Assembly (NCBI GenBank): GCA_022071945.1
Contig: JAJVIN010000037.1
Location: 1-57,017, forward strand
Direction: 5' to 3'
From: Thermoanaerobaculia bacterium
GTDB lineage: Bacteria; Acidobacteriota; Thermoanaerobaculia; UBA5066
Length of the DNA stretch: 57,017 bases
Shown here: in pieces, positions 1 to 57,017 of the stretch
Layout: every line of letters starts with the position of its first letter
Numbering within the stretch: position 1 is the first letter of the stretch
Position numbers and translations under genes: made by a program
The notes under the pieces: model-generated
Told to the model about the DNA's origin: nothing
Databases searched by the model: none
What the model saw: only the letters and a program-made list of their open reading frames with translations

Positions 1-409
1 CCTGGGGCCTCCTGACCATCTCCGTAAGCGCATTGGATATGAACCGGCGAGAACCAGCACTTAGCCCTGAGGCGAGAACGATCTCTCGTCCATCCGGATC
101 CACATACTTGAGCGGGTTATTTCTGGCGTAGGTTATTTCGCATCGGCACGATTCCGGACCGAGGAGACCGAAACGGCCAGGTGCGCTTTCGACGTCAAAC
201 AGGGAAACTCCCTCGGCGAAGCCGAAGGGCGAGGGCGTGATTGGAGGCGCAGACGGCGCGAGGGCGCGGAGCGCAAGCGATGGGGGACCGCCCCCGGCAA
301 CGCCACCCCTCAGAATCGAGGCCTCGGCGGGTGTCACACCGAGGAGCACCGCAGCGAAAAATGGAAATACGGTCAGCGCGGCCGTGCTTCGCGGACCTTT
401 CTCCTTCAC
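1..409 (-). CDS. Short exported protein with a single RHS core motif and a distinct C-terminal tail (partial, runs off left edge)
   Basis: Reading leftwards, a GTG at 409 opens a frame that stays open to the window edge (136 codons). Its N-terminus looks like a signal peptide: a Lys-rich start (VKEKGPR), a hydrophobic stretch (AALTVFPFFAAVLLGV) and an Ala-x-Ala type end. About 85 residues in comes GRFGLLGPESC, then YARNNPLKYVDPDGRE, the hallmark end of the RHS core domain just before a toxin. The big RHS protein at 1386-7160 has the near-identical YARNNPLKYVDRDGRE. The tail after GRE differs between the two. I infer an orphan or secondary toxin module with its own export signal, downstream of the main RHS gene and its candidate immunity gene. 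The start is uncertain because no good ribosome site is seen, and the C-terminus is outside the window. Confidence 0.6.
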   Translation of the reverse strand, partial: MKEKGPRSTAALTVFPFFAAVLLGVTPAEASILRGGVAGGGPPSLALRALAPSAPPITPSPFGFAEGVSLFDVESAPGRFGLLGPESCRCEITYARNNPLKYVDPDGREIVLASGLSAGSRRFISNALTEMVRRPQ

Positions 410-647
410 GAGGACGTGCGTCCTACGGCGTGGGGAGCCGGGGATCAAGCCGGACGGGCCTCAGCGGCTGCGGGCCGCCGCCTCTCGGGTGACTCCTGGC
501 ATCGTTCGAAGAATGCCCGTTGAAGAACGTTGGAGAATGCCTGTCCCTGTCCGTCCCATTCAGGAACCAAGGTCAGACACTCCGTCGGCCGCTGAACGGT
601 CTCCTGATCGAGGCGGCGGAGTCGATCGTGTCGGAGCGAGCGGCGTG
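410..647. other. Intergenic stretch between the candidate immunity gene and the orphan RHS tail
   Basis: No convincing gene. Minus-strand stop codons separate the immunity-like gene from the downstream frame. A small palindrome (GGACGCACGTCC) lies just upstream of the GTG start at 409. Nothing else is seen. Confidence 0.4.
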
Positions 648-1265
648 TCACGAGGGGCGCGACAGCATCAGAACGGTCCGCTCGATCTCTTCCCTTAGCT
701 CGGGGATCGGTTCGCGCCCACTGTCCCACAGGCGTGTCGGCAGTCCGAGCACATCTGGGATCACGAACCTCCCCCATGTCGAAGTCGTCAGCGAAAGCCA
801 GTCTAGATCCTCCGACGCCCCTGTCCAATCCCAGATCAGGATGTCCTCGAATCCGCTGGCGGCACGAAGTCTGAAACGTTCCAAGAGAGCATTCCCAAAA
901 CTCATTGCCGTGCGGGATTCCAAGTAGGTCAGGGAGTACCACTCGACGCAGTCGTTCCCGCGGTCCTCCATCGAGAAAATGAGGTCCTCGCACGACCCAA
1001 TCCACGATTTCATGGTTACTTTGCCTGACGCCAGCCGAGGAGCGACGTCCGGCCCGGAGATCTGGATAGGCTCTCCCTCGTCGGTGAGGAATGTCACCGA
1101 TTCCTCATCCCCAAGAGAGTGCTTGAACCCCTGTACACTAAGCCACCCCAGAAGCGACAAACTCCGTACGACAAACGGACGCGGCGAATTTCCAGTCGAA
1201 GCGAAATAGTAGGCAAAGGCGTTCAGTGTTCCAGAAGGAGGGGGATCCGGGATCGTTATTCTCAT
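648..1265 (-). CDS. Hypothetical protein, candidate immunity protein of the RHS toxin
   Basis: A 205-residue soluble, acidic protein rich in Trp, Phe and Leu, with no signal peptide or membrane segment. I do not recognise a named family. The start (MRITIPDPP) has a good ribosome site, AAGGAAAATAG directly before ATG. It lies 120 bases downstream of the RHS stop codon on the same strand and ahead of a second RHS tail. That is the usual position of the antidote to an RHS C-terminal toxin. The small acidic globular character fits the immunity proteins seen in polymorphic-toxin loci. Its function is inferred from position only. The overlapping minus-strand frame 445-1005 is a shadow. Confidence 0.65.
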   Translation of the reverse strand: MRITIPDPPPSGTLNAFAYYFASTGNSPRPFVVRSLSLLGWLSVQGFKHSLGDEESVTFLTDEGEPIQISGPDVAPRLASGKVTMKSWIGSCEDLIFSMEDRGNDCVEWYSLTYLESRTAMSFGNALLERFRLRAASGFEDILIWDWTGASEDLDWLSLTTSTWGRFVIPDVLGLPTRLWDSGREPIPELREEIERTVLMLSRPS

Positions 1266-1385
1266 CTATTTTCCTTGGCATGCTGCCCCACAGTACTACC
1301 TGCGAGGCGGCCTCACTGTTGTTAGGACTAACCTCCGGCCTCTACTACTAGGGCGCGGATAAGCTCTGCCACTTCCCTTAGCCAT

Positions 1386-4300
1386 CTACTGGGATGCTGC
1401 CGGAGCGATTCTGAAGACCCTCACGTTCTGTTCTCCAAGGAGCTTCCTTGCCAGGTCCAGCGCCGTAGAGGGAGTGCCTTCCTCGAAGTAGGCCATAGGC
1501 CTCACTCCCCTTGCAGCTGCCGCGTTGGCAAGGCGCCTGAGATGATCCCCCAGGGCGCCCAGTTGTTTCGCCTTCGCGGGCCCACCAACCGCGATCAACT
1601 CTCCAGCCCCTCCGACGACGTCCACTTTCACACCCTCGAGGCGGCCGGCCACCTGAGTCATTAGTTTCAAGTCGTTTACGACCCGGCCGCCTGTAAGCTC
1701 GGCTACTGCCCACTCTCGCGCTCTTCCGATCGCCTGGCTGCTTCGCGAAGATAGGAGCGGAGAAGAAACGGACTGGCCTCCAAATCTGTTCAGGAGTTCT
1801 CGCCCGAACGCCAGTCCTGCCGCGCCCCACTCTGCAGCTGCCAGGCCGCCACCAAGGAGACCGACGGCCGCCGCGCCCATGACCATCCGCTGCGTGTCAT
1901 ATTGCGAGACCGCAGCATCACCATAGGTTTCCTGGATCTGGGAGCGGTTCATCGCGTCCCAGGCGACCTCGTTCTCCCGGCCGTCCCTGTCCACATACTT
2001 CAGCGGGTTATTCCTGGCATAGGTGTATCGATTCCAGCTCTGGGGATCCGTCGGCGTTCCCTGGAGCTGGTCGGGCGATAGGAACCGGGCGAAGGCGGCG
2101 CGGTAGTTGCGGGCGTGGTCGTTGTGGGAGCCGGACTCGTAGTCCAGCTCCATCTGGGCAAAGCCCAGCTTCTGCGACGTTCCTCCCGCCACCTGGTCGC
2201 CGAACGACCGGTACTCACGGGTCTCCACGATCGTCCCGCTCCCGTTCGTCACCACTCGCGGGCTGCCGAGATGGTCGTTGACGTAGTACTCGGCCACGGC
2301 CCCCAGCTTCGACATCGACAGGACGTTCCCGAAGTAGAGGTTCTGCCGCGCCGCCGTCCGGCTCGATTCCCGGTACTCCATCACCACCCGGTTCTGCCCG
2401 TCCCGTATCGCCACTTCCGAAGACGGCGGCAGGATCCCCACTCCCGGCCAGTACTTGCGTGACAGCGGCGCCGGCTGGTCGATCAGCCCTCCCCGCGCCA
2501 CGAACGCCCGCATCGCCTTCTCCGTCACCGTGTCCGCCGGACAGAAGCTGTTCACTCCCGGAGTTCCGCTGCACCCGCTCGTCACGCCGTCCTTGTAGAG
2601 CCGGTTGATGTACCGGCGGAAGATGCTCTGCGGCGCAACGTCCGTCCAGTCCGGTACCGGTCCTCCGGGATCCGTGACCGCCGCGTCGCCCCCGTATCCC
2701 GCCCTCGTCAGAAAGGCCGCCATCTCTTGCCGCTCGACCAGCCTCTCCGGTTTGTACGTGTTCCTCGTCGACGGAGGCTCCGGCGGATACCCCAGCGTGA
2801 TTCCGAGAACCGCCATCTGCTCGATCCAGCCCCAGTCGGCGTCCGAGCACGGGACGTCCTCGAATCGTTCCTGGCCCGCGACGCATCCCGTGGCAGGGGT
2901 CTGCTCCTTCGCCTGCACCAGCCACCGGGCCATCGACCGCCGGCTGACCGGTGTCCCGTCCTCCTCGTGGATCTTCAGGACCCTCTCGTCCGCCCCGTCA
3001 TGGATGTGTGTCCATTCCCTCCGGCTCTCGTACCTCCCGCTGTTCGGGTTCCACGACCACGTCTCGTAGCCCGTGCTCCGCCCCAGCGAGTCGTAGGCGA
3101 ACCCATCAGCTCCCTTTCGCGTCAGGTTGCCTCGATTGTCATAAGTCACGTCCGTCCCGGTCAGCCGGTTCGTCTCCGCATCCACGCCGGTCGAGACATC
3201 GTTCCTGTTCGTCATGTTGCCGAATCGATCGTATTCGAAGGTCTCCGATCCCGTCCCGGGACCCGACGTCAAGAGGCGCGACAGCCCGTCGTAGGTGAAG
3301 GAATCGACTCCGTTGCCCGTGATGTTCCCCGCTCCATCGTACGTGTAGGCTCGCTGGAGGAGGGTGGTCTTCCCCCTCGTCGCCTTGATCGTGGCGGGCC
3401 TCGGGACGTTATTGGCGTCCAGGATGTTCTCGACGGTCACTCCGTTCACCTGGCTCATCTTCGTCATCAGGCCCGATGGGGCATACGCGGAGCCGCTCAC
3501 ACCAGCGCCTCCCGAGTCGAGGGCCGTGGCCACGAGTCCGGACTTCCACGAGAGGTTGACGGTGTACGGCGAGAGCCCGGGAGCCGTCCTGGTTTCGGAG
3601 GTCACTTCTCCGTAGGATCCATGGGTCCAGGCGATGTCGAAGCGGCCGGGACCGGCCTCCCGCTCACCGTTCGTCCCGTCCCGGAAGAGAAGCCCCCGCC
3701 GGATCAGCTTCCCGTTCGAATAGAGGAAGTCCTGGTCCGCGAACAGCGTGTAGGTGTTCGCCAGGCCCGCAAGGGGGTAAGGGACGGGACTCGCCGGGGC
3801 CGCCGAGCGCCGGAAGGTCAGCCTCCCGGTCGTGGCGTCGTACGCGTTCGAGACGTACGTGCCGTCCGAGCCCGTGTGGGAGGTCAGGCGCCCCGCCCGG
3901 TCGTAGACGAAGGTGTGCAGCGTTCCGGCCTCGTTTTGGCTCGTCACGTTGCCGAGTCCATCGAACGCGGTGTTCGTGATGGCTCCGGAGATCTCCGGGT
4001 GCGACTCCGCCAGGAGAAGTCCCGACCGGTCCCAGGTCCACGCGCGGGCCTGGGCCGGAACCGGCTCGGGCGTTGAAGGGAGGACCATCGACGGCGCCGG
4101 GCTGTCTTCCGCCCTCCCGTCATCCTGGGACCGGGAGAGCTTTCCGAGGACGTTCCAGTAAAGGAACGAGATGGCTCCCGTCAGGCTCGCGTCCAGGGGA
4201 GCGACGAGATTCTTGTCTTCCATGACCGCGAGGGGGACGCCGAGAACCGAGCGGAGTTCCAGGCGGCGCGAATACCCGGACGCCGTGCTCGAACTCGTCT

Positions 4301-7160
4301 GCCGCCACTCGCCCATCTTCAGATCGTTCCCGCTCCCGTCGAGGTCGTACTTGCGAACGGTCTCGAAGGCGCCGGTGGCGAGCGGCCAGGACTCCTTCAG
4401 CGCGCGGTTGAAGGGATCGAAGTTCGAGAAGAACCGGCCCGTGCTCGTTGTCGAGGTGAAGCACCCGCTCGGGTTGTCGGCCGTGTAGCCGCCGAGACCG
4501 CAAGGCGCCCACTCGGAAGCGAACGAGACCTCTCCGTTGGAAGCGTAGGAGGTCTGCTGGAAGGAGAAGTAGCTGCCTCCGGTGGTCTGGCTCGAGGGCA
4601 TCCGGCGGATCTTTCGAGCCAGACGCCCCATGCCGTCGTAGTGGTAGACCTCGTACGCCGCCCTCCCGGATCCCGTCGTCGCGGGGGCCTCGGAGAGGTT
4701 CGTCAGGCTGCAACTCCCACGCTTGGCCAGGACGAACGAATTGTCCGTCTGGGACATCCGGTAGCAGTAGGCGAAGGCGGCTTCTCCCGGAGGCGTCATG
4801 GAGGTCAGCCGGCCGAGGGCGTCGTACCCGTAGCTCGTCTGGACTCCGTCCGTGTCTCGCGATGCCGTCACCAGACCCGTGTTTGCGTCCCGGTCCACGT
4901 CGAACCGCTTCCAGGTCATCCCGGTCCATGTGGCGGTGAGCACCCGGCCGTGCTGGTACGTCCGGCTGATCGAATAGGTGTCACTTGCCGGGAGGGAAGT
5001 GTGGGTCTCGGTCGCGATGGTCCCGGGGCTCGTGCCCTCGGTGAAGGCCGTCACGAGCTTCCACTGCGTGCCCGGCACGTCGCCCCGCGTGGCTTTCGTC
5101 AGGAACCCGTTCGCGGCGGCGTACTCGTAGGAAGTGCCCGTCTCGCACGGCGCGTTCTCGGGCTTGCACCCCTCCGTGGGAGTTCCCGAGCAGCCGTCTC
5201 CCGAGATCGCGTAGACATCCGTGGTTCCGCTGAAGGTCACGCGCTTGAGGTCCCACCGGCTCGTGTCGGGGGAGTACTGAGTGGTTTCGACGCGTCTCAG
5301 GAGATCGGTCGGAAACAGCGGCGCCGAGTGCGAGCTGCAGGCGGCTCGCACGGTCGTCCAGACCTCGTATTCCCGCGCGACTCCGTCCCAGCTCGAGGCC
5401 TCCTTCTGCCAGCAGAGACTGTCGGTCGCCTCGCTGCAATCGGCCCCCTCGCCCTCCGGGTTGGCGCCATACCACGTCACGTTCTTTCGTACCGGAACCC
5501 ACGGCCCGACTCCCTCGGTGATCTTCTCGACCCACTCGGTCGGGCTCGTCTGGACGTCCACCATGACGCCGCAAGGGCCGGCGCCGTCATAGCCATAGCA
5601 GGTGATCCAGGAGCGTACCGGGCTGCCGTTCCCGTTGGCGCCCGCGTAGACCCGGCGCGAGATCTCCTGGCCCGATTCCCGGTAGAAGACGTGCCGCCGG
5701 CTCTTCATCACGGGATTGCCCAGGCTGTCCTTGTTGCCATCGGGCTCGTTGACGACGACGACCCGGACCACCCGGTCCGGGTCGGGGAGGTTCTTCGGAG
5801 GACCGCCCGGATCGCGGTCCTGCCGCTCCGCGACTTGAACCCTCTTGTACGTCACCGTCGAGATGGCGGTGTCCCCGCGGTCCAGCTCCGACCGGGAAAT
5901 CACGGCGGCCGACCCCTCGAAGAAGGCCTGGAACTTCCAGACCGCGTTGCAGATGGGGTTGACATCCTCCGCCTGTTGGGCGGGAAAGAGGTCGACCGTC
6001 TCGGGTTCACCGTACACATCGCGGATTCTGGGCGGCACGGCCGTGAAGCTCGAGTACTGGTAGTCCACCTTCCCGCCGGTGGGAAGCGTTACCCGCTTCA
6101 GCACACCTCCCGGTTGTTCGCTCCCCGTCGCGTACTCGAACCCCCACGCCGTGTCGAGCGTGGTGCCTCCGTCCTTGAAGGTGATGGACTGCAGAAGAGG
6201 AACGCCCACGAGGGAGGGCGCCGAGGGCCGGCCGCAGCCCGGGTCATACGTCTCGTTCTCGTCGAAGCTCGGCCGTGTGAAGCCGGGTCCCGTCCGGCTG
6301 AACTCGGCCATGAGCGTCTTGCCTCCCGTCGCGGGAAACCCCACGGAACTCAAGACCGGCCAATCGCCGTAGCTCGTCCAGTAAAACGTGATGGCCCGCC
6401 CCCCGGTCAAGTTGATCTGACGGACGCGCCAGTCGCCCCCCGCCACGTAGTCGACCGTCATCACGTCCGCATTCCCGAACCGGTCCTTGACGCGCTTCAG
6501 GCCAACGTTCCAGACCGTCTCACGCAGGCCCGACGCGAAGAAGTCCGAGCCATTCGTCAGGGTAGCCGGCCGCTGGTACCAGTGCGTGAACGTCCAGACC
6601 GACCCGTCGGGCCTGTCCAACTCGAACCCTCCAGACACCTGCCTCAGTCGCAGGCCGTCATCCGACACCGCCGGGAGTGTTCCCCAACCCACCTGGCGCC
6701 GAGACCCATCCGCCTCGACCAGAATCCAGCTCGTGATCCCCGAGGCGTTCGTGACGGCCTCGATCCTCTCGACTCCCAGAGCCCAGCCCACGCCCAGGGC
6801 GGGCTGGCCGAGGAGCCGCGCGCGCCCTGCCAACTTGTTGACCTGGCACTCGTTGATGATCTCCGCGCACTCCAGAAGCTCCATGTGCCAGATCTTCGAC
6901 GAGTAGTGCGCCGCGAGTTGATACGAGAAGCCGGCTGTCACCGGATAGGAGGGGCCGAGCGGGATCGTCAGTTGGACGTCTCCGCTGAACACGTTCACCC
7001 GGTCGAACCCGGATACGTCGAAGAGCTTCTCGAACTTCAGTCCCGGCAGGGTCTCGTCCGGTTGAGGGACGACCTCGCTGCCGGCAAGCTGCCGTGGGGA
7101 TCCGGCGAGAAGCAAGACCAGGATCGAGGAGAAAACGGTGGTGGATGTACGGAGCTTCAT
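1386..7160 (-). CDS. RHS/YD-repeat secreted protein with an S-layer-like insert and a nuclease-like C-terminal toxin domain
   Basis: A 1924-residue exported protein. Residues 1-27 form a signal peptide (hydrophobic FSSILVLLLAGSP). An N-terminal beta region follows, of the kind that precedes RHS repeats. Many YD/RHS repeats run from about 750 to 1420 (YDALGRL, YDGLSRL, YDRFGNMT, YDNRGNLTRKG). About residues 1425-1557 match a Cys-containing S-layer-homology style (FEDVPCSDADWGWIEQM, GITLGYPP, RQEMAAFLTRAG, VTEKAMRAFVARGG), set inside the RHS array. The RHS core then resumes (YYVNDHLGSPRVVTN, FLSPDQLQGTP) and ends at YARNNPLKYVDRDGRE near 1725. The last 195 residues are unique. They hold a hydrophobic Ala/Gly helix and then VKVDVVGG..ELIAVGGPAKAK, which resembles the D..ExK core of PD-(D/E)XK nuclease-fold toxins. 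RHS shells encapsulate and release such toxins. The nuclease reading is an inference from a short motif. The next gene downstream is a candidate immunity gene. Confidence 0.9.
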   Translation of the reverse strand: MKLRTSTTVFSSILVLLLAGSPRQLAGSEVVPQPDETLPGLKFEKLFDVSGFDRVNVFSGDVQLTIPLGPSYPVTAGFSYQLAAHYSSKIWHMELLECAEIINECQVNKLAGRARLLGQPALGVGWALGVERIEAVTNASGITSWILVEADGSRRQVGWGTLPAVSDDGLRLRQVSGGFELDRPDGSVWTFTHWYQRPATLTNGSDFFASGLRETVWNVGLKRVKDRFGNADVMTVDYVAGGDWRVRQINLTGGRAITFYWTSYGDWPVLSSVGFPATGGKTLMAEFSRTGPGFTRPSFDENETYDPGCGRPSAPSLVGVPLLQSITFKDGGTTLDTAWGFEYATGSEQPGGVLKRVTLPTGGKVDYQYSSFTAVPPRIRDVYGEPETVDLFPAQQAEDVNPICNAVWKFQAFFEGSAAVISRSELDRGDTAISTVTYKRVQVAERQDRDPGGPPKNLPDPDRVVRVVVVNEPDGNKDSLGNPVMKSRRHVFYRESGQEISRRVYAGANGNGSPVRSWITCYGYDGAGPCGVMVDVQTSPTEWVEKITEGVGPWVPVRKNVTWYGANPEGEGADCSEATDSLCWQKEASSWDGVAREYEVWTTVRAACSSHSAPLFPTDLLRRVETTQYSPDTSRWDLKRVTFSGTTDVYAISGDGCSGTPTEGCKPENAPCETGTSYEYAAANGFLTKATRGDVPGTQWKLVTAFTEGTSPGTIATETHTSLPASDTYSISRTYQHGRVLTATWTGMTWKRFDVDRDANTGLVTASRDTDGVQTSYGYDALGRLTSMTPPGEAAFAYCYRMSQTDNSFVLAKRGSCSLTNLSEAPATTGSGRAAYEVYHYDGMGRLARKIRRMPSSQTTGGSYFSFQQTSYASNGEVSFASEWAPCGLGGYTADNPSGCFTSTTSTGRFFSNFDPFNRALKESWPLATGAFETVRKYDLDGSGNDLKMGEWRQTSSSTASGYSRRLELRSVLGVPLAVMEDKNLVAPLDASLTGAISFLYWNVLGKLSRSQDDGRAEDSPAPSMVLPSTPEPVPAQARAWTWDRSGLLLAESHPEISGAITNTAFDGLGNVTSQNEAGTLHTFVYDRAGRLTSHTGSDGTYVSNAYDATTGRLTFRRSAAPASPVPYPLAGLANTYTLFADQDFLYSNGKLIRRGLLFRDGTNGEREAGPGRFDIAWTHGSYGEVTSETRTAPGLSPYTVNLSWKSGLVATALDSGGAGVSGSAYAPSGLMTKMSQVNGVTVENILDANNVPRPATIKATRGKTTLLQRAYTYDGAGNITGNGVDSFTYDGLSRLLTSGPGTGSETFEYDRFGNMTNRNDVSTGVDAETNRLTGTDVTYDNRGNLTRKGADGFAYDSLGRSTGYETWSWNPNSGRYESRREWTHIHDGADERVLKIHEEDGTPVSRRSMARWLVQAKEQTPATGCVAGQERFEDVPCSDADWGWIEQMAVLGITLGYPPEPPSTRNTYKPERLVERQEMAAFLTRAGYGGDAAVTDPGGPVPDWTDVAPQSIFRRYINRLYKDGVTSGCSGTPGVNSFCPADTVTEKAMRAFVARGGLIDQPAPLSRKYWPGVGILPPSSEVAIRDGQNRVVMEYRESSRTAARQNLYFGNVLSMSKLGAVAEYYVNDHLGSPRVVTNGSGTIVETREYRSFGDQVAGGTSQKLGFAQMELDYESGSHNDHARNYRAAFARFLSPDQLQGTPTDPQSWNRYTYARNNPLKYVDRDGRENEVAWDAMNRSQIQETYGDAAVSQYDTQRMVMGAAAVGLLGGGLAAAEWGAAGLAFGRELLNRFGGQSVSSPLLSSRSSQAIGRAREWAVAELTGGRVVNDLKLMTQVAGRLEGVKVDVVGGAGELIAVGGPAKAKQLGALGDHLRRLANAAAARGVRPMAYFEEGTPSTALDLARKLLGEQNVRVFRIAPAASQ

Positions 7161-7575
7161 CGTGACCTCGGTGCGGTGGATGACGTTTCCCGACCACCCT
7201 ATCGGCGGCTGCCATGGCTTGGGAACAGAGCGAATGATTCAATTCGGATGAAGCATCTGCTTCTGTCACAAAACGGCTCCGAGATTGCACTTTATGTGGG
7301 GGAGTGTGTCTTCTCGGCGGGAGGCAGGTCTGGAGAGAAGCTCTCCTCTAACGAGGCCGAGGACCGGGCTCGGGCGAGCAGATCGAGGGCTTCGATGACC
7401 GTGCAGCCCGTCGGAACGCTCTGGATCTGGCGGACGAGCCTGCGTTCCCTCGTCGATCCTCTTCGACACGATCGTCAACTGGGGCCGCTGGGCCGAGCTC
7501 TTCGAGTACGACGCCACGTCCGACGAGATCTCGCTGTTTGACGGCCGCGACGAGATCGACTGACTTCCCTTCAGG
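7161..7575. other. Gene-poor stretch holding debris of at least one decayed gene
   Basis: 415 bases upstream of the RHS gene. The plus strand ends with a 34-codon remnant of an ABC-ATPase-associated domain (see the pseudogene entry). On the minus strand from about 7457 to a stop at 7292 runs a protein-like frame (VPTGCTVIEALDLLARAR, SLEESFSPDLPP) without a start. Its origin is unknown to me. The RHS promoter must also lie here, but I see no clear -35/-10 pair. Confidence 0.4.
7459..7563 (+). pseudogene. C-terminal remnant of an AAA-associated domain from a NitT/TauT-type ABC ATPase
   Basis: The frame reads LFDTIVNWGRWAELFEYD then ATSDEISLFDGRDEID and a TGA stop. DTxxNWGRxAELFEYD is the characteristic end of the AAA_assoc_C domain found at the C-terminus of some nitrate/sulfonate-type ABC ATPases. 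The frame has a stop codon just upstream (around 7399) and no ATPase sequence before it, so only the tail survives. The intact NitT/TauT ATPase elsewhere in this window (28512-29273) lacks this domain, so the fragment is not a simple copy of that gene. I infer a deletion or insertion scar. Confidence 0.55.
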
Positions 7576-10500
7576 TCAGATCGGCCAGCCCAGCTCCGTG
7601 TCGCTCACCCCTTCCAAGTGCTCCGCGAGCGTGGACGCCCAGAGCTCGGCATCTCCCGGCCTCTGCGCCGCCTCCTTCGCCAGGGCGCCCCGGAACCACT
7701 CGTCGATCTCGGAGCCGATCCCCTCCCTCAAAAGGCTCAGCGCCGGAATCGCCCCGCCGATGATCTCCATATAGATCTCGCTGAGGACCTCGCTCTTCAC
7801 CGCCCGGATCCCCGCGAGCGCTTCCCACAGGGTGATCGCGAGAGAGTAGAGATCGCTCTTCTGTGTCGCGGGTTCGCCCCGAACCTGCTCGGGAGAGAGG
7901 TACCACGGGGTTCCGACCACCATCCCGGTCTGCGTCAGGCCATCGGCGAGAGTCACCGACCGCGCCAGACCGAAGTCGAGGATCTTCAGAACGAAGCCCC
8001 CGGGCCGCGGACAGAGAAAGAGGTTCTCCGGCTTGATGTCTCTGTGGATGACGCCCGCCCGGTGAGCGGCCGAGAGGGCCGCCCCCGCCTGCCGCGCCAC
8101 GGACGCCACCTGGTCGAGCCGGCCCATGCCGTACCGGCCCACGAGGGCCGCGAGGTCCATGCCCGAGAGCCTCTCCATCACGAGAAAGGCGGACCCGTCG
8201 TCCAGCTCACCGGTGTCGAAGACGGAGACGATCCCCGGATGCTGGATCCTCGCGGCCGCCTTGGCCTCGCGCTTGAACCGCTGGCGGACTCCGGGATCGT
8301 CGAAGAGCTCGGGCCGGATGATCTTCAGCGCCACCTCGCGAGCCAGCTCCGAGTCGCTCGCCAGGTAGACGACCCCCATCCCGCCCTGCCCGAGCCTCTG
8401 GATCAGCTCGTAGCGGCCGTGGATCCGGAGGGGCAGGAGCCCGTGCTCCTCGAGGAGGAAGGCGTCGTCTTCGCACTTCTTCGTCCCCTGGGGATAGCAG
8501 CGGCCGCACTGGGGACAGACCGACGCGGCGACCGTTCCCTTGCGTTCCATCTCGACCCTCACGGCGGTCCTCACGGACTCCACCGACTGAAGCCGCTGCG
8601 CCAGGCTCCGGACATCGAGCGCGCCCCCGAGTTGATGGGCAAAGGCCAGGGCGAGGCGCTTCTCGGGACTCGTCCACGACTCCGGCGCTCCCTTCACCCC
8701 GAGCACGCCGACGAGATCGCCGGAGGCTCCGAGAATGGGCAGAAAGATCTCCGTCCCTTTCCTGAGCTCGGACGCGCCCGCCAGGAGCTCATCGAGGACA
8801 TCCGGAGTCGAAAGAGGCTCGGTCCCGATGATGCGACGAAGCTCGCCCCCCGAAATCTCCGCGACGGAGATACCGTCCGCCCGCAGCGTCTGGGAGAGGG
8901 CGGCCGCCTGGGAGCCTGCCCACGCCTTCACATCCTCGCGCGCCTGGACCTGGGTCTCGACCATTTGCGAGAGCTTCTCCTGGAGCTGTTGCAGGTTCTT
9001 GTTCGCCTCGAAGAGCTCCCGGGTCCGGCTGGCCACCTCTTCCTTGAGGGCGCGGGCATTCTCTCTCAGCCGGTACGTCCGCCATTTCACGACCCCCCCC
9101 ACCACCAGGACGGCGACGAGAGCGAAAAGGGACCTCGCCCAGATCGTCTGCCACCACGGAGGCTCGACGGCGAACGAGAAGGTGGCCGGCGCCGAGCGGA
9201 GCCCCGCCGCCGAGACGGCGCGGACCTCCAGGGTGTAGGTCCCCGCTTCCAGGTTCGTGTACCTCTGCCCGGACACCGGCCGGGCCAGGTTCCAGGCCGT
9301 CTCGTAACCCAGGAGCCGGTCCTCGAACATCGTCCTTTCCTCGGAAAGAAACGTCAGGGACCGGTAGGTGAACGAGATGGAATTCTCCTGGTGAGCCAGG
9401 CGCCCGCCGGCAGCGACGGGCCTTCCCTTGCCGCTGAGGACACTCAGGATCCGGATCGCGGGCGGCGCCGCGGCTCGGGGCGACAGGACGCTCACACGCG
9501 TCAGGCCTCCGACCATCCCCACCCACAGCCCGCCCCTGGAATCGGTGGCCAGGCAGTTCTCGGCCGTCGTCGAGAGTCCGATGAGGCCGCCGGTCTTGTC
9601 GATCACGCTCCGGACGGCGTCTCCCTCCATCTCCAGGATCCGGTCAGTCAGCGCCACCCAGACTTTCCCGCCCGGCCCCCTCGCGAGCGAGACGACGTAG
9701 GGATGCCCATAGCGCAAGTTGACGTCGTTCACGGGATGGGCGCGCCCGTTTCGGATCCTGAACAGCCCCAAGTCCGTCCCGGCGAGGGCTTCCTCCCGGG
9801 AGATGGCCAGGACGGCGCGGCAGATCCCCGAAGGGAGGCCGGCCTCCTTCCCGAAGCGAACGAGGGCTCCGCCGGAAAGGCGGAAGGCGCCGTTCCCGTC
9901 GCTTCCGATCCAGAGGCTCCCGTCTGGCGCCTCGTCCAGACCCCGGACCTCTCCGAGGGGCCCGCTCCCATCGCCCGTCACGGCCTCGAGTCCGGCTGGG
10001 GCCTGAGCCGCCTCGTCCCAGCGAAACCGGACGAGTCCGTCGAGGGTGCTCGCCCAGATGGCGGAATCAGCGGTCCTGAGAAGCGAAAACACCCGTACCC
10101 CGGGCGCGGAACCGAGCCTTCTGATCCACCTCGGCTGCCCGTTCACGAAGGCCACGAGCCCTCTCTTGGTCCCCGCCAGGACGGTTCCATTCCCCACCGG
10201 CAGGACCGACCAGACCGAGTTTTCCTCGGACCTTTCGGGGAAGGGCTCCAAGAGCGTGAGGGCGGAAGCCCTCAGCCTCGAGAGTCCATTCGAATGGCCG
10301 ATCCAGAGGTCTCCCGATGGGTCCTCCGAGATCGCCAGGACCTGATTCCCGAGCTCTGGCCCCTTGGTGGGGTACGACTCGACCGAGAAGTCGAACACCT
10401 TGACGAGACCATCCTCGGTGGCGAGCCAGAGAAGCCCATCGCGGTCGGCGAACGCCGCGTTGACAGAATCGGAGGGAAGCCCCTCGCGGCGCGAGAGAAA

Positions 10501-11343
10501 CCGGGGGGCCCGGTTCTTCGCCAGGATCACCGCGCCCCGTCCCGGCGTCACAGCAACGAGGCTCTCCTCGAACGCCATCATCTTTTCGGGATTGAGTCCG
10601 GCCGGCAGCACCCACTCGGGAGCCCTTTCAAAGCGGTCCCCGCGAAGGACGGCCAGCCCTTCTTTCAAGAGGAGGACGACCTCGTCGCCGGCCCGTGCCA
10701 GACCTGCGGGCGCTCCGAGCTCCGCGGGCCACGCGGCCCGCGAAAGGCGTCCATCCGCGAAGACCCTGAAGACTCCCTCGGGCGCCGCAACCCAGGCGTC
10801 CTCGTCGGTCACCGGTCCGAGCTGGACAGGGTCCGAAAGCCTGACGTCCCCGGGAAACGGAAGGAACCGAAACTCGTCGCGCGTCCCGCGCCAGAGGCCA
10901 GACAGGCCCAAGACCCAGACCGCCTTCTCGCTTCTGGCCAGGCGGCGGAGAGACGCTACGGGGAGCCCGTCCCAGCTCTTCGGGGCGGGCAGAAGGCGGG
11001 GGCCGCCCGTCTCACCCGTGGCGGGAGAGATCCGCGCGAGCCCCTCCTGCGTGAGGACCCAGAGGTTTCCATCCGGATCCTCCGACAGATCCAGAACCGA
11101 GTCGTGCGGAAGGCCCGAGGCCCGGGTGAGGGTCAGGAACTCCCGCCCGTCATAGCGGCTGACCCCGTAGGACGTTCCCGCCCACAGAAAACCGTCTCTT
11201 CCCTGGAAGACGCTGAAGACCTGTGAGTACTTCAGTCCGTCCTGCATGGAATAGACGCGCATCGCCGGCTGCTGGGCAAGGAGGGCGCTCGCAGCTATGA
11301 GAAGGGTCCACCCGCCCAGAAGGAACCGGGTGGCGCGAGACAT
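7576..11343 (-). CDS. Two-component-regulator-type beta-propeller sensor fused to a cytoplasmic Ser/Thr protein kinase
   Basis: A 1255-residue one-protein signalling receptor. I start it at 11343 (MSRATRFLLGG), which gives a clean signal peptide ending ASALLAQ; a longer frame to 11487 has Pro/Gly-rich junk and a repeat region. Residues ~25-640 hold propeller repeats of the Reg_prop type (GLWRGT, DGLLWLATEDGLVKV, GDLWIGHSNGLSRL, DGSLWIGSDGNGAFRL). A Y_Y_Y-type beta domain follows, then one membrane helix near 740 and a coiled coil (ENARALKEEVASRTRELFEANKNLQQL). A GAF-like region comes next, then a Cys4 ribbon (CPQCGRCYPQGTKKC). From ~977 to the end lies a complete kinase: GQGGMGVV loop, Lys1007, HRDIKPEN (Asp1102), DFG (Asp1123) and SPEQ. 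This sensor is usually wired to a histidine kinase; here the output is Ser/Thr phosphorylation. The ligand is unknown. Confidence 0.9.
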   Translation of the reverse strand: MSRATRFLLGGWTLLIAASALLAQQPAMRVYSMQDGLKYSQVFSVFQGRDGFLWAGTSYGVSRYDGREFLTLTRASGLPHDSVLDLSEDPDGNLWVLTQEGLARISPATGETGGPRLLPAPKSWDGLPVASLRRLARSEKAVWVLGLSGLWRGTRDEFRFLPFPGDVRLSDPVQLGPVTDEDAWVAAPEGVFRVFADGRLSRAAWPAELGAPAGLARAGDEVVLLLKEGLAVLRGDRFERAPEWVLPAGLNPEKMMAFEESLVAVTPGRGAVILAKNRAPRFLSRREGLPSDSVNAAFADRDGLLWLATEDGLVKVFDFSVESYPTKGPELGNQVLAISEDPSGDLWIGHSNGLSRLRASALTLLEPFPERSEENSVWSVLPVGNGTVLAGTKRGLVAFVNGQPRWIRRLGSAPGVRVFSLLRTADSAIWASTLDGLVRFRWDEAAQAPAGLEAVTGDGSGPLGEVRGLDEAPDGSLWIGSDGNGAFRLSGGALVRFGKEAGLPSGICRAVLAISREEALAGTDLGLFRIRNGRAHPVNDVNLRYGHPYVVSLARGPGGKVWVALTDRILEMEGDAVRSVIDKTGGLIGLSTTAENCLATDSRGGLWVGMVGGLTRVSVLSPRAAAPPAIRILSVLSGKGRPVAAGGRLAHQENSISFTYRSLTFLSEERTMFEDRLLGYETAWNLARPVSGQRYTNLEAGTYTLEVRAVSAAGLRSAPATFSFAVEPPWWQTIWARSLFALVAVLVVGGVVKWRTYRLRENARALKEEVASRTRELFEANKNLQQLQEKLSQMVETQVQAREDVKAWAGSQAAALSQTLRADGISVAEISGGELRRIIGTEPLSTPDVLDELLAGASELRKGTEIFLPILGASGDLVGVLGVKGAPESWTSPEKRLALAFAHQLGGALDVRSLAQRLQSVESVRTAVRVEMERKGTVAASVCPQCGRCYPQGTKKCEDDAFLLEEHGLLPLRIHGRYELIQRLGQGGMGVVYLASDSELAREVALKIIRPELFDDPGVRQRFKREAKAAARIQHPGIVSVFDTGELDDGSAFLVMERLSGMDLAALVGRYGMGRLDQVASVARQAGAALSAAHRAGVIHRDIKPENLFLCPRPGGFVLKILDFGLARSVTLADGLTQTGMVVGTPWYLSPEQVRGEPATQKSDLYSLAITLWEALAGIRAVKSEVLSEIYMEIIGGAIPALSLLREGIGSEIDEWFRGALAKEAAQRPGDAELWASTLAEHLEGVSDTELGWPI

Positions 11344-11416
11344 CAGAGAGATTGTCCCTCTACATGGGCCCTTCCGCCCTGACTTCGTCCTCTCCGGCCC
11401 GTGTTTCTCCCCGAGC

Positions 11417-11458
11417 CGGTGCCGGGCTCCCGGTGCCGGGCTCCCGGTGCCGGGAGGC
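11417..11458. repeat. Three tandem copies of a 14-bp GC-rich unit
   Basis: The unit CGGTGCCGGGCTCC is repeated at 11417, 11431 and 11445 (the last copy diverges at its end). It lies upstream of the chosen kinase start at 11343, between it and the next gene's stop. A simple sequence repeat; no function is evident. Confidence 0.75.
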
Positions 11459-11502
11459 CCGGCGGGGGGGATCCGGCACCGGGGCACCCGGCATCGCCGA
11501 CG

Positions 11503-11564
11503 GACCGTCAGCGGCAGCAGACCATCAGCCGCAGCAGACCTTCAGCCGCTGCGGACCGTCAGCC
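11503..11564. repeat. About 3.6 tandem copies of a 17-bp unit overlapping the stop codon of the next gene
   Basis: Units start at 11503, 11520, 11537 and 11554 (GACCGTCAGCGGCAGCA with 2-4 changes per copy). The last partial unit contains the stop codon (11559-11561) of the minus-strand gene 11559-12695. Read on the minus strand, each unit carries a TGA. Slippage here would add repeat copies beyond the stop without changing the protein. Confidence 0.75.
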
Positions 11565-12695
11565 GGCCTTCTCCGCCAGGGCGAGGAGCTCGCTTGCCAG
11601 GTGGAAGACGATGGTCTTCCTGACGCTCTCGCTCGGCCCGGTGGGTGGGAGAGCGCGTGACAGGATCCCCGTCGAGACGAGGCGGCTGCCCCCGGGGCGC
11701 CCCTCCACGCGGATCCGCTTCTCCTTCAAGGGAACCCCGCTTCCGCCGTAGTGCACGAGAACGCCGTCGGGCTCGACCCGGACCATCTCCTCGCTGACCC
11801 TCGAGCTTTCCAAGGTCAGAGTCCAGAACCAGCCCCTCGAATCCGTGGAGAGGCTCTCCACGACGGTCCCGGCCGGCAGGATGACGACGTGCTTCTCGGG
11901 GTGCTTCAGGATCCCGAGGACAGCCTCCTCGTCTTGGTCCGCCGCGCAGTAGACGCTCAGGGACGGCGGCACCTCGGGCTCGGCCGGGGAAAGGTCCTCG
12001 GGAAGCGGCTCGCCGAAAAGGCCCTCGAGGGCCGTCCGCTGGAGGGAGGGCAAGCCGAACTCCAGCCGGCTCCACGCATCCGAGACCTCCATCCGCCCCC
12101 CGGACCACGAGAGCGTCCGGTCCGGCAGAAACCGGAAGAGCTCCGGCAAGGAGTCTCGATCGTCCGAGGGCTCGACGTCCTCGGGGGCCGTCTCCGAGAG
12201 ACGGCCAAGGGGAGCTTCTTCTCCCCTGGAATCGAGGACGATCTCCCAGGTTCCGGCCGCCTGACGGACCGAGAGCGAGCCAATGGGAGTTGGGATGGGA
12301 GCAGCGAGTCCGTCGAGGACGAGAGCGGCAGGCAGGCTCGCGTCGAGGAGGATCTGTCCGCCCTCACTCGTCACGATGGAGGCGGGCCGGCTTTTCGGCA
12401 GAGGGAAGCCCGGGACCTGCCCGGCGGTCGCGATCTGAGTTCGAACCGGACTCAACCCGGCTCCCTCGAGGAGCGCGTGAAGCGCGCACGCCCGCTCCGC
12501 CCCGTTCGTTCCCCGACCGCCCTCCAGGAAGTCCGCGAGAACCCCTTCCGGATTCCTTCCAGGAGATGCGGGCCGATGGAAAGGGAAGCGGTGCTGGAAG
12601 GCGTGGAAGAGGTGCTCGGTGAATCCAGGAGCATCCGGGCGAGACGCGAGGCCGAGGAAATCGAGAAACTCCGGAAAGACCGCGGACTCCGTCAT
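11559..12695 (-). CDS. Hypothetical protein, possibly arylamine N-acetyltransferase/transglutaminase-like but lacking the usual catalytic Cys motif
   Basis: 378 residues from ATG at 12695 (MTESAVFPEFLDFLGL). The frame continues upstream into pdxT, but the sequence there is a shadow. No signal peptide. Residues 1-130 have the look of the NAT family: a start like FPEFLDFLGL, then HRFPFHRP, then GRGTNGAERACALHALLEGAGL, where true NATs have a G-G-x-C-x-E-x-N motif. Here the Cys is shifted, so enzyme activity is doubtful. A line like GGQILLDASLPAALVLDGLAAPIP also recalls that fold. The C-terminal half is unrecognised. It lies 94 bases downstream of pdxT on the same strand, so it may be co-transcribed. 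The family assignment is tentative. Confidence 0.55.
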   Translation of the reverse strand: MTESAVFPEFLDFLGLASRPDAPGFTEHLFHAFQHRFPFHRPASPGRNPEGVLADFLEGGRGTNGAERACALHALLEGAGLSPVRTQIATAGQVPGFPLPKSRPASIVTSEGGQILLDASLPAALVLDGLAAPIPTPIGSLSVRQAAGTWEIVLDSRGEEAPLGRLSETAPEDVEPSDDRDSLPELFRFLPDRTLSWSGGRMEVSDAWSRLEFGLPSLQRTALEGLFGEPLPEDLSPAEPEVPPSLSVYCAADQDEEAVLGILKHPEKHVVILPAGTVVESLSTDSRGWFWTLTLESSRVSEEMVRVEPDGVLVHYGGSGVPLKEKRIRVEGRPGGSRLVSTGILSRALPPTGPSESVRKTIVFHLASELLALAEKAG

Positions 12696-12789
12696 CGCGC
12701 GGATCACCCCTTCGCCCGGCGAGAGCAGGGCCTCGGGCACGCGAAGCCGTGGGGGAAGGTCTCGGCGGAGGCGTGGGCCTCCCCTCGAC

Positions 12790-13392
12790 TCAAGCGGCTT
12801 CCTCGCGGACTCGCCCGCGTCTGAGGATGTCGAAGAAGAGCCGGGGAATCCGGGTGTCCCTGGAAAGCTCCGGGTGGAAGGTGGCCGCCAGGATGTTGCC
12901 CTCCTGGACGAGGACCGGATCCCCGTCGCGCCGGGCGAGCACCCGGACCTCGGGGCCGAGGTCGGCAAACCGGGGAGCCCGGATGAAGACCGCCTCGAGG
13001 GGCTCCGTGCCGAGGAGGCTCGTGTCGAGGTCCGTCAGGTGCAGGACCGCGGAGTCGAGCTGGCGCCCGTAGTAATTCCTTTGCGTCGTCACGTCGAGAA
13101 GGCCGAGCCCGCGCCTTTCGGGGTTGGTGATCCGCGAGGAGAGCAGGATCGCTCCGGCGCAGGTGGCAAAGACCGGCAGGCCGCCGAGGATGACGTCTCG
13201 GAGGGTCTCCTCGATCCTCGTCTTTTCCATCAGCTTCCACATCGTCGTCGACTCGCCACCCGGCAAGACCAAGGCCTCGACGGCCCTGATCTCGCGTTCG
13301 GACAGGACGGGCCGGGCAGACAGACCGGCAGCGGTCAAGGCCTTCTGGTGAGCCTCGAAATCACCCTGCAGCGCCAGAATCCCGACTGTCAT
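12790..13392 (-). CDS. pdxT: PdxT, glutaminase subunit of pyridoxal 5'-phosphate synthase
   Basis: 200 residues, the normal length. Class-I-type glutamine amidotransferase that frees ammonia from glutamine and passes it to PdxS for PLP synthesis from ribose-5-phosphate and glyceraldehyde-3-phosphate (DXP-independent route). Visible features are the N-terminal GILALQGDFEAH, the PGGESTTM motif near 44-51, the nucleophile Cys78 in FATCAGAILL, and the His-Glu of the triad in TFHPEL near 170. It starts one base after the pdxS stop, so the two are translationally coupled and made in matched amounts. Confidence 0.97.
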   Translation of the reverse strand: MTVGILALQGDFEAHQKALTAAGLSARPVLSEREIRAVEALVLPGGESTTMWKLMEKTRIEETLRDVILGGLPVFATCAGAILLSSRITNPERRGLGLLDVTTQRNYYGRQLDSAVLHLTDLDTSLLGTEPLEAVFIRAPRFADLGPEVRVLARRDGDPVLVQEGNILAATFHPELSRDTRIPRLFFDILRRGRVREEAA

Positions 13393-13393
13393 C

Positions 13394-14299
13394 TCACCAG
13401 CCGCGCGTCTGCAGCATCTCGCTCTCGACGAGCCGCGCCGCCTCGACGCCCTTCATTCCCTCGGAGAGCCCCTCCGACACCTTCGCGACGCGATCCGCGT
13501 CCTGGAAGTGGGTCGTCGCCTCGACGATCGCGCGGGCGCGGTTGGCGGGGTCGTCGGACTTGAAGATCCCCGACCCGACGAAAACGGCCTCGGCCCCGAG
13601 GATCCGGCAGAGAGCCGCGTCGGCGGGTGTCGCGACGCCGCCGGCAGCGAAGTTCGGAACCGGCAGGTGCCCGTGCTCGGCGACGTAGAGAACGAGCTCG
13701 AACGGCGCCTGGAGGTTCTTGGCGGCCGCCATCCACTCGTCCTTGGAGAGGAGGGTGAGGGCCTTCATCTGGCGGTTCACCTCGCGCAGGTGCTTGACGG
13801 CGTGCACGATGTCGCCGGTGCCCGCCTCGCCCTTCGTTCGGATCATCGCGGCCCCCTCCCCGATCCGGCGCAGGGCCTCGCCGAGATTGCGGCAGCCGCA
13901 GACGAACGGGACCTTGAAGTCGTGCTTATAGACGTGGTTTTCCTCGTCGGCGGGCGTGAGGACCTCGGACTCGTCGATGAAGTCGACCTCGAGCGATTCC
14001 AGGATGCGCGCCTCGGCGATGTGCCCGATGCGGCACTTGGCCATCACCGGAATCGAGACGGCCTCCTGGATCTCCCGGATCTTGGCGACGGGAGACATGC
14101 GGGCGACGCCTCCCTCTTTCCGGATGTCCGCCGGTACCCGTTCGAGGGCCATGACGGCAGCCGCGCCAGCGTCCTCGGCGATCTTGGCTTGCTCGGCGTT
14201 GACGACGTCCATGATGACGCCGCCCTTGAGCATCTCGGCGAGACCGACCTTGACCCGGAATGCATCGGAGGTGAAGGGAGAGCGAATTTCGAAGGCCAT
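13394..14299 (-). CDS. pdxS: PdxS, synthase subunit of pyridoxal 5'-phosphate synthase
   Basis: 301 residues from ATG at 14299 (MAFEIRSPF). AAAGGA sits six bases upstream, whereas the ATG at 14305 would leave only two, so I choose the former. A TIM-barrel enzyme that forms the PLP ring. Hallmarks: [20 protein letters not shown] with Asp31, [20 protein letters not shown], Lys88 in [10 protein letters not shown] (the first covalent Lys), the [15 protein letters not shown] loop with the second Lys, and [15 protein letters not shown] (phosphate site). It is highly conserved over its full length. It lies 20 bases after the MocR-like regulator gene, which suggests one transcript regulator-pdxS-pdxT. 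Confidence 0.98.
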
Positions 14300-14319
14300 T
14301 TCCATTCCTTTCTGGGATG

Positions 14320-15861
14320 TCAAACCTGGATGAGGGATTCTTCGCTCGCGCGATTCTCGGGGGTCCTCGCCCCCTTCCGGCGATGCGCCTGCCGGACGAG
14401 GGACCGGGCGATGCCCGCCACCTCCTCCAGAGCGGCCTCGAGCTCGGCGTTGCCCGAGCGGGCGACAGAGATCCGCAGGAAGGGACCATCTTCCTGGCTG
14501 GGGTTGAAATCGGCCCCGGGGCTCACGAGGATGCCGCGCTCGCGCGCCTCGGCCGAGAGCTCGCGTCCCGACACACCCTCGGGCATCTCGACCCACAGGA
14601 CGTACCCCCCGTGCGGCCTGTGACAGACGGTCCCGGCGGGAAAGCGCGATTCGATCACGCGGGAGGCAACGGCGAGACGGGTCTTCAGCCGCGCCCGCAC
14701 CTTGGAGAGATGCCGGTCGTATTCCCCGCGGACCAGGAAGAGGTGGAGCGCGGCCTGCAGGACCGAGGGAGATGTCAGCTCGCCCACGCGCTTGAGGGCG
14801 GCGAGCCGGTGGATCAGCTCGCGCGGGCCCGCGATCCACCCGACCCTCACGCCCGGGAAGAGCGCCTTGGAGATCGTCCCGAGGTGGATCACGTGGCTCG
14901 GCGCCAGCGCCGCCAGCGGAGGAGGCAGCTCCCCCTCCACCAGGAGGTCCGCGTCGAACGCGTCCTCCACGACGGGGACTCCCGCACCCACCGCCGCCGC
15001 CACCATGTCGTGGCGCCGCGCCGGCGAATAGAGCTTTCCCGTCGGATTCTGAAAGTCCGGGATCGTGTAGAGGAACTTGGGCTTCTCGCGGAAGGCCGCC
15101 TGCAGCGTGTGGATCTCGGGGCCTTCTCCATCCAGGGGAACGCTCAGGAGCCGCGCCCGATAGGCGCGCAGGAGCGTGAGAGCGCCCGAATAGCTCGGGT
15201 TCTCGACGGCGACGGCATCGCCCGGATCGACGAGGGCACGGGTGATGAGGTCGAGCCCCTGCTGCGCCCCGTTGACGATCAGGATCGCATCGGGATCGGT
15301 CGCCACACCCCGCCGCGACAGGCGCTCGGCCAAAGTCTCACGAAGCGGCCGGTAGCCGAACGGAGATCCGTACGCCAGAAGCGACCCGTTCCGGGCCACC
15401 TCCGCCAGGAATCCCGCGAAGGTCTCGGCCGGAAAGTCCCGCTCGTCGGGCGCGAAGCGCGACAGGTCGGCCACGACGGGCAACTCCGAGTTGTTGGGTT
15501 GGATCTCTCGCGTGATGCGGCCCAGGAGAGCCGAGCCGATCTGATCCCACAGGGGTGACGGCGTCAGGACGGGAGGGGCCGCCGAGCGCCGGGCGATCCG
15601 GGTCCCACCCCCCTTGTTCGTCTCGATCCACCCTTCCGCCTTGAGGACCTGCAGCGCCTGGTGAATCGTCGCCCGGTTCACCTCGAGCTTCCGGGCCAGC
15701 TCACGCGAGGGCGGAATCCGCTCTCCCTCCGAGAGCCGCCCCTTCCGGATGTCGCGGATGACCGAGTCGGCGATCGTCCTGTAGAGCGGAATCCTCCCCG
15801 GCGAGAGCGGCTCGCTCGCCCCTCCCTCCTTCGTCTCGACCCGTTCCAGCACCTCGGCCAT
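14320..15861 (-). CDS. pdxR: MocR/PdxR-type regulator: GntR winged helix fused to a PLP aminotransferase-fold domain
   Basis: 513 residues from ATG at 15861 ([14 protein letters not shown]); a longer frame to 15942 would swallow the operator, so I reject it. Residues ~20-95 form a GntR-type winged helix ([50 protein letters not shown]). The rest is a fold-type I aminotransferase domain: [42 protein letters not shown], and the PLP Lys in [15 protein letters not shown]. Members next to pdxST, such as PdxR, sense PLP and activate pdxST. In the classic case the regulator gene is divergent; here it precedes pdxS in the same direction. The symbol is by analogy. Confidence 0.88.
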
Positions 15862-15878
15862 CGCCTGGAAATATTGCG

Positions 15879-15894
15879 TTTGGTCTACACCAAA
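15879..15894. promoter_or_regulatory. Candidate GntR-type operator ahead of the regulator-pdxST operon
   Basis: TTTGGTCTACACCAAA is a near-perfect palindrome (6-bp arms, one central mismatch) and closely matches the TGGTCTAxACCA core bound by many GntR-family regulators. It sits 17 bases upstream of the regulator's ATG. A further TTGGTC lies about 35 bases upstream (near 15927-15932 region). I infer an autoregulatory site for the PdxR-like protein controlling the whole operon. Confidence 0.65.
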
Positions 15895-15950
15895 TGCAAA
15901 TACGCCCCCAGCACGACCCGACCAAGAGGTCGATATGGCCAACCGGCGGG

Positions 15951-16541
15951 TCAGTGGGATGCCGCGGGAAGGTACCGGAACCGGCCGGTCACGGGGTAAG
16001 AAAACAGGATGTTCTCCTCGGCGGCGCCCCGTCCGATGTTGTGAATCACCAGGAGGGCTCCGGCCTCGGAGCGGGTGTTACCGAGGATCCCGATGTGGGG
16101 CAGGTTCCCTGGCAGCATCCAGGTGACGAGATCCCCAGGCTCGTAGTCACGCGGGTCTCGCGAGACCCGCAGCCGGGACCCGTGGCGCGAGAAGAAGGTG
16201 GCGAGGTTGGGGACCCGCCGGTGGTCGATGTTGGGATCGGGCCTCTTCAGACCCCAGAGCTTGGGGTAGAGGGGCCATCTGGCCTTCATGTCCTCGTGAA
16301 CGAGGACTTGAAGGTCGAGGCCGAGCCGCCGGTAGGCGCGCACCAGGACATCCGTGCAGACTCCACGGTCCGCGGGCACGTCGCCCCCGGGATAGGCGAG
16401 CTTTCTGTACGAACCGTCGTAGGTGACGGTCACGCCGATCTGTTCCCGCGCGGCGCGGATGAGCCTCTGGGCCGGCTCGTCCGCGAGGGACGCGCCGGTC
16501 CAGAGAAGAGCACACGCAAGGGCCGAGCGGAAAGCTCGCAA
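15951..16541 (-). CDS. Exported DUF1287 family protein (NlpC/P60-like fold)
   Basis: 196 residues with a TTG start supported by AAGGAAGG about seven bases upstream. A short signal peptide (RAFRSALACALLWTGASLADE) sends it to the periplasm. DUF1287 marks: ARRQIG-like helix AAREQIGVTVTYDGSY, YPGGDVPADRGVCTDVLVRAYR with the candidate catalytic Cys, NIDHRRVPNLATFF, YEPGDLVTWMLPGNLPHIGIL, and IHNIGRGAAEENILF with candidate His. The family shares the papain/NlpC-P60 arrangement and is thought to act on cell-wall peptides, but no reaction is firmly known to me. It lies 24 bases after the exported gene at 16566-17981 on the same strand. Confidence 0.88.
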   Translation of the reverse strand: MRAFRSALACALLWTGASLADEPAQRLIRAAREQIGVTVTYDGSYRKLAYPGGDVPADRGVCTDVLVRAYRRLGLDLQVLVHEDMKARWPLYPKLWGLKRPDPNIDHRRVPNLATFFSRHGSRLRVSRDPRDYEPGDLVTWMLPGNLPHIGILGNTRSEAGALLVIHNIGRGAAEENILFSYPVTGRFRYLPAASH

Positions 16542-16565
16542 TCGACAGGCCTTCCTTGACGGCCC

Positions 16566-17981
16566 TCAGGAGGGGATGACCTCGCCCGTCTGGAGGTTGA
16601 TGGTGAAGGTGTAGGAGCGGTTCCGGTAGGTGTAGGTCCCCGTCGCGTATTGCGTCCCGTTGAAGGAGACGGTCACGGTGATGGCGCCCGCGACGGCCCG
16701 GATCGTGCCGGAGATCGGATACGAACCCGGGACCTTGGGCTGGATGACGTTGATCACCTCGAAGGTGCCGCTGACTCCCTGGTAGGTGCCGGTTCCGGTG
16801 CCGTTGATCGTCAGGTTGACCGACGAGGCCTTGGCACCCGTCATGACGAGGTTGAAGGAGACGGTTCCCAGGATTCCGGTGGCCGAACCGTTCGCGATGA
16901 TGCGCTCGGTCAGGAGCGGGTTGTAGAGCTTGGACGGGGTGCCCGAGGCGTCCTGGAACTGCATCTGGAACTGGGCGGTCTGGCCCGTTGGCAGCGTGAG
17001 GCTGACCGTCCAGAACCCCGTGCTCTGGTCGTAGGTGGCGGTGTAGTCGTAGTCGTTCAGGGACGGCTGGTGAGCAGATCCGGCGAGACCGAGGAACGGC
17101 GCGATCGTTGTGCACGCCCTGGCGATCGCGGGCACCGTCTCCGCCGTCAGAGCGGAAAGCCCCTCGGACGTTTGGTTGGCCGTCTCGGTCAGGAGTCCGT
17201 CCTTGAAGCTCATCTCGAAGCCGACGGAATCCTGGGACCCGTTGGCGATGGCGGTCCCGTAGAGAAAGACGCTGCCATCCCCCTCGATGACGGTGGCCTC
17301 GATCCGGCCGTTCGTGGTCGCGACCGACTCCACGATGTCGCGAACCGAGAACTGACGGGCCTCGAAGGCCGCGAGCTCGTAGATCTTGCTTCCAAGCGGA
17401 GCACCCGATTCGGCCTTCAGGGTGGTCCGGATCTTCACGGACTTCCCGGCCACTTCGACGAAGCCGAAGTTGTAGCGGTAATCCTCCGCCCCTCCCTCGC
17501 TGACCCCTTGCAGGTGTGCGGTGTCGCCCCTGGCGGCGGCAAAGAAGGACGGAATGGCCGCAAAGAAGAGCCCCTTGCTGTCCTTGATGTCGGTCCCGTC
17601 GGGCCGGTCATACGTCCGGGAGGAGGCGAGAACGGGAATGTTGGAGAGGATCCGGATCGCTCCCGAGCCATCGGTCTCGAAGAGGGACTGAAGGACGTTC
17701 TCGTACTTCCTCGTTTCCCCGGCGGCGATGGTGATGGGCTTGGTCAGCGGGGTGGGATTCGCCTGCCCCTGCCGCAGAAGCTGGACATCGACCTTGGCAG
17801 GCGTCGCGAGGGATGGGTTGGTGATCCAGAGCGTCGAGTAGAACTGGGCCGGAGGCGTGCCCTTCCCCTGCGCCCGGGCCGTCGCCACGATCACGAGATC
17901 GGTGCCGAGGAAGGCTGCACGAAGAGGAAGTGCACAGGCCAGTAAGACCAGGACCCCGGCGAGGGCGGTTCGGTTTCGCAT
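16566..17981 (-). CDS. Large exported protein of unknown function
   Basis: 471 residues from ATG at 17981 (MRNRTALAGVLVLLACALPLRA), chosen because AAGGAGAG lies just upstream; an ATG 24 bases earlier is poorer. A signal peptide covers residues 1-22. Residues ~25-255 look like a secreted beta-sandwich pair (FYSTLWITNPS, VDVQLLRQG, IAAGETRKYENVL, GSGAIRILSNIPVLASSRTYD), a pattern common in exported proteins of soil and hot-spring bacteria. Residues ~290-471 are Thr/Ser/Gly-rich beta repeats (TATYDQSTGFWTVSLTLP, LNLTINGTGTGTYQGVSGTFE). No catalytic motif seen. It may be a surface or adhesion protein. It precedes the DUF1287 gene in the same transcript direction and is divergent from 18096. Confidence 0.75.
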   Translation of the reverse strand: MRNRTALAGVLVLLACALPLRAAFLGTDLVIVATARAQGKGTPPAQFYSTLWITNPSLATPAKVDVQLLRQGQANPTPLTKPITIAAGETRKYENVLQSLFETDGSGAIRILSNIPVLASSRTYDRPDGTDIKDSKGLFFAAIPSFFAAARGDTAHLQGVSEGGAEDYRYNFGFVEVAGKSVKIRTTLKAESGAPLGSKIYELAAFEARQFSVRDIVESVATTNGRIEATVIEGDGSVFLYGTAIANGSQDSVGFEMSFKDGLLTETANQTSEGLSALTAETVPAIARACTTIAPFLGLAGSAHQPSLNDYDYTATYDQSTGFWTVSLTLPTGQTAQFQMQFQDASGTPSKLYNPLLTERIIANGSATGILGTVSFNLVMTGAKASSVNLTINGTGTGTYQGVSGTFEVINVIQPKVPGSYPISGTIRAVAGAITVTVSFNGTQYATGTYTYRNRSYTFTINLQTGEVIPS

Positions 17982-18095
17982 GGTGCTCTCCTTGATTCGG
18001 TTCATTACGAGGCGTAGACGCTGGGACCACCATTGCGGTTACACCTGAGTTGACAGGAAGTCCTCGAGTGCTCTGGACGGTGATAATCGCGGTTC

Positions 18096-20555
18096 ATGCC
18101 TTCGACGCCCTCACACCCGGTGCCCAAATCTGTCTTCGTAGGGTACGCGTTTTCCGGCGCGTTCGCGCTCGCGTTTCAGACGGCCTGGTACCAGGCCTTC
18201 GTGGACCGGCTCGGAGCAGCGTCGCTGACCTTCCTGGTTGTGATGACGGCCTTCATCGGAGGACTCGGGGCAGGCTCGTATTTCTCCAGCCATGTCTACT
18301 CATGGGCCGACCGCAGGTTCGGCGGGCACGGCCTGGTGAACTACGGCCGGACCGAGCTCTTGATCACGCTCTCGGTCCTCCTCCTCTACGTGGCATCGAC
18401 CATCCCGCTCGGGCCTGTTCTGGGACCGGGTGCGTACCGGGAAGGTTCCGCCCTCGCGCACTCGGTCAGAGTCCCCTCCGTTCTCTACTTCTTTCTGCGG
18501 ATCGCCCTTCCCTTCCTCTCCATCGGCGTCCCCTGTTTTGGGATGGGCTTGACGTTTCCCTACTTGTGCTCGCTCTACAAACAGTCGGGCACCTTCCCGA
18601 GCCGTCTCTACGCCGCCAACACTGCCGGCGCGTGCGTCGCCGTCCTCGCCAGCGAGTTCTACCTGTTGAGGGTCATCGGATACGACGGCACGCTCCTACT
18701 GGCCTGCGCCGGGACCCTCTGCCTGGGCCTGTTCTTCATGCGAGCTGGACCATTGGAGGTTCACCCCGTCCCCCGGCCGGACGCCGCGGAGGCTCCGGCA
18801 TCCCCTCTGCCCGCGTTTCCGGCCATCATCTCCGGTCTGCTCTGCGGAGGCCTGCAAGGGTCCGTCTTCGTCTTCCTTCGCTTGACCTATGGCCCGAGCC
18901 GGGGTGCCTTCGCCCTTCTCTCTTTCTTCGCGATCCTGGGGATCTTCTGCGCCGCCGTGTACGTCAGGAGGCTCAGACCACACCGCAGCACCCTCGTCTT
19001 GCTGTGCTGGGCCTCGATCGCGTGGTGCGCCACCCTGTGGATGATGGAACCCAGGCTCTCGGAGGCGGTGATTCGCTTCGGATCTTTCGAGCTGACGCGG
19101 CTTTTCCCCACCGATCTGGCCGCGGGACTGACGGCCTTCCTCTACACCGGTCTCATCATCTTCTTTCCCTACGCGGGTTTTTCAACCGTCCTCCCCCACA
19201 CGTGCGATCGCATCCAAGAAGCGGGCGGAGACGTTTCGGCAGCCTACGCCCTGAACACCATCTCGTTTCTGACGGGTTTGGTTCTGTTCGGATGGGTCCT
19301 TCAGTACGTGAACCCGTTCTATGCGATGCGGGTGTTCGGACTCGTGGCGCTCGCGTCCCTCGTGCTCCTCGGTCTGAGGAGCTGGAGCTCCCCGCTCCCG
19401 GGAAAGGGAGCGGCCACATTCGTTGCTGTCGCGGGTTTGTCGGTGCTGGCCCCCAGGGACCTCGACATGAAGCTCCTCGCGGGGATGGGCTCCGAACCCT
19501 ACAGGGTCCTCGAATCTCGAAGCTCCCCTCAGCAGTTCATGTGGGTCCGCGAGAACCTGCCGGACAAGAGCCGGTCGCTGATGTTCGACCGCTTCTCGAT
19601 GTCCGGCACTCGATTCCCCGGGTCGATCTACATGCGGACGATGGCTCATCTGCCCCTGCTGCTCCACGAGGCACCCAGGGAGGCGCTCCTCATTTGCTTC
19701 GGCGTCGGCGTCACAGCCGACTCGATCCGCAAGCACCCGTCCATCGAGAAACTCGACATCGTCGACCTGAACCGCGACGTCTTCAGCCTGAACCGCTTCT
19801 TCGACTCGACAAACGGAAATGTCCTGGCGGACCCGCGCATCCGGCTGTTCTGGGATGATGGCCGGCAGTTCCTCCGGTTCCCGGGCGGGCTCTACGACTT
19901 CGTGACGATGGAGCCTCCACCCCCGCTCCACCCCGGGATCGCCCGCCTCTACTCTCTCGAGTTCTACGAGTCGATCAAGTCACGGCTCCGCGAGGGCGGC
20001 TTCGTCAGCCAGTGGCTCCCGGAGTACCAGATGAACGAGGAAGGGGTCGGGATGATCATCTCCACGTTCACCGAGGCCTTCCCCGATGCCTTCCTCTTCG
20101 TCGGGATCGAACGAGAGCTGGTCCTCGTGGGAAGGACCGGGCCGATCTCCTTCTCGGGGTTCCCCGATGCCTTCGAACGAGCTCAGCCGTCCGTCCGGCG
20201 AGATTTCGAATCCTCCGGGCAGAAGACCTCCGCACAGGTTCTCAGCAGGGTGATGCAGACGAAGGCCGCCCTGACCCGCTGGCGCATGTTTCGCGTCATC
20301 CAGGATGGATTCTCGAGTCTCGACAGCATCGAGCTGGGACCCGTCCAGATCCTGGCCCCCAGGGACAGTTTCAGACACCCGAAGTCGGCGCGGCTGTCGT
20401 TCGATGTAGAGGGAACGATCCGGGTCTTCAGAGAGCAACGTGTGCGTGACACCGGCGAGGTGGAGAGGATTCTCTCCAATCCCGCCCTGGACCCGGCGAC
20501 CCGCGCGACCGTTCCGGCTTGGTATTTCCCCGCTTCGTCTCAGACGCGGCCCTGA
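18096..20555 (+). CDS. Polytopic membrane protein with a C-terminal spermidine-synthase-like domain
   Basis: 819 residues. Residues ~10-460 carry about twelve hydrophobic helices in a transporter-like arrangement (GYAFSGAFALAFQTAWYQ, GGLGAGSYFSS, LPFLSIGVPCFGMGLTFPYL, AANTAGACVAVL). Residues ~500-740 form a Rossmann methyltransferase/spermidine-synthase fold: MAHLPLLLH, ALLICFGVGVTADSI, KLDIVDLNRDVFSL, DPRIRLFWDDGRQFL, LYDFVTMEPPPPLHPGIARLYSLEFYE. True aminopropyltransferases have an Asp-containing DSxDP here. This protein has EPPPP, so it probably does not make spermidine. Fused proteins of this kind are widespread and uncharacterised. The start is ATG at 18096; the divergent exported gene begins 114 bases away. 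Confidence 0.8.
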   Translation: MPSTPSHPVPKSVFVGYAFSGAFALAFQTAWYQAFVDRLGAASLTFLVVMTAFIGGLGAGSYFSSHVYSWADRRFGGHGLVNYGRTELLITLSVLLLYVASTIPLGPVLGPGAYREGSALAHSVRVPSVLYFFLRIALPFLSIGVPCFGMGLTFPYLCSLYKQSGTFPSRLYAANTAGACVAVLASEFYLLRVIGYDGTLLLACAGTLCLGLFFMRAGPLEVHPVPRPDAAEAPASPLPAFPAIISGLLCGGLQGSVFVFLRLTYGPSRGAFALLSFFAILGIFCAAVYVRRLRPHRSTLVLLCWASIAWCATLWMMEPRLSEAVIRFGSFELTRLFPTDLAAGLTAFLYTGLIIFFPYAGFSTVLPHTCDRIQEAGGDVSAAYALNTISFLTGLVLFGWVLQYVNPFYAMRVFGLVALASLVLLGLRSWSSPLPGKGAATFVAVAGLSVLAPRDLDMKLLAGMGSEPYRVLESRSSPQQFMWVRENLPDKSRSLMFDRFSMSGTRFPGSIYMRTMAHLPLLLHEAPREALLICFGVGVTADSIRKHPSIEKLDIVDLNRDVFSLNRFFDSTNGNVLADPRIRLFWDDGRQFLRFPGGLYDFVTMEPPPPLHPGIARLYSLEFYESIKSRLREGGFVSQWLPEYQMNEEGVGMIISTFTEAFPDAFLFVGIERELVLVGRTGPISFSGFPDAFERAQPSVRRDFESSGQKTSAQVLSRVMQTKAALTRWRMFRVIQDGFSSLDSIELGPVQILAPRDSFRHPKSARLSFDVEGTIRVFREQRVRDTGEVERILSNPALDPATRATVPAWYFPASSQTRP

Positions 20556-20686
20556 CATTTGGTGCGCTCCTTCTCCCGGCCCGGCTCGTCGGGATCCGGA
20601 AGACTCTACCAGGGAGGCAGGGCCGGCCGGGACCCAACGGCAAGGGGCTGGCCCCGGTCCCGATATCTCGATATGTTTCGCCGAAC

Positions 20687-21127
20687 GTGACTCCCTGTCT
20701 CTTCTGCGAGATTCTCGCCGGCACGCGCCCGGCGACGTTCGTTTTCCGCGATGACCTCTGCGCCGGTTTCCTCGACATCTTCCCGGTCCGGACCGGACAC
20801 ATCCTCGTGATCCCGCAGGAGCACGCCGGGCTCCTCGAGGAGCTCCCCTCGGGCACGCGCTCTCACCTCATCGAGACCGGGGTGAGGCTTCTGGGCGCGC
20901 AGAAACGCGCCGGACTCGGGGAGGCCGTCAACCTCCTCGTCAATGACGGGAAGGCCGCCAACCAGCACATCCCGCACGTCCATCTCCACCTCGTTCCGCG
21001 CAGAAGCGGAGACACCGCGGGCACCATGGCGCAGTTCGTCTCGCGAGGGTTCAACTTCTTCGGACGGGAGCGCCAGAAGCTCGCGCTCGAGACAACCGCG
21101 GCCCTGATCCGAACGCACATTACCTGA
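20687..21127 (+). CDS. HIT-family nucleotide hydrolase/transferase
   Basis: 146 residues from GTG at 20687 (VTPCLFCEILAG). Upstream sequence in frame is not protein-like, and no ATG lies near the domain start. HIT proteins hydrolyse nucleoside phosphoramidates, dinucleoside polyphosphates or adenylated compounds through a His triad. Visible: CLFC (possible metal site, Cys4/Cys7), FRDDLCAGFLDIFPVRTGHILVIP, NDGKAANQHIPHVHLHLVPR with His97, His99 and His101 as the triad, and a C-terminal helix. It is followed 15 bases later by an alpha/beta hydrolase gene on the same strand. The exact substrate cannot be read from sequence. Confidence 0.9.
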   Translation: MTPCLFCEILAGTRPATFVFRDDLCAGFLDIFPVRTGHILVIPQEHAGLLEELPSGTRSHLIETGVRLLGAQKRAGLGEAVNLLVNDGKAANQHIPHVHLHLVPRRSGDTAGTMAQFVSRGFNFFGRERQKLALETTAALIRTHIT

Positions 21128-21142
21128 GAGAATCGACCTCCC

Positions 21143-21988
21143 ATGATTCACCGCCGCTTCACCCTGATGAGCCCCCTCGGAGATCCGATCCGGGGAGACA
21201 TCCGATTCCTCGAGGGCGGGGGCAAGCGCCCGGCCGTCATCGTCTGCCACGGCTTCAAGGGCTTCAAGGACTGGGGATTCCACCCGCACCTCGGCGTCCG
21301 GCTCGCCGAGGCCGGATTCGTGGCCGTCCATTTCAACCTTTCTCGAAATGGGGTCGGCGAGGACCTCATGGAGTTCACCGAGCCCGAGAAGTTCAGGAAG
21401 AACACCTCGACGATCGAACTGCAGGACCTCTCCACCGTCATCCAGGCGGTCCAGACACAGTTTCCGGGGGACCTCGTCGACAGCTCGAGGATCGGGCTTC
21501 TGGGTCACAGCCGGGGAGGAGGGCTTGCCATCCTGGCCGCCGCGTTGCACCCGGGCGTGAAGGCCCTGGTGACGTGGGCGGCCGTCTCGACGTTCGACCG
21601 CTTCGACGACCCGGCGACCGTCGACATCTGGCGGAAGATGGGCTACCTCGACGTCGTGAACTCGCGGACCGGGCAGGTCCTCCAGATGGGGATCGAGTAC
21701 CTCGACGATTTGCGGCAGAACAAGGAGAAGCTCGATATCCTCGCCGCCGCCTCGCGGCTGAAGATCCCCTTCCGCCTCATCCACGGGACCGCCGACGAGA
21801 GCGTCTCGTTCCTCGAGGCGGGCGCGATTCGGGGCCGCGCCAAGAACGCCAAGCCCGTCGAGCTGATCTCACTCGAGGGTGCCGGGCACACCTTCGGCGC
21901 GGCGCATCCCTTCGAGCGCACCACCCGGCATCTCGAGGAGGCCATCCACGAGACGACCGAATGGTTCGAGCGCTACATGAAGAAGTGA
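21143..21988 (+). CDS. Alpha/beta hydrolase, dienelactone-hydrolase/esterase type
   Basis: 281 residues, full length for the fold, with no signal peptide. VIVCHGFKGFKDWG (oxyanion region), nucleophile elbow LLGHSRGGGLAIL with Ser123, acid in LIHGTADESVSF, and catalytic His in EGAGHTFGAAHPF complete the triad. The lid region is short. Such proteins are esterases or acyl-peptidase relatives; the substrate is unknown. It follows the HIT gene by 15 bases and is convergent with the aldolase gene whose stop lies 15 bases downstream on the other strand. Confidence 0.88.
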   Translation: MIHRRFTLMSPLGDPIRGDIRFLEGGGKRPAVIVCHGFKGFKDWGFHPHLGVRLAEAGFVAVHFNLSRNGVGEDLMEFTEPEKFRKNTSTIELQDLSTVIQAVQTQFPGDLVDSSRIGLLGHSRGGGLAILAAALHPGVKALVTWAAVSTFDRFDDPATVDIWRKMGYLDVVNSRTGQVLQMGIEYLDDLRQNKEKLDILAAASRLKIPFRLIHGTADESVSFLEAGAIRGRAKNAKPVELISLEGAGHTFGAAHPFERTTRHLEEAIHETTEWFERYMKK

Positions 21989-22003
21989 GGACGGGGTCCC
22001 CGG

Positions 22004-22900
22004 TCAGGTTCCCAGAAGACCCGCGTCCTCGAGAATTCTCCGGAGCCCGGCTCGCTTCTCGGGTCCGAGGGGCAGGAGCGGCAGCCGGGGGATCCCGCTA
22101 TCGAGCCCCTGCATCGCCAGGGCGGCCTTCAATCCCGGAACTCCCCACTGAGAGGTCACGGCCCGGGCCGCCGGCAAGACCTTCAGGTGGAGAGACCGCG
22201 CCTCCTCGATTCCGCCCGAGAGAAACCGCTCCCGGATCGCCACGCACTCGGCCGGGGCGATGTTGGCGGCGGCCAGGATCGCGCCCTCCGCACCGATGGC
22301 ATAGCCCGGAAGAGCGCTCCCGAAGTTCCCGGAGAGGATGGAGAAGTCCTTGCCCGAGGGCCGCAGCCTCACGAGCTCGGCGAGCTGACCGATGTCTCCG
22401 GAGCTGTCCTTGACGCCCTGGACGTTCGGGTGGGCGCCGATCTGGGCCACGAGAGAAGGCGGCACGTTCAGGCCCGTGTTGGCCGGGACGTTGTAGAGGA
22501 TGACGGGGACAGGGGACGATTCGGCCACGGTCTCGAAGTGCCTCAGGAGCGCCTCGTCGTTCATGGAGCCCTTGTAGAAGTAGGGGGTCACGACCAGAAC
22601 GGCGCTCGCGCCCGCCCCCGCGGCTCGTCTGGACAGCTCGACCGTTTCGCGGCTCGAGAGCCGTCCCGTCCCGGCGATGACGAGCCTTTCGGGAGGAGCG
22701 GCGCGGCGGATCGTCTCGAAGATCTTCTCCGCCTCGTCCACCGAAACGTGGGGGGCCTCTCCATTCGAGCCCAGGGCGACATAGCCCGGCAGAGCCTCGC
22801 GGTTCAGCCTCGCGACGAGGGCCGAAAGGAGCCCGAGATCGAGCTGGCCTGTTTCGTCGAAGGGCGTGGGCAGAGGGGGGAAGACGCCGCGGAACTGCAT
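22004..22900 (-). CDS. DapA-family aldolase, most like 4-hydroxy-2-oxoglutarate aldolase (HOGA)
   Basis: 298-residue class I aldolase. The Schiff-base Lys164 is in GVKDSSGD and Tyr136 in ILYNVPANTG. Many positions agree with HOGA1 rather than with DapA: LGSNGEAPHVS, VVTPYFYKGSMND, SPVPVILYNVPANTGLNVPPSLV, AHPNVQGVKDSSGD, DFSILSGNFGSALPGYAIGAEGAI, QWGVPGLKAALA. HOGA cleaves 4-hydroxy-2-oxoglutarate (from hydroxyproline) to pyruvate and glyoxylate. No lysine-biosynthesis gene is nearby. It is divergent from a lactate dehydrogenase that could reduce pyruvate or glyoxylate. The family is certain; the HOGA substrate is a strong inference, made from memory of the human protein. Confidence 0.88.
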   Translation of the reverse strand: MQFRGVFPPLPTPFDETGQLDLGLLSALVARLNREALPGYVALGSNGEAPHVSVDEAEKIFETIRRAAPPERLVIAGTGRLSSRETVELSRRAAGAGASAVLVVTPYFYKGSMNDEALLRHFETVAESSPVPVILYNVPANTGLNVPPSLVAQIGAHPNVQGVKDSSGDIGQLAELVRLRPSGKDFSILSGNFGSALPGYAIGAEGAILAAANIAPAECVAIRERFLSGGIEEARSLHLKVLPAARAVTSQWGVPGLKAALAMQGLDSGIPRLPLLPLGPEKRAGLRRILEDAGLLGT

Positions 22901-22935
22901 CCCGTCATGTTGTCACGAACCGTGGCGCCGGCAGG

Positions 22936-22970
22936 CCTGACGGGGAGCAAGCGCACGCCAATCCGTCAGG
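22936..22970. promoter_or_regulatory. Inverted repeat in the aldolase/lactate dehydrogenase divergent promoter region
   Basis: CCTGACGG at 22936-22943 and its exact complement CCGTCAGG at 22963-22970 are separated by 19 bases. The pair sits in the 157-base gap between the two divergent starts, so it could bind a shared regulator. It could also simply be a hairpin; there is no T-run to make it a terminator. Confidence 0.4.
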
Positions 22971-23057
22971 ACGTTTGCGAAAAGCCGCCGATGCGAGGAA
23001 ACTGGACTCATCGCGTAGCGAGTGCCACGCAGAACGCTGACAAGGGAGGAAACGTCC

Positions 23058-24005
23058 ATGAAAGTCGGCATCGTTGGCAGTGGTCAAGTGGGCGCAACGG
23101 CAGCCTACGCAATGGTCATGAACGGCATCGGCCGTGAAATCGTGATGGTGGACGCGAGCCCGGAGAGGTCACAGGCGCAGGCGGATGACCTTCTCCACGC
23201 CGTGCCGTTCGCTCATCCCCTGGACATCCGGGCCGGGGGGTACGAGGACCTCGAGGGCAGCCGCGCGGTCGTGATCGCGGCGGGGGTCGGACGTCAGCCA
23301 GGGGAGTCGAGGCTCCAGCTCTTGCAGCACAACGCCGCGATCTTCCAGAGCATGGTTCCGCGGATCCTCGAGCACGCCGCCGACGCCGTGCTCGTGATCG
23401 CGACCAATCCGGTCGACGTCATGACGCACATCACAGCCCACTTCGCCGCCAAGAACGGGGTCCCATCGAGCCGGATCGTGGGGTCGGGAACGACCCTGGA
23501 TACGGCGCGCCTGCGGGCTCTTCTCGGCCGGCGGCTGGGCATCGACCCCCATCACGTCCACGCATACGTGATCGGCGAGCACGGCGACTCGGAGGTCCTG
23601 ACCTGGTCGTCGGCCACGGTGGGAGGGATCAGGCTCGCGGAGTACTGCCGCCTGCAGGGTCTCGCGCTCGACGAATCGACTCGCTTTGACATCGACCAGA
23701 GGGTGAGGTTCGCGGGCCGTTCGATCATCAAGGGCAAGGGGGCCACGTTCTACGGCATCGGCGCCGCCCTGGCACGCATCGTCGACGTCGTGCTGCACGA
23801 CCAGCGCGCCGTCCTGACCGTCTGCACGCCTCTCTCCGAGGTGGCGGGCATCAAGGACGTGACCGTCTCGCTGCCTCATCTCCTGGGCGGAAGCGGAATC
23901 CTCGCGAACCTGCCCGTCTCTCTGGATGACGACGAGACGAGAGCCCTCAACACGAGCTGCACGATCGTTCGCGAAGCGATCGAGAGCGTGATGGCCCCGG
24001 CCTGA
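23058..24005 (+). CDS. ldh: L-lactate dehydrogenase (LDH/MDH family)
   Basis: 315 residues from ATG at 23058 (MKVGIVGSG), with GGGAGGAAAC as the ribosome site; the frame from 23022 is too long. NAD fold: [10 protein letters not shown] with Asp32 after the second strand. Substrate loop [14 protein letters not shown] carries Gln80, the residue that marks lactate rather than malate dehydrogenase, and a mobile-loop Arg. [10 protein letters not shown], Asp148/Arg151 in LDTARL, and His175 in IGEHGDSEV complete the active site. It interconverts pyruvate and L-lactate with NAD(H), and LDHs can also act on glyoxylate. It is divergent from the HOGA-like aldolase. Confidence 0.94.
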
Positions 24006-24010
24006 CCGGG

Positions 24011-24237
24011 GGCGAGGGGACGAAAGGAGGACCGCTCGCTCCCCAATCACGGGCGACGGGGCGCCCGGACGTTCCATCACGCTTCCAGCCCGGAACCGCT
24101 CTCCCGCGCATTTGGCCCTCGAGAGGGGCTGGGGCCCCCTCACGCGGCACGCCGGCCGCAGCTCCTTCCCCTCGCCCTCTGATTTTGGCGAGAGTCCCTT
24201 CACGCGGCACGCCGGCCGCAGCTCCTTCCCCTCGCCC
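24011..24237 (+). repeat. Module A: long dispersed repeat, first copy
   Basis: About 225 bases from GAGGGGACGAAAGGAGGAC to the start of the 50-bp inverted repeat. A second copy in the same orientation lies at 24825-25055 with roughly 90% identity by eye, and a more diverged one at about 38670-38816. Within the module the unit CACGCGGCACGCCGGCCGCA occurs twice. No coding potential. The two copies directly bracket the DUF559 cassette. Confidence 0.8.
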
Positions 24238-24760
24238 CGCGGCAGCGGGGAGAGGGTGCCGGCAGGCGGGTGAGGGGCCCCCTCCCAGGCCCGCCACCGG
24301 CGGGAGCTACGACGCCCGACCATTCGGCTCCTCGATGGCCGTCAAGATCGCCTCGAGAACCCCTTCGGGATTCAGAAGAACGTCCCGGTTCCAAAACCGC
24401 AACACCTTGATCTTCTGCCCGGAGAGAAACGCCGACCGCTTCTCATCATGAAGCTGTTGCTGATCTTCGGCGTGCTGGCCGCCGTCGAGTTCGATGGCGA
24501 GACGAGCCTCGGGGCAGTAGAAATCGAGGAAGAACGGACCCACGGGGTGTTGGCGGCGAAACTTCCTGCCCTTGAATCTCCGATCACGAAGGCACCACCA
24601 GAGCTTTCGCTCCGTTTCCGTCATCTGCTTGCGAAGTTCCCGGGCGCGGTGGCGAGGGTCCAGGGGTTTTCCCATCCGGAAAAGTGTTGCAGAACGGCGG
24701 GCTGAAGGGACCCCTCACCCGCCTGCCGGCACCCTCTCCCCGCTGCCGCGGGGCGAGGGG
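24228..24760. mobile_element. Candidate repeat-bounded DUF559 nuclease cassette
   Basis: A 50-bp sequence at 24228-24277 (CCCCTCGCCCCGCGGCAGCG to GGTGAGGGG) is repeated in inverted orientation at 24711-24760. Between them lies only the DUF559 gene, with 29 and 35 bases of flank. A third copy of the same 50 bp, 49 of 50 identical, stands alone at 38818-38866. Each arm also contains an internal palindrome (CCCCGCGGCAGCGGGG). The tight bracketing and the dispersed solo copies suggest a small mobile or REP-like element with a nuclease passenger or driver. No target-site duplication could be confirmed because longer repeats surround it. Confidence 0.55.
24307..24675 (-). CDS. DUF559 endonuclease-like protein (Vsr/PD-(D/E)XK relative)
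   Basis: 122 residues, a typical length for DUF559. An N-terminal basic stretch (RARELRKQMTETERKLWWCLRD) is the family start, then FRRQHPVGPFFLDFYCPEARLAIELDGGQH, where Asp51, Glu62, Asp64 and His68 form the nuclease-like core, then SGQKIKVLRFWNRDVLLNPEGVLEAI. The family resembles very-short-patch repair endonucleases; the cellular role is not established. The gene sits alone inside a repeat island with inverted 50-bp repeats close on both sides, a setting that suggests spread as a unit. Confidence 0.9.
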   Translation of the reverse strand: MGKPLDPRHRARELRKQMTETERKLWWCLRDRRFKGRKFRRQHPVGPFFLDFYCPEARLAIELDGGQHAEDQQQLHDEKRSAFLSGQKIKVLRFWNRDVLLNPEGVLEAILTAIEEPNGRAS

Positions 24761-25140
24761 TAGAGATTCTGCCGCCGGGGCCAGGGGACGAGAGGAGGTT
24801 CTTGATCTCGAGGGCCGAGGAGGCGAGGGGACGAAAGGAGGACCGCTCGCTCCCCAGTCACGGGCGACGGGGCGCCTGGACGCTCCATCACGCTTCCAGC
24901 CCGGAACCGCTCTCCCATGCCTTTGGCCCTTGAGAGGGGCGGGAATCCCTCCACGCGGAACGCCGGCCGCAGCTCATTCCCCTCGCCCCCTGATTTTGGC
25001 GAGAGTCCCCTCACGCGGCACGCCGGCCGCAGCTCCTTGCCCTCTCCCCGCTGCCGCGGGGCGAGGGGTAGAGATTCTGCCGCCGGGGCGAGGGGACGAA
25101 AGGTGGTTCCTGATCTCAAGCGCCGAGGAGGCAAGGGGAC
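24711..25140 (+). repeat. Right inverted repeat, second module A copy and half-copies
   Basis: 24711-24760 is the inverted 50-bp arm. A stretch reading GGCGAGGGGTAGAGATTCTG occurs after it and again near 25060. 24825-25055 repeats module A in direct orientation, then 25040-25068 is a half copy of the arm (CTCTCCCCGCTGCCGCGGGG). The 520 bases between the DUF559 start and the acyltransferase stop hold only these repeats; frames through them are not genes. Confidence 0.75.
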
Positions 25141-25195
25141 GAAAGGACGTGGATCTTGCTCTCGACCGCCGGGGCCCCGGCGGGCCGGACGGCGC

Positions 25196-25924
25196 TCAGG
25201 TCTCCCTCGGCGGCTCATCCGGCCCCTGTCCGGCGGGCAGGGCGGGACGGTAGAGGTCTCGCCTTCGCTGGAGATCCGCCTTCACGGCCGAACGAAACGC
25301 CTCGACATCCTCTTCGGGAGGCGGCAGGGACGCGAGGTAGCCGGCAATCTCCTGGACCTCGACCCCGAGCCGGAGCTTCTTGAAAAGCCGCGGGTACCTG
25401 TCACCCGGCGCATGTACGTGGTGGAGGCCGCAGCTGTAGCCGATGACCATCCGCCCATCAGGGAGCCTGCGAAGGATGTCGGCGACTCCTCCGCGAACCG
25501 TCATGGGCTGTCCGTGCTTGTCCAGACCCCCGCGCCGCATCATTCTGCCTTCCGGCAGGATCACGACCGTTGCCTTCGGGCTCATCGAGGCCAAGAACCG
25601 GTCCCAGCTGTCATCCCGCTTTCGCGTAATCGGAATCATTCCGGGAAGCAGTGCCTTCATGATCCGGCCTGCGATGGGTCTTCTGATCGTCTCCTGTGCG
25701 GCGGGAACGGTCGCGAACCGGGCCAGCTGCCAGAGGAAGGAGACCGGCAGCGCGTAAACGAACAGGAACTCGTAAAGCGAGGTGTGGTTGAGAAGAATGA
25801 CGAGGCGGACCCGCTTCCAGGGCTCGGGCCGGGGCTCACCCACTGCGAGGACCTCGCACGAGAAGAGCGTTCTGGCTACGGCCTTCAACGTGACGAGCAG
25901 CAGGAATCGGATCAGGACGAGCAT
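25196..25924 (-). CDS. Membrane-associated acyltransferase of the PlsC/LPLAT superfamily
   Basis: 242 residues. A hydrophobic N-terminal helix (VLIRFLLLVTLKAVARTLF) anchors it. The PlsC-like motifs are present in variant form: LNHTSLYEF gives His47 and Glu52 in place of the usual H-x4-D, and ILPEGRMMRRGG stands for the FPEGTRS motif. A MIPITRKR block fits motif II. Such enzymes move acyl chains to glycerolipids or related acceptors at the membrane. The Glu for Asp change leaves the exact substrate open. It stands alone between the repeat island and malQ. Confidence 0.75.
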   Translation of the reverse strand: MLVLIRFLLLVTLKAVARTLFSCEVLAVGEPRPEPWKRVRLVILLNHTSLYEFLFVYALPVSFLWQLARFATVPAAQETIRRPIAGRIMKALLPGMIPITRKRDDSWDRFLASMSPKATVVILPEGRMMRRGGLDKHGQPMTVRGGVADILRRLPDGRMVIGYSCGLHHVHAPGDRYPRLFKKLRLGVEVQEIAGYLASLPPPEEDVEAFRSAVKADLQRRRDLYRPALPAGQGPDEPPRET

Positions 25925-26096
25925 CGCGAGATCGAGCCCTCACAGGCCGGACGAAGACCCGTCCCGGAAGGGCTGGCCGCGATTCTAGCGGCTATGCGCG
26001 GAGAAGCGGCCCGTCACGAAGCGGGCCGGGCACAAGGACGAGGACGGCCTCGCCCGGACCGGCCCGCTGGCAAGAGGCGCGTTTACGCGGGGCTCC

Positions 26097-27602
26097 TCAG
26101 GCGGGGTGGTAGGGCTTCCTGCCGGTCAGCTTCGCCAGCCTCAGGAGCCGCTCGGCGCGCTCCTTTGTGAAATCTCCCTTTCGGGCGCGCCAGCCCCAGT
26201 TCCCCGCGCCCTTGCCCGGGGTGTTCATCCGGGCCTCGTTGCCGAGCCCGAAGACGTCTTGGGCCGGGACCATGGCCAGGTCGGCGACCGAGGTGAAGGC
26301 CGTCCGGATCATGTGCCACTCGATCTCGTCCCCGTTCTCGGGCACGCCCGTGTAGTCCATGACCCTTCTCTTGATCGCGTCCTCGGCCTCGGGCCACCAG
26401 CCCCGGATCGTGTCGTTGTCGTGCGTTCCGGTGTAGACGACACAGTTCGTCTGATAGCGGTGCGGCTGGTACTCCTCGTTGTCGGCCGTGAACCCGAACT
26501 GGAGGATCTTCATCCCGGGGAAACCGGTCCGGTACAAGAGCTCGCGGACGTCATCGGTGATGACTCCCAGATCCTCGGCGACGAAGGGCAGCCGGCCGAG
26601 CCCGTGCTGGAGGGCATTGAAGAGCTTCATCCCCGGTCCGGTGACCCACCGGCCGTTGACGGCGGTCTTCTCCCCGTTCTTGACTTCCCAGAAGGCGGCA
26701 AAACCCCGGAAGTGATCGATCCGGACAATGTCGGCCGTGCGGAAATTGTTGCGGGCCCGCTCGATCCACCAGGTGAACCCCTCGGTCTCGATCCGGTCCC
26801 ACCGGTACAGCGGATTGCCCCAGAGCTGCCCCGTCTCGCTGAAGTAGTCCGGCGGAACCCCCGCGATCGTCTCGAGCCGGGCCTCGGAATCCATCGAGAA
26901 ATACCGCTGGTAGGCCCACACGTCGGCGCTGTCGGCGGCGACGTAGATCGGGATGTCGCCCATCACCAGGATGTTGCGCCGGTTGGCCTCGCGCCTGACA
27001 CGATCCCACTGCCGGAAGAACAGGAACTGGACCCACCTCTGGTAGACCATCTCGGCCGAAAGCTCGGCCTTGGCCGCCTCGACGGCCTCGTGCTCCCGCA
27101 GCTTCAGCTCCCTCGGCCAGGTGAACCACTCCTCGCCGTTGAACTTCCGCTTCAGGGCGGCGAAGAGAACCCAGTCCTCGAGCCAGTAGCGCTGCTCGAA
27201 GGCACCGCAGAAGCCCTCGAAGTCATCGAGGATGTGCCCCGGACGCGAGACTCGGGTGTGTTCCCAGCTCTGACGGAGGATCTGATCCTTCCAGGCAATG
27301 ACCGACGGGAAATCAACCGAGTCTTCCGGGCCCGCCGGGGCTCCCTCCAGGGCTTCGGCCGGCAGCAGGTTCTCCCGGACGAGCTCCTCGGGGGAGATCA
27401 GAAGCTGGTTGCCAGCGAAAGCGGAGAGGCACCCGTAGGGCGAATTGCCGTAAGCGATGGGCCCCAGGGGCAGGATCTGCCAGATCGTCTGTCCCGCGGA
27501 TTCGAGCCAATCAAGGAAGGCATCGGCTTCCGCGCCGAGGTCACCGATTCCGAAGCGGCCGGGAAGGGAGGTTGGATGAAGGAGAATTCCTGAAGCACGC
27601 AC
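26097..27602 (-). CDS. malQ: 4-alpha-glucanotransferase (amylomaltase, GH77)
   Basis: 501 residues, the usual length. Transfers alpha-1,4-glucan segments in maltodextrin/glycogen metabolism. GH77 marks from the start: RASGILLHPTSLPGRFGIGDLG, WQILPLGPIAYGNSPYGCLSAFAGN, NILVMGDIPIYVAADSADVW, YRWDRIETEGFTWWIERAR, DIVRIDHFRGFAAFWEV (nucleophile Asp in RIDHFRGF), FVAEDLGVITDDV (acid/base Glu) and VYTGTHDNDTIRGWW. No other glycogen genes are adjacent. The 172 bases before the acyltransferase start hold no gene. Confidence 0.96.
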   Translation of the reverse strand: MRASGILLHPTSLPGRFGIGDLGAEADAFLDWLESAGQTIWQILPLGPIAYGNSPYGCLSAFAGNQLLISPEELVRENLLPAEALEGAPAGPEDSVDFPSVIAWKDQILRQSWEHTRVSRPGHILDDFEGFCGAFEQRYWLEDWVLFAALKRKFNGEEWFTWPRELKLREHEAVEAAKAELSAEMVYQRWVQFLFFRQWDRVRREANRRNILVMGDIPIYVAADSADVWAYQRYFSMDSEARLETIAGVPPDYFSETGQLWGNPLYRWDRIETEGFTWWIERARNNFRTADIVRIDHFRGFAAFWEVKNGEKTAVNGRWVTGPGMKLFNALQHGLGRLPFVAEDLGVITDDVRELLYRTGFPGMKILQFGFTADNEEYQPHRYQTNCVVYTGTHDNDTIRGWWPEAEDAIKRRVMDYTGVPENGDEIEWHMIRTAFTSVADLAMVPAQDVFGLGNEARMNTPGKGAGNWGWRARKGDFTKERAERLLRLAKLTGRKPYHPA

Positions 27603-27787
27603 AGCGGCCAGAATCGTAACTCAGTCGCCGATTTGTTTCCTCGCGGCGCCCCGAGGATGCCACCTGGGGCGCCCGCGACGGGACGGCTCTCGCGTATCCA
27701 CGCTCGCCAGCGCCAGGAGTCGAGACCGCGGCACATGTCCGTCGGCCGCTCGGGCGACGAGCCGGCTAGCCCATCTTCCGCGGGCAG

Positions 27788-28519
27788 TCAGCCTCGGCCG
27801 AGGCTTTCCAAGACGGATTCGTAAGCCCTCGGGAGCGGAGCCTCGAGGCTGAGACCGATCTCGGGCAGGACCAGCCGGGCCGCGTGCAGGAGCGGGAACG
27901 CCAGGTCTCTCAGGAGCCCCCGGACACCGGGGTCCCGGATCCCGCGCCACCGGAGCGAGCCTCCATACAGGGAATCCCCGGCGATGGGGTGCCCGCGAGA
28001 GGCGAGATGGACCCGGATCTGGTGTGTGCGGCCCGTCTCGGGGAAAAGCTCGAGATCCGAGAGCCCCGTGTGGCGCCGCAACGTCTGGTAGTTCGTGATG
28101 GCGGGTTTGCCCTCGGGGTCGACCTTCATCTTCCGGCCATCCCGTGGATCGCGGCCGAGCGGGGATTCGAATCTCCCCTTGGCGGGAACCGGACTCCCGA
28201 AGACGAGGGCCCGGTAGGTCTTCTGCACCGCCCGTTCTTGAAAGAGGCGCGAGAGATCGCGGTGGACCTCCCTCGTCTTGGCCAGAAGAACCAGTCCCGA
28301 GGTCCCGACGTCGAGACGGTGGACCATCAGGGGAAGGGGTTCGGGGATCTCGACGCCCGCGGCCGCGAGGAGATTGCGAACCACGGTCGCCTCGTCCCGG
28401 CCCTGCCGGGACGAAACGGCCATGGACACGCCGGCCGGCTTGTCGATGGCCAGGATCCGCTCGTCCAAGAAAACCGGTGCCCTCGACCCCTGAGAGGGGT
28501 GGAGGTCCCGGTCAGACAC
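27788..28519 (-). CDS. RluA-family pseudouridine synthase
   Basis: 243 residues. Isomerises uridine to pseudouridine in RNA. The catalytic Asp70 lies in VHRLDVGTSGLVLLAK, the RluA-type signature; LAIDKPAGVSMAV, QKTYRALVFG, FPETGRTHQIRVHLASRGHPIAGDSLYG follow in family order. No S4 domain precedes it. Its start overlaps the end of the ABC ATPase gene by eight bases, so it may be the last gene of that transcript. Whether it acts on rRNA or tRNA cannot be read from the sequence. Confidence 0.93.
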   Translation of the reverse strand: MSDRDLHPSQGSRAPVFLDERILAIDKPAGVSMAVSSRQGRDEATVVRNLLAAAGVEIPEPLPLMVHRLDVGTSGLVLLAKTREVHRDLSRLFQERAVQKTYRALVFGSPVPAKGRFESPLGRDPRDGRKMKVDPEGKPAITNYQTLRRHTGLSDLELFPETGRTHQIRVHLASRGHPIAGDSLYGGSLRWRGIRDPGVRGLLRDLAFPLLHAARLVLPEIGLSLEAPLPRAYESVLESLGRG

Positions 28520-29273
28520 GCCTCTCGACTCCCAGGATCTCGAAGATCTCGTCCTTGAGGGCCCGGAACTCGGCCAGGTCTGGATCGCGCGGTCTCGGAA
28601 GGGGATTGTCGAGGATCTTCCGGATCCGGGCCGGCCGCCGGGTCATGACCGCGATCCGGTCGGCGAGCTCGACGGCTTCCTCGACGTCGTGGGTCACGAG
28701 AAGGCACGTCTTCTTCGTCGCACGGCTGATGCGCCAGACCTCGCGCCGCATCTCCAATCGCGTGAAGGCATCCAGGGCGCCAAACGGCTCGTCGAGGTAG
28801 AGCACCTCCGAGTCGACGGCCAGGGCGCGCGCGAATTCCACCCGCTGCTTCATGCCTCCCGACAGCTCCGACGGCAGGGCCCTTTCGAATCCCTCGAGGC
28901 CAACGAGCTTGATCGTCCTCTCGACGATCTCCGCGCGCTCCCCGGGGCTCTTGTGGCGGAGCCCGAACCCGATGTTCTCGTTCACGCTGAGCCACGGGAA
29001 GATCCCGGTCTCCTGGAAGACGAAGACTCTCTTGGGAGACGGACCCGAGAGCGGCTCGCCGTCGATCTCGATCCCTCCCGACGTGGGCGTCTCGAACCCA
29101 GCGATGCAGTTGAGGAGTGTCGACTTGCCGCACCCGGAGGGCCCCACGATCGCGACGAACTCTTCCGGAGCGACGTCGAGATCGACCTCATCGAGGACGG
29201 TCAGCATCTGGCCCTGCTTCTTGAAGGCCTTGCTGACGCTCTTGACACGGATCTTTGCTTCTTGCCTCGTCAT
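28512..29273 (-). CDS. NitT/TauT-type ABC transporter, ATP-binding protein
   Basis: 253 residues from ATG at 29273 (MTRQEAKIRVKSVS); the longer frame upstream is a shadow of the permease. Walker A GPSGCGKSTLL, Q-loop FQETGIFPWLSV, signature LSGGMKQRVEFARAL, Walker B VLYLDEPFGALD, H-loop LLVTHDVEEAVELADR: all intact. Energises import with the permease and binding protein encoded just upstream. It lacks the AAA-associated C-terminal domain whose fragment lies at 7459-7563. Five bases separate it from the permease. The likely substrate class is an organic anion such as nitrate, sulfonate or a related compound. Confidence 0.93.
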   Translation of the reverse strand: MTRQEAKIRVKSVSKAFKKQGQMLTVLDEVDLDVAPEEFVAIVGPSGCGKSTLLNCIAGFETPTSGGIEIDGEPLSGPSPKRVFVFQETGIFPWLSVNENIGFGLRHKSPGERAEIVERTIKLVGLEGFERALPSELSGGMKQRVEFARALAVDSEVLYLDEPFGALDAFTRLEMRREVWRISRATKKTCLLVTHDVEEAVELADRIAVMTRRPARIRKILDNPLPRPRDPDLAEFRALKDEIFEILGVERRV

Positions 29274-29278
29274 GACGG

Positions 29279-30058
29279 TCACCGCCTCAGGATTCCGCGG
29301 CGCCTGAGCGCCCGCTCTTCCAGGGCCCGCATCATCGTGTCGAGCACGAGTCCGATCAGGCCGATCAGGACCATCGCCGCCACGACGAGGTCGTACCGCA
29401 GGTTGTTTCGAGCGTCGTTGACCTGGTAGCCCAGACCGGACTGCACGCCCAGCATCTCGGCCGCCACCACGACGACCCAGGAGATCCCGAGGGCCAGGCG
29501 AAGTCCCGTGAGGATCTGCGGCAGAGACGCCGGCAGGAGCACATCCGTCACGAGCGCCACCCCCTTGACCCCGAAGTTCGAAGCAGAGCGGAGGAACTTC
29601 TGGTCCACGGTGGCGATTGCCGAGGCGGTCGCGGTCGTGATGGTGAAGAACGACGAAAGGAAGATCAGGAAGATCGCGGCCACGTCGCTCGGTTCGAACC
29701 ACCGGACCGGCCCGAAGAGGAGCGTCGCGATCGGGAGCCAGGCGATGGGCGAGATGGGCCGGAGGAGCTGGACCGGAGGGTTGAAAAGCTGGTTCAGCTC
29801 TGGAAAGCGGCCGAGCCCGACGCCGAGCGGGATCCCGATCAGGGTCGCCAGGAGAAATCCCCAGGCCACCCGGAAGACCGACGCCACGATGTTCTTCACC
29901 AGGATCCCCTGGCGAAAGAGCTCGAAAAGCCCCTGCAAGGTCAGCCAGGGCCCCGGAATGTCCGTCCGCTTGTTCCCGAGGGTCAGGAGGTGCCAGATGA
30001 GGATGAAAAGCGCCACGCCGAGAACCGGGCGAAAAAGTCTGCGGATCTTGTTGACCAT
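29279..30058 (-). CDS. NitT/TauT-type ABC transporter, permease
   Basis: 259 residues from ATG at 30058 (MVNKIRRLFRPVL), which overlaps the stop region of the binding-protein gene by a couple of bases. BPD_transp_1 type with about six membrane helices: VLGVALFILIWHLL, VAWGFLLATLIGIPLGVGLG, ISPIAWLPIATLLFG, VAAIFLIFLSSFF, GLRLALGISWVVVVAAEML and VVAAMVLIGLIGLVLD. The EAA-like loop is around AASNFGVK / LPASLPQILTGLRLAL. Forms the channel with the ATPase next door. Confidence 0.93.
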   Translation of the reverse strand: MVNKIRRLFRPVLGVALFILIWHLLTLGNKRTDIPGPWLTLQGLFELFRQGILVKNIVASVFRVAWGFLLATLIGIPLGVGLGRFPELNQLFNPPVQLLRPISPIAWLPIATLLFGPVRWFEPSDVAAIFLIFLSSFFTITTATASAIATVDQKFLRSASNFGVKGVALVTDVLLPASLPQILTGLRLALGISWVVVVAAEMLGVQSGLGYQVNDARNNLRYDLVVAAMVLIGLIGLVLDTMMRALEERALRRRGILRR

Positions 30059-30059
30059 C

Positions 30060-31202
30060 TCACTTCCCCGTCGCGAAGGAGGCGTCTGTGTAGTCCTCAA
30101 AGCCGAACGGGTCGTCCTTCGTCACCGGCCGGAAGTCGAAGTAGCCGAGCCTCTCGGCGTAGCGCTGGATCTCCTCCATGTCCTTCCTGGCCGGAATCAG
30201 GTTCGTGTACTTCACCCGGTCGGGCGGCTTGGAGAGGACGAACTTCATCAGCTCGGGGTCCTGGTTGTAGTACTCCTTGCGGGCCGCGATCGCGGCCGCC
30301 TGCATCCGGGGCACGTGCCCGAAGCTCGCGTCCAGATAGATCTTCCCTGGATCCTTCCTTTGAGGCTTCGCGTGGGCGGGCAGGAGCTCGACCCCCGGAG
30401 CGGCCTCACCGTCCGGCTGGTCGATCCAGAGACCGGATTTCGAGATCCCGGTGACCAGCTCCTGAACGAGGGGCCGGTTGTGCTTGATCAGATCCTCGTG
30501 CACCGCGAGGACGCACGAGATGAACTCGGGCCAGGCGTCCTTCGTGTAGTAGAGGACGCGGCCATAGCCCTCGATCTCCGTCTTGGCCGGAAACGGCTCC
30601 CCGCAGAGGAATGCCTCGAATTGCCCGGTCTTCAGACCCGACGGCATTTCCGGCGGCGGGTAATCGATCAGCGTGATGTCTTTCGGAGCGAGTCCGGCCT
30701 GCTCCCGCAGGCGCTCCACGAGAATCCGCTGGTTGGAGTACCGGTGCGGGATGGCGATCCTCTTGCCCTTCAGGTCCGCGAACGTGTGGTAAGGCGAATC
30801 CGAGCGCACCATCATCGTCGTGCCGTCCCGGTGCCCGAGATGGACGATCTTCAGGGGGATGCCCTTCCGGTTGATCACCATCGCGAGAGGCGCCAGGATG
30901 AACGTTGCCTTGAGATTCCCCGCCATGACGTCATCCGAAATCGACGGGAAGCCCGTGTACTTCTTCGAGCGGAAGACGGAGCCCGAGTCGGAGTGCGAGG
31001 TCACCCAACTGGTGACCGGACACGTCAGATGTCACGTGACGGGAAGGAACCCGACGACCAGGTCGCCCCGGAGAGGGACTCCTCCCTGTCTCATCCGGAG
31101 AAGAAAGGTCCCGAATCCCTTGTGAGTGAGCTGGATATGGGCAACGGAAACCACCGCCAAAAAGACGGCCAGAGCGCCGCCCCACCTGAGAATCGCTTTC
31201 AT
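30060..31202 (-). CDS. NrtA/SsuA-like ABC substrate-binding protein with an in-frame UGA, candidate selenoprotein
   Basis: Read from ATG at 31202, the frame gives a signal-anchor start (MKAILRWGGALAVFLAVVSV), then LVVGFLPVT, then TGA at 31034-31032, and continues in the same frame with HLTCPVTSW and 323 more residues to the stop at 30060 (380 residues with UGA decoded). The part after the UGA is a normal binding protein: GFPSISDDVMAGNLKATFILAPLAM, IPLKIVHLGHRDGT, TFADLKGKRIAIP, and a full C-terminal domain. From memory, relatives read PVTCHLTCPV here, so UGA replaces the first Cys of a CxxxC pair and Cys61 remains. A strong hairpin follows (see next entry). The neighbours are its permease and ATPase. 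An ORF caller would start at 31004 (GTG) and lose the signal peptide. The alternative is a nonsense mutation; TGA is an ordinary stop elsewhere in the window. Confidence 0.8.
30999..31017 (-). promoter_or_regulatory. Bacterial SECIS-like hairpin 14 nt after the in-frame UGA
   Basis: On the coding (minus) strand GGTCACC-AGTTG-GGTGACC gives a 7-bp perfect stem with a five-base loop. The loop lies 22-26 nt after the UGA. A lower GTG/CAC stem can extend it across a small internal loop. Known bacterial SECIS elements have the apical loop about 16-37 nt after UGA, with a G in the first two loop bases. Here the loop starts A-G-U, like the G-U of the E. coli fdhF loop. The structure is within the coding sequence, as in other bacteria. 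Confidence 0.7.
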
Positions 31203-31234
31203 GTTGCGCGGATGATACCCGGGGAGGACGGATT

Positions 31235-31669
31235 TCAGTCCGAGGGCTCGTCCCACTCCTGACGAGGCCGTTCCGGCTCTCTGCCAACCCTTGCGACCGC
31301 CTCGGCCTCGATCTCGAGGTGGAAGTCGTCGGAGAAGAGGCCAGCGACCCGGACCGCGGTCAAGGCCGGCCCCCCGGCGGGGAAGGCCTCCCGGAAGGCT
31401 CGAAAGAAGGGCTCGGCGATCGCGGGATCGACGTAGTACACCCTCAGGCGCACGACGTCCGCCAGGCCAGAGTCTGCCCGCGCGAGGACCTCTCCGAGCG
31501 TCTTCAGGATCGCTCGCGTCTGGCCGCACGGATCGGAGGAGACGGGCCTTCCGTCCGGACCGCTCGCGACGGTGCCAGAGACGGCGATGAACTCCCCTCT
31601 CCGGACCAGCCGCGCGTAGCCAAACTCCTTTTCCCAGGGGCTTTCGGTCTCGATTCGAAACCTCGTCAT
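31235..31669 (-). CDS. RidA (YjgF/UK114) family protein
   Basis: 144 residues from ATG at 31669. RidA proteins deaminate reactive enamines/imines made by PLP enzymes, or serve as related hydrolases. Visible: WEKEFGYARLVRRGEFIAVSGTVA, GQTRAILKTLGEVLARADSGLADVVRLRVYYVD, AFPAGGPALTAVRVAGL, LEIEAEAVA. The active RidA Arg normally lies in R-x-x-x-x-V before the last strand; AVRVAGL gives a candidate Arg. The start overlaps the stop of the GGDEF gene by four bases (ATGA), so it is translated with it. Confidence 0.9.
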   Translation of the reverse strand: MTRFRIETESPWEKEFGYARLVRRGEFIAVSGTVASGPDGRPVSSDPCGQTRAILKTLGEVLARADSGLADVVRLRVYYVDPAIAEPFFRAFREAFPAGGPALTAVRVAGLFSDDFHLEIEAEAVARVGREPERPRQEWDEPSD

Positions 31670-33441
31670 GATCCGGACACCTTCTTCAGCTCGGACGAGC
31701 TCTTCTTCCTGAACGGATTGATGGCGGGCAGGCCGGAGGCAGAGCTCGCCGGGGGCTCGCCCTCCGCCAGGACGATCTGGTTGCGCCCGTTCGCCTTGGC
31801 CTTGTACAGGGCGGCGTCCGCCTGCCGCAGCCACGCGGTGACCGAGATCGTCGAACGAACGTTGGGGTCGAAGAGGGCCACCCCGATCGAGGCGGTGGCC
31901 CCTTCCGGGACTCCGGAGACCCGCAGCGTCGAGACCGTGAGCCGGACTCTCTCCAGACACAGGATTGCCTGCTGGTCGTTGACTTCGGGCAAGAGGATCG
32001 CGAACTCCTCGCCGCCGAATCTTGCGACGAGGTCCGTCTCCCTGGTGCTGGCGACGAGGGATTTCGCCGTGGCCAAGAGCAGCCGGTCACCCGCCAAGTG
32101 TCCGAACTTGTCGTTGAACCTCTTGAAGTGGTCGAGGTCGAGGAGGGCGAGCGCCACGGGGCTCCCGCTCCGGCGAGACCGGGCCAGCTCCAGCGTGATC
32201 CGGTCGAAGAGGACGACGCGGTTCGCAAGACCGGTCAGAGCGTCGGTCGAGGCCTGGTGGCGCAGGACCGCGAAGCGGTCCGCCATCGCGGGGAGATACG
32301 ACATCATCAGGAGGAAGAACGCCGGGGTGAAGAGGCTGAAGGCGTAGGTCGCGGCCTCGAAGGACCGCAGGTCACGGACACCATCGTGGATGGCCGCCGC
32401 GAGCGTGAGGGCACTCGCGATGAGAAGGGCCTTCGACCAGGGGGCTCTCCGCCGCGCGTCCTGGATCAGCATGAATCCCGTCTCGGAAAAGACCGCGATC
32501 GAGAGGACCGACGAGGCGGGGACGGCAAAGGAAATGTCGTCGACCCGGGGCCAGAACCAGCAGACGAGGATCCCCACGGCCTGAAGGACGAGGATGATCC
32601 GGTAGTGTCCCCGGAGCGCCCTCTCGAAGAAGCTGTGGAAAAAGAGGGCGTAGAGGGCCGGGACGAGAAACCCCATCGAGATGTGTACCCGATGGAACAT
32701 CGAGAGGGGAAAGCTCGAGAAGACCCAGATCGAAAGCGCGGAAACGAGGCCCGCGGCGGCCGTGAGGGTCGTCAGGAAGTAGAAGAGGGCATCCGGCTGC
32801 GACCGGTCGCGCAGATAGAAGAAGAGCGCGAAGAGTCCCAGGGAAGCCAGGGCGGACGCGAGAAGGGCGAGCGGGAGCTCGGCCCGGGTCTTGCGGAGAA
32901 ACGCACGCGCCACCGAGTCGAGCACCGGAGCAATCGTCAGTCCGCCCCCCATGGGACCCGGGTTGTGAACCCTGATCGCGAGCCAGTGCGGACCCTGGCG
33001 GACCGAGAGGGAAGCCGGGAGCTGGTAGATCCGGGCGTACCGGGTCGCCTTGTCGTAGTTGGGCGGGAAGCCTCCCGTCCGTCCGACGAGCTGACCGTCG
33101 AGGTAGACCTCGTCCGCGTCCCGGATCTCGTCGAACACGAGGGCCAGAGCGATCGGGGAGATCGACGGATCGAGCTCGAATCGGAGCCGGTACCAGACGG
33201 TTCCGTGTTCGGAGATCCCCTGGTTTTGCCAGGTTCCCGGCACCCGGATCGGACGCCAGGTGACCGAGTCGAGTCCGTCGACGCCCAGCGCCGGGTCCGA
33301 GACGGTGATCTCCCACGTGCCCGAGAGGCTGGCCGGGAGGCGGTCGACGAAGAGCCCCCCTCCCTCCAGGCCCGAAGCCAGTAAGAGTCCCGGCGCGGCC
33401 AGGAAGGCGTGCGCGAGGAGAAGGACGAGGGCTCGAATCAC
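31666..33441 (-). CDS. Membrane receptor diguanylate cyclase (7TMR-DISM-like plus GGDEF)
   Basis: 591 residues. A signal peptide (LVLLLAHAFLAAPGLLLA) precedes a periplasmic beta-sandwich at ~30-180 (WRPIRVPGTWQNQG, YRLRFELDP, VYLDGQLVGRTGGFPPNYD), as in 7TMR-DISM extracellular domains. About seven membrane helices cover 190-400. The GGDEF domain runs from ~410: DALTGLANRVVLFDR, LDLDHFKRFNDKFGHLAGD, inhibitory site RETD at 467-470, and active site GGEEF at 476-480, so it should make cyclic-di-GMP and be product-inhibited. The signal it senses is unknown. Its end overlaps ridA; 31 bases separate it from the SPOR gene upstream. Confidence 0.92.
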   Translation of the reverse strand: MIRALVLLLAHAFLAAPGLLLASGLEGGGLFVDRLPASLSGTWEITVSDPALGVDGLDSVTWRPIRVPGTWQNQGISEHGTVWYRLRFELDPSISPIALALVFDEIRDADEVYLDGQLVGRTGGFPPNYDKATRYARIYQLPASLSVRQGPHWLAIRVHNPGPMGGGLTIAPVLDSVARAFLRKTRAELPLALLASALASLGLFALFFYLRDRSQPDALFYFLTTLTAAAGLVSALSIWVFSSFPLSMFHRVHISMGFLVPALYALFFHSFFERALRGHYRIILVLQAVGILVCWFWPRVDDISFAVPASSVLSIAVFSETGFMLIQDARRRAPWSKALLIASALTLAAAIHDGVRDLRSFEAATYAFSLFTPAFFLLMMSYLPAMADRFAVLRHQASTDALTGLANRVVLFDRITLELARSRRSGSPVALALLDLDHFKRFNDKFGHLAGDRLLLATAKSLVASTRETDLVARFGGEEFAILLPEVNDQQAILCLERVRLTVSTLRVSGVPEGATASIGVALFDPNVRSTISVTAWLRQADAALYKAKANGRNQIVLAEGEPPASSASGLPAINPFRKKSSSELKKVSGS

Positions 33442-33472
33442 ACTCTCGACCGCTGCCCCCGGGACGCCGGGC

Positions 33473-35131
33473 CTAGGGCTGCCCTACCATCTTGTAGACC
33501 AGTCCCAGACCCTTCGTCTGTTGTTCTTCCAGCTGCTGCCGGTAAGCCAGGGCCTCCTGGGCGGTCGCGAACTCGCCCGCCACGACGCGATACCAGGTCC
33601 CCTTCTCACCGAGGTCGACCTCGACCACTCTCGTTGTCATGCCGAGCTTCTTGCCGATCCTGGCCGAGTCCCCCTCGGCGCTGGGGCGGTCCTTGAACGA
33701 GGAGAAGTGAACGATGAAGACCGGCGGCTTGCCGGCCCAGTCCTTGGTCGTGAGGGTTCCGGCCCGTGTCTGCTTGACGGCGGCCGATGGCTCGGCCTTC
33801 GTCGCGCCAGCCGTCGCTGGCGCGACGGGGGCGGTCGACACGGGCGCCGGAGCGACCTCGACCGGTTTGACGGGTGGAGCGGCGGGGGCCGCTGTCGGCT
33901 GGGTTTTCTTGGGAGCTTCCGTCGGCCTGACCGGAACGGGTGTCGGAGGCACTTCCGCCGGTTTGCCCGGAGTGGCTGCCGGGGCCTCGGGAGCGCTCGC
34001 CGGCGCGGCGGTCGGGGCCGCGGCCGGAGGCGTCGAGATCGAGGGAGCCTCGGCCGGGGTCGGGGCAGGAGTCTCCGCCACCACGGGTGGAGCCTCGGGT
34101 TGCTTCTCGGCAGTCTTGACCGGCTCGGGGACGGGCGGTCGCGGCGCCTCGCGCAGGAAGAGCCACCACACCGCGAGCACACCGGCCAAGGCGGCGGCGG
34201 CCAAGCCCAGGATGAAGGGAAGCCGGCTCTTCGGCTCCTCGACCGTCGAGGCCATGAAGACCGGAGGAGGTGTCGGCACTTCGGGCTCGGGTTCCGGAAT
34301 CTCGGTCTTGATCGTCTCGGCCGTATCCATCGGATCACGGTCGAGCCACCCGGGAGGGAGGTCGGCCGCGCCGGGCGAGGTCTGGGTGACGTCCTTTTTC
34401 GTGGCGAACGGGACCTCGGCCTTTCCGATGGGAGAGTCGAAATCGGAGAGGGGAGGCGGCGGTGGGCCCCCCATGCCGGCTGTTTCGACCGGAGGAAGGA
34501 CATCGGTCAGGGAGACCGACGCGGCCTCTCTCTCGAGGGTGTCGACCCCAATCTGCGGTTCGGCCGGCCAGAGGGGCCCCTCGAGCGGCGGAGGCGGGGA
34601 TTCGGGAAGCCCGAGAGGCGTCATCTCGAAGACCGGCGGCGGGGTGGCCTCCACCTGGAATTCGGGTGTCTGCGGAAGTCCGAACGGAGCCGCCGCGGCG
34701 GGAGCCGCCTGCGAGGCGGGCCGGACCGGCTCGGCGAGCGGGTCTTTTATGTCGCGATCCCAGCGCAGGTCGAGGGCCCCCGTCGTCTCGACGAACGGAT
34801 CGTTCGAGGAGATCTGGGGCAGCGGCTGCGTCGAGACGAACGGCCGTTCGGGGGCCGCCATCATCGGGGGGGGAGGCGCCGCCGTCATGTCGGGGGAGGC
34901 CCCCTCGAGGATCGCGCGCGCCCGGGTGACCAGGACGTCGGCCGAGGCCGCCTCGAAGCCCTGCTTGACCCGGATCAGCTCGTCGGCCACGACCTGGCGG
35001 GCCGCCCGGAAGACGACGGCCGGATCCGCCTGCACCTGAGCGGAGAGGCCGCGAACCACCTCGGAAACTGAAGGTAGAAGGCGCTTTCGGGCCAGAGAGC
35101 CCGTCAGCTCGAGACTGTTGTCATTGCTCAT
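33473..35131 (-). CDS. Single-pass membrane protein with a C-terminal SPOR domain
   Basis: 552 residues from ATG at 35131 (MSNDNSLELTGSLARK); the longer frame upstream is a shadow of the actin gene. Residues 1-80 are a predicted helical cytoplasmic region; a disordered Pro/Ala/Glu part follows. A membrane helix (PFILGLAAAALAGVLAVWWLFL) lies near 415 or a little before. A Pro/Ala-rich periplasmic linker then leads to a SPOR domain at the end (FIVHFSSFKDRPSAEGDSARI, YRVVAGEFATAQEALAYRQQL). SPOR domains bind denuded septal peptidoglycan. The ATG overlaps the actin stop (ATGA at 35128-35131), so the two are co-translated. It likely links a cytoplasmic filament or cargo to the wall. Confidence 0.88.
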   Translation of the reverse strand: MSNDNSLELTGSLARKRLLPSVSEVVRGLSAQVQADPAVVFRAARQVVADELIRVKQGFEAASADVLVTRARAILEGASPDMTAAPPPPMMAAPERPFVSTQPLPQISSNDPFVETTGALDLRWDRDIKDPLAEPVRPASQAAPAAAAPFGLPQTPEFQVEATPPPVFEMTPLGLPESPPPPLEGPLWPAEPQIGVDTLEREAASVSLTDVLPPVETAGMGGPPPPPLSDFDSPIGKAEVPFATKKDVTQTSPGAADLPPGWLDRDPMDTAETIKTEIPEPEPEVPTPPPVFMASTVEEPKSRLPFILGLAAAALAGVLAVWWLFLREAPRPPVPEPVKTAEKQPEAPPVVAETPAPTPAEAPSISTPPAAAPTAAPASAPEAPAATPGKPAEVPPTPVPVRPTEAPKKTQPTAAPAAPPVKPVEVAPAPVSTAPVAPATAGATKAEPSAAVKQTRAGTLTTKDWAGKPPVFIVHFSSFKDRPSAEGDSARIGKKLGMTTRVVEVDLGEKGTWYRVVAGEFATAQEALAYRQQLEEQQTKGLGLVYKMVGQP

Positions 35132-36147
35132 GCAGCCAACTGCTCCCAATCCTCGGCCGGCGCGTCGAGAGCGATCGCCAGGCCGCCGTTCGAACCAGCA
35201 AAGATCGGATCGGTGATGGGCCGGACGCGCCCCCCGCCGACATCGGCCAGGGCCTTCTCCAGCGCTTTTCCCAGCCCCGGGATCTGAGAACCGCCTCCCG
35301 CGAGGATGATGTTCTGCCGGACTCGCTCCTGGTACTCGGGCTCGACGCGCGACAGGAGGTCGAGCATGGTCTCGGTGACCGGGGCGAGCAGGCTCTCGCA
35401 GGCCCTCTTCATCTCGTTCGTGATGTCGATCTGCGTCGGGCGCCCGCTCACGGGCACCATCACGCTGACCGGAGCATCCGGCTGGCCGACGAAGCTGTGC
35501 TTCTCCTTCCACTCGCGAACCATGTGGATCGAGAAGCTGACGTCGGCGTGCTTGTTCCGGATCAGGGTGGCCAGCTGCTCGTCGATCGAGTCCCCCGCGC
35601 TCGTGAGGGTTCGCTGGTCGTCCTCGGTCGGGTAGCGGCCGTTCATCACGCAGAAGTCGGTCGTTCCGGCGCCGATGTCGATGATCATCGTGTGCAGGAG
35701 CGCGTCGATCCCGTAGGCGACGGCGAACGGCTCGGAAACGATCATGAGGGCGTCGGCCACCCCCTTGACCGCCGCTCGCAGATGGAGCCTGGAGACCCTC
35801 AGGGCTTCGGCGGGCACACCGACGACGGCGTGGACCCGCTGCCCCTCGGAGGGCGAGGAGAGGGAAATCAGGTACTTCAGAAGCTCGCGGACGGCTGCCT
35901 CGTCCTTCTCCGATCCCTCCTTGATCAGGCCTCTCTCGAGGGGCCTGTGGAGGTTGAGCATCGGCCGGTTCTCGAGGGCTTCGCGTCCGAAGAGGATGGG
36001 CTTCTTGACGACCTTCTTGGCGACCATGTCGACCGGCCAGCCGACATAGCTCTCGACCACGTGCCGGGCACCGTTGGAGGCGGAGATGGAACTCCGCGAC
36101 GTCCCGAGGTCGATCCCGACGTGAAGCACATCTCGTCTGCCACTCAT
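35128..36147 (-). CDS. Actin-like filament protein, closely resembling MamK
   Basis: 339 residues. The actin ATPase fold is complete: phosphate 1 loop GIDLGTSRSS (Asp13), VSEPFAVAYGID with catalytic Glu139, phosphate 2 loop IIDIGAGTTD at 155-164, and adenine loop AGGGSQIPGL at 283-292. Compared from memory with MamK of magnetotactic bacteria, similarity extends over the whole chain: SEPF-V-YG-D-L, DIGAGTTD, DQ-TLT-AG, KE--SFVG, GRPTQIDIT (GKP--CDVT), ACESLLAP, EPEYQ--V-QNI. It is not the typical MreB (no LDxG-type MreB start). The neighbours here are an amidase and a SPOR protein rather than magnetosome genes. I infer a filament that organises envelope machinery. Confidence 0.88.
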   Translation of the reverse strand: MSGRRDVLHVGIDLGTSRSSISASNGARHVVESYVGWPVDMVAKKVVKKPILFGREALENRPMLNLHRPLERGLIKEGSEKDEAAVRELLKYLISLSSPSEGQRVHAVVGVPAEALRVSRLHLRAAVKGVADALMIVSEPFAVAYGIDALLHTMIIDIGAGTTDFCVMNGRYPTEDDQRTLTSAGDSIDEQLATLIRNKHADVSFSIHMVREWKEKHSFVGQPDAPVSVMVPVSGRPTQIDITNEMKRACESLLAPVTETMLDLLSRVEPEYQERVRQNIILAGGGSQIPGLGKALEKALADVGGGRVRPITDPIFAGSNGGLAIALDAPAEDWEQLAA

Positions 36148-36151
36148 TCCT

Positions 36152-37165
36152 TCAACTCCCTCTCCTCTCAGATCTATCCCCGCTGCCAGCCTTCTTTTCC
36201 AGGGCCCTCTTGGAATCGTAGGCCCGAATCCCCCGGTGAAGGGCGGCCGCGATCTGCGACCGGTACTCCGGGGACCTGAGGAGCTCCACCTCCTCCGGAT
36301 TCGACATGCACGAAACCTCGGCCAGGATGCCCGGCATCTCGGTGGCCACCAGGACGACGAACGGCGCGGTCTTCACGCCGCGGTCCTCGAGTTTCGGATT
36401 GACCTTCTTCAACGAGTGAAACAGGCTCTTTTGAACCGCTTCCGCCAGCTGGCGCGATTCGTTCTGTCTCACTCCCGCGTACACTCCTTCCAAGAGCTTC
36501 CGGAAATCTGAAAGAGAATAGCCCGATTCGCGGTTCTCCGCTCCTGCCAACTCCTCGATGGCGGGGCTTTCCGCCTCACCGGCGAAGTACGTCTCGACTC
36601 CCCGCTCACTTTCGGCCGGAATCGAGTTGACGTGAATCGCCACGAAAAGGTCCCCCCGGCTCTCGTTGGCCGACGCGGCCCGGTCTTTCAGGGTCAGGTA
36701 GCGGTCCTCCGAGCGGGTGAGGACGACCTCGATGCCGTCCTTCTCGAGCAGCTCCTTCAGCTTCAGAGCCACGTCCAGCGTGATCTCCTTTTCCGCAAAC
36801 CCGTCCGGCGTCATCGAACCCGGGTCATTCCCTCCATGGCCCGCATCGACCACCACCTTCTTGATCTGGAGGTGGAAGAGGTTCGGCTCGATGGCCCGCG
36901 GGGCCCTGAGGCCGGCAGGACGCGCCCGGGCCGTCGCCGGCGAATCCACGACGAGGACCTCGGGCGACGAGGCCCCCGTGGAAAAGATGTTCACCGAGAG
37001 GAACACCGCCAGGGGCAGCAGGACGAGGGCCCCGGCCCGGATCGAGCGCCGCACCCAGATTGCCCTCTTGCCAGAGGGACGCGGGCGCGGCTCGCGAACG
37101 TGCTGGACGTTCTCCAGAACGGCGCGCCGAAGCATCTCCTTCTTCAGGCCCTGAAGCTCACTCAC
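36152..37165 (-). CDS. N-acetylmuramoyl-L-alanine amidase (Amidase_3), membrane-anchored
   Basis: 337 residues. An N-terminal cytoplasmic part leads to a membrane helix at ~44-60 (AGALVLLPLAVFLSVN), then a periplasmic linker and the Amidase_3 domain from ~100. Zinc ligands and catalytic Glu: His110 in VVVDAGHGGNDPG, Glu125 in GFAEKEITL, His179 in VAIHVNS, and the Glu of ILAEVSCMSNPEEVELL. It cleaves the bond between MurNAc and the peptide stem, as in daughter-cell separation. Only 4 bases lie before the actin start on the same strand, so amidase, actin and SPOR protein form one unit. Confidence 0.94.
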   Translation of the reverse strand: MSELQGLKKEMLRRAVLENVQHVREPRPRPSGKRAIWVRRSIRAGALVLLPLAVFLSVNIFSTGASSPEVLVVDSPATARARPAGLRAPRAIEPNLFHLQIKKVVVDAGHGGNDPGSMTPDGFAEKEITLDVALKLKELLEKDGIEVVLTRSEDRYLTLKDRAASANESRGDLFVAIHVNSIPAESERGVETYFAGEAESPAIEELAGAENRESGYSLSDFRKLLEGVYAGVRQNESRQLAEAVQKSLFHSLKKVNPKLEDRGVKTAPFVVLVATEMPGILAEVSCMSNPEEVELLRSPEYRSQIAAALHRGIRAYDSKRALEKKAGSGDRSERRGS

Positions 37166-37225
37166 CGGCCCTATCTCACCACCGATCCCGGCGCCGCGCG
37201 AACGGAAAACGTGACGGGATGCCCG

Positions 37226-38089
37226 TCAGAGCGACTCGAGCCAGGCCGAGATGTCCGCAACCATCCGTGAGAAGCTGGAAGAGACGAACAGGATCTTCTG
37301 GTACTGGGTCGGATCGTACGGAATCCGGGACGCCACCTCGAGATCCAGGGGCCTCAGGTCGGCGTTCTTCTCGAACGTGCCCAGCTCTCCGAAGGACGAA
37401 AGCAGCCCGGCCCCATAAGTCTTCAGCTTCCCCCGCTCCTCCACGACCCCGAATTCCAGGGTGTACCAGTAGGCGTACTCCAGGCGCTTCATCGTCTCGT
37501 CATCGACCCGCCAGGCCGCTTCGCCAAAGAGCCTCGAGAGCTTGACGATATCGGGGTGAAACAGGCTCGCCGCATGCCCGACGAGCTCGTGGACGACATC
37601 CGGCTCGGGCGTGTAGAGCGGCACGGAGTGATGCCTCATGTACTGGGTCGACAGGAACACCCCCCGGCCCATCATCCCGAGGAACATCCGGCCCGAGATC
37701 AGACCGGCAACCGGGAGCATCCGGAAGCCCGCTCCCGCCTGGAGCTTCAGGTTGACCTCGGCGAGCTGCGGAACGCGCTCCCGGTCGAGGTTGAGGGAAC
37801 ACGAGCTCTCCAGCCACTCGATGCACGCCTTCTCGGAGTGGAGGGGATCGAGGTGCCTCCAGACCGTCCGCCAGACCTCTTGCTCGGCCTCGGTGTAGGC
37901 GACCGTGGGCAGCGGATCGGGCTCGTGATAGTTGAGGGCGAGCCTCGCGATGGCATCCCGCCGGCTCCGGTACTCCGCGTCCCGGAATCCCGGATGGTCC
38001 GGGTTCAGGGGAACAAGCTCGCCGGGGCCGCCGGCGTGCGGGAGGACCTGCTCTGCCTCAGACCCGAGTTTTTCCGTGACAAAGCTCAT
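37226..38089 (-). CDS. phhA: Phenylalanine 4-hydroxylase-type aromatic amino acid hydroxylase
   Basis: 287 residues from ATG at 38089 (MSFVTEKLGS), with GGAGG five bases before it; the GTG at 38119 has no such site. A non-heme iron, pterin-dependent enzyme. Iron ligands His167 and His172 in VVHELVGHAASLFHPD, and Glu212 in YWYTLEFGVV. Supporting: VAYTEAEQEVWRTVW, VPLYTPEPDVVHE, GAGLLSSFGELGTF. Hydroxylates phenylalanine to tyrosine, or in some bacteria tryptophan or another aromatic. No pterin-recycling gene (PCD, phhB) is adjacent. Confidence 0.94.
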   Translation of the reverse strand: MSFVTEKLGSEAEQVLPHAGGPGELVPLNPDHPGFRDAEYRSRRDAIARLALNYHEPDPLPTVAYTEAEQEVWRTVWRHLDPLHSEKACIEWLESSCSLNLDRERVPQLAEVNLKLQAGAGFRMLPVAGLISGRMFLGMMGRGVFLSTQYMRHHSVPLYTPEPDVVHELVGHAASLFHPDIVKLSRLFGEAAWRVDDETMKRLEYAYWYTLEFGVVEERGKLKTYGAGLLSSFGELGTFEKNADLRPLDLEVASRIPYDPTQYQKILFVSSSFSRMVADISAWLESL

Positions 38090-38217
38090 GAGGGCCTCCC
38101 TGACGCGACCGGGGTCCACCCAGTCGTGCGAATGTATTATTCTAGAGGATTTCCCAACGCGTAAGGATCGTGGCTCGGATCGGCGCGGCCGAGCCCAAGG
38201 CCAGGTAGCCCGGGCCC

Positions 38218-38610
38218 TCAGCGCTTCCCGGCGAGGGCCGCGTACTGCTCTGGCGTCAACGGGACGACAGAGAGGCGCCCGATCTTGACCAGGGGGGAAT
38301 CCGAGAACTCGGGCATTTCCTTGATCTCGTCGAGAGTCACCGGCGTCTTCAGCCGCTTGCCGGCCTTGACCTCGATCACGAGGGACTTCGGGTTCTCTGG
38401 ATCGGGTTGAGGTGCTCCCACCACCGTGGCCAGCCCAACAGCTCGCCGCTCATCACCGGTGTGATAGATGACAACGAGGTCACCGGTCTTCATTCCAGAG
38501 ATGTGCTTTCGTGCGGTCGGATTCGTCACCCCGGACCAGACGGTCTTCTTCTCGCGGACAAGGTCGTCAAAGGAGTATTCCGAGGGTTCGGTCTTCAGGA
38601 GATAAGGCAT
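38218..38610 (-). CDS. EVE domain protein
   Basis: 130 residues, only the EVE domain: YLLKTEPSEYSFDDLV, VWSGVTNPTARKHISGMKTGDLVVIYHTGDERRAVGLATVVG, SLVIEVKAG, TLDEIKE, LVKIGRLSVVPLTPEQYAAL. EVE resembles YTH and PUA folds and probably recognises modified nucleobases. Such proteins are often near defence or RNA-processing genes; here the neighbour downstream is phhA and the repeat lies upstream. Function unproven. Confidence 0.92.
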   Translation of the reverse strand: MPYLLKTEPSEYSFDDLVREKKTVWSGVTNPTARKHISGMKTGDLVVIYHTGDERRAVGLATVVGAPQPDPENPKSLVIEVKAGKRLKTPVTLDEIKEMPEFSDSPLVKIGRLSVVPLTPEQYAALAGKR

Positions 38611-38669
38611 CGCGTCGTCTCCGCACAGAGGATAGCGGCCTCCCCGCTCTTCCTCGCATTCCCCGTGGC

Positions 38670-38870
38670 GAGGGAAAGAGAGGGAGACGGCTCGCTGATG
38701 ACGGCTGCAATGTGCCCGGACGATCCATCACGCCTCCAGCCTGAAGCCGCTCTGTCGCGTTTTTCCCCAGCAGGGGCCGAGGTCACTTCACGTGGCATGA
38801 AGGGCCGCCCCTCCTTGCCCTCGCCCCGCGGCAGCGGGGAGAGGGTGCCGGCAGGCGGGTGAGGGGCCCC
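38670..38870. repeat. Solo copy of the 50-bp arm plus diverged module A
   Basis: 38818-38866 matches the left arm of the DUF559 cassette at 49 of 50 bases, same orientation as 24228-24277. Before it lies a worn module A (GATCCATCACGCCTCCAGC...). The 283 bases between recD and the EVE gene hold nothing else. No DUF559 gene accompanies this copy. Confidence 0.75.
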
Positions 38871-38893
38871 TCCCGTCCCGTCGCTTGCGGGAT

Positions 38894-40888
38894 CTACGAC
38901 GACTGGCCGGTATCCGGCGCCAGGTTCGTGAACCGCCTCGTCGCCTGCTCCACTCCCCGCCTCAGCACGTCCGCCGAGCCCCAGAACTCCGTCCGCTTGC
39001 GGCTTCTCGTCAGGGCCGTGTAGACGAGTTCCCGAGTCAGGAGCGGGATCGGCTCGTCCGGCAGGATCAGAACCGTCTCGTCGAACTCCGACCCCTGACT
39101 CTTGTGAACCGTCAACGCGTACGCCAGGGTCAGGTCCGCCCTCAGAAGATCGATCGGAAAGGCCTCCGGCTTTTCCCCGTCGCGAAGGAAGACCGCCATC
39201 AACCTCGTCTCGCCGGCCTCGTCCCCGATTCGCAGCACCAGCCCCTGATCCCCGTTGAAGAGTGCCAGCCCGTAGTCATTGCGCTCCATGAGCACCGGTT
39301 CTCCCGGCAGGAAATCGGGCATCGACCGCCACGACGTCCCGCGCTGCGAGAGCGCCTCGAACCTCTTCCCGTGCAGATACCCGTTCACCGCCGAGGTTCC
39401 TGTTCGAAGCCCCGGCCCCCTCGTCACACACAGCAGGCGCGACCGCTCGAAGTGCCGAAACAGCGCCGCGATGCTCCTGGCCTCGGCCTCCGTGAACTCC
39501 CCCGTCCCGCGGTAGACGGTCCCCAGTGCCCGCGCGGCCTCCGGATCGGACGCGAACATGCCCTGGTACCAGTCCGTGAGCCGCTTCTCCAGGGCCCCGT
39601 CCTCCCCGGCTGCGTGGAGGCTCACGCAGGCACTCCGATCCTCTCTCGAGATCAGGGGTCCGCGCTCACGGCGGCCTTCCAGGAGGGCCTGCGCCGCGCC
39701 CACCCGGACCGCCTCCGCCGTTTCCAGGAGCCGGACGGATTCCGGCGAGACCCGGAAGCTCTTCGAGAGGCGAATGGCCCCTCGCGAGCGGGCCGTCAGG
39801 TCCCGGAAGACCGCGCCCGAATCGACCGAGGGCAACTGATCCGCATCCCCCAGCAGGATCAGAGGACACTCCTGGGAAAGCGATCGGAGCAACTGATCCA
39901 TCAACTCCAGCCCCACCATCGAGGCCTCGTCCACGATCACGACCTTCTGCCGGAGGCGGTTCTTCTCGTGATGGAAGAACCGCCCGGCCGAGGGCGAGAA
40001 CGCGAGCAGCCTGTGCAGCGTCACCGGCGCCGGAAGCTCTTCGCGGAGCCTCTGGTCAGCCGCGAAGTCCCCGGGGAGAACCGCGAGGACCCCGCGCATC
40101 GACGTCTCCAGCCTGTTGGCGGCCTTCCCCGTCGGCGCCGCCACGGCGATGGCGGCGGGTGGTATGCCGAGCCGCGCCAGGACGCGCAGCAAGGAGAGCA
40201 CGATGAACGTCTTTCCCGTCCCCGGGCCTCCCGAGATGAGGGCGAGCCGCGCCCCGAGGGCTCTCCGCAGGGCCGCCACCTGCCCCTCCGAGAGCCGCGC
40301 CGGCTCTCCCGACACTCCCAGCGGCGGCGCGTCCAGGACCTCGGCGAGCGCGGCCTCGACCTCCTCCGTCTTCCACGGTCCCTTGCCGGCACGCCCCGTC
40401 GCCGATTCGCCCACCCGTCTCTCGGCGCTCCAGAGCCGGTGGTGGTAGAGGAGCCCGTTCTCGACGACGAGCGGTGCCAGCGTTCCAGGCTGCCCAACCA
40501 GCGGCCTGGCGAACTCCTCCCCGGCTCCGACCCGGAGCTTCTCCGCGAGCGCTTCTACCCTCGCCCGCATCTCGGGCTCGACCTTCAGCCTGTAGAGGAG
40601 CGAGGAAAGGGCCGTCTTCGGTCCCGAGTCGAGAGGGAGAGCGGTGCTGCCGCGCCGGACCTCGAGAAAACTCACGAGTATGAGGACCGAGAGAGCCTCC
40701 TTCTCCGCCCTCGGAAGGTCCTCGGCCATCCGGGAAAGCTCCCAGGAAAGGTAGAGCGCGCTCTCGGGGATGTCGTTCTCGATCGCGCGGCCGATGAGTT
40801 CCTGCGCGAACGGGAGGTCCGCCATCGGACGCCCTCTCTTCTCGGCGAGGGTCCCTCTCGGCGTCAGCGGCACGACCGGGCGGCTCAT
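38894..40888 (-). CDS. recD: RecD, exodeoxyribonuclease V alpha subunit
   Basis: 664 residues. The 5'-3' helicase subunit of RecBCD. Walker A ISGGPGTGKTF, KVVIVDEASMVGLELMD (motif II), LGDADQLPSVDSG (motif III), ALTVHKSQGSEFDE (motif V) and YTALTRSRKRTEFWG (motif VI) are all present. An N-terminal domain of about 200 residues precedes the helicase. Its ATG overlaps the recB stop by four bases. Confidence 0.95.
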   Translation of the reverse strand: MSRPVVPLTPRGTLAEKRGRPMADLPFAQELIGRAIENDIPESALYLSWELSRMAEDLPRAEKEALSVLILVSFLEVRRGSTALPLDSGPKTALSSLLYRLKVEPEMRARVEALAEKLRVGAGEEFARPLVGQPGTLAPLVVENGLLYHHRLWSAERRVGESATGRAGKGPWKTEEVEAALAEVLDAPPLGVSGEPARLSEGQVAALRRALGARLALISGGPGTGKTFIVLSLLRVLARLGIPPAAIAVAAPTGKAANRLETSMRGVLAVLPGDFAADQRLREELPAPVTLHRLLAFSPSAGRFFHHEKNRLRQKVVIVDEASMVGLELMDQLLRSLSQECPLILLGDADQLPSVDSGAVFRDLTARSRGAIRLSKSFRVSPESVRLLETAEAVRVGAAQALLEGRRERGPLISREDRSACVSLHAAGEDGALEKRLTDWYQGMFASDPEAARALGTVYRGTGEFTEAEARSIAALFRHFERSRLLCVTRGPGLRTGTSAVNGYLHGKRFEALSQRGTSWRSMPDFLPGEPVLMERNDYGLALFNGDQGLVLRIGDEAGETRLMAVFLRDGEKPEAFPIDLLRADLTLAYALTVHKSQGSEFDETVLILPDEPIPLLTRELVYTALTRSRKRTEFWGSADVLRRGVEQATRRFTNLAPDTGQSS

Positions 40889-43800
40889 CGCCCCTCCTCG
40901 AGCAGGGCCGCCGACTCACGGCCGCTCCGGAAGGCATCCTCGAAGCGTTGCAACTCGTTCCACGAGGGCCGAGCGAAGAAGAGGCCTCGACCGTCGTGTC
41001 GCGCCGGGTCCATGGCCCGCGGGAACGCGAAGAAGAACCCGCCGAAGCGCGACTCGAAGTCCTGCTCACTCGCGGTTCCGAGCATTCTCGTCAGGGCCAG
41101 GCTGTAAATGCGGAGCTGGAGTTCGTACCGCTGCCTCACGTGCTGCGCCAGCGCCTCCGGCTCGTAGGAGGGGAGCCAGTCGCTCTTCCAGTCCAGGAGA
41201 TACGTCTTTCCTTCGTGAGCGAACAGGACGTCGATGAAGCCCTTCAGGACTCCGCGTCCGATCTCGAACCCCTCGTCTCCCAGCGTCGAGACCGCTGGGT
41301 GATAGGACTCCGGAATCGGGAAGTGGAAGCCCGCTTCTCGGAAGACCGGAGTCATTGCCAGAAGCGGGCCCAGGTTCCTTCCATTCGCAACGAGCGGAGT
41401 CGTCACCGCCGCCACGGCCAGGCTCGAAAGCTTCTCGAGTACAGGGGCGTCCGAGAACCCACTGTTCTCGGCTGCCGTCCGCAGGGTGCCCGCGATGTCC
41501 GGCCGGACGAACCAATCCTCGGGGTCGCTCTCGCCGAGACTCTCGAGCGGCAGCTTCTCGAGAATCTCGTGCAGGGCGACCCCGAAGGCCACGCCGCCCG
41601 GCTCCCTGACGTCCCCGTCCGCGGCTCGGGCCGCCAGGTACCGGGGCCTCGAGAGATCGACGCCACCCCGCAGCAGTTCCATCCGGCCCGCCGCGGCCTT
41701 CAGGCCCGTGTACGACGTGACCTCGAACCCTCGCCGGGCCCTGACGGCCTCCCGCAGCGCCTTCCCGGCTTCCTCGTCGACCGGCTCGACTGTGGGGACG
41801 AACTCTCCAAGCCTCGCCAGATCCGGACCGTCCGGAGAGGGCGGCGCCTCCACGTAGTCCACCGTCACGCGGGCGAAGTGGGTCCCCGGAAGCCGCCCTG
41901 CTCCGTCGAGAGCCACGAGCTGACCGTTCACCTTCGAGTAGGCCCCGTTCAACCTGGAATACGCAATGGCCTTCCCCGAGCCAGGCACGGCCGGGAAGTA
42001 GGGCAGATACAGGCGGACCTTTGCGCGCGTCATCGCGACGTACATCAGACGCTGGTTCTCCTGGTCCTCCAGTCTCTCTGCCTGGGTCTTCTCGGGGTCC
42101 CTGTCCGGACTCGAGCCGACCCAGACCGCGCGGGGATCCGCACTCACGAGTTGCACCCCGTGATTGCTCCCCTTCGTGAACCCTCCACAGACGAAGACAA
42201 CCGGGGCTTCCAGGCCCTTCGCCTTGTGGAAGGTCAGGAGCCGCACCGCGTCATCGCCGGGCGGGAGTCTCATCTTCCCGGAGTCCTCCCCCGCGGGCTG
42301 CCGGAGTTCCCTCACATAGGAATCGAAGGTGAGGGCGAGGGCCGGCAGGTCGTCCAGGGTCCGCGACAGCTCCTCCAGAAGGAACTCGAAGAGCTGTCTG
42401 TAGTTCGTCAGGGACTGCCCGAGAGGGGCGAGGAAGAGTTCGCGCGAGGCCAGTCTGGTTTCCGACAGGAGCCTCGAGAAGAGAACCGCGAACTCCCGGC
42501 TGGCTCCGAGCCGTTTCCATGTGCTGAGCGTGTCGAGCAGCGCTTCCGAGTCCGCCAGACCCGGGTTGTCCAGGAGGGTCTGAAGACTCAGGCCAAAGAA
42601 AGGGGTCAGCAGAGCTTTCGCGCGCCGTGAGCGGTCCTCGGGATCGGCGATGGCGAACAGGAGGTCGCGGACACATCTGGCTTCCGCGCTCGAAAACAGG
42701 CCGTCCTGCTTGAAGAGGACCGCCGGGATCCCCTCTTCCTCCAGCGCGCGAGCGAGGGTGACGAGTTCTGCGTTCTTCCCGGCCAGGATGAAGAAGTCGG
42801 ACCAGTTCAGACGCCGGTTCTCGGGAACAGAGGCGGTGACACCCTCTGCTCGCAGGGCCTTCATCTCGTTCGCCATGGCGTGCGCCAGGGCCCGACGGAT
42901 CCCGGCGGCCTTGAGGCCCTTCTGCCCCGCGGGCGGCTGGAAGAGCACCACCGGGGTGAGCGAGGCCCCGTCCGACCCGAAAAGGCCGGTCTCCTCCCGG
43001 CCCGCGGAGACCGCAAACGCCTGCGGCGGGTCGAAGAACCCCCCGAAGAACGTGTTCAGCGCGTCGATCATCGAGGGCGAGGACCGGAAGTTCTTCTCGA
43101 GCCGGTGTTCTCCCGACTCGCCCGTGATCTCCTTCATCTCCTCGCAGGCCGCCCGGTAGGTCTCCACGCTCGCCCCTCGGAAGCCGTAGATGGCCTGCTT
43201 GGGGTCCCCTATCACGTAGAGGCGGTGGCGAGCCTCGCTCTGGAGAAAGACCTTGCTGAAGACCTTCCACTGTACGGCGTCGGTGTCCTGGAACTCGTCC
43301 ACCAAGACAGCGGAGTACCGCTCCCTGAGAACCCGCTTCAACTCCTCGCCGAAGGGCCCGTCCAGGCTCTCGGCGACGAGGTCCAGCATGTCCTGGTAGT
43401 CGAAGTTACCGGCCTCGGCCTTCCGCGCCCGGAGATTCGCCAGGACTTTCGGAAGGGCGCGCTGGACGGCCGCGGACTCGACGAGTTGCCACTCGGCGAG
43501 AGCTGCCGAGGCCTTATCGGGATCGTCCCAGTCTCCGGCCGGGACCGTCCCGAGAATCTCCGGCTCCGAGATCGTGGGCACCACGGCCGCACGCTTCTTG
43601 GCGCACTCGAGGAGCAGGTCCTCGAAGCTCTCGATCCCCTTCCCGCGGATGCGCAACGCGCGAAGGAGCGTGGCCATGACGGGATCAGTCGCCAGCTCTC
43701 GCCTCAGCGTGTCGCGGAAGGCCTCCTTGAAGATGGTTTCGCCGTCCACGAGTTCCTGCTCGAAAAGCCGGCGGTGGAAGAAGGCGTTCTCGAGCAGGAT

Positions 43801-44136
43801 CCTCTGACAGAACGAGTGGATCGTGAAAACCGACGCAGAGTCAAAGCCGGCGAGCGCCCGTTCGATCTCCCTCCGCCCTTCCCCCCTTCCGGCCCCGGCG
43901 GCATCGGGGAGAGACTCCTCGAGTTTCCTTCTCACGCGGCTCTTCAACTCGAGGGTCGCCTTCTCGGTGAACGTGACCGCGAGGATCTTCTCGATGGGGA
44001 TCCCCTCGCTCACGATCAACTCCACGACGAGGCTCTCGAGCGTGTACGTCTTGCCGGTCCCCGCGGAGGCCTCGATGACGCCCAGCCGCTTCTCGAGGAC
44101 CCGCCCGGCAAGAGTGGAGCCAGGCGTCATTTCCAC
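40885..44136 (-). CDS. recB: RecB, exodeoxyribonuclease V beta subunit (helicase-nuclease)
   Basis: 1083 residues. UvrD-type helicase: VIEASAGTGKTYTLESLV (Walker A), LAVTFTEKATLELKSR, VLVDEFQDTDAVQW (motif II), VIGDPKQAIYGFRGA, LLTFHKAKGLEAPVVFV and YVAMTRAKVRLYLP. The C-terminal 200 residues hold the nuclease: GFIDVLFAHEGKTYLLDWKSDWLP, with the D..DxK core. It unwinds and cuts double-strand ends for RecA repair. Starts ten bases inside the recC end. Confidence 0.95.
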   Translation of the reverse strand: MEMTPGSTLAGRVLEKRLGVIEASAGTGKTYTLESLVVELIVSEGIPIEKILAVTFTEKATLELKSRVRRKLEESLPDAAGAGRGEGRREIERALAGFDSASVFTIHSFCQRILLENAFFHRRLFEQELVDGETIFKEAFRDTLRRELATDPVMATLLRALRIRGKGIESFEDLLLECAKKRAAVVPTISEPEILGTVPAGDWDDPDKASAALAEWQLVESAAVQRALPKVLANLRARKAEAGNFDYQDMLDLVAESLDGPFGEELKRVLRERYSAVLVDEFQDTDAVQWKVFSKVFLQSEARHRLYVIGDPKQAIYGFRGASVETYRAACEEMKEITGESGEHRLEKNFRSSPSMIDALNTFFGGFFDPPQAFAVSAGREETGLFGSDGASLTPVVLFQPPAGQKGLKAAGIRRALAHAMANEMKALRAEGVTASVPENRRLNWSDFFILAGKNAELVTLARALEEEGIPAVLFKQDGLFSSAEARCVRDLLFAIADPEDRSRRAKALLTPFFGLSLQTLLDNPGLADSEALLDTLSTWKRLGASREFAVLFSRLLSETRLASRELFLAPLGQSLTNYRQLFEFLLEELSRTLDDLPALALTFDSYVRELRQPAGEDSGKMRLPPGDDAVRLLTFHKAKGLEAPVVFVCGGFTKGSNHGVQLVSADPRAVWVGSSPDRDPEKTQAERLEDQENQRLMYVAMTRAKVRLYLPYFPAVPGSGKAIAYSRLNGAYSKVNGQLVALDGAGRLPGTHFARVTVDYVEAPPSPDGPDLARLGEFVPTVEPVDEEAGKALREAVRARRGFEVTSYTGLKAAAGRMELLRGGVDLSRPRYLAARAADGDVREPGGVAFGVALHEILEKLPLESLGESDPEDWFVRPDIAGTLRTAAENSGFSDAPVLEKLSSLAVAAVTTPLVANGRNLGPLLAMTPVFREAGFHFPIPESYHPAVSTLGDEGFEIGRGVLKGFIDVLFAHEGKTYLLDWKSDWLPSYEPEALAQHVRQRYELQLRIYSLALTRMLGTASEQDFESRFGGFFFAFPRAMDPARHDGRGLFFARPSWNELQRFEDAFRSGRESAALLEEGR

Positions 44137-47100
44137 TTCCCTCCCGGAGGCATCACGATCGTCGTGAGCGGTCCGAAACGGACCTTGATCCGGCGCGCGA
44201 CCTCCTGCGGAGCCGGTAGCGGACGCGATTCCGCGCCGGCGATCGGACCATACGTGAAGGAGGCACTCCTCGGATTGGCGAGGAGGTCCTCGACGGCGTC
44301 CTCGAAGTCGCCTTTCCCGAGGAGCTGAGGCATCACCGCCTCGTACGGGAAGAGGTCGTCATGGCTGCCGCGGAGCATCTCCCCGGCCAGGGTGGAGAGG
44401 TAGTCAGCCGCATCTCGCTGACCCCAGGGACGGAACCGGTAGACCTCGTTCGACCCCTTCTCGTCGCGCGACGAGGCGGCCGCCCGGACGACCTGGAACT
44501 CCGTTCCGCCGGCCTGCCCGGCGGCCACCAGGACGGCGTACTCCACGAATGCCCTCAGGATGTCCCGGTACTTCCGGTCCTTGTTGCGGAAAGACTGCCG
44601 CGAGACGGCCGCGAGAACGAGCGATCCGGGCGGGGAAACGAGGAGCGACCTCAACGTTCCGAAGACTTCCACGTCGACGGCGGTGCCACCGGGAAGCGGA
44701 ATGCCGGCAAGTGAGAGACCCTCGAACGTCCTGTCGACCCTGGCGTCCTCCGAGGCCCGCCCGAAGGCCAGCGCCTCGGTCCGGGGCGGAATTGGAAGTC
44801 CCGCTTTCCCCACCTGCGTCACCCACTCGTCGAGGACGCGGAGGTTCGCCTCACGTTCGGCCTGTCCCAGAGTTCCCGTCGGATGGAGCCCTTCCGCCTC
44901 CAGGCGCCAGGCGTGCCGGTCGTAAGCGTCCGCCAGCGCGTCGGGAAGCGGGATCCCGGCCGCCGCTTTCCGGGCCCCGTCGAAAAACGCTTGGCGCAGA
45001 AGAACGGTACGGTCCCGGGACTGAGTGTCGAACGCCTCCTCGGAGCGGAGCGCTTCCTCCTCGGATTCCTCGTCTCTCGAAAGCCCCGCCAGAGCTTCCG
45101 CCACCGCTTGCAGCGGGCACTCGAGAAAGCCCTGGAGGTGTCTGATGGAGAACGCCAGCCGGCGGGGTGGCGCATCGCTCTGTCTGGGTGCCGCGTCAAC
45201 CAGGGGCCCCGCCAGAAGCGGGTCGAGAACGTCGCGTGCCGCCCCGCAAAACGCACCGATGAGGTCCCTTGGCAGAGGTCCGGAGATCCCGAGCCGATCC
45301 CTGACCTGCCTTCCCGCCGAAATCGCCGCCTTCTCTCTCTGGAGAGCCGCGGGGAGGACGCTGGTGGGGCCGTGGCTCCTCTCCTCCGGGACGCGCTCGA
45401 GGATCACGGTGTCGTAGAGGCCGGGCTGCTTTTGCTCGATGAGGAACCGGAGTTCCTGGATCACGGAACAAGGTTCGGCTGCTTCCTTCGTGAGCGGGTC
45501 CTGGCTGACGTACGAGAGAACGAGCCTCTGCCGGGCCGACAGCAGAGCCTCGAGAAACAGGTAGAGATCGCGCTCTCGCGGCGTGACGTCTCCCGGTTGC
45601 CGCTTGCGGCCCCGCAGATCCAGAGGGTCTCTCACCTCGGAGGCCGGAAAACTCCCGCCGTTCAATCCCGCGACGAAGATGACCTTGAACGGAAGTGCCC
45701 GCAGGCTCATGAGCGGGCCGACCGCGACCCCGCGCGCGAGGATCTGGCCCCTCCCCGACGGCTGGCTCCCGAGCCTGCCGGCCGCCAGGTCACGCGCGGT
45801 CGCAAAGCCCGTCGTGAGGCCGGGAACCGCGCTCTCCGCTATCGACCGGACGGCCCTGAGAACCGACAGGCGTTCCTGCTCCTCGATGTCGCCTTCGGGC
45901 ACGAGATAGGTCGCCAGGAAGTCGGAGATGAGGCTGGCCCACTCATCGAGCGGCAGGCGAAGGCTCTCGAGGTGGCGGGCGTCGTTGAGCAGGGAGCGGA
46001 GCAGGAGCGCCAGCTCGCCCGCGCGTTCGACATCTCCAGGCGGGAGCGGGAAGGGCAGGAGGCGGCGACCGTCGGTCATCACGACGCCGGCAGAATCGGG
46101 ATCTGGAACCGGGTCGACGAAGGCACCGAGAACGAGGCGTCTGATCCCCTGGTCCCAGGTGAAGAGGTCCGCCTCGACGTAGGTCCCATCCAGGTCCTCA
46201 CGAGAGGCACCGTAGAGGATGCCGAGCGCCTCGCACCAGGCCGCGACCTCGGCGGGTTTCAGCCCGGGGCAGCGCCCGAGGACGGCCGGGTGGGTCACGG
46301 CCGAGATGACGTCCTGCCTGCGGAAGCTCCCGCCCGGGAGGGCCAGGAGCGCGAGCGCGGCCCCGGCGAGGTTCCCGCTCGACGCCAGATCGAGCCCGGT
46401 GACGGCGAACGGGATGGAGTGAAACTCCGAGTAGGCGGCCTCCAGGTGCGGCAAGTACGCGGCCAGCGAGTCCGAGGGGATCAAGACGGCAACATCGTTG
46501 AGGCGGATTTGCCCGTCACCGGCTGCGACGATCTTCGTGATCTCGAGAGCGATCGCCTCCGCCTCGCGGCGAGGTCCTGGACAGGCGAGGACCACGAGGC
46601 TCCTGTCCGGCTCGGCGCGAGACCGGAATGGAAGGCTCCTTCGCTCGAGGATCTCTCTCTGCAAGTGGGCGAGGAGCGACGTTCTGGCCTCGGACGCGGG
46701 CGAATCGTCCCAGAGCGGCTCGAAGTCGCAGTCGGTCAGCTCGTTGAGCATCCGGATGTGCTCGCGTCCCGGGCGGCCCCAGAGGACGAGGGCGAGAGAC
46801 TCGTGCGACACGCCCAGGTCGAACGGATCATCGGCCTGGCTCTCGGAGAGGAGATCGATCCCGCCGAGCCGGGCGCGAGCGAGCTTCCGCGCGGGCCGGC
46901 GGTCCGAAACGTCCTCCCAGAACTCCCGGCACGGGTTCAGCGCGTAGAAGTGGATGCTCGTGTCGCGGCAGAGCCTCGCGAGAACGTCCTGGTAGGCACG
47001 CGCCATATAGGAGAAGCCGAAGAGATGAATCTCCTCCGGCAGGCGAGATAGGGGGCCTTCCCTGGCCAGCTCGCTGGCCACATGGCCCGCCACGTGGCCC

Positions 47101-47804
47101 GGCAGCTGGCCCGCCAGTTGGCGCGCCAACCGTAGTTGGCGCGGCATGGGGACGAGGTTCTGCCCGAGAGATTCGGCCGCCTTCGCGAGACTGCCCTCGG
47201 GCCCGAAGATCCGCCGGAAGAGAGCCACCTGCCACGCCTCGATCGGACTGGCTGCAGTGAAGCGGGGATGCGCCCAGCGCTCGAGCATCTCGGGCCGCGA
47301 GACGCCGTACTCAGTGAAGAGACTCGCGAGCCTCCGGGCCAGCTGGACGGCGCGCCGCTCGCGGGCCGGCGTCGCGGGCGAGCCGGAGTGCAAGTAGGCC
47401 GCAAGCGGGGAGAGGTCTTCGGCGTCGAGGGCCGCGGCCCCCAGGGCCGCATCGTCGAGGAAGAGGCGGAGGAGAAGGCCCTCGAGGAGCGGTCTTCTCA
47501 GGGGTCGCGTCTTCTCGCTGGCGACAAGGCCGTCGAGGAAGGAGTCCAGGTAGACGAAATCGATGTTGGCCGCGATCCCGAGGATCTCGGCCAGACGGAA
47601 CTGAAGGTACGTCTCGAAGCTCGACTCGGGGATGAGGACGGTGACCGTCGCGAAGAGGTTTCTTTCCCGACGGAAGCTCCGGATGTTCCCCGCGAGCCGC
47701 CGCGCGAGAGTCTCCATCCGGTTCGAGTAGTAGACGTTCAGCCGCTGCGAGGGAAACTCGCCGTCTCCGAAGAGCGAGAGCTGTCCTGTCCCCCTGGCCG
47801 CCAT
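44127..47804 (-). CDS. recC: RecC, exodeoxyribonuclease V gamma subunit
   Basis: 1225 residues from ATG at 47804 (MAARGTGQLSLFGDG); a longer frame to 49052 runs antisense to mgtE and is rejected. RecC recognises Chi and splits the DNA strands. Family start LNVYYSNRMETLARRLAGNI, LIPESSFETYLQFRLAEILGIAANIDF, HLFGFSYMARAYQDVLARL and similar, PFAVTGLDLASSGNLAGAAL, RVIFVAGLNGGSFPASEVRDPLDL (here PFKVIFVAGLNGGSF) fit. It lacks active helicase motifs, as expected. First gene of recC-recB-recD; the divergent mgtE starts 66 bases away. Confidence 0.93.
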   Translation of the reverse strand: MAARGTGQLSLFGDGEFPSQRLNVYYSNRMETLARRLAGNIRSFRRERNLFATVTVLIPESSFETYLQFRLAEILGIAANIDFVYLDSFLDGLVASEKTRPLRRPLLEGLLLRLFLDDAALGAAALDAEDLSPLAAYLHSGSPATPARERRAVQLARRLASLFTEYGVSRPEMLERWAHPRFTAASPIEAWQVALFRRIFGPEGSLAKAAESLGQNLVPMPRQLRLARQLAGQLPGHVAGHVASELAREGPLSRLPEEIHLFGFSYMARAYQDVLARLCRDTSIHFYALNPCREFWEDVSDRRPARKLARARLGGIDLLSESQADDPFDLGVSHESLALVLWGRPGREHIRMLNELTDCDFEPLWDDSPASEARTSLLAHLQREILERRSLPFRSRAEPDRSLVVLACPGPRREAEAIALEITKIVAAGDGQIRLNDVAVLIPSDSLAAYLPHLEAAYSEFHSIPFAVTGLDLASSGNLAGAALALLALPGGSFRRQDVISAVTHPAVLGRCPGLKPAEVAAWCEALGILYGASREDLDGTYVEADLFTWDQGIRRLVLGAFVDPVPDPDSAGVVMTDGRRLLPFPLPPGDVERAGELALLLRSLLNDARHLESLRLPLDEWASLISDFLATYLVPEGDIEEQERLSVLRAVRSIAESAVPGLTTGFATARDLAAGRLGSQPSGRGQILARGVAVGPLMSLRALPFKVIFVAGLNGGSFPASEVRDPLDLRGRKRQPGDVTPRERDLYLFLEALLSARQRLVLSYVSQDPLTKEAAEPCSVIQELRFLIEQKQPGLYDTVILERVPEERSHGPTSVLPAALQREKAAISAGRQVRDRLGISGPLPRDLIGAFCGAARDVLDPLLAGPLVDAAPRQSDAPPRRLAFSIRHLQGFLECPLQAVAEALAGLSRDEESEEEALRSEEAFDTQSRDRTVLLRQAFFDGARKAAAGIPLPDALADAYDRHAWRLEAEGLHPTGTLGQAEREANLRVLDEWVTQVGKAGLPIPPRTEALAFGRASEDARVDRTFEGLSLAGIPLPGGTAVDVEVFGTLRSLLVSPPGSLVLAAVSRQSFRNKDRKYRDILRAFVEYAVLVAAGQAGGTEFQVVRAAASSRDEKGSNEVYRFRPWGQRDAADYLSTLAGEMLRGSHDDLFPYEAVMPQLLGKGDFEDAVEDLLANPRSASFTYGPIAGAESRPLPAPQEVARRIKVRFGPLTTIVMPPGGKWK

Positions 47805-47870
47805 CGACTCGGTGATCTTAGGACTTCCACCTCTCGGTTGCCGCCCGGCGACCCGGGCGGAATAAACTCG

Positions 47871-49247
47871 GTGGTCTTGAAGCTCGGAACGATTCTCGGC
47901 CCCGACGTCCTGGAGATCCTGCGCGACGATCCCGAAGCGCTCGGAGAGGGACTTCGCGACTTTCATCCGGCCGACATCGCCGACCTTCTGTACGAGATTC
48001 CGCGAGAGGACCGGCTCACCGTCCTGGAACACCTCGACTCGGACATCCTCGGTCAGGTCTTGACGTACCTCGGCGGAGGTGTTCTGCGGCTGGCCCTGAC
48101 GAGACTGCCGCACAAGATGCTCGGGAGAGCGCTCGACACCCTCGAACCCGACGACGGAGCGCGACTCCTGTCGTTTTTGCCCGAGGAAAAGCGTCTGCCC
48201 GTCCTGGCGAACATGTCCGCGCGCGACGCCGCGGAAGCGAGAGGCCTTCTGGCCTACGAACCCGGAACGGCGGGCCGTCTGATGACGGGAAAGCTCGTGA
48301 AGGTCCGGCCGGAGTGGACGGTTGCCGAAACCCTGGAGCATTTGAAGAAGATCGACCCCGAGGTCGCGACGGTGGCCGACCTCTACGCGGTCGACGACAA
48401 GGAGCGCCTCGTCGGCGTCATGTCCCTGAGGAAGCTCCTTCCCGCGCCCCCGGCGCGGCGGATCGGCTCGCTGATGACGCGCGACGTCATCTCGGTCGGT
48501 CCCGACACTCCTGACGATGACGTGTCCCGTCTCGTCTCGAAGTACGGATTCAACGCCTTGCCCGTGATCGGAGACGACCGGAAGGTTCTGGGGATCGTCA
48601 CCGTCGACGACGTCGTCGACGTTCTGGTCTCGAAGGAAACGCAGGCCGCTCTGAGGATGGGAGGCGTCCAGGCGAGCGAGGAGCACAAGGACGAAAGGAG
48701 CCCGCTCGACTACTTCGGGACCCCGATCCACAAGATCGTGCGGACCCGAATCGGCTGGCTCCTCCTGCTCTTCGTCGCGGCCACGTTCACGGGCACCGTG
48801 CTCCGCCACTTCGAGGAGGAGCTCTCGCGGGTCGTCGCCCTGTCGTTCTTCATTCCCCTCATCATCGGGACGGGCGGCAACGCCGGAAGCCAGACCGTGT
48901 CGACCATCATTCGCGCGCTCGCCCTGGGAGAGGTGAAGCTCAAGGACACGCTTCGCGTCCTGTTCCGCGAGTCGAGCACCGGCCTCATGCTGGGGCTCCT
49001 GCTCTGCGCCGCCGCCGTCCTCCGGGCCCTTCTGTGGCACACGGGCTGGCACCTCGCGCTCGTCGTCGGCCTCACGATCCTGGCCGTCTGCGCCTGGTCG
49101 AACATCGTCGCCGCCATGGTCCCGCTCCTTGCCCAGAAGCTGAAGATCGACCCGACGGTCGTCTCGGCCCCGATGATCACGACCGTCGTCGACGGTACGG
49201 GCCTGGCCATCTACATGCTGATCGCGAAGGTGATCCTGGGGCTCTGA
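47871..49247 (+). CDS. mgtE: MgtE-family magnesium transporter
   Basis: 458 residues from GTG at 47871; the upstream frame is antisense to recC. N-terminal MgtE_N (DFHPADIADLLYEIPREDRLTVL), two CBS domains (IGSLMTRDVISVGPDT, KYGFNALPVIGDDRKVLGIVTVDD), a connecting helix, then five membrane helices (FFIPLIIGTGGNAGSQTVSTIIRALALGEV carries the pore motif GNAGSQ). Imports Mg2+; the cytosolic domains gate it by Mg2+. No Mg2+ riboswitch fits into the 66-base leader. Convergent with the PTS IIA-like gene. Confidence 0.94.
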   Translation: MVLKLGTILGPDVLEILRDDPEALGEGLRDFHPADIADLLYEIPREDRLTVLEHLDSDILGQVLTYLGGGVLRLALTRLPHKMLGRALDTLEPDDGARLLSFLPEEKRLPVLANMSARDAAEARGLLAYEPGTAGRLMTGKLVKVRPEWTVAETLEHLKKIDPEVATVADLYAVDDKERLVGVMSLRKLLPAPPARRIGSLMTRDVISVGPDTPDDDVSRLVSKYGFNALPVIGDDRKVLGIVTVDDVVDVLVSKETQAALRMGGVQASEEHKDERSPLDYFGTPIHKIVRTRIGWLLLLFVAATFTGTVLRHFEEELSRVVALSFFIPLIIGTGGNAGSQTVSTIIRALALGEVKLKDTLRVLFRESSTGLMLGLLLCAAAVLRALLWHTGWHLALVVGLTILAVCAWSNIVAAMVPLLAQKLKIDPTVVSAPMITTVVDGTGLAIYMLIAKVILGL

Positions 49248-49252
49248 CGCCT

Positions 49253-49735
49253 TCAGCGCTCCCGGGCCTTCAGGACGGCGAGGACATCACCTCGTTCCCG
49301 GGCCTCGAGAAGCTCCCGCACGACGTCGTCGTTGCGAAAGATCTGGGCGAACTGCGCGAGGAACTTGAGGTGCTCCACGGCCGCCTTGTCGGGCGAGGCG
49401 AACGCCAGGACGACGCGGGTGCCCGAAGGACCCGCCTCGAAGACCCCCTCGGAATTCAGGCCGAGCGCCGCCACGATCCGCTTCAACCCGGGAATCCGCG
49501 CGTGAGGGAGAGCCACGTTGCCGAAGACGGTCGAGCCAGACTTCTCGCGGCTGAGAATGGCCTCGATCCCGGCATCCGCCGCCGCCTCGCTGAAGCCCTC
49601 CGCGAGAAGACGGGGCCTCAAGAGCCTGTCGACGGCCTCCTCTGGAGAACCGACGCGGAAATCGAGCACGATCTCTCCGCGTTCGAGGACATTCGAAAGC
49701 CTGACCGGCGGCTCGGGAGCACTCATCGTCGTCAA
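49253..49735 (-). CDS. PTS IIA-type phosphoryl-transfer protein (PtsN-like)
   Basis: 160 residues. EIIA-Ntr/fructose type: IEAILSREKSGSTVFGNVALPHARIPGLKRIV with the phosphorylated His78, LGLNSEGV, GTRVVLAFASPDKAAVEHLKFLAQFAQIF, LLEARERGDVL. Without a transport partner here, it is probably regulatory, as PtsN is, or part of a dispersed PTS. An internal ATG (MSAPEPP) four codons in could also be the start. Five bases separate its stop from mgtE's on the other strand. Confidence 0.88.
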   Translation of the reverse strand: MTTMSAPEPPVRLSNVLERGEIVLDFRVGSPEEAVDRLLRPRLLAEGFSEAAADAGIEAILSREKSGSTVFGNVALPHARIPGLKRIVAALGLNSEGVFEAGPSGTRVVLAFASPDKAAVEHLKFLAQFAQIFRNDDVVRELLEARERGDVLAVLKARER

Positions 49736-49839
49736 CGCCCAGACACTTCGATCATCGGCGGGGAGGGGCGGAGGAGCAAGATCAAAGTACCGCGCCCGCC
49801 CGGGAGATCCGATAGGATTTCGGGCCAGCAGGAGGAACC

Positions 49840-51459
49840 ATGGACCTGGCCGCGCCCCCCTCTCTCGGGAGCCTCTTTCCCTCGTCGTTTGATGAAATCC
49901 CGCTGCCCTTCCGGCACACGCCCGACGACACGGGAAAGACCCTTCTCATCGATGGACAGGTCATCTCGTGGAACGGCCCAGTTCAGCCCACACGCTCCGC
50001 GGTCTGTCTGCGGCAGGCGGATGGAACGTTTTCGCAGATCGATCTCGGCCCGCAGGCCCTCGCCTCCGCGGCCGAGGGACGCGCGGCCGTGGCCGCCGCG
50101 TCGCGCGCCTGGAAGGGCGGCCGCGGCGACTGGGCACGCGCCAGCGTGACGGCTCGCATCGAGGCTGTCCGCAAGTTCGTCAGGGTTTCACTGCCGCTGA
50201 GAGAGAAAGTTGCCAAGGCGCTGATGTGGGAGGTGGGTAAGCCCTACGCCGACAGCCTCGTCGAGTTCGACCGCACGTTCAAGTACATCGAGGAGACGGC
50301 GGACGCCCTCCTCGAGCTGGAACGCCGGGCGGCGAAAAACGCCGTCACCGGGGGCTTCGCGGCCCGCATCCGGAGATCTCCCCTGGGCGTCGCGCTCTGC
50401 ATGGGACCGTACAACTACGCCCTCAACGAGGTCTTCACGCTCGTCATCCCGGCCGTCATCATGGGGAACCCAGTCATCATCAAGACCCCGCGTTACGGCG
50501 TCCTCGCCAACGCGCTCCTTGCTCCGGCACTCAACGAGAGCTTCCCCCCCGGTGTGGTGGCCCTCCTGACCGGCAATGGCCCCGAGGTCGTCGGGCCGAT
50601 GATGGAGAGCGGGAAGATCGACGTCCTCGCCTTCATCGGGTCTCACAAAACCGCAAGCATCCTGCTCCGCCAGCATCCCAAGCCCTACCGCCTGCGAACC
50701 GTCCTGGGCATGGGCGCGAAGAACCCGGCCGTCGTCTTGAAGGACGCGGACCTCGACACGGCGGCCAAGGAGATCGTCGCCGGCGCGCTGACCTTCAACG
50801 GACAGCGCTGCACCGCCCTGAAGCACATCTTGGTCGAGGAACCGGTTGCCGCCGCGCTGACCGAGCGGCTGGCAGCTCTGGTCGCACGGCTGCCGGTCGC
50901 GATGCCGTGGGTAGAGGGAGCCGTCATCACCCCTCTCCCCGATGGCGGCCACCCGGGATACCTGGCCGGACTCGTTCGCGACGCGGTGGCCAAGGGGAGC
51001 CGGGTCCCCAACCCGGGCGGAGGCGAGACCGCCGGGACCCTCTTCCGGCCCGCGGTCGTCTCACCCGTCGCCAAGGAGGCCCTTCTCTTCTCGGTCGAGC
51101 AGTTCGGACCGGTCGTTCCCGTGACCCCTATCGCCGATCCGTTCGACGCTGTCGACATCGTCGATCAGTCGGACTTCGGCCAGCAGGCCGCCATCTTCGG
51201 GAAGGACCCGAAGGTGATCGCTCCCCTCGTCGACCACTTTGCGAACCTCGTCTGCCGGACCAACGTCAACACGCAGTGCCGAAGAGGTCCGGACTCGTTC
51301 CCGTTCACCGGGCGCAAGGACTCGGCGGCCGGCACCCTCTCGATCGACGACGCGCTCAGGGTCTTCTCGATCCGGAGCCTCGTGGCCACCCCTCAAAAGG
51401 AAGAGGCGTTCCTCGAGGAACTCACCGGGATGTCGAGCTTCCTGTCACGGCCGGAATAG
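49840..51459 (+). CDS. gapN: NADP-dependent glyceraldehyde-3-phosphate dehydrogenase-type aldehyde dehydrogenase (GapN)
   Basis: 539 residues. Non-phosphorylating oxidation of glyceraldehyde-3-phosphate to 3-phosphoglycerate, making NADPH. FNGQRCTALKHILV holds the catalytic Cys; RTNVNTQCRRGPDSFPFTGRKDS and SIDDALRVFSIRSLVA are typical of this subfamily. The usual Glu of ALDH (ELGGK) is replaced in LGMGAKNPAVVLKDADLD; as far as I recall, this subfamily commonly reads LGxxAKNP. The ribosome site AGGAGGAACC precedes ATG at 49840. No other glycolytic gene adjoins. Confidence 0.85.
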   Translation: MDLAAPPSLGSLFPSSFDEIPLPFRHTPDDTGKTLLIDGQVISWNGPVQPTRSAVCLRQADGTFSQIDLGPQALASAAEGRAAVAAASRAWKGGRGDWARASVTARIEAVRKFVRVSLPLREKVAKALMWEVGKPYADSLVEFDRTFKYIEETADALLELERRAAKNAVTGGFAARIRRSPLGVALCMGPYNYALNEVFTLVIPAVIMGNPVIIKTPRYGVLANALLAPALNESFPPGVVALLTGNGPEVVGPMMESGKIDVLAFIGSHKTASILLRQHPKPYRLRTVLGMGAKNPAVVLKDADLDTAAKEIVAGALTFNGQRCTALKHILVEEPVAAALTERLAALVARLPVAMPWVEGAVITPLPDGGHPGYLAGLVRDAVAKGSRVPNPGGGETAGTLFRPAVVSPVAKEALLFSVEQFGPVVPVTPIADPFDAVDIVDQSDFGQQAAIFGKDPKVIAPLVDHFANLVCRTNVNTQCRRGPDSFPFTGRKDSAAGTLSIDDALRVFSIRSLVATPQKEEAFLEELTGMSSFLSRPE

Positions 51460-51851
51460 ACAGTCGGTGTCCCCGTTTCTCCCGCCTCGGGAGCTCACAG
51501 ACGGTCAGACTCCGGACCTTGCGGTGTCGGCCTGTCCGGCTCTCGACCGTGATATCCGGAGTTAGACGCCTCCGGGAGCTGATAGAGAGGGCGCCCGGGC
51601 GTGAATGCCCGGGCCTGGAGTTGCTGCATTTGGGTGCCGGGGGGTCCGCGCCTCCCCTTACGAAGGGGAGGCAGGCGCGTGAGCGCCGGAGGGGTCCACG
51701 GGGAGATCTCGGATGGCGCGGGCCGAGCGACAGGAACCGGCGTTGACCCCTCCCGGGCCTGAGGGCCCGGCCTCCCCTTCGTAAGGGGAGGCGGCCGGGG
51801 ACGGCCTCCCGGCCTCTCGCCTTTGGCGGATTCCAGGGACCCCGGACTCGC
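51460..51851. repeat. REPIN-like pair of inverted palindromic repeats in a gene-free stretch
   Basis: CTCCCCTTACGAAGGGGAG (at 51652-51670) recurs as its exact reverse complement at 51772-51790, each with a partner block (GGAGGGGTCC / GACCCCTCC). The two lie about 100 bases apart, forming the two-arm layout of a REPIN. A separate strong hairpin (GCCCGGGCG-TGAA-TGCCCGGGC) lies at 51593-51614. A single relative is at 56801. No gene seen in these 392 bases. Confidence 0.75.
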
Positions 51852-52553
51852 CTACGAGTTCTCGACCTCGGGAACCACGGGTGCGGACGCCGGCTCGGCG
51901 GGCTTTGCCTTCCTCGCCTTGTAGGTCTCCCACACGATCGGAAGAACCGACAGCACGATGATCACGAGCGCCACGATGTGGATCCGTTCCTCGATCTTGG
52001 GAATGCGGGAACCGATGAGGTAGCCACCTCCGACCATGCTCCAGACCCAGGCGATTCCACCGGCGATGTTGAAGAACACGAACTTCCGGTACTCCATGCC
52101 CGCCGCGCCGGCAACCGTCGGTGCGAACGTGCGGATGATCGGCACGAACCGCGCCAGGAAGATCGTCTTGCCGCCGTACTTCTCGTAGAAATCGTGGGCC
52201 GCGATCAGGTGCTTGCGCTTGAAGAAGCGCGAATCGGGCCGGTTATAGAGAGCCTGACCCGCCTTCCGGCCGATCACGTATCCCACCTGGTCACCCGCGA
52301 CCGCCGCGATCGAGAGACCTATGAGAAGCACCCAGACGTTCATGAGGCCGGCCGCCGAGAACACGCCCGCCGTAAAGAGAAGAGAGTCGCCCGGCAGGAA
52401 GAAACCAACCAGGAGACCGGTCTCGGCGAAGACGATCACGTGAAGAGCCAGGTAACCCCCGCTCTGAATCAACCCCTTGACGTCCATCACCGCGTGGAGA
52501 AGAGACTTGAGATCCTCGATCACGCCCCGAGCATACTCAATAGAGGCCGTCAA
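51852..52553 (-). CDS. DedA-family membrane protein
   Basis: 233 residues, five or so membrane helices. Marks: LHVIVFAETGLLVGFFLPGDSLLFTAGVF, GDQVGYVIGRKAGQALY, FYEKYGGKTIFLARFVPIIRTFAPTVAGAAGMEYRKF, FFNIAGGIAWVWSMVGGGYLIG. The R-F-x-P-x-x-R motif is intact. DedA proteins are thought to flip lipids such as undecaprenyl phosphate or phosphatidylethanolamine. A later ATG (MDVKGLIQ) is possible. Confidence 0.92.
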   Translation of the reverse strand: MTASIEYARGVIEDLKSLLHAVMDVKGLIQSGGYLALHVIVFAETGLLVGFFLPGDSLLFTAGVFSAAGLMNVWVLLIGLSIAAVAGDQVGYVIGRKAGQALYNRPDSRFFKRKHLIAAHDFYEKYGGKTIFLARFVPIIRTFAPTVAGAAGMEYRKFVFFNIAGGIAWVWSMVGGGYLIGSRIPKIEERIHIVALVIIVLSVLPIVWETYKARKAKPAEPASAPVVPEVENS

Positions 52554-52618
52554 GCCAAAAGTGAGCCCCGGGACGGACGTTCTGACGGGTGTCTCGACAG
52601 GCGCCCGGAGTCACGCCG

Positions 52619-53335
52619 TCAACGCGCGCGGGCCCTCAGACAGGTCCGGAACCGGCAGATTCCGCGTGAAGAGAACCAGCGGTCAATCGCCCCTACGACG
52701 GGATACGGGCTCGCGGAGAAGAACAGGTCTTCGACGACAAATCCCGCCTCCTCGACGATCTCGACCACGCGACCCGAGGTCCGCACGGCGATGTGATCGG
52801 GCTGTTGAAGTCCCGGGACGGCCGCCTTCAGTCTCTCCGCCCAGTGATCGAGATTCGGCGTGTAGATCGCGAGCCCTCCGCTCTGGACGAGGACCCGGCG
52901 AGACTCGACCAGTGCGGGAACGAGAACGTCATCCTCGACGTGCTCGACGAAGTCGGCGAGGAGGACGAGATCGAACCGGCCTCGGTCGAAGAGCCGCAGA
53001 TCCCTCGCATCAGCCTCCTCGAACGAGACGTTCCTCGTTCCGCGCCGCTCCGCCTCCCGCCGGGCCATCTCGATCGCCGTCCCGGCCGCATCGATGCCGA
53101 CGACCTCCGCCACCAGCGGCGAAAGGAAAAACGCCGTGTCGCCGCGAGCGGACCCGAGCTCGAGGACCCTCGCCGCTGGCTCGGGCCGCGAGATCCGGAT
53201 CAGCGCGGCATCCCGCTCCAGGTACTTCCGCCTGTTCCTCAGAAACCAGTGAGGCCGGTACATGCGCTCGTAGTAGGAGGCGTCGTAGACGGCGGCGTTT
53301 GGAGCGAACTCGTCCGGGGTCTTTCCCTTCTCCAC
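52619..53335 (-). CDS. Class I SAM-dependent methyltransferase (first of a pair)
   Basis: 238 residues. ARVLELGSARGDTAFFL (motif I), VVGIDAAGTAIEMARREAE, DLVLLADFVEHVEDDVLVPALVESRRVL (motif for methyltransferases of type 11), PNLDHWAERLKA. Its N-terminus YDASYYERMYRPHWFLRNRRKYLERD resembles YDPGYFEGLHPHHWFKNPPRKYEERN of the next gene, so the two are paralogues. Substrate unknown; possibly glycans or lipids. Confidence 0.85.
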   Translation of the reverse strand: MEKGKTPDEFAPNAAVYDASYYERMYRPHWFLRNRRKYLERDAALIRISRPEPAARVLELGSARGDTAFFLSPLVAEVVGIDAAGTAIEMARREAERRGTRNVSFEEADARDLRLFDRGRFDLVLLADFVEHVEDDVLVPALVESRRVLVQSGGLAIYTPNLDHWAERLKAAVPGLQQPDHIAVRTSGRVVEIVEEAGFVVEDLFFSASPYPVVGAIDRWFSSRGICRFRTCLRARAR

Positions 53336-53356
53336 CTCTTCATCCTCGCACGGCCG

Positions 53357-54097
53357 TCAGGCCGTAATCGCGCTGAGGAGGATCCGGTAGCGGAACAGAC
53401 CGCCCAGTAGGGGCAAGGGCGCCAGGAGCCGCTCGACGTGCCGGACCAGGGGGAAGGGTGAAACCGAGTACGCCACGAGGTCCGCCTGGAACCCGGACTC
53501 CTCGAGGAGTCTCAGGTAGGCCTTCGTGAACCGCACGGCGATGTGCTGCGGGAACTGCTTGAGGATGAAGTCGTGGGCCTTCATTCGCTCGACGTAATGG
53601 GCCCGGTCCGGGGTGTAGATCCCGAGCCGTCCCGCGGGTTTGAGGATCCTTCGGCATTCGCGCAGCATCGCCACGAGCGTCGGGTCGTCGATGTGCTCGA
53701 CGAGGTCGATGGCGGCCACGGCATCCACCGATGCGGTCTTCAGGGCGGAAAGGTCGGCCACGTCGGCCAGGAGCCACCGGACGTTTGCGATCCCGCGGCG
53801 CTTTCGCTCCGCCTCGGCCATCTCCAGGGCCTCGGGCGCGGCATCGACTCCAATCACCTCGGCCGCGTGAGCCGCCAGGAAGAACGAAACATCGCCGCGC
53901 GCCGAGCCGAGCTCGACGACACGCGATGTGCTCGTGGGCCTCACCACGCGGAGGACGTCCCGGTTCCGCTCCTCGTATTTGCGGGGAGGGTTCTTGAACC
54001 AGTGGTGCGGATGGAGCCCCTCGAAGTACCCGGGATCGTAAAGGTCCCGCTCGAACGTCACGAGGCCGAGTCTACCCGTCCGTACAATCCCGCTCAT
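53357..54097 (-). CDS. Class I SAM-dependent methyltransferase (second of a pair)
   Basis: 246 residues from ATG at 54097. SRVVELGSARGDVSFFL (motif I), IGVDAAPEALEMAEAERKRRG, VDAVAAIDLVEHIDDPTLVAMLRECRRIL, IYTPDRAHYVERM. Paralogue of 52619-53335, which begins 21 bases downstream. The ATG shares its CATG with the start of trmFO on the other strand; a GTG at 54061 (VTFERDLYDPG) would leave 34 bases and aligns well with the paralogue, so the true start is open. Confidence 0.84.
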   Translation of the reverse strand: MSGIVRTGRLGLVTFERDLYDPGYFEGLHPHHWFKNPPRKYEERNRDVLRVVRPTSTSRVVELGSARGDVSFFLAAHAAEVIGVDAAPEALEMAEAERKRRGIANVRWLLADVADLSALKTASVDAVAAIDLVEHIDDPTLVAMLRECRRILKPAGRLGIYTPDRAHYVERMKAHDFILKQFPQHIAVRFTKAYLRLLEESGFQADLVAYSVSPFPLVRHVERLLAPLPLLGGLFRYRILLSAITA

Positions 54098-55463
54098 GGA
54101 GTCTTCCCGTCCCAAGGTCACGATCGCCGGGGGCGGCTTCGCCGGCGTCGAGTGCGCCTACCAGCTCGCTCGCCGCGGCCACGCCGTTTCCCTCTTCGAG
54201 ATGCGCCCCAAGAAATCGACCGATGCTCACACCGGAAGTGACCTCGCGGAGATGGTCTGCTCCAATTCGTTTCGGTCGGACAACCCCGCCAACGCCGTGG
54301 GCTTGCTGAAGCGCGAGATGGAGATCGTGGGATCCCTCGTCATGGAAGAGGCGCGCAAGGCCGCCGTCCCGGCCGGCGACGCCCTGGCGGTCGACCGGAC
54401 GGTCTTCGCCGCTGGCGTGACGCGGCGGCTCGAATCGATGCCCAACGTCAAGATCCACCGGGAAGAAGTCCTCGCGCTGCCCGACCCCGGCGAGGGCCAC
54501 GTCGTGATCGCGACCGGTCCGCTCACATCCGAGCCCCTCGAAAAGGCCCTCCTCGCGGCTCTCGGAGAGACGTACCTCTACTTCTACGATTCGGTCGCCC
54601 CGATCGTGGAGGCCTCGTCTCTCGACTGCGGCCTGCTCTTTGCGGCCAGCCGGTACGGAAAGGGAGGCGGGGACGACTACCTCAATGCGCCCCTGACGCG
54701 CGAGGAGTACGAGGCCTTCGTGAAGGAACTTCTTTCGGCTGAGAAGGTCCCCTTCCACGACTTCGAGAAGGCCGTCTATTTCGAGGGGTGCCTCCCCATC
54801 GAGACGATGGCGGAACGGGGACTCGAGACCCTCCGCCACGGACCGATGAAGCCTTTCGGGCTGACGAACCCCAGGACCGGACGCGAGCCCTACGCCGTCG
54901 TCCAGCTCCGGCAGGACGACCTGGCGCGGGACCACTTCAACCTCGTCGGCTTCCAGACGAAGATGAAGACGGGCGAGCAGAAACGGGTTTTCCGGATGAT
55001 CCCGGGCCTCGCCAACGCCGAGTTCGTGAGGTACGGCTACCTCCATCGGAACACCTACATCAACGGCCCCGCGCACCTGGATCGGCTCTTCCGCTGGAAG
55101 AAGGACGAGCGCTTCTTCTTCGCCGGACAGCTCACCGGCGTCGAGGGCTACCTCGAATCGGCGGCCACCGGTCTCATCGTGGGAGCCACCATCGCCCAGA
55201 AGCTCGAGGGGAGGGACCCCGTTCCCCTTCCCTTCACGACCGCCCTGGGCGCGCTCTGCCGCCACGTTTCCGAGCCGCGCACGAGCGATTACACGCCCGC
55301 CAACGTGACGTTCGGCATCATCGACGAAACGGGTCTGCCCCAGATCCGGGACAAGGCGAGACGCCGCGAGGAGATCTGCAAGCGGGCCAAGGGTGAAATC
55401 CAGACGTGGTGCCGCGTGGCCCTTCAACACTCCCATCTGTCCGGCGAGGGGGATCGACGATAA
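54096..55463 (+). CDS. trmFO: TrmFO, folate/FAD-dependent tRNA (uracil-5-)-methyltransferase
   Basis: 455 residues. Methylates U54 of tRNA to ribothymidine using methylene-tetrahydrofolate. FAD fold [21 protein letters not shown], then [45 protein letters not shown]-like block, [80 protein letters not shown]-like end. Together these are diagnostic of TrmFO. The next gene is a small cytochrome c 31 bases downstream. Confidence 0.96.
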   Translation: [455 protein letters not shown]

Positions 55464-55494
55464 ACTCCCGCGACTTTCTGGAGGACAGATCGAG

Positions 55495-55824
55495 ATGAAG
55501 AAACTCGTTGCCGCTCTTTCATTGGCTCTTTTCGCTTCGCCCCTTCTCGCCGCCGATCCGGCGGAGGAGCGCTCCGTCACCTTCCTGCAGTACTGCGCCT
55601 TCTGCCACGGCGAAGACGGCAAGGGGAAGACGGACGAGGGCAAGAAGACCGGGGCCCGCGACCTGACGAACAAGAAGTGGCACGAGTCGGTTTCCGACGA
55701 GCGGTTGATCGCTTCGATCACCAAGGGACGGGACCGGATGCCCTCGTTCGCCGCGAAGCTGAAACCCGAGGAAATCAAGGCTCTCTTGGCCGAGGTCCGG
55801 GCCATCGGAGGCCAGAAGAAGTAG
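55495..55824 (+). CDS. Small exported c-type cytochrome
   Basis: 109 residues from ATG at 55495 (MKKLVAALSLALFASPLLAA); GGAGG lies 11 bases before. A signal peptide of about 19 residues, then one heme site CAFCH (Cys34, Cys37, His38), and the distal Met82 in GRDRMPSF. A single-domain cytochrome c5/c553-like electron carrier in the periplasm. Partners are not nearby. It is followed seven bases later by the Xer gene. Confidence 0.92.
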   Translation: MKKLVAALSLALFASPLLAADPAEERSVTFLQYCAFCHGEDGKGKTDEGKKTGARDLTNKKWHESVSDERLIASITKGRDRMPSFAAKLKPEEIKALLAEVRAIGGQKK

Positions 55825-55831
55825 GGGCCCC

Positions 55832-56758
55832 GTGCTCGAAAGCGACTTCCAGTCGTTCGTCGCCTATCTCGAAAAGGAGCGAGACGTCTCGCCCCACACG
55901 CTGAAGGCGTACCGCGCGGACGGGGAGAAGTTCCTCGAGTTCCTCACGACGGTCTTCCTTGCGAGACCGCTGGAAGAGATCGCGACCACCGAGATCGATA
56001 CCCTGGCGATCCGGTCTTTTCTCGCCTCTCTCAGAAAGCAGGGGCTCTCCAAGACGTCGATCAGCCGGCACCTCTCGTCTCTTCGAGCCCTCTTCGCTTT
56101 TCTCAAGAGAGAAGGCCGGATCGAGACGAATCCGGCCCTCCTGGTCTCGGCGCCGAAGACCGAGAAGCCTCTGCCGCACGTCCTCTCGGTGGACGAGGCG
56201 GCCGCCGTCGTCGAGGCCGGGGAGGAGGGCGAGCGCTTCGCCCTTCGCAATCACGCGGTCCTCGAGCTGCTCTACGCGACGGGTTTGCGCGTGTCGGAGC
56301 TCGTGGGCCTGAACCTCGCCGACGTCGACCTCGGCACGAAGCAGGTGAGGACGATCGGCAAGGGCCGCAAGGAGAGGATCGTCCCCTTCGGGGACAAGGC
56401 CCTCGCAAGCCTCGAGGAGTATCTGCCCCTGCGACGGGATCTCCGCCGGGGGCGGGCCTTTCGCGACCGGGATCCGCTCTTTGTCAACGCGCGCGGCACG
56501 CGCCTCACCGACCGGAGCGTCCGGCGAATCCTGGCCCAGGCCCTCTCGGAGGCCGACGTGAACCGGGACGCTTCCCCGCACTCTCTGAGGCACTCGTTCG
56601 CCACTCACCTGCTTGCGGCGGGCGCCGATCTGCGCACGATTCAGGAGCTTCTGGGCCACGCCTCGCTGGCCACGACCCAGCGCTACACGCACCTGGACGC
56701 CGAGAGGCTCCTCGAGGTCTACCGCAAGGCCCACCCGAAGGCCAAGTCAGAGGTGTGA
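55832..56758 (+). CDS. xerC: Xer-type tyrosine recombinase
   Basis: 308 residues from GTG at 55832. Xer-type chromosome-dimer resolvase, or a plasmid/phage integrase relative; full length and complete. SAM-like N domain (FVAYLEKERDVSPHTLKAYRAD), catalytic Arg153 in YATGLRVSELVGL, Lys178 in GKGRKERIVP, His250 and Arg253 in PHSLRHSFATHLL, His276 in LLGHASLATTQ, Tyr285 in RYTHLDAERL. It has the C-terminal YRKAHPKA that is typical of XerC/XerD. C or D cannot be decided. Confidence 0.9.
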   Translation: MLESDFQSFVAYLEKERDVSPHTLKAYRADGEKFLEFLTTVFLARPLEEIATTEIDTLAIRSFLASLRKQGLSKTSISRHLSSLRALFAFLKREGRIETNPALLVSAPKTEKPLPHVLSVDEAAAVVEAGEEGERFALRNHAVLELLYATGLRVSELVGLNLADVDLGTKQVRTIGKGRKERIVPFGDKALASLEEYLPLRRDLRRGRAFRDRDPLFVNARGTRLTDRSVRRILAQALSEADVNRDASPHSLRHSFATHLLAAGADLRTIQELLGHASLATTQRYTHLDAERLLEVYRKAHPKAKSEV

Positions 56759-56896
56759 GAGCAAGGATCGCCTCTGCCTGGCGAAGGTCTGGCCTCGAAG
56801 CCTCCCCTTACGAAGGGGAGGCGGCGCGTCAGGGCCGGAGGGGCCGGCCTGCTTGCCAGGAAAACCTGCTCACAAAATGGTCCGCCGCACAGACCC
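56759..56896. repeat. Solo palindromic repeat of the REPIN family
   Basis: CTCCCCTTACGAAGGGGAG at 56802-56820 with the same flank block (GGCGCGTCAGGGCCGGAGGG), matching the 51652 copy. It lies between the Xer gene and the intron end and has no partner within 150 bases. Confidence 0.65.
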
Positions 56897-57017
56897 ATAG
56901 GGGTAGGGAGAGGCCGTGAGGCCTCCCCCTCCCTCCGAACCGTACGGGCGGATTTCCCGCATACGGCTCTCCAGTTGGTGGTTTCTCATCGAGACTGACG
57001 GAGAGCGAGCCGGGCTT
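56897..57017 (-). mobile_element. 3' end of a group II intron (partial, enters from right edge)
   Basis: On the minus strand, GAGCCGTATGCGGGAAATCC continuing to CGTACGGTTC (56969-56937) is a domain V hairpin, with AGC at the start and the GAAA loop. Domain VI follows (56936-56901, GC-rich stem with bulged A) and the intron ends ...CCCCTAT at 56897. The exon resumes with GGGTCTGTGCGG. The sequence just upstream (ACCACCAACTGGA) fits the usual spacer between the RT gene and domain V. The reverse transcriptase lies outside the window. Confidence 0.85.

Follow-up and report, generated by a model that had tools for sequence, protein, structure and literature searches.

Does a TGA within the gene of a bacterial substrate-binding protein end translation, or is it read as selenocysteine (Sec)? 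And if it is read as Sec, what would a binding protein do with it? Transport proteins with selenium are rare, and little is understood about them. We address these questions for a gene in a stretch of 57,017 nucleotides from a Thermoanaerobaculia bacterium (contig JAJVIN010000037.1; from here on, the window). With a probability of about 0.9, comparison with related genes suggests that it encodes a selenoprotein with Sec at residue 57 that belongs to a NitT/TauT-type importer. This figure covers the selenoprotein and the transporter part of our reading.

One in-frame TGA in an otherwise open gene

The gene is located on the minus strand (30060..31202), starts with an ATG at 31202 and ends with a normal stop codon at 30062-30060. 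Its 380 residues include read-through of the UGA. As the initial annotation claimed and translation bears out, codon 57 (31034-31032, minus strand) is an in-frame TGA in an otherwise intact frame: it is the sole interruption, and the frame is open from there to the normal stop. The read-through product (MKAILRW...LVVGFLPVT-U-HLTCPVTSW...) begins with a membrane helix at the N-terminus, after which comes a substrate-binding fold of the NMT1/SsuA-like kind. Two further positions are nearly invariant in the family. Codon 61 (31020..31022, minus strand) is the second Cys of a U-x-x-x-C motif (U57-H-L-T-C61), and codon 230 (30513..30515, minus strand) is the Cys of a conserved FISC motif.

Seen once, in one assembly, a TGA might be a nonsense mutation, the mark of a pseudogene or a sequencing error, with the downstream frame a mere relic. 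Our search for relatives returned full-length homologues with a single TGA inside the match, and in the alignment these TGA codons share a single column (PVT-*-HL(T/A)CPV). With all sets combined, 34 genes have TGA at column 57 and 28 have Cys, all of them from sampled genomes of the Planctomycetota and of the window's own phylum, the Acidobacteriota. The Cys that the initial annotation expected in homologues at this position is indeed there, and a search for UGA at the same codon elsewhere brings the count to 34 genomes from two phyla. Downstream of the UGA the genes are under purifying selection, with dN/dS values of 0.06-0.34 between UGA genes. A dead stop does not explain an identical TGA codon in so many genomes, nor selection on what follows it, nor a hairpin (described below) that is kept only together with the TGA. 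Because the TGA column is conserved and the sequence behind it is selected, a pseudogene or sequencing error can be set aside, and we consider a dead stop of any kind extremely unlikely. The recurrent UGA very probably marks a real selenoprotein family.

Sec and Cys are not the only residues found at column 57. Thr occurs in two distant paralogues and His or Asp in relatives further removed, and all of these retain the Cys at position 230. On a tree of 40 sequences, five changes between Sec, Cys and other residues are needed to explain the column. Hence, the residue has been exchanged repeatedly. One of the Thr forms is a paralogue in the window's own genome (L034/L094, C14:43491-44462; PVITNLACPL at the Sec column), which retains the other two Cys positions; L093 has the same form. 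Plasmid-borne relatives have His (Ruminococcus albus) or Asp (Deinococcus) at this position, and there is no Sec form in these two plasmid relatives.

Selenocysteine machinery

If the UGA is read as Sec, the host has to be able to make and insert this amino acid. The genome that contains the window encodes SelA, SelB, a tRNA-Sec with anticodon TCA and two SelD genes, so that the sel genes whose presence the initial annotation made a test of its proposal are all there. One of the two SelD genes (L051 and L052) itself contains an in-frame TGA. The other has no TGA; its open frame of 750 residues is possibly a fusion.

The same association holds across genomes. Every one of the 34 UGA-form genomes has a SelB that scores above its family cut-off, versus 15 of the 28 Cys-form genomes. 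The 13 Cys-form genomes in which SelB is missing include all four Rhodopirellula-type genomes. Fisher's exact test, calculated with 27 Cys genes (14 with and 13 without SelB; the Cys gene L138, from a SelB-bearing genome, is additional to these), gives p=3e-6, a value that is descriptive since the genomes are related.

A hairpin downstream of the UGA

Bacterial Sec insertion elements (bSECIS) are modeled as hairpins with a stem of 4-16 bp, a loop of 3-9 nt, a G in the first two loop positions and a spacing of 16-37. The window gene contains such a hairpin at 30999..31017 on the minus strand, with a 7-bp stem (GGUCACC/GGUGACC) and the loop AGUUG. On the DNA, GGTCACC occupies 31017-31011, the loop AGTTG 31010-31006 and GGTGACC 31005-30999. 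A spacer of 14 nt (31031-31018) separates the UGA from the stem, and the apical loop begins 21 nt after the UGA. The hairpin fits the model, with G then U at loop positions 2-3, and is the perfect stem that had been described from the window.

How much weight this hairpin can carry is a different matter. When we shuffled codons while keeping both protein and codon usage of the window gene, an equal or better stem at that place arose with P~0.03, and when the search took in the whole SECIS range, a hairpin as good arose with P=0.07. Hence, the window hairpin by itself is weak evidence, which qualifies the reading of the initial annotation. Across UGA genes, conservation and covariation give it the weight that it lacks in isolation.

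Among the UGA genes with the peptide PV(T/A)SWVT, the window gene and 25 relatives, 26 of 26 have a stem of 6-8 bp at the same place together with the loop AGTTG. The Ser codon in the loop is AGT in every one of the 26, while AGT makes up 14 of the 334 Ser codons further on in those genes. In four genes a C-G pair in the middle of the stem is swapped for G-C, with both sides changed. The covariation score of 0.157 (0.060 for shuffled alignments) is reached by none of 500 shuffles and lies above all slid controls. Six Cys genes share this peptide or come very close to it (four with PVTSWVS and two with PVTSWVT). Their stems measure 0-3 bp, and the hairpin is found in none of the six; the Cys gene L138 (PVTSWIT) was left out of this scoring. 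Present in 26 of 26 UGA genes and in 0 of 6 Cys genes of matched peptide, the hairpin is far beyond chance. This contrast at matched peptide is the strongest single argument that the hairpin acts as a SECIS, as far as sequence comparison can tell. It also amounts to a clean natural experiment, in which the peptide is the same and the hairpin is retained only alongside the UGA.

One further Cys gene (L124, PVTNWVT) retains a 6-bp stem with the loop AACTG, which lacks the early G. It looks like a recent change from Sec to Cys with a decaying SECIS.

UGA genes without a standard hairpin

Eight UGA genes (L016-L020, L023, L024 and L091) lack any hairpin compatible with the bSECIS model. Seven of them form a second clade with the peptide PVTDYIS, and one (L091) represents a third lineage. 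Their genomes contain SelB and a SelD with a TGA. A search with RNAalifold for an alternative hairpin in the second clade returned nothing convincing, with energies of -1.8 to -6.9 kcal/mol and inconsistent structures. These genes either carry a SECIS of another type or depend on some other decoding aid; the eight are thus candidates for a non-standard SECIS.

One could also argue from the second clade that the UGA is read as a residue other than Sec, through a suppressor tRNA or an altered genetic code. Such a reading would have to accommodate a column that alternates with Cys, a genome that has SelA, SelB, SelC and SelD, and the use of TGA as the terminal stop of genes, the window gene among them. 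We therefore think it very improbable.

Decoding as Sec is supported by the Cys homologues, the sel genes, the UGA in 34 genomes and the conserved, covarying hairpin. In mechanistic terms, a SelB-type elongation factor and Sec-tRNA would insert Sec at the UGA instead of terminating translation, and the hairpin 14 nt after the UGA would assist this insertion. The product would be a periplasmic substrate-binding protein, anchored in the membrane, with Sec at residue 57. Cys would replace Sec where selenium is not used.

The transporter and its possible ligand

The binding protein gene is part of a unit. The next gene downstream (29279..30058, minus strand) encodes an ABC permease (BPD_transp_1), whose best NCBIfam match is SaoP (158 bits, under the cut-off of 295). 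The third gene (28512..29276, minus strand, start approximate) encodes an ABC ATPase (ABC_tran); its matches to ntrCD (226 bits) and, second best, SaoA (221 bits) are both under cut-off. We compared 27 neighbourhoods, and nearly all of them place homologues of permease and ATPase beside the binding protein. Binding protein, permease and ATPase would together form a NitT/TauT-type importer, the direction of transport being presumed. At the level of sequence, our comparison shows a conserved UGA that exchanges with Cys, a conserved hairpin, the Sec machinery and this conserved transporter unit. Beyond permease and ATPase, no gene is conserved across the 27 neighbourhoods, and hence gene context offers no clue to the substrate. 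In the window, a RidA-like gene (31235 on) precedes the transporter, and upstream of it lies a gene for a GGDEF membrane protein (31666-33441, minus strand).

The binding protein matches Pfam NMT1_2 with an E-value of 9.9e-27 (94.8 bits versus a cut-off of 24.7) and NMT1 with 56.0 bits (cut-off 20.5), and the AlphaFold2 model has a mean pLDDT of 86 and a pTM of 0.82. In the predicted fold, strand 1 is followed by a first helix that starts with Sec57, and Cys230 is part of a strand that comes after the lobe crossing. We take these to be places that usually line the cleft in the NMT1/SsuA-like fold. If so, the most likely ligand of Sec57, Cys61 and Cys230 is a soft metal, a metalloid or an organometal. 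Residue 57 varies between Sec, Cys, His, Asp and Thr beside a constant Cys230, which looks like a ligand site that has been tuned.

The closest solved relative by both sequence and fold is a Staphylococcus aureus ABC ligand-binding protein (PDB 3un6; E 3.6e-46; Z 35.6, rmsd 2.1 over 282 residues). It shares the Cys at 230, but at the positions of Sec/Cys57 and Cys61 it has His and Leu, respectively, and it is not a selenoprotein. It is zinc-bound according to its entry title only, and a metal acquired during crystallisation would prove little. Import of metals (e.g., Ni2+) has been proposed for NitT/TauT transporters (COG0715/0600/1116) encoded beside clade B Ni-CODH genes (PMC6344411). These transporters have the same three parts. 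The R. albus plasmid relative (L115:2896-6627), with His at the Sec column and cooS directly after it, is one of them and matches the query at 31.6% over 56% of its length. It differs from the window family in that His, and in that cooS is not among the conserved neighbours of the window family. The tuned look of the site, the zinc in the title of 3un6 and the neighbouring cooS favor binding of a metal, metalloid or organometal, as does the permease's top NCBIfam match, since SaoP belongs to the Sec-assisted organometallic (SAO) system. We would give roughly even odds to Sec57, Cys61 and Cys230 forming a selenol/thiol site of this kind.

Alternatively, Sec57 could be a redox or nucleophilic residue instead of one that holds a metal. 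It would then either pair with Cys61 or Cys230 in a selenenylsulfide or attack a ligand that contains sulfur or selenium. A redox function is assumed for the majority of known selenoproteins (PMC13188914). Among the structural neighbours of our model are DszB (a C27S mutant by its title) and MqnD (Cys11 modified by its title), and judging from alignment start offsets their Cys residues lie no more than about 4 residues from model position 57. The permease and ATPase that accompany the protein do not fit such a role well. His, Asp or Thr at the column with Cys230 kept suits a changing ligand better than a catalytic nucleophile, and UxxxC differs from the UxxC motif that is usual in redox proteins. 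A redox or nucleophilic role thus ranks second to metal, metalloid or organometal binding, and we regard it as rather unlikely.

Comparison with known systems

The family described here occurs in at least 34 sampled genomes and comes with natural Cys counterparts. Standard gene calling is expected to truncate its genes at the UGA. The family provides a test case for why a binding protein pays for selenium, and it points to a possible non-standard SECIS.

Several known binding proteins have the same overall fold and transporter type. NrtA/CmpA, SsuA and TauA (Z 26-34) bind oxyanions or sulfonates, and the window protein scores far under the SsuA and TauA cut-offs. AioX is a structural neighbour (Z ~17) with a substrate-binding-protein fold. 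It binds arsenite, a thiophilic metalloid, as part of a sensor system. Unlike the window protein, it belongs to another family and is no selenoprotein.

Among the 119 prokaryotic selenoprotein families tabulated in 2026 (PMC13188914), the substrate-binding ones listed are BtuF and, from the SAO system, SaoX and SaoB. The window family is unmatched in this table, but an earlier mention elsewhere is possible, for example in S9 Table of PMC4807772, a planctomycete genome paper in which that table gives planctomycete selenoprotein candidates. No NCBIfam model (June 2026) claims the window protein. It is tempting to conclude that we are dealing with an undescribed family of selenoprotein ABC importers in Planctomycetota and Acidobacteriota, with a Sec/Cys/Cys site for the capture of soft metals, metalloids or organometals (a selenium or mercury species is one possibility) and one sub-lineage whose SECIS is unlike the standard bacterial model. 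Taken as a whole, this picture is tentative, and we rate it slightly below even odds.

The initial annotation knew of no established selenoprotein in this transporter family. This has to be corrected, as an NMT1-like binding protein with Sec is already on record, namely SaoX of the SAO system (Haft and Gwadz 2023, listed in PMC13188914). It is the nearest known relative of the window protein: it too is NMT1/SsuA-like, contains Sec (in a UxP motif) and is served by an ABC permease and ATPase. Could the window protein simply be SaoX under another name? They have the broad fold family in common, and SaoP and SaoA are the best and second-best matches of the permease and ATPase. However, the window protein scores 46.6 bits against the SaoX profile (NF040735), for which the cut-off is 300, and no further sao-type gene lies beside its transporter. 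The position of the selenium also appears to differ. We introduced single Cys substitutions into the R. albus relative and scored them against the SaoX profile: Cys gained 5.3 bits at the column that corresponds to residue 55 and lost 0.9 bits at that of residue 57. By this test, which is indirect and has a loose alignment at the N-terminal end of the profile, the conserved Cys/Sec of SaoX seems to lie two residues upstream of residue 57. Identity with SaoX is hence highly improbable. Given the low score and the apparently shifted column, the window protein is SaoX-like in a broad sense, yet it is not SaoX.
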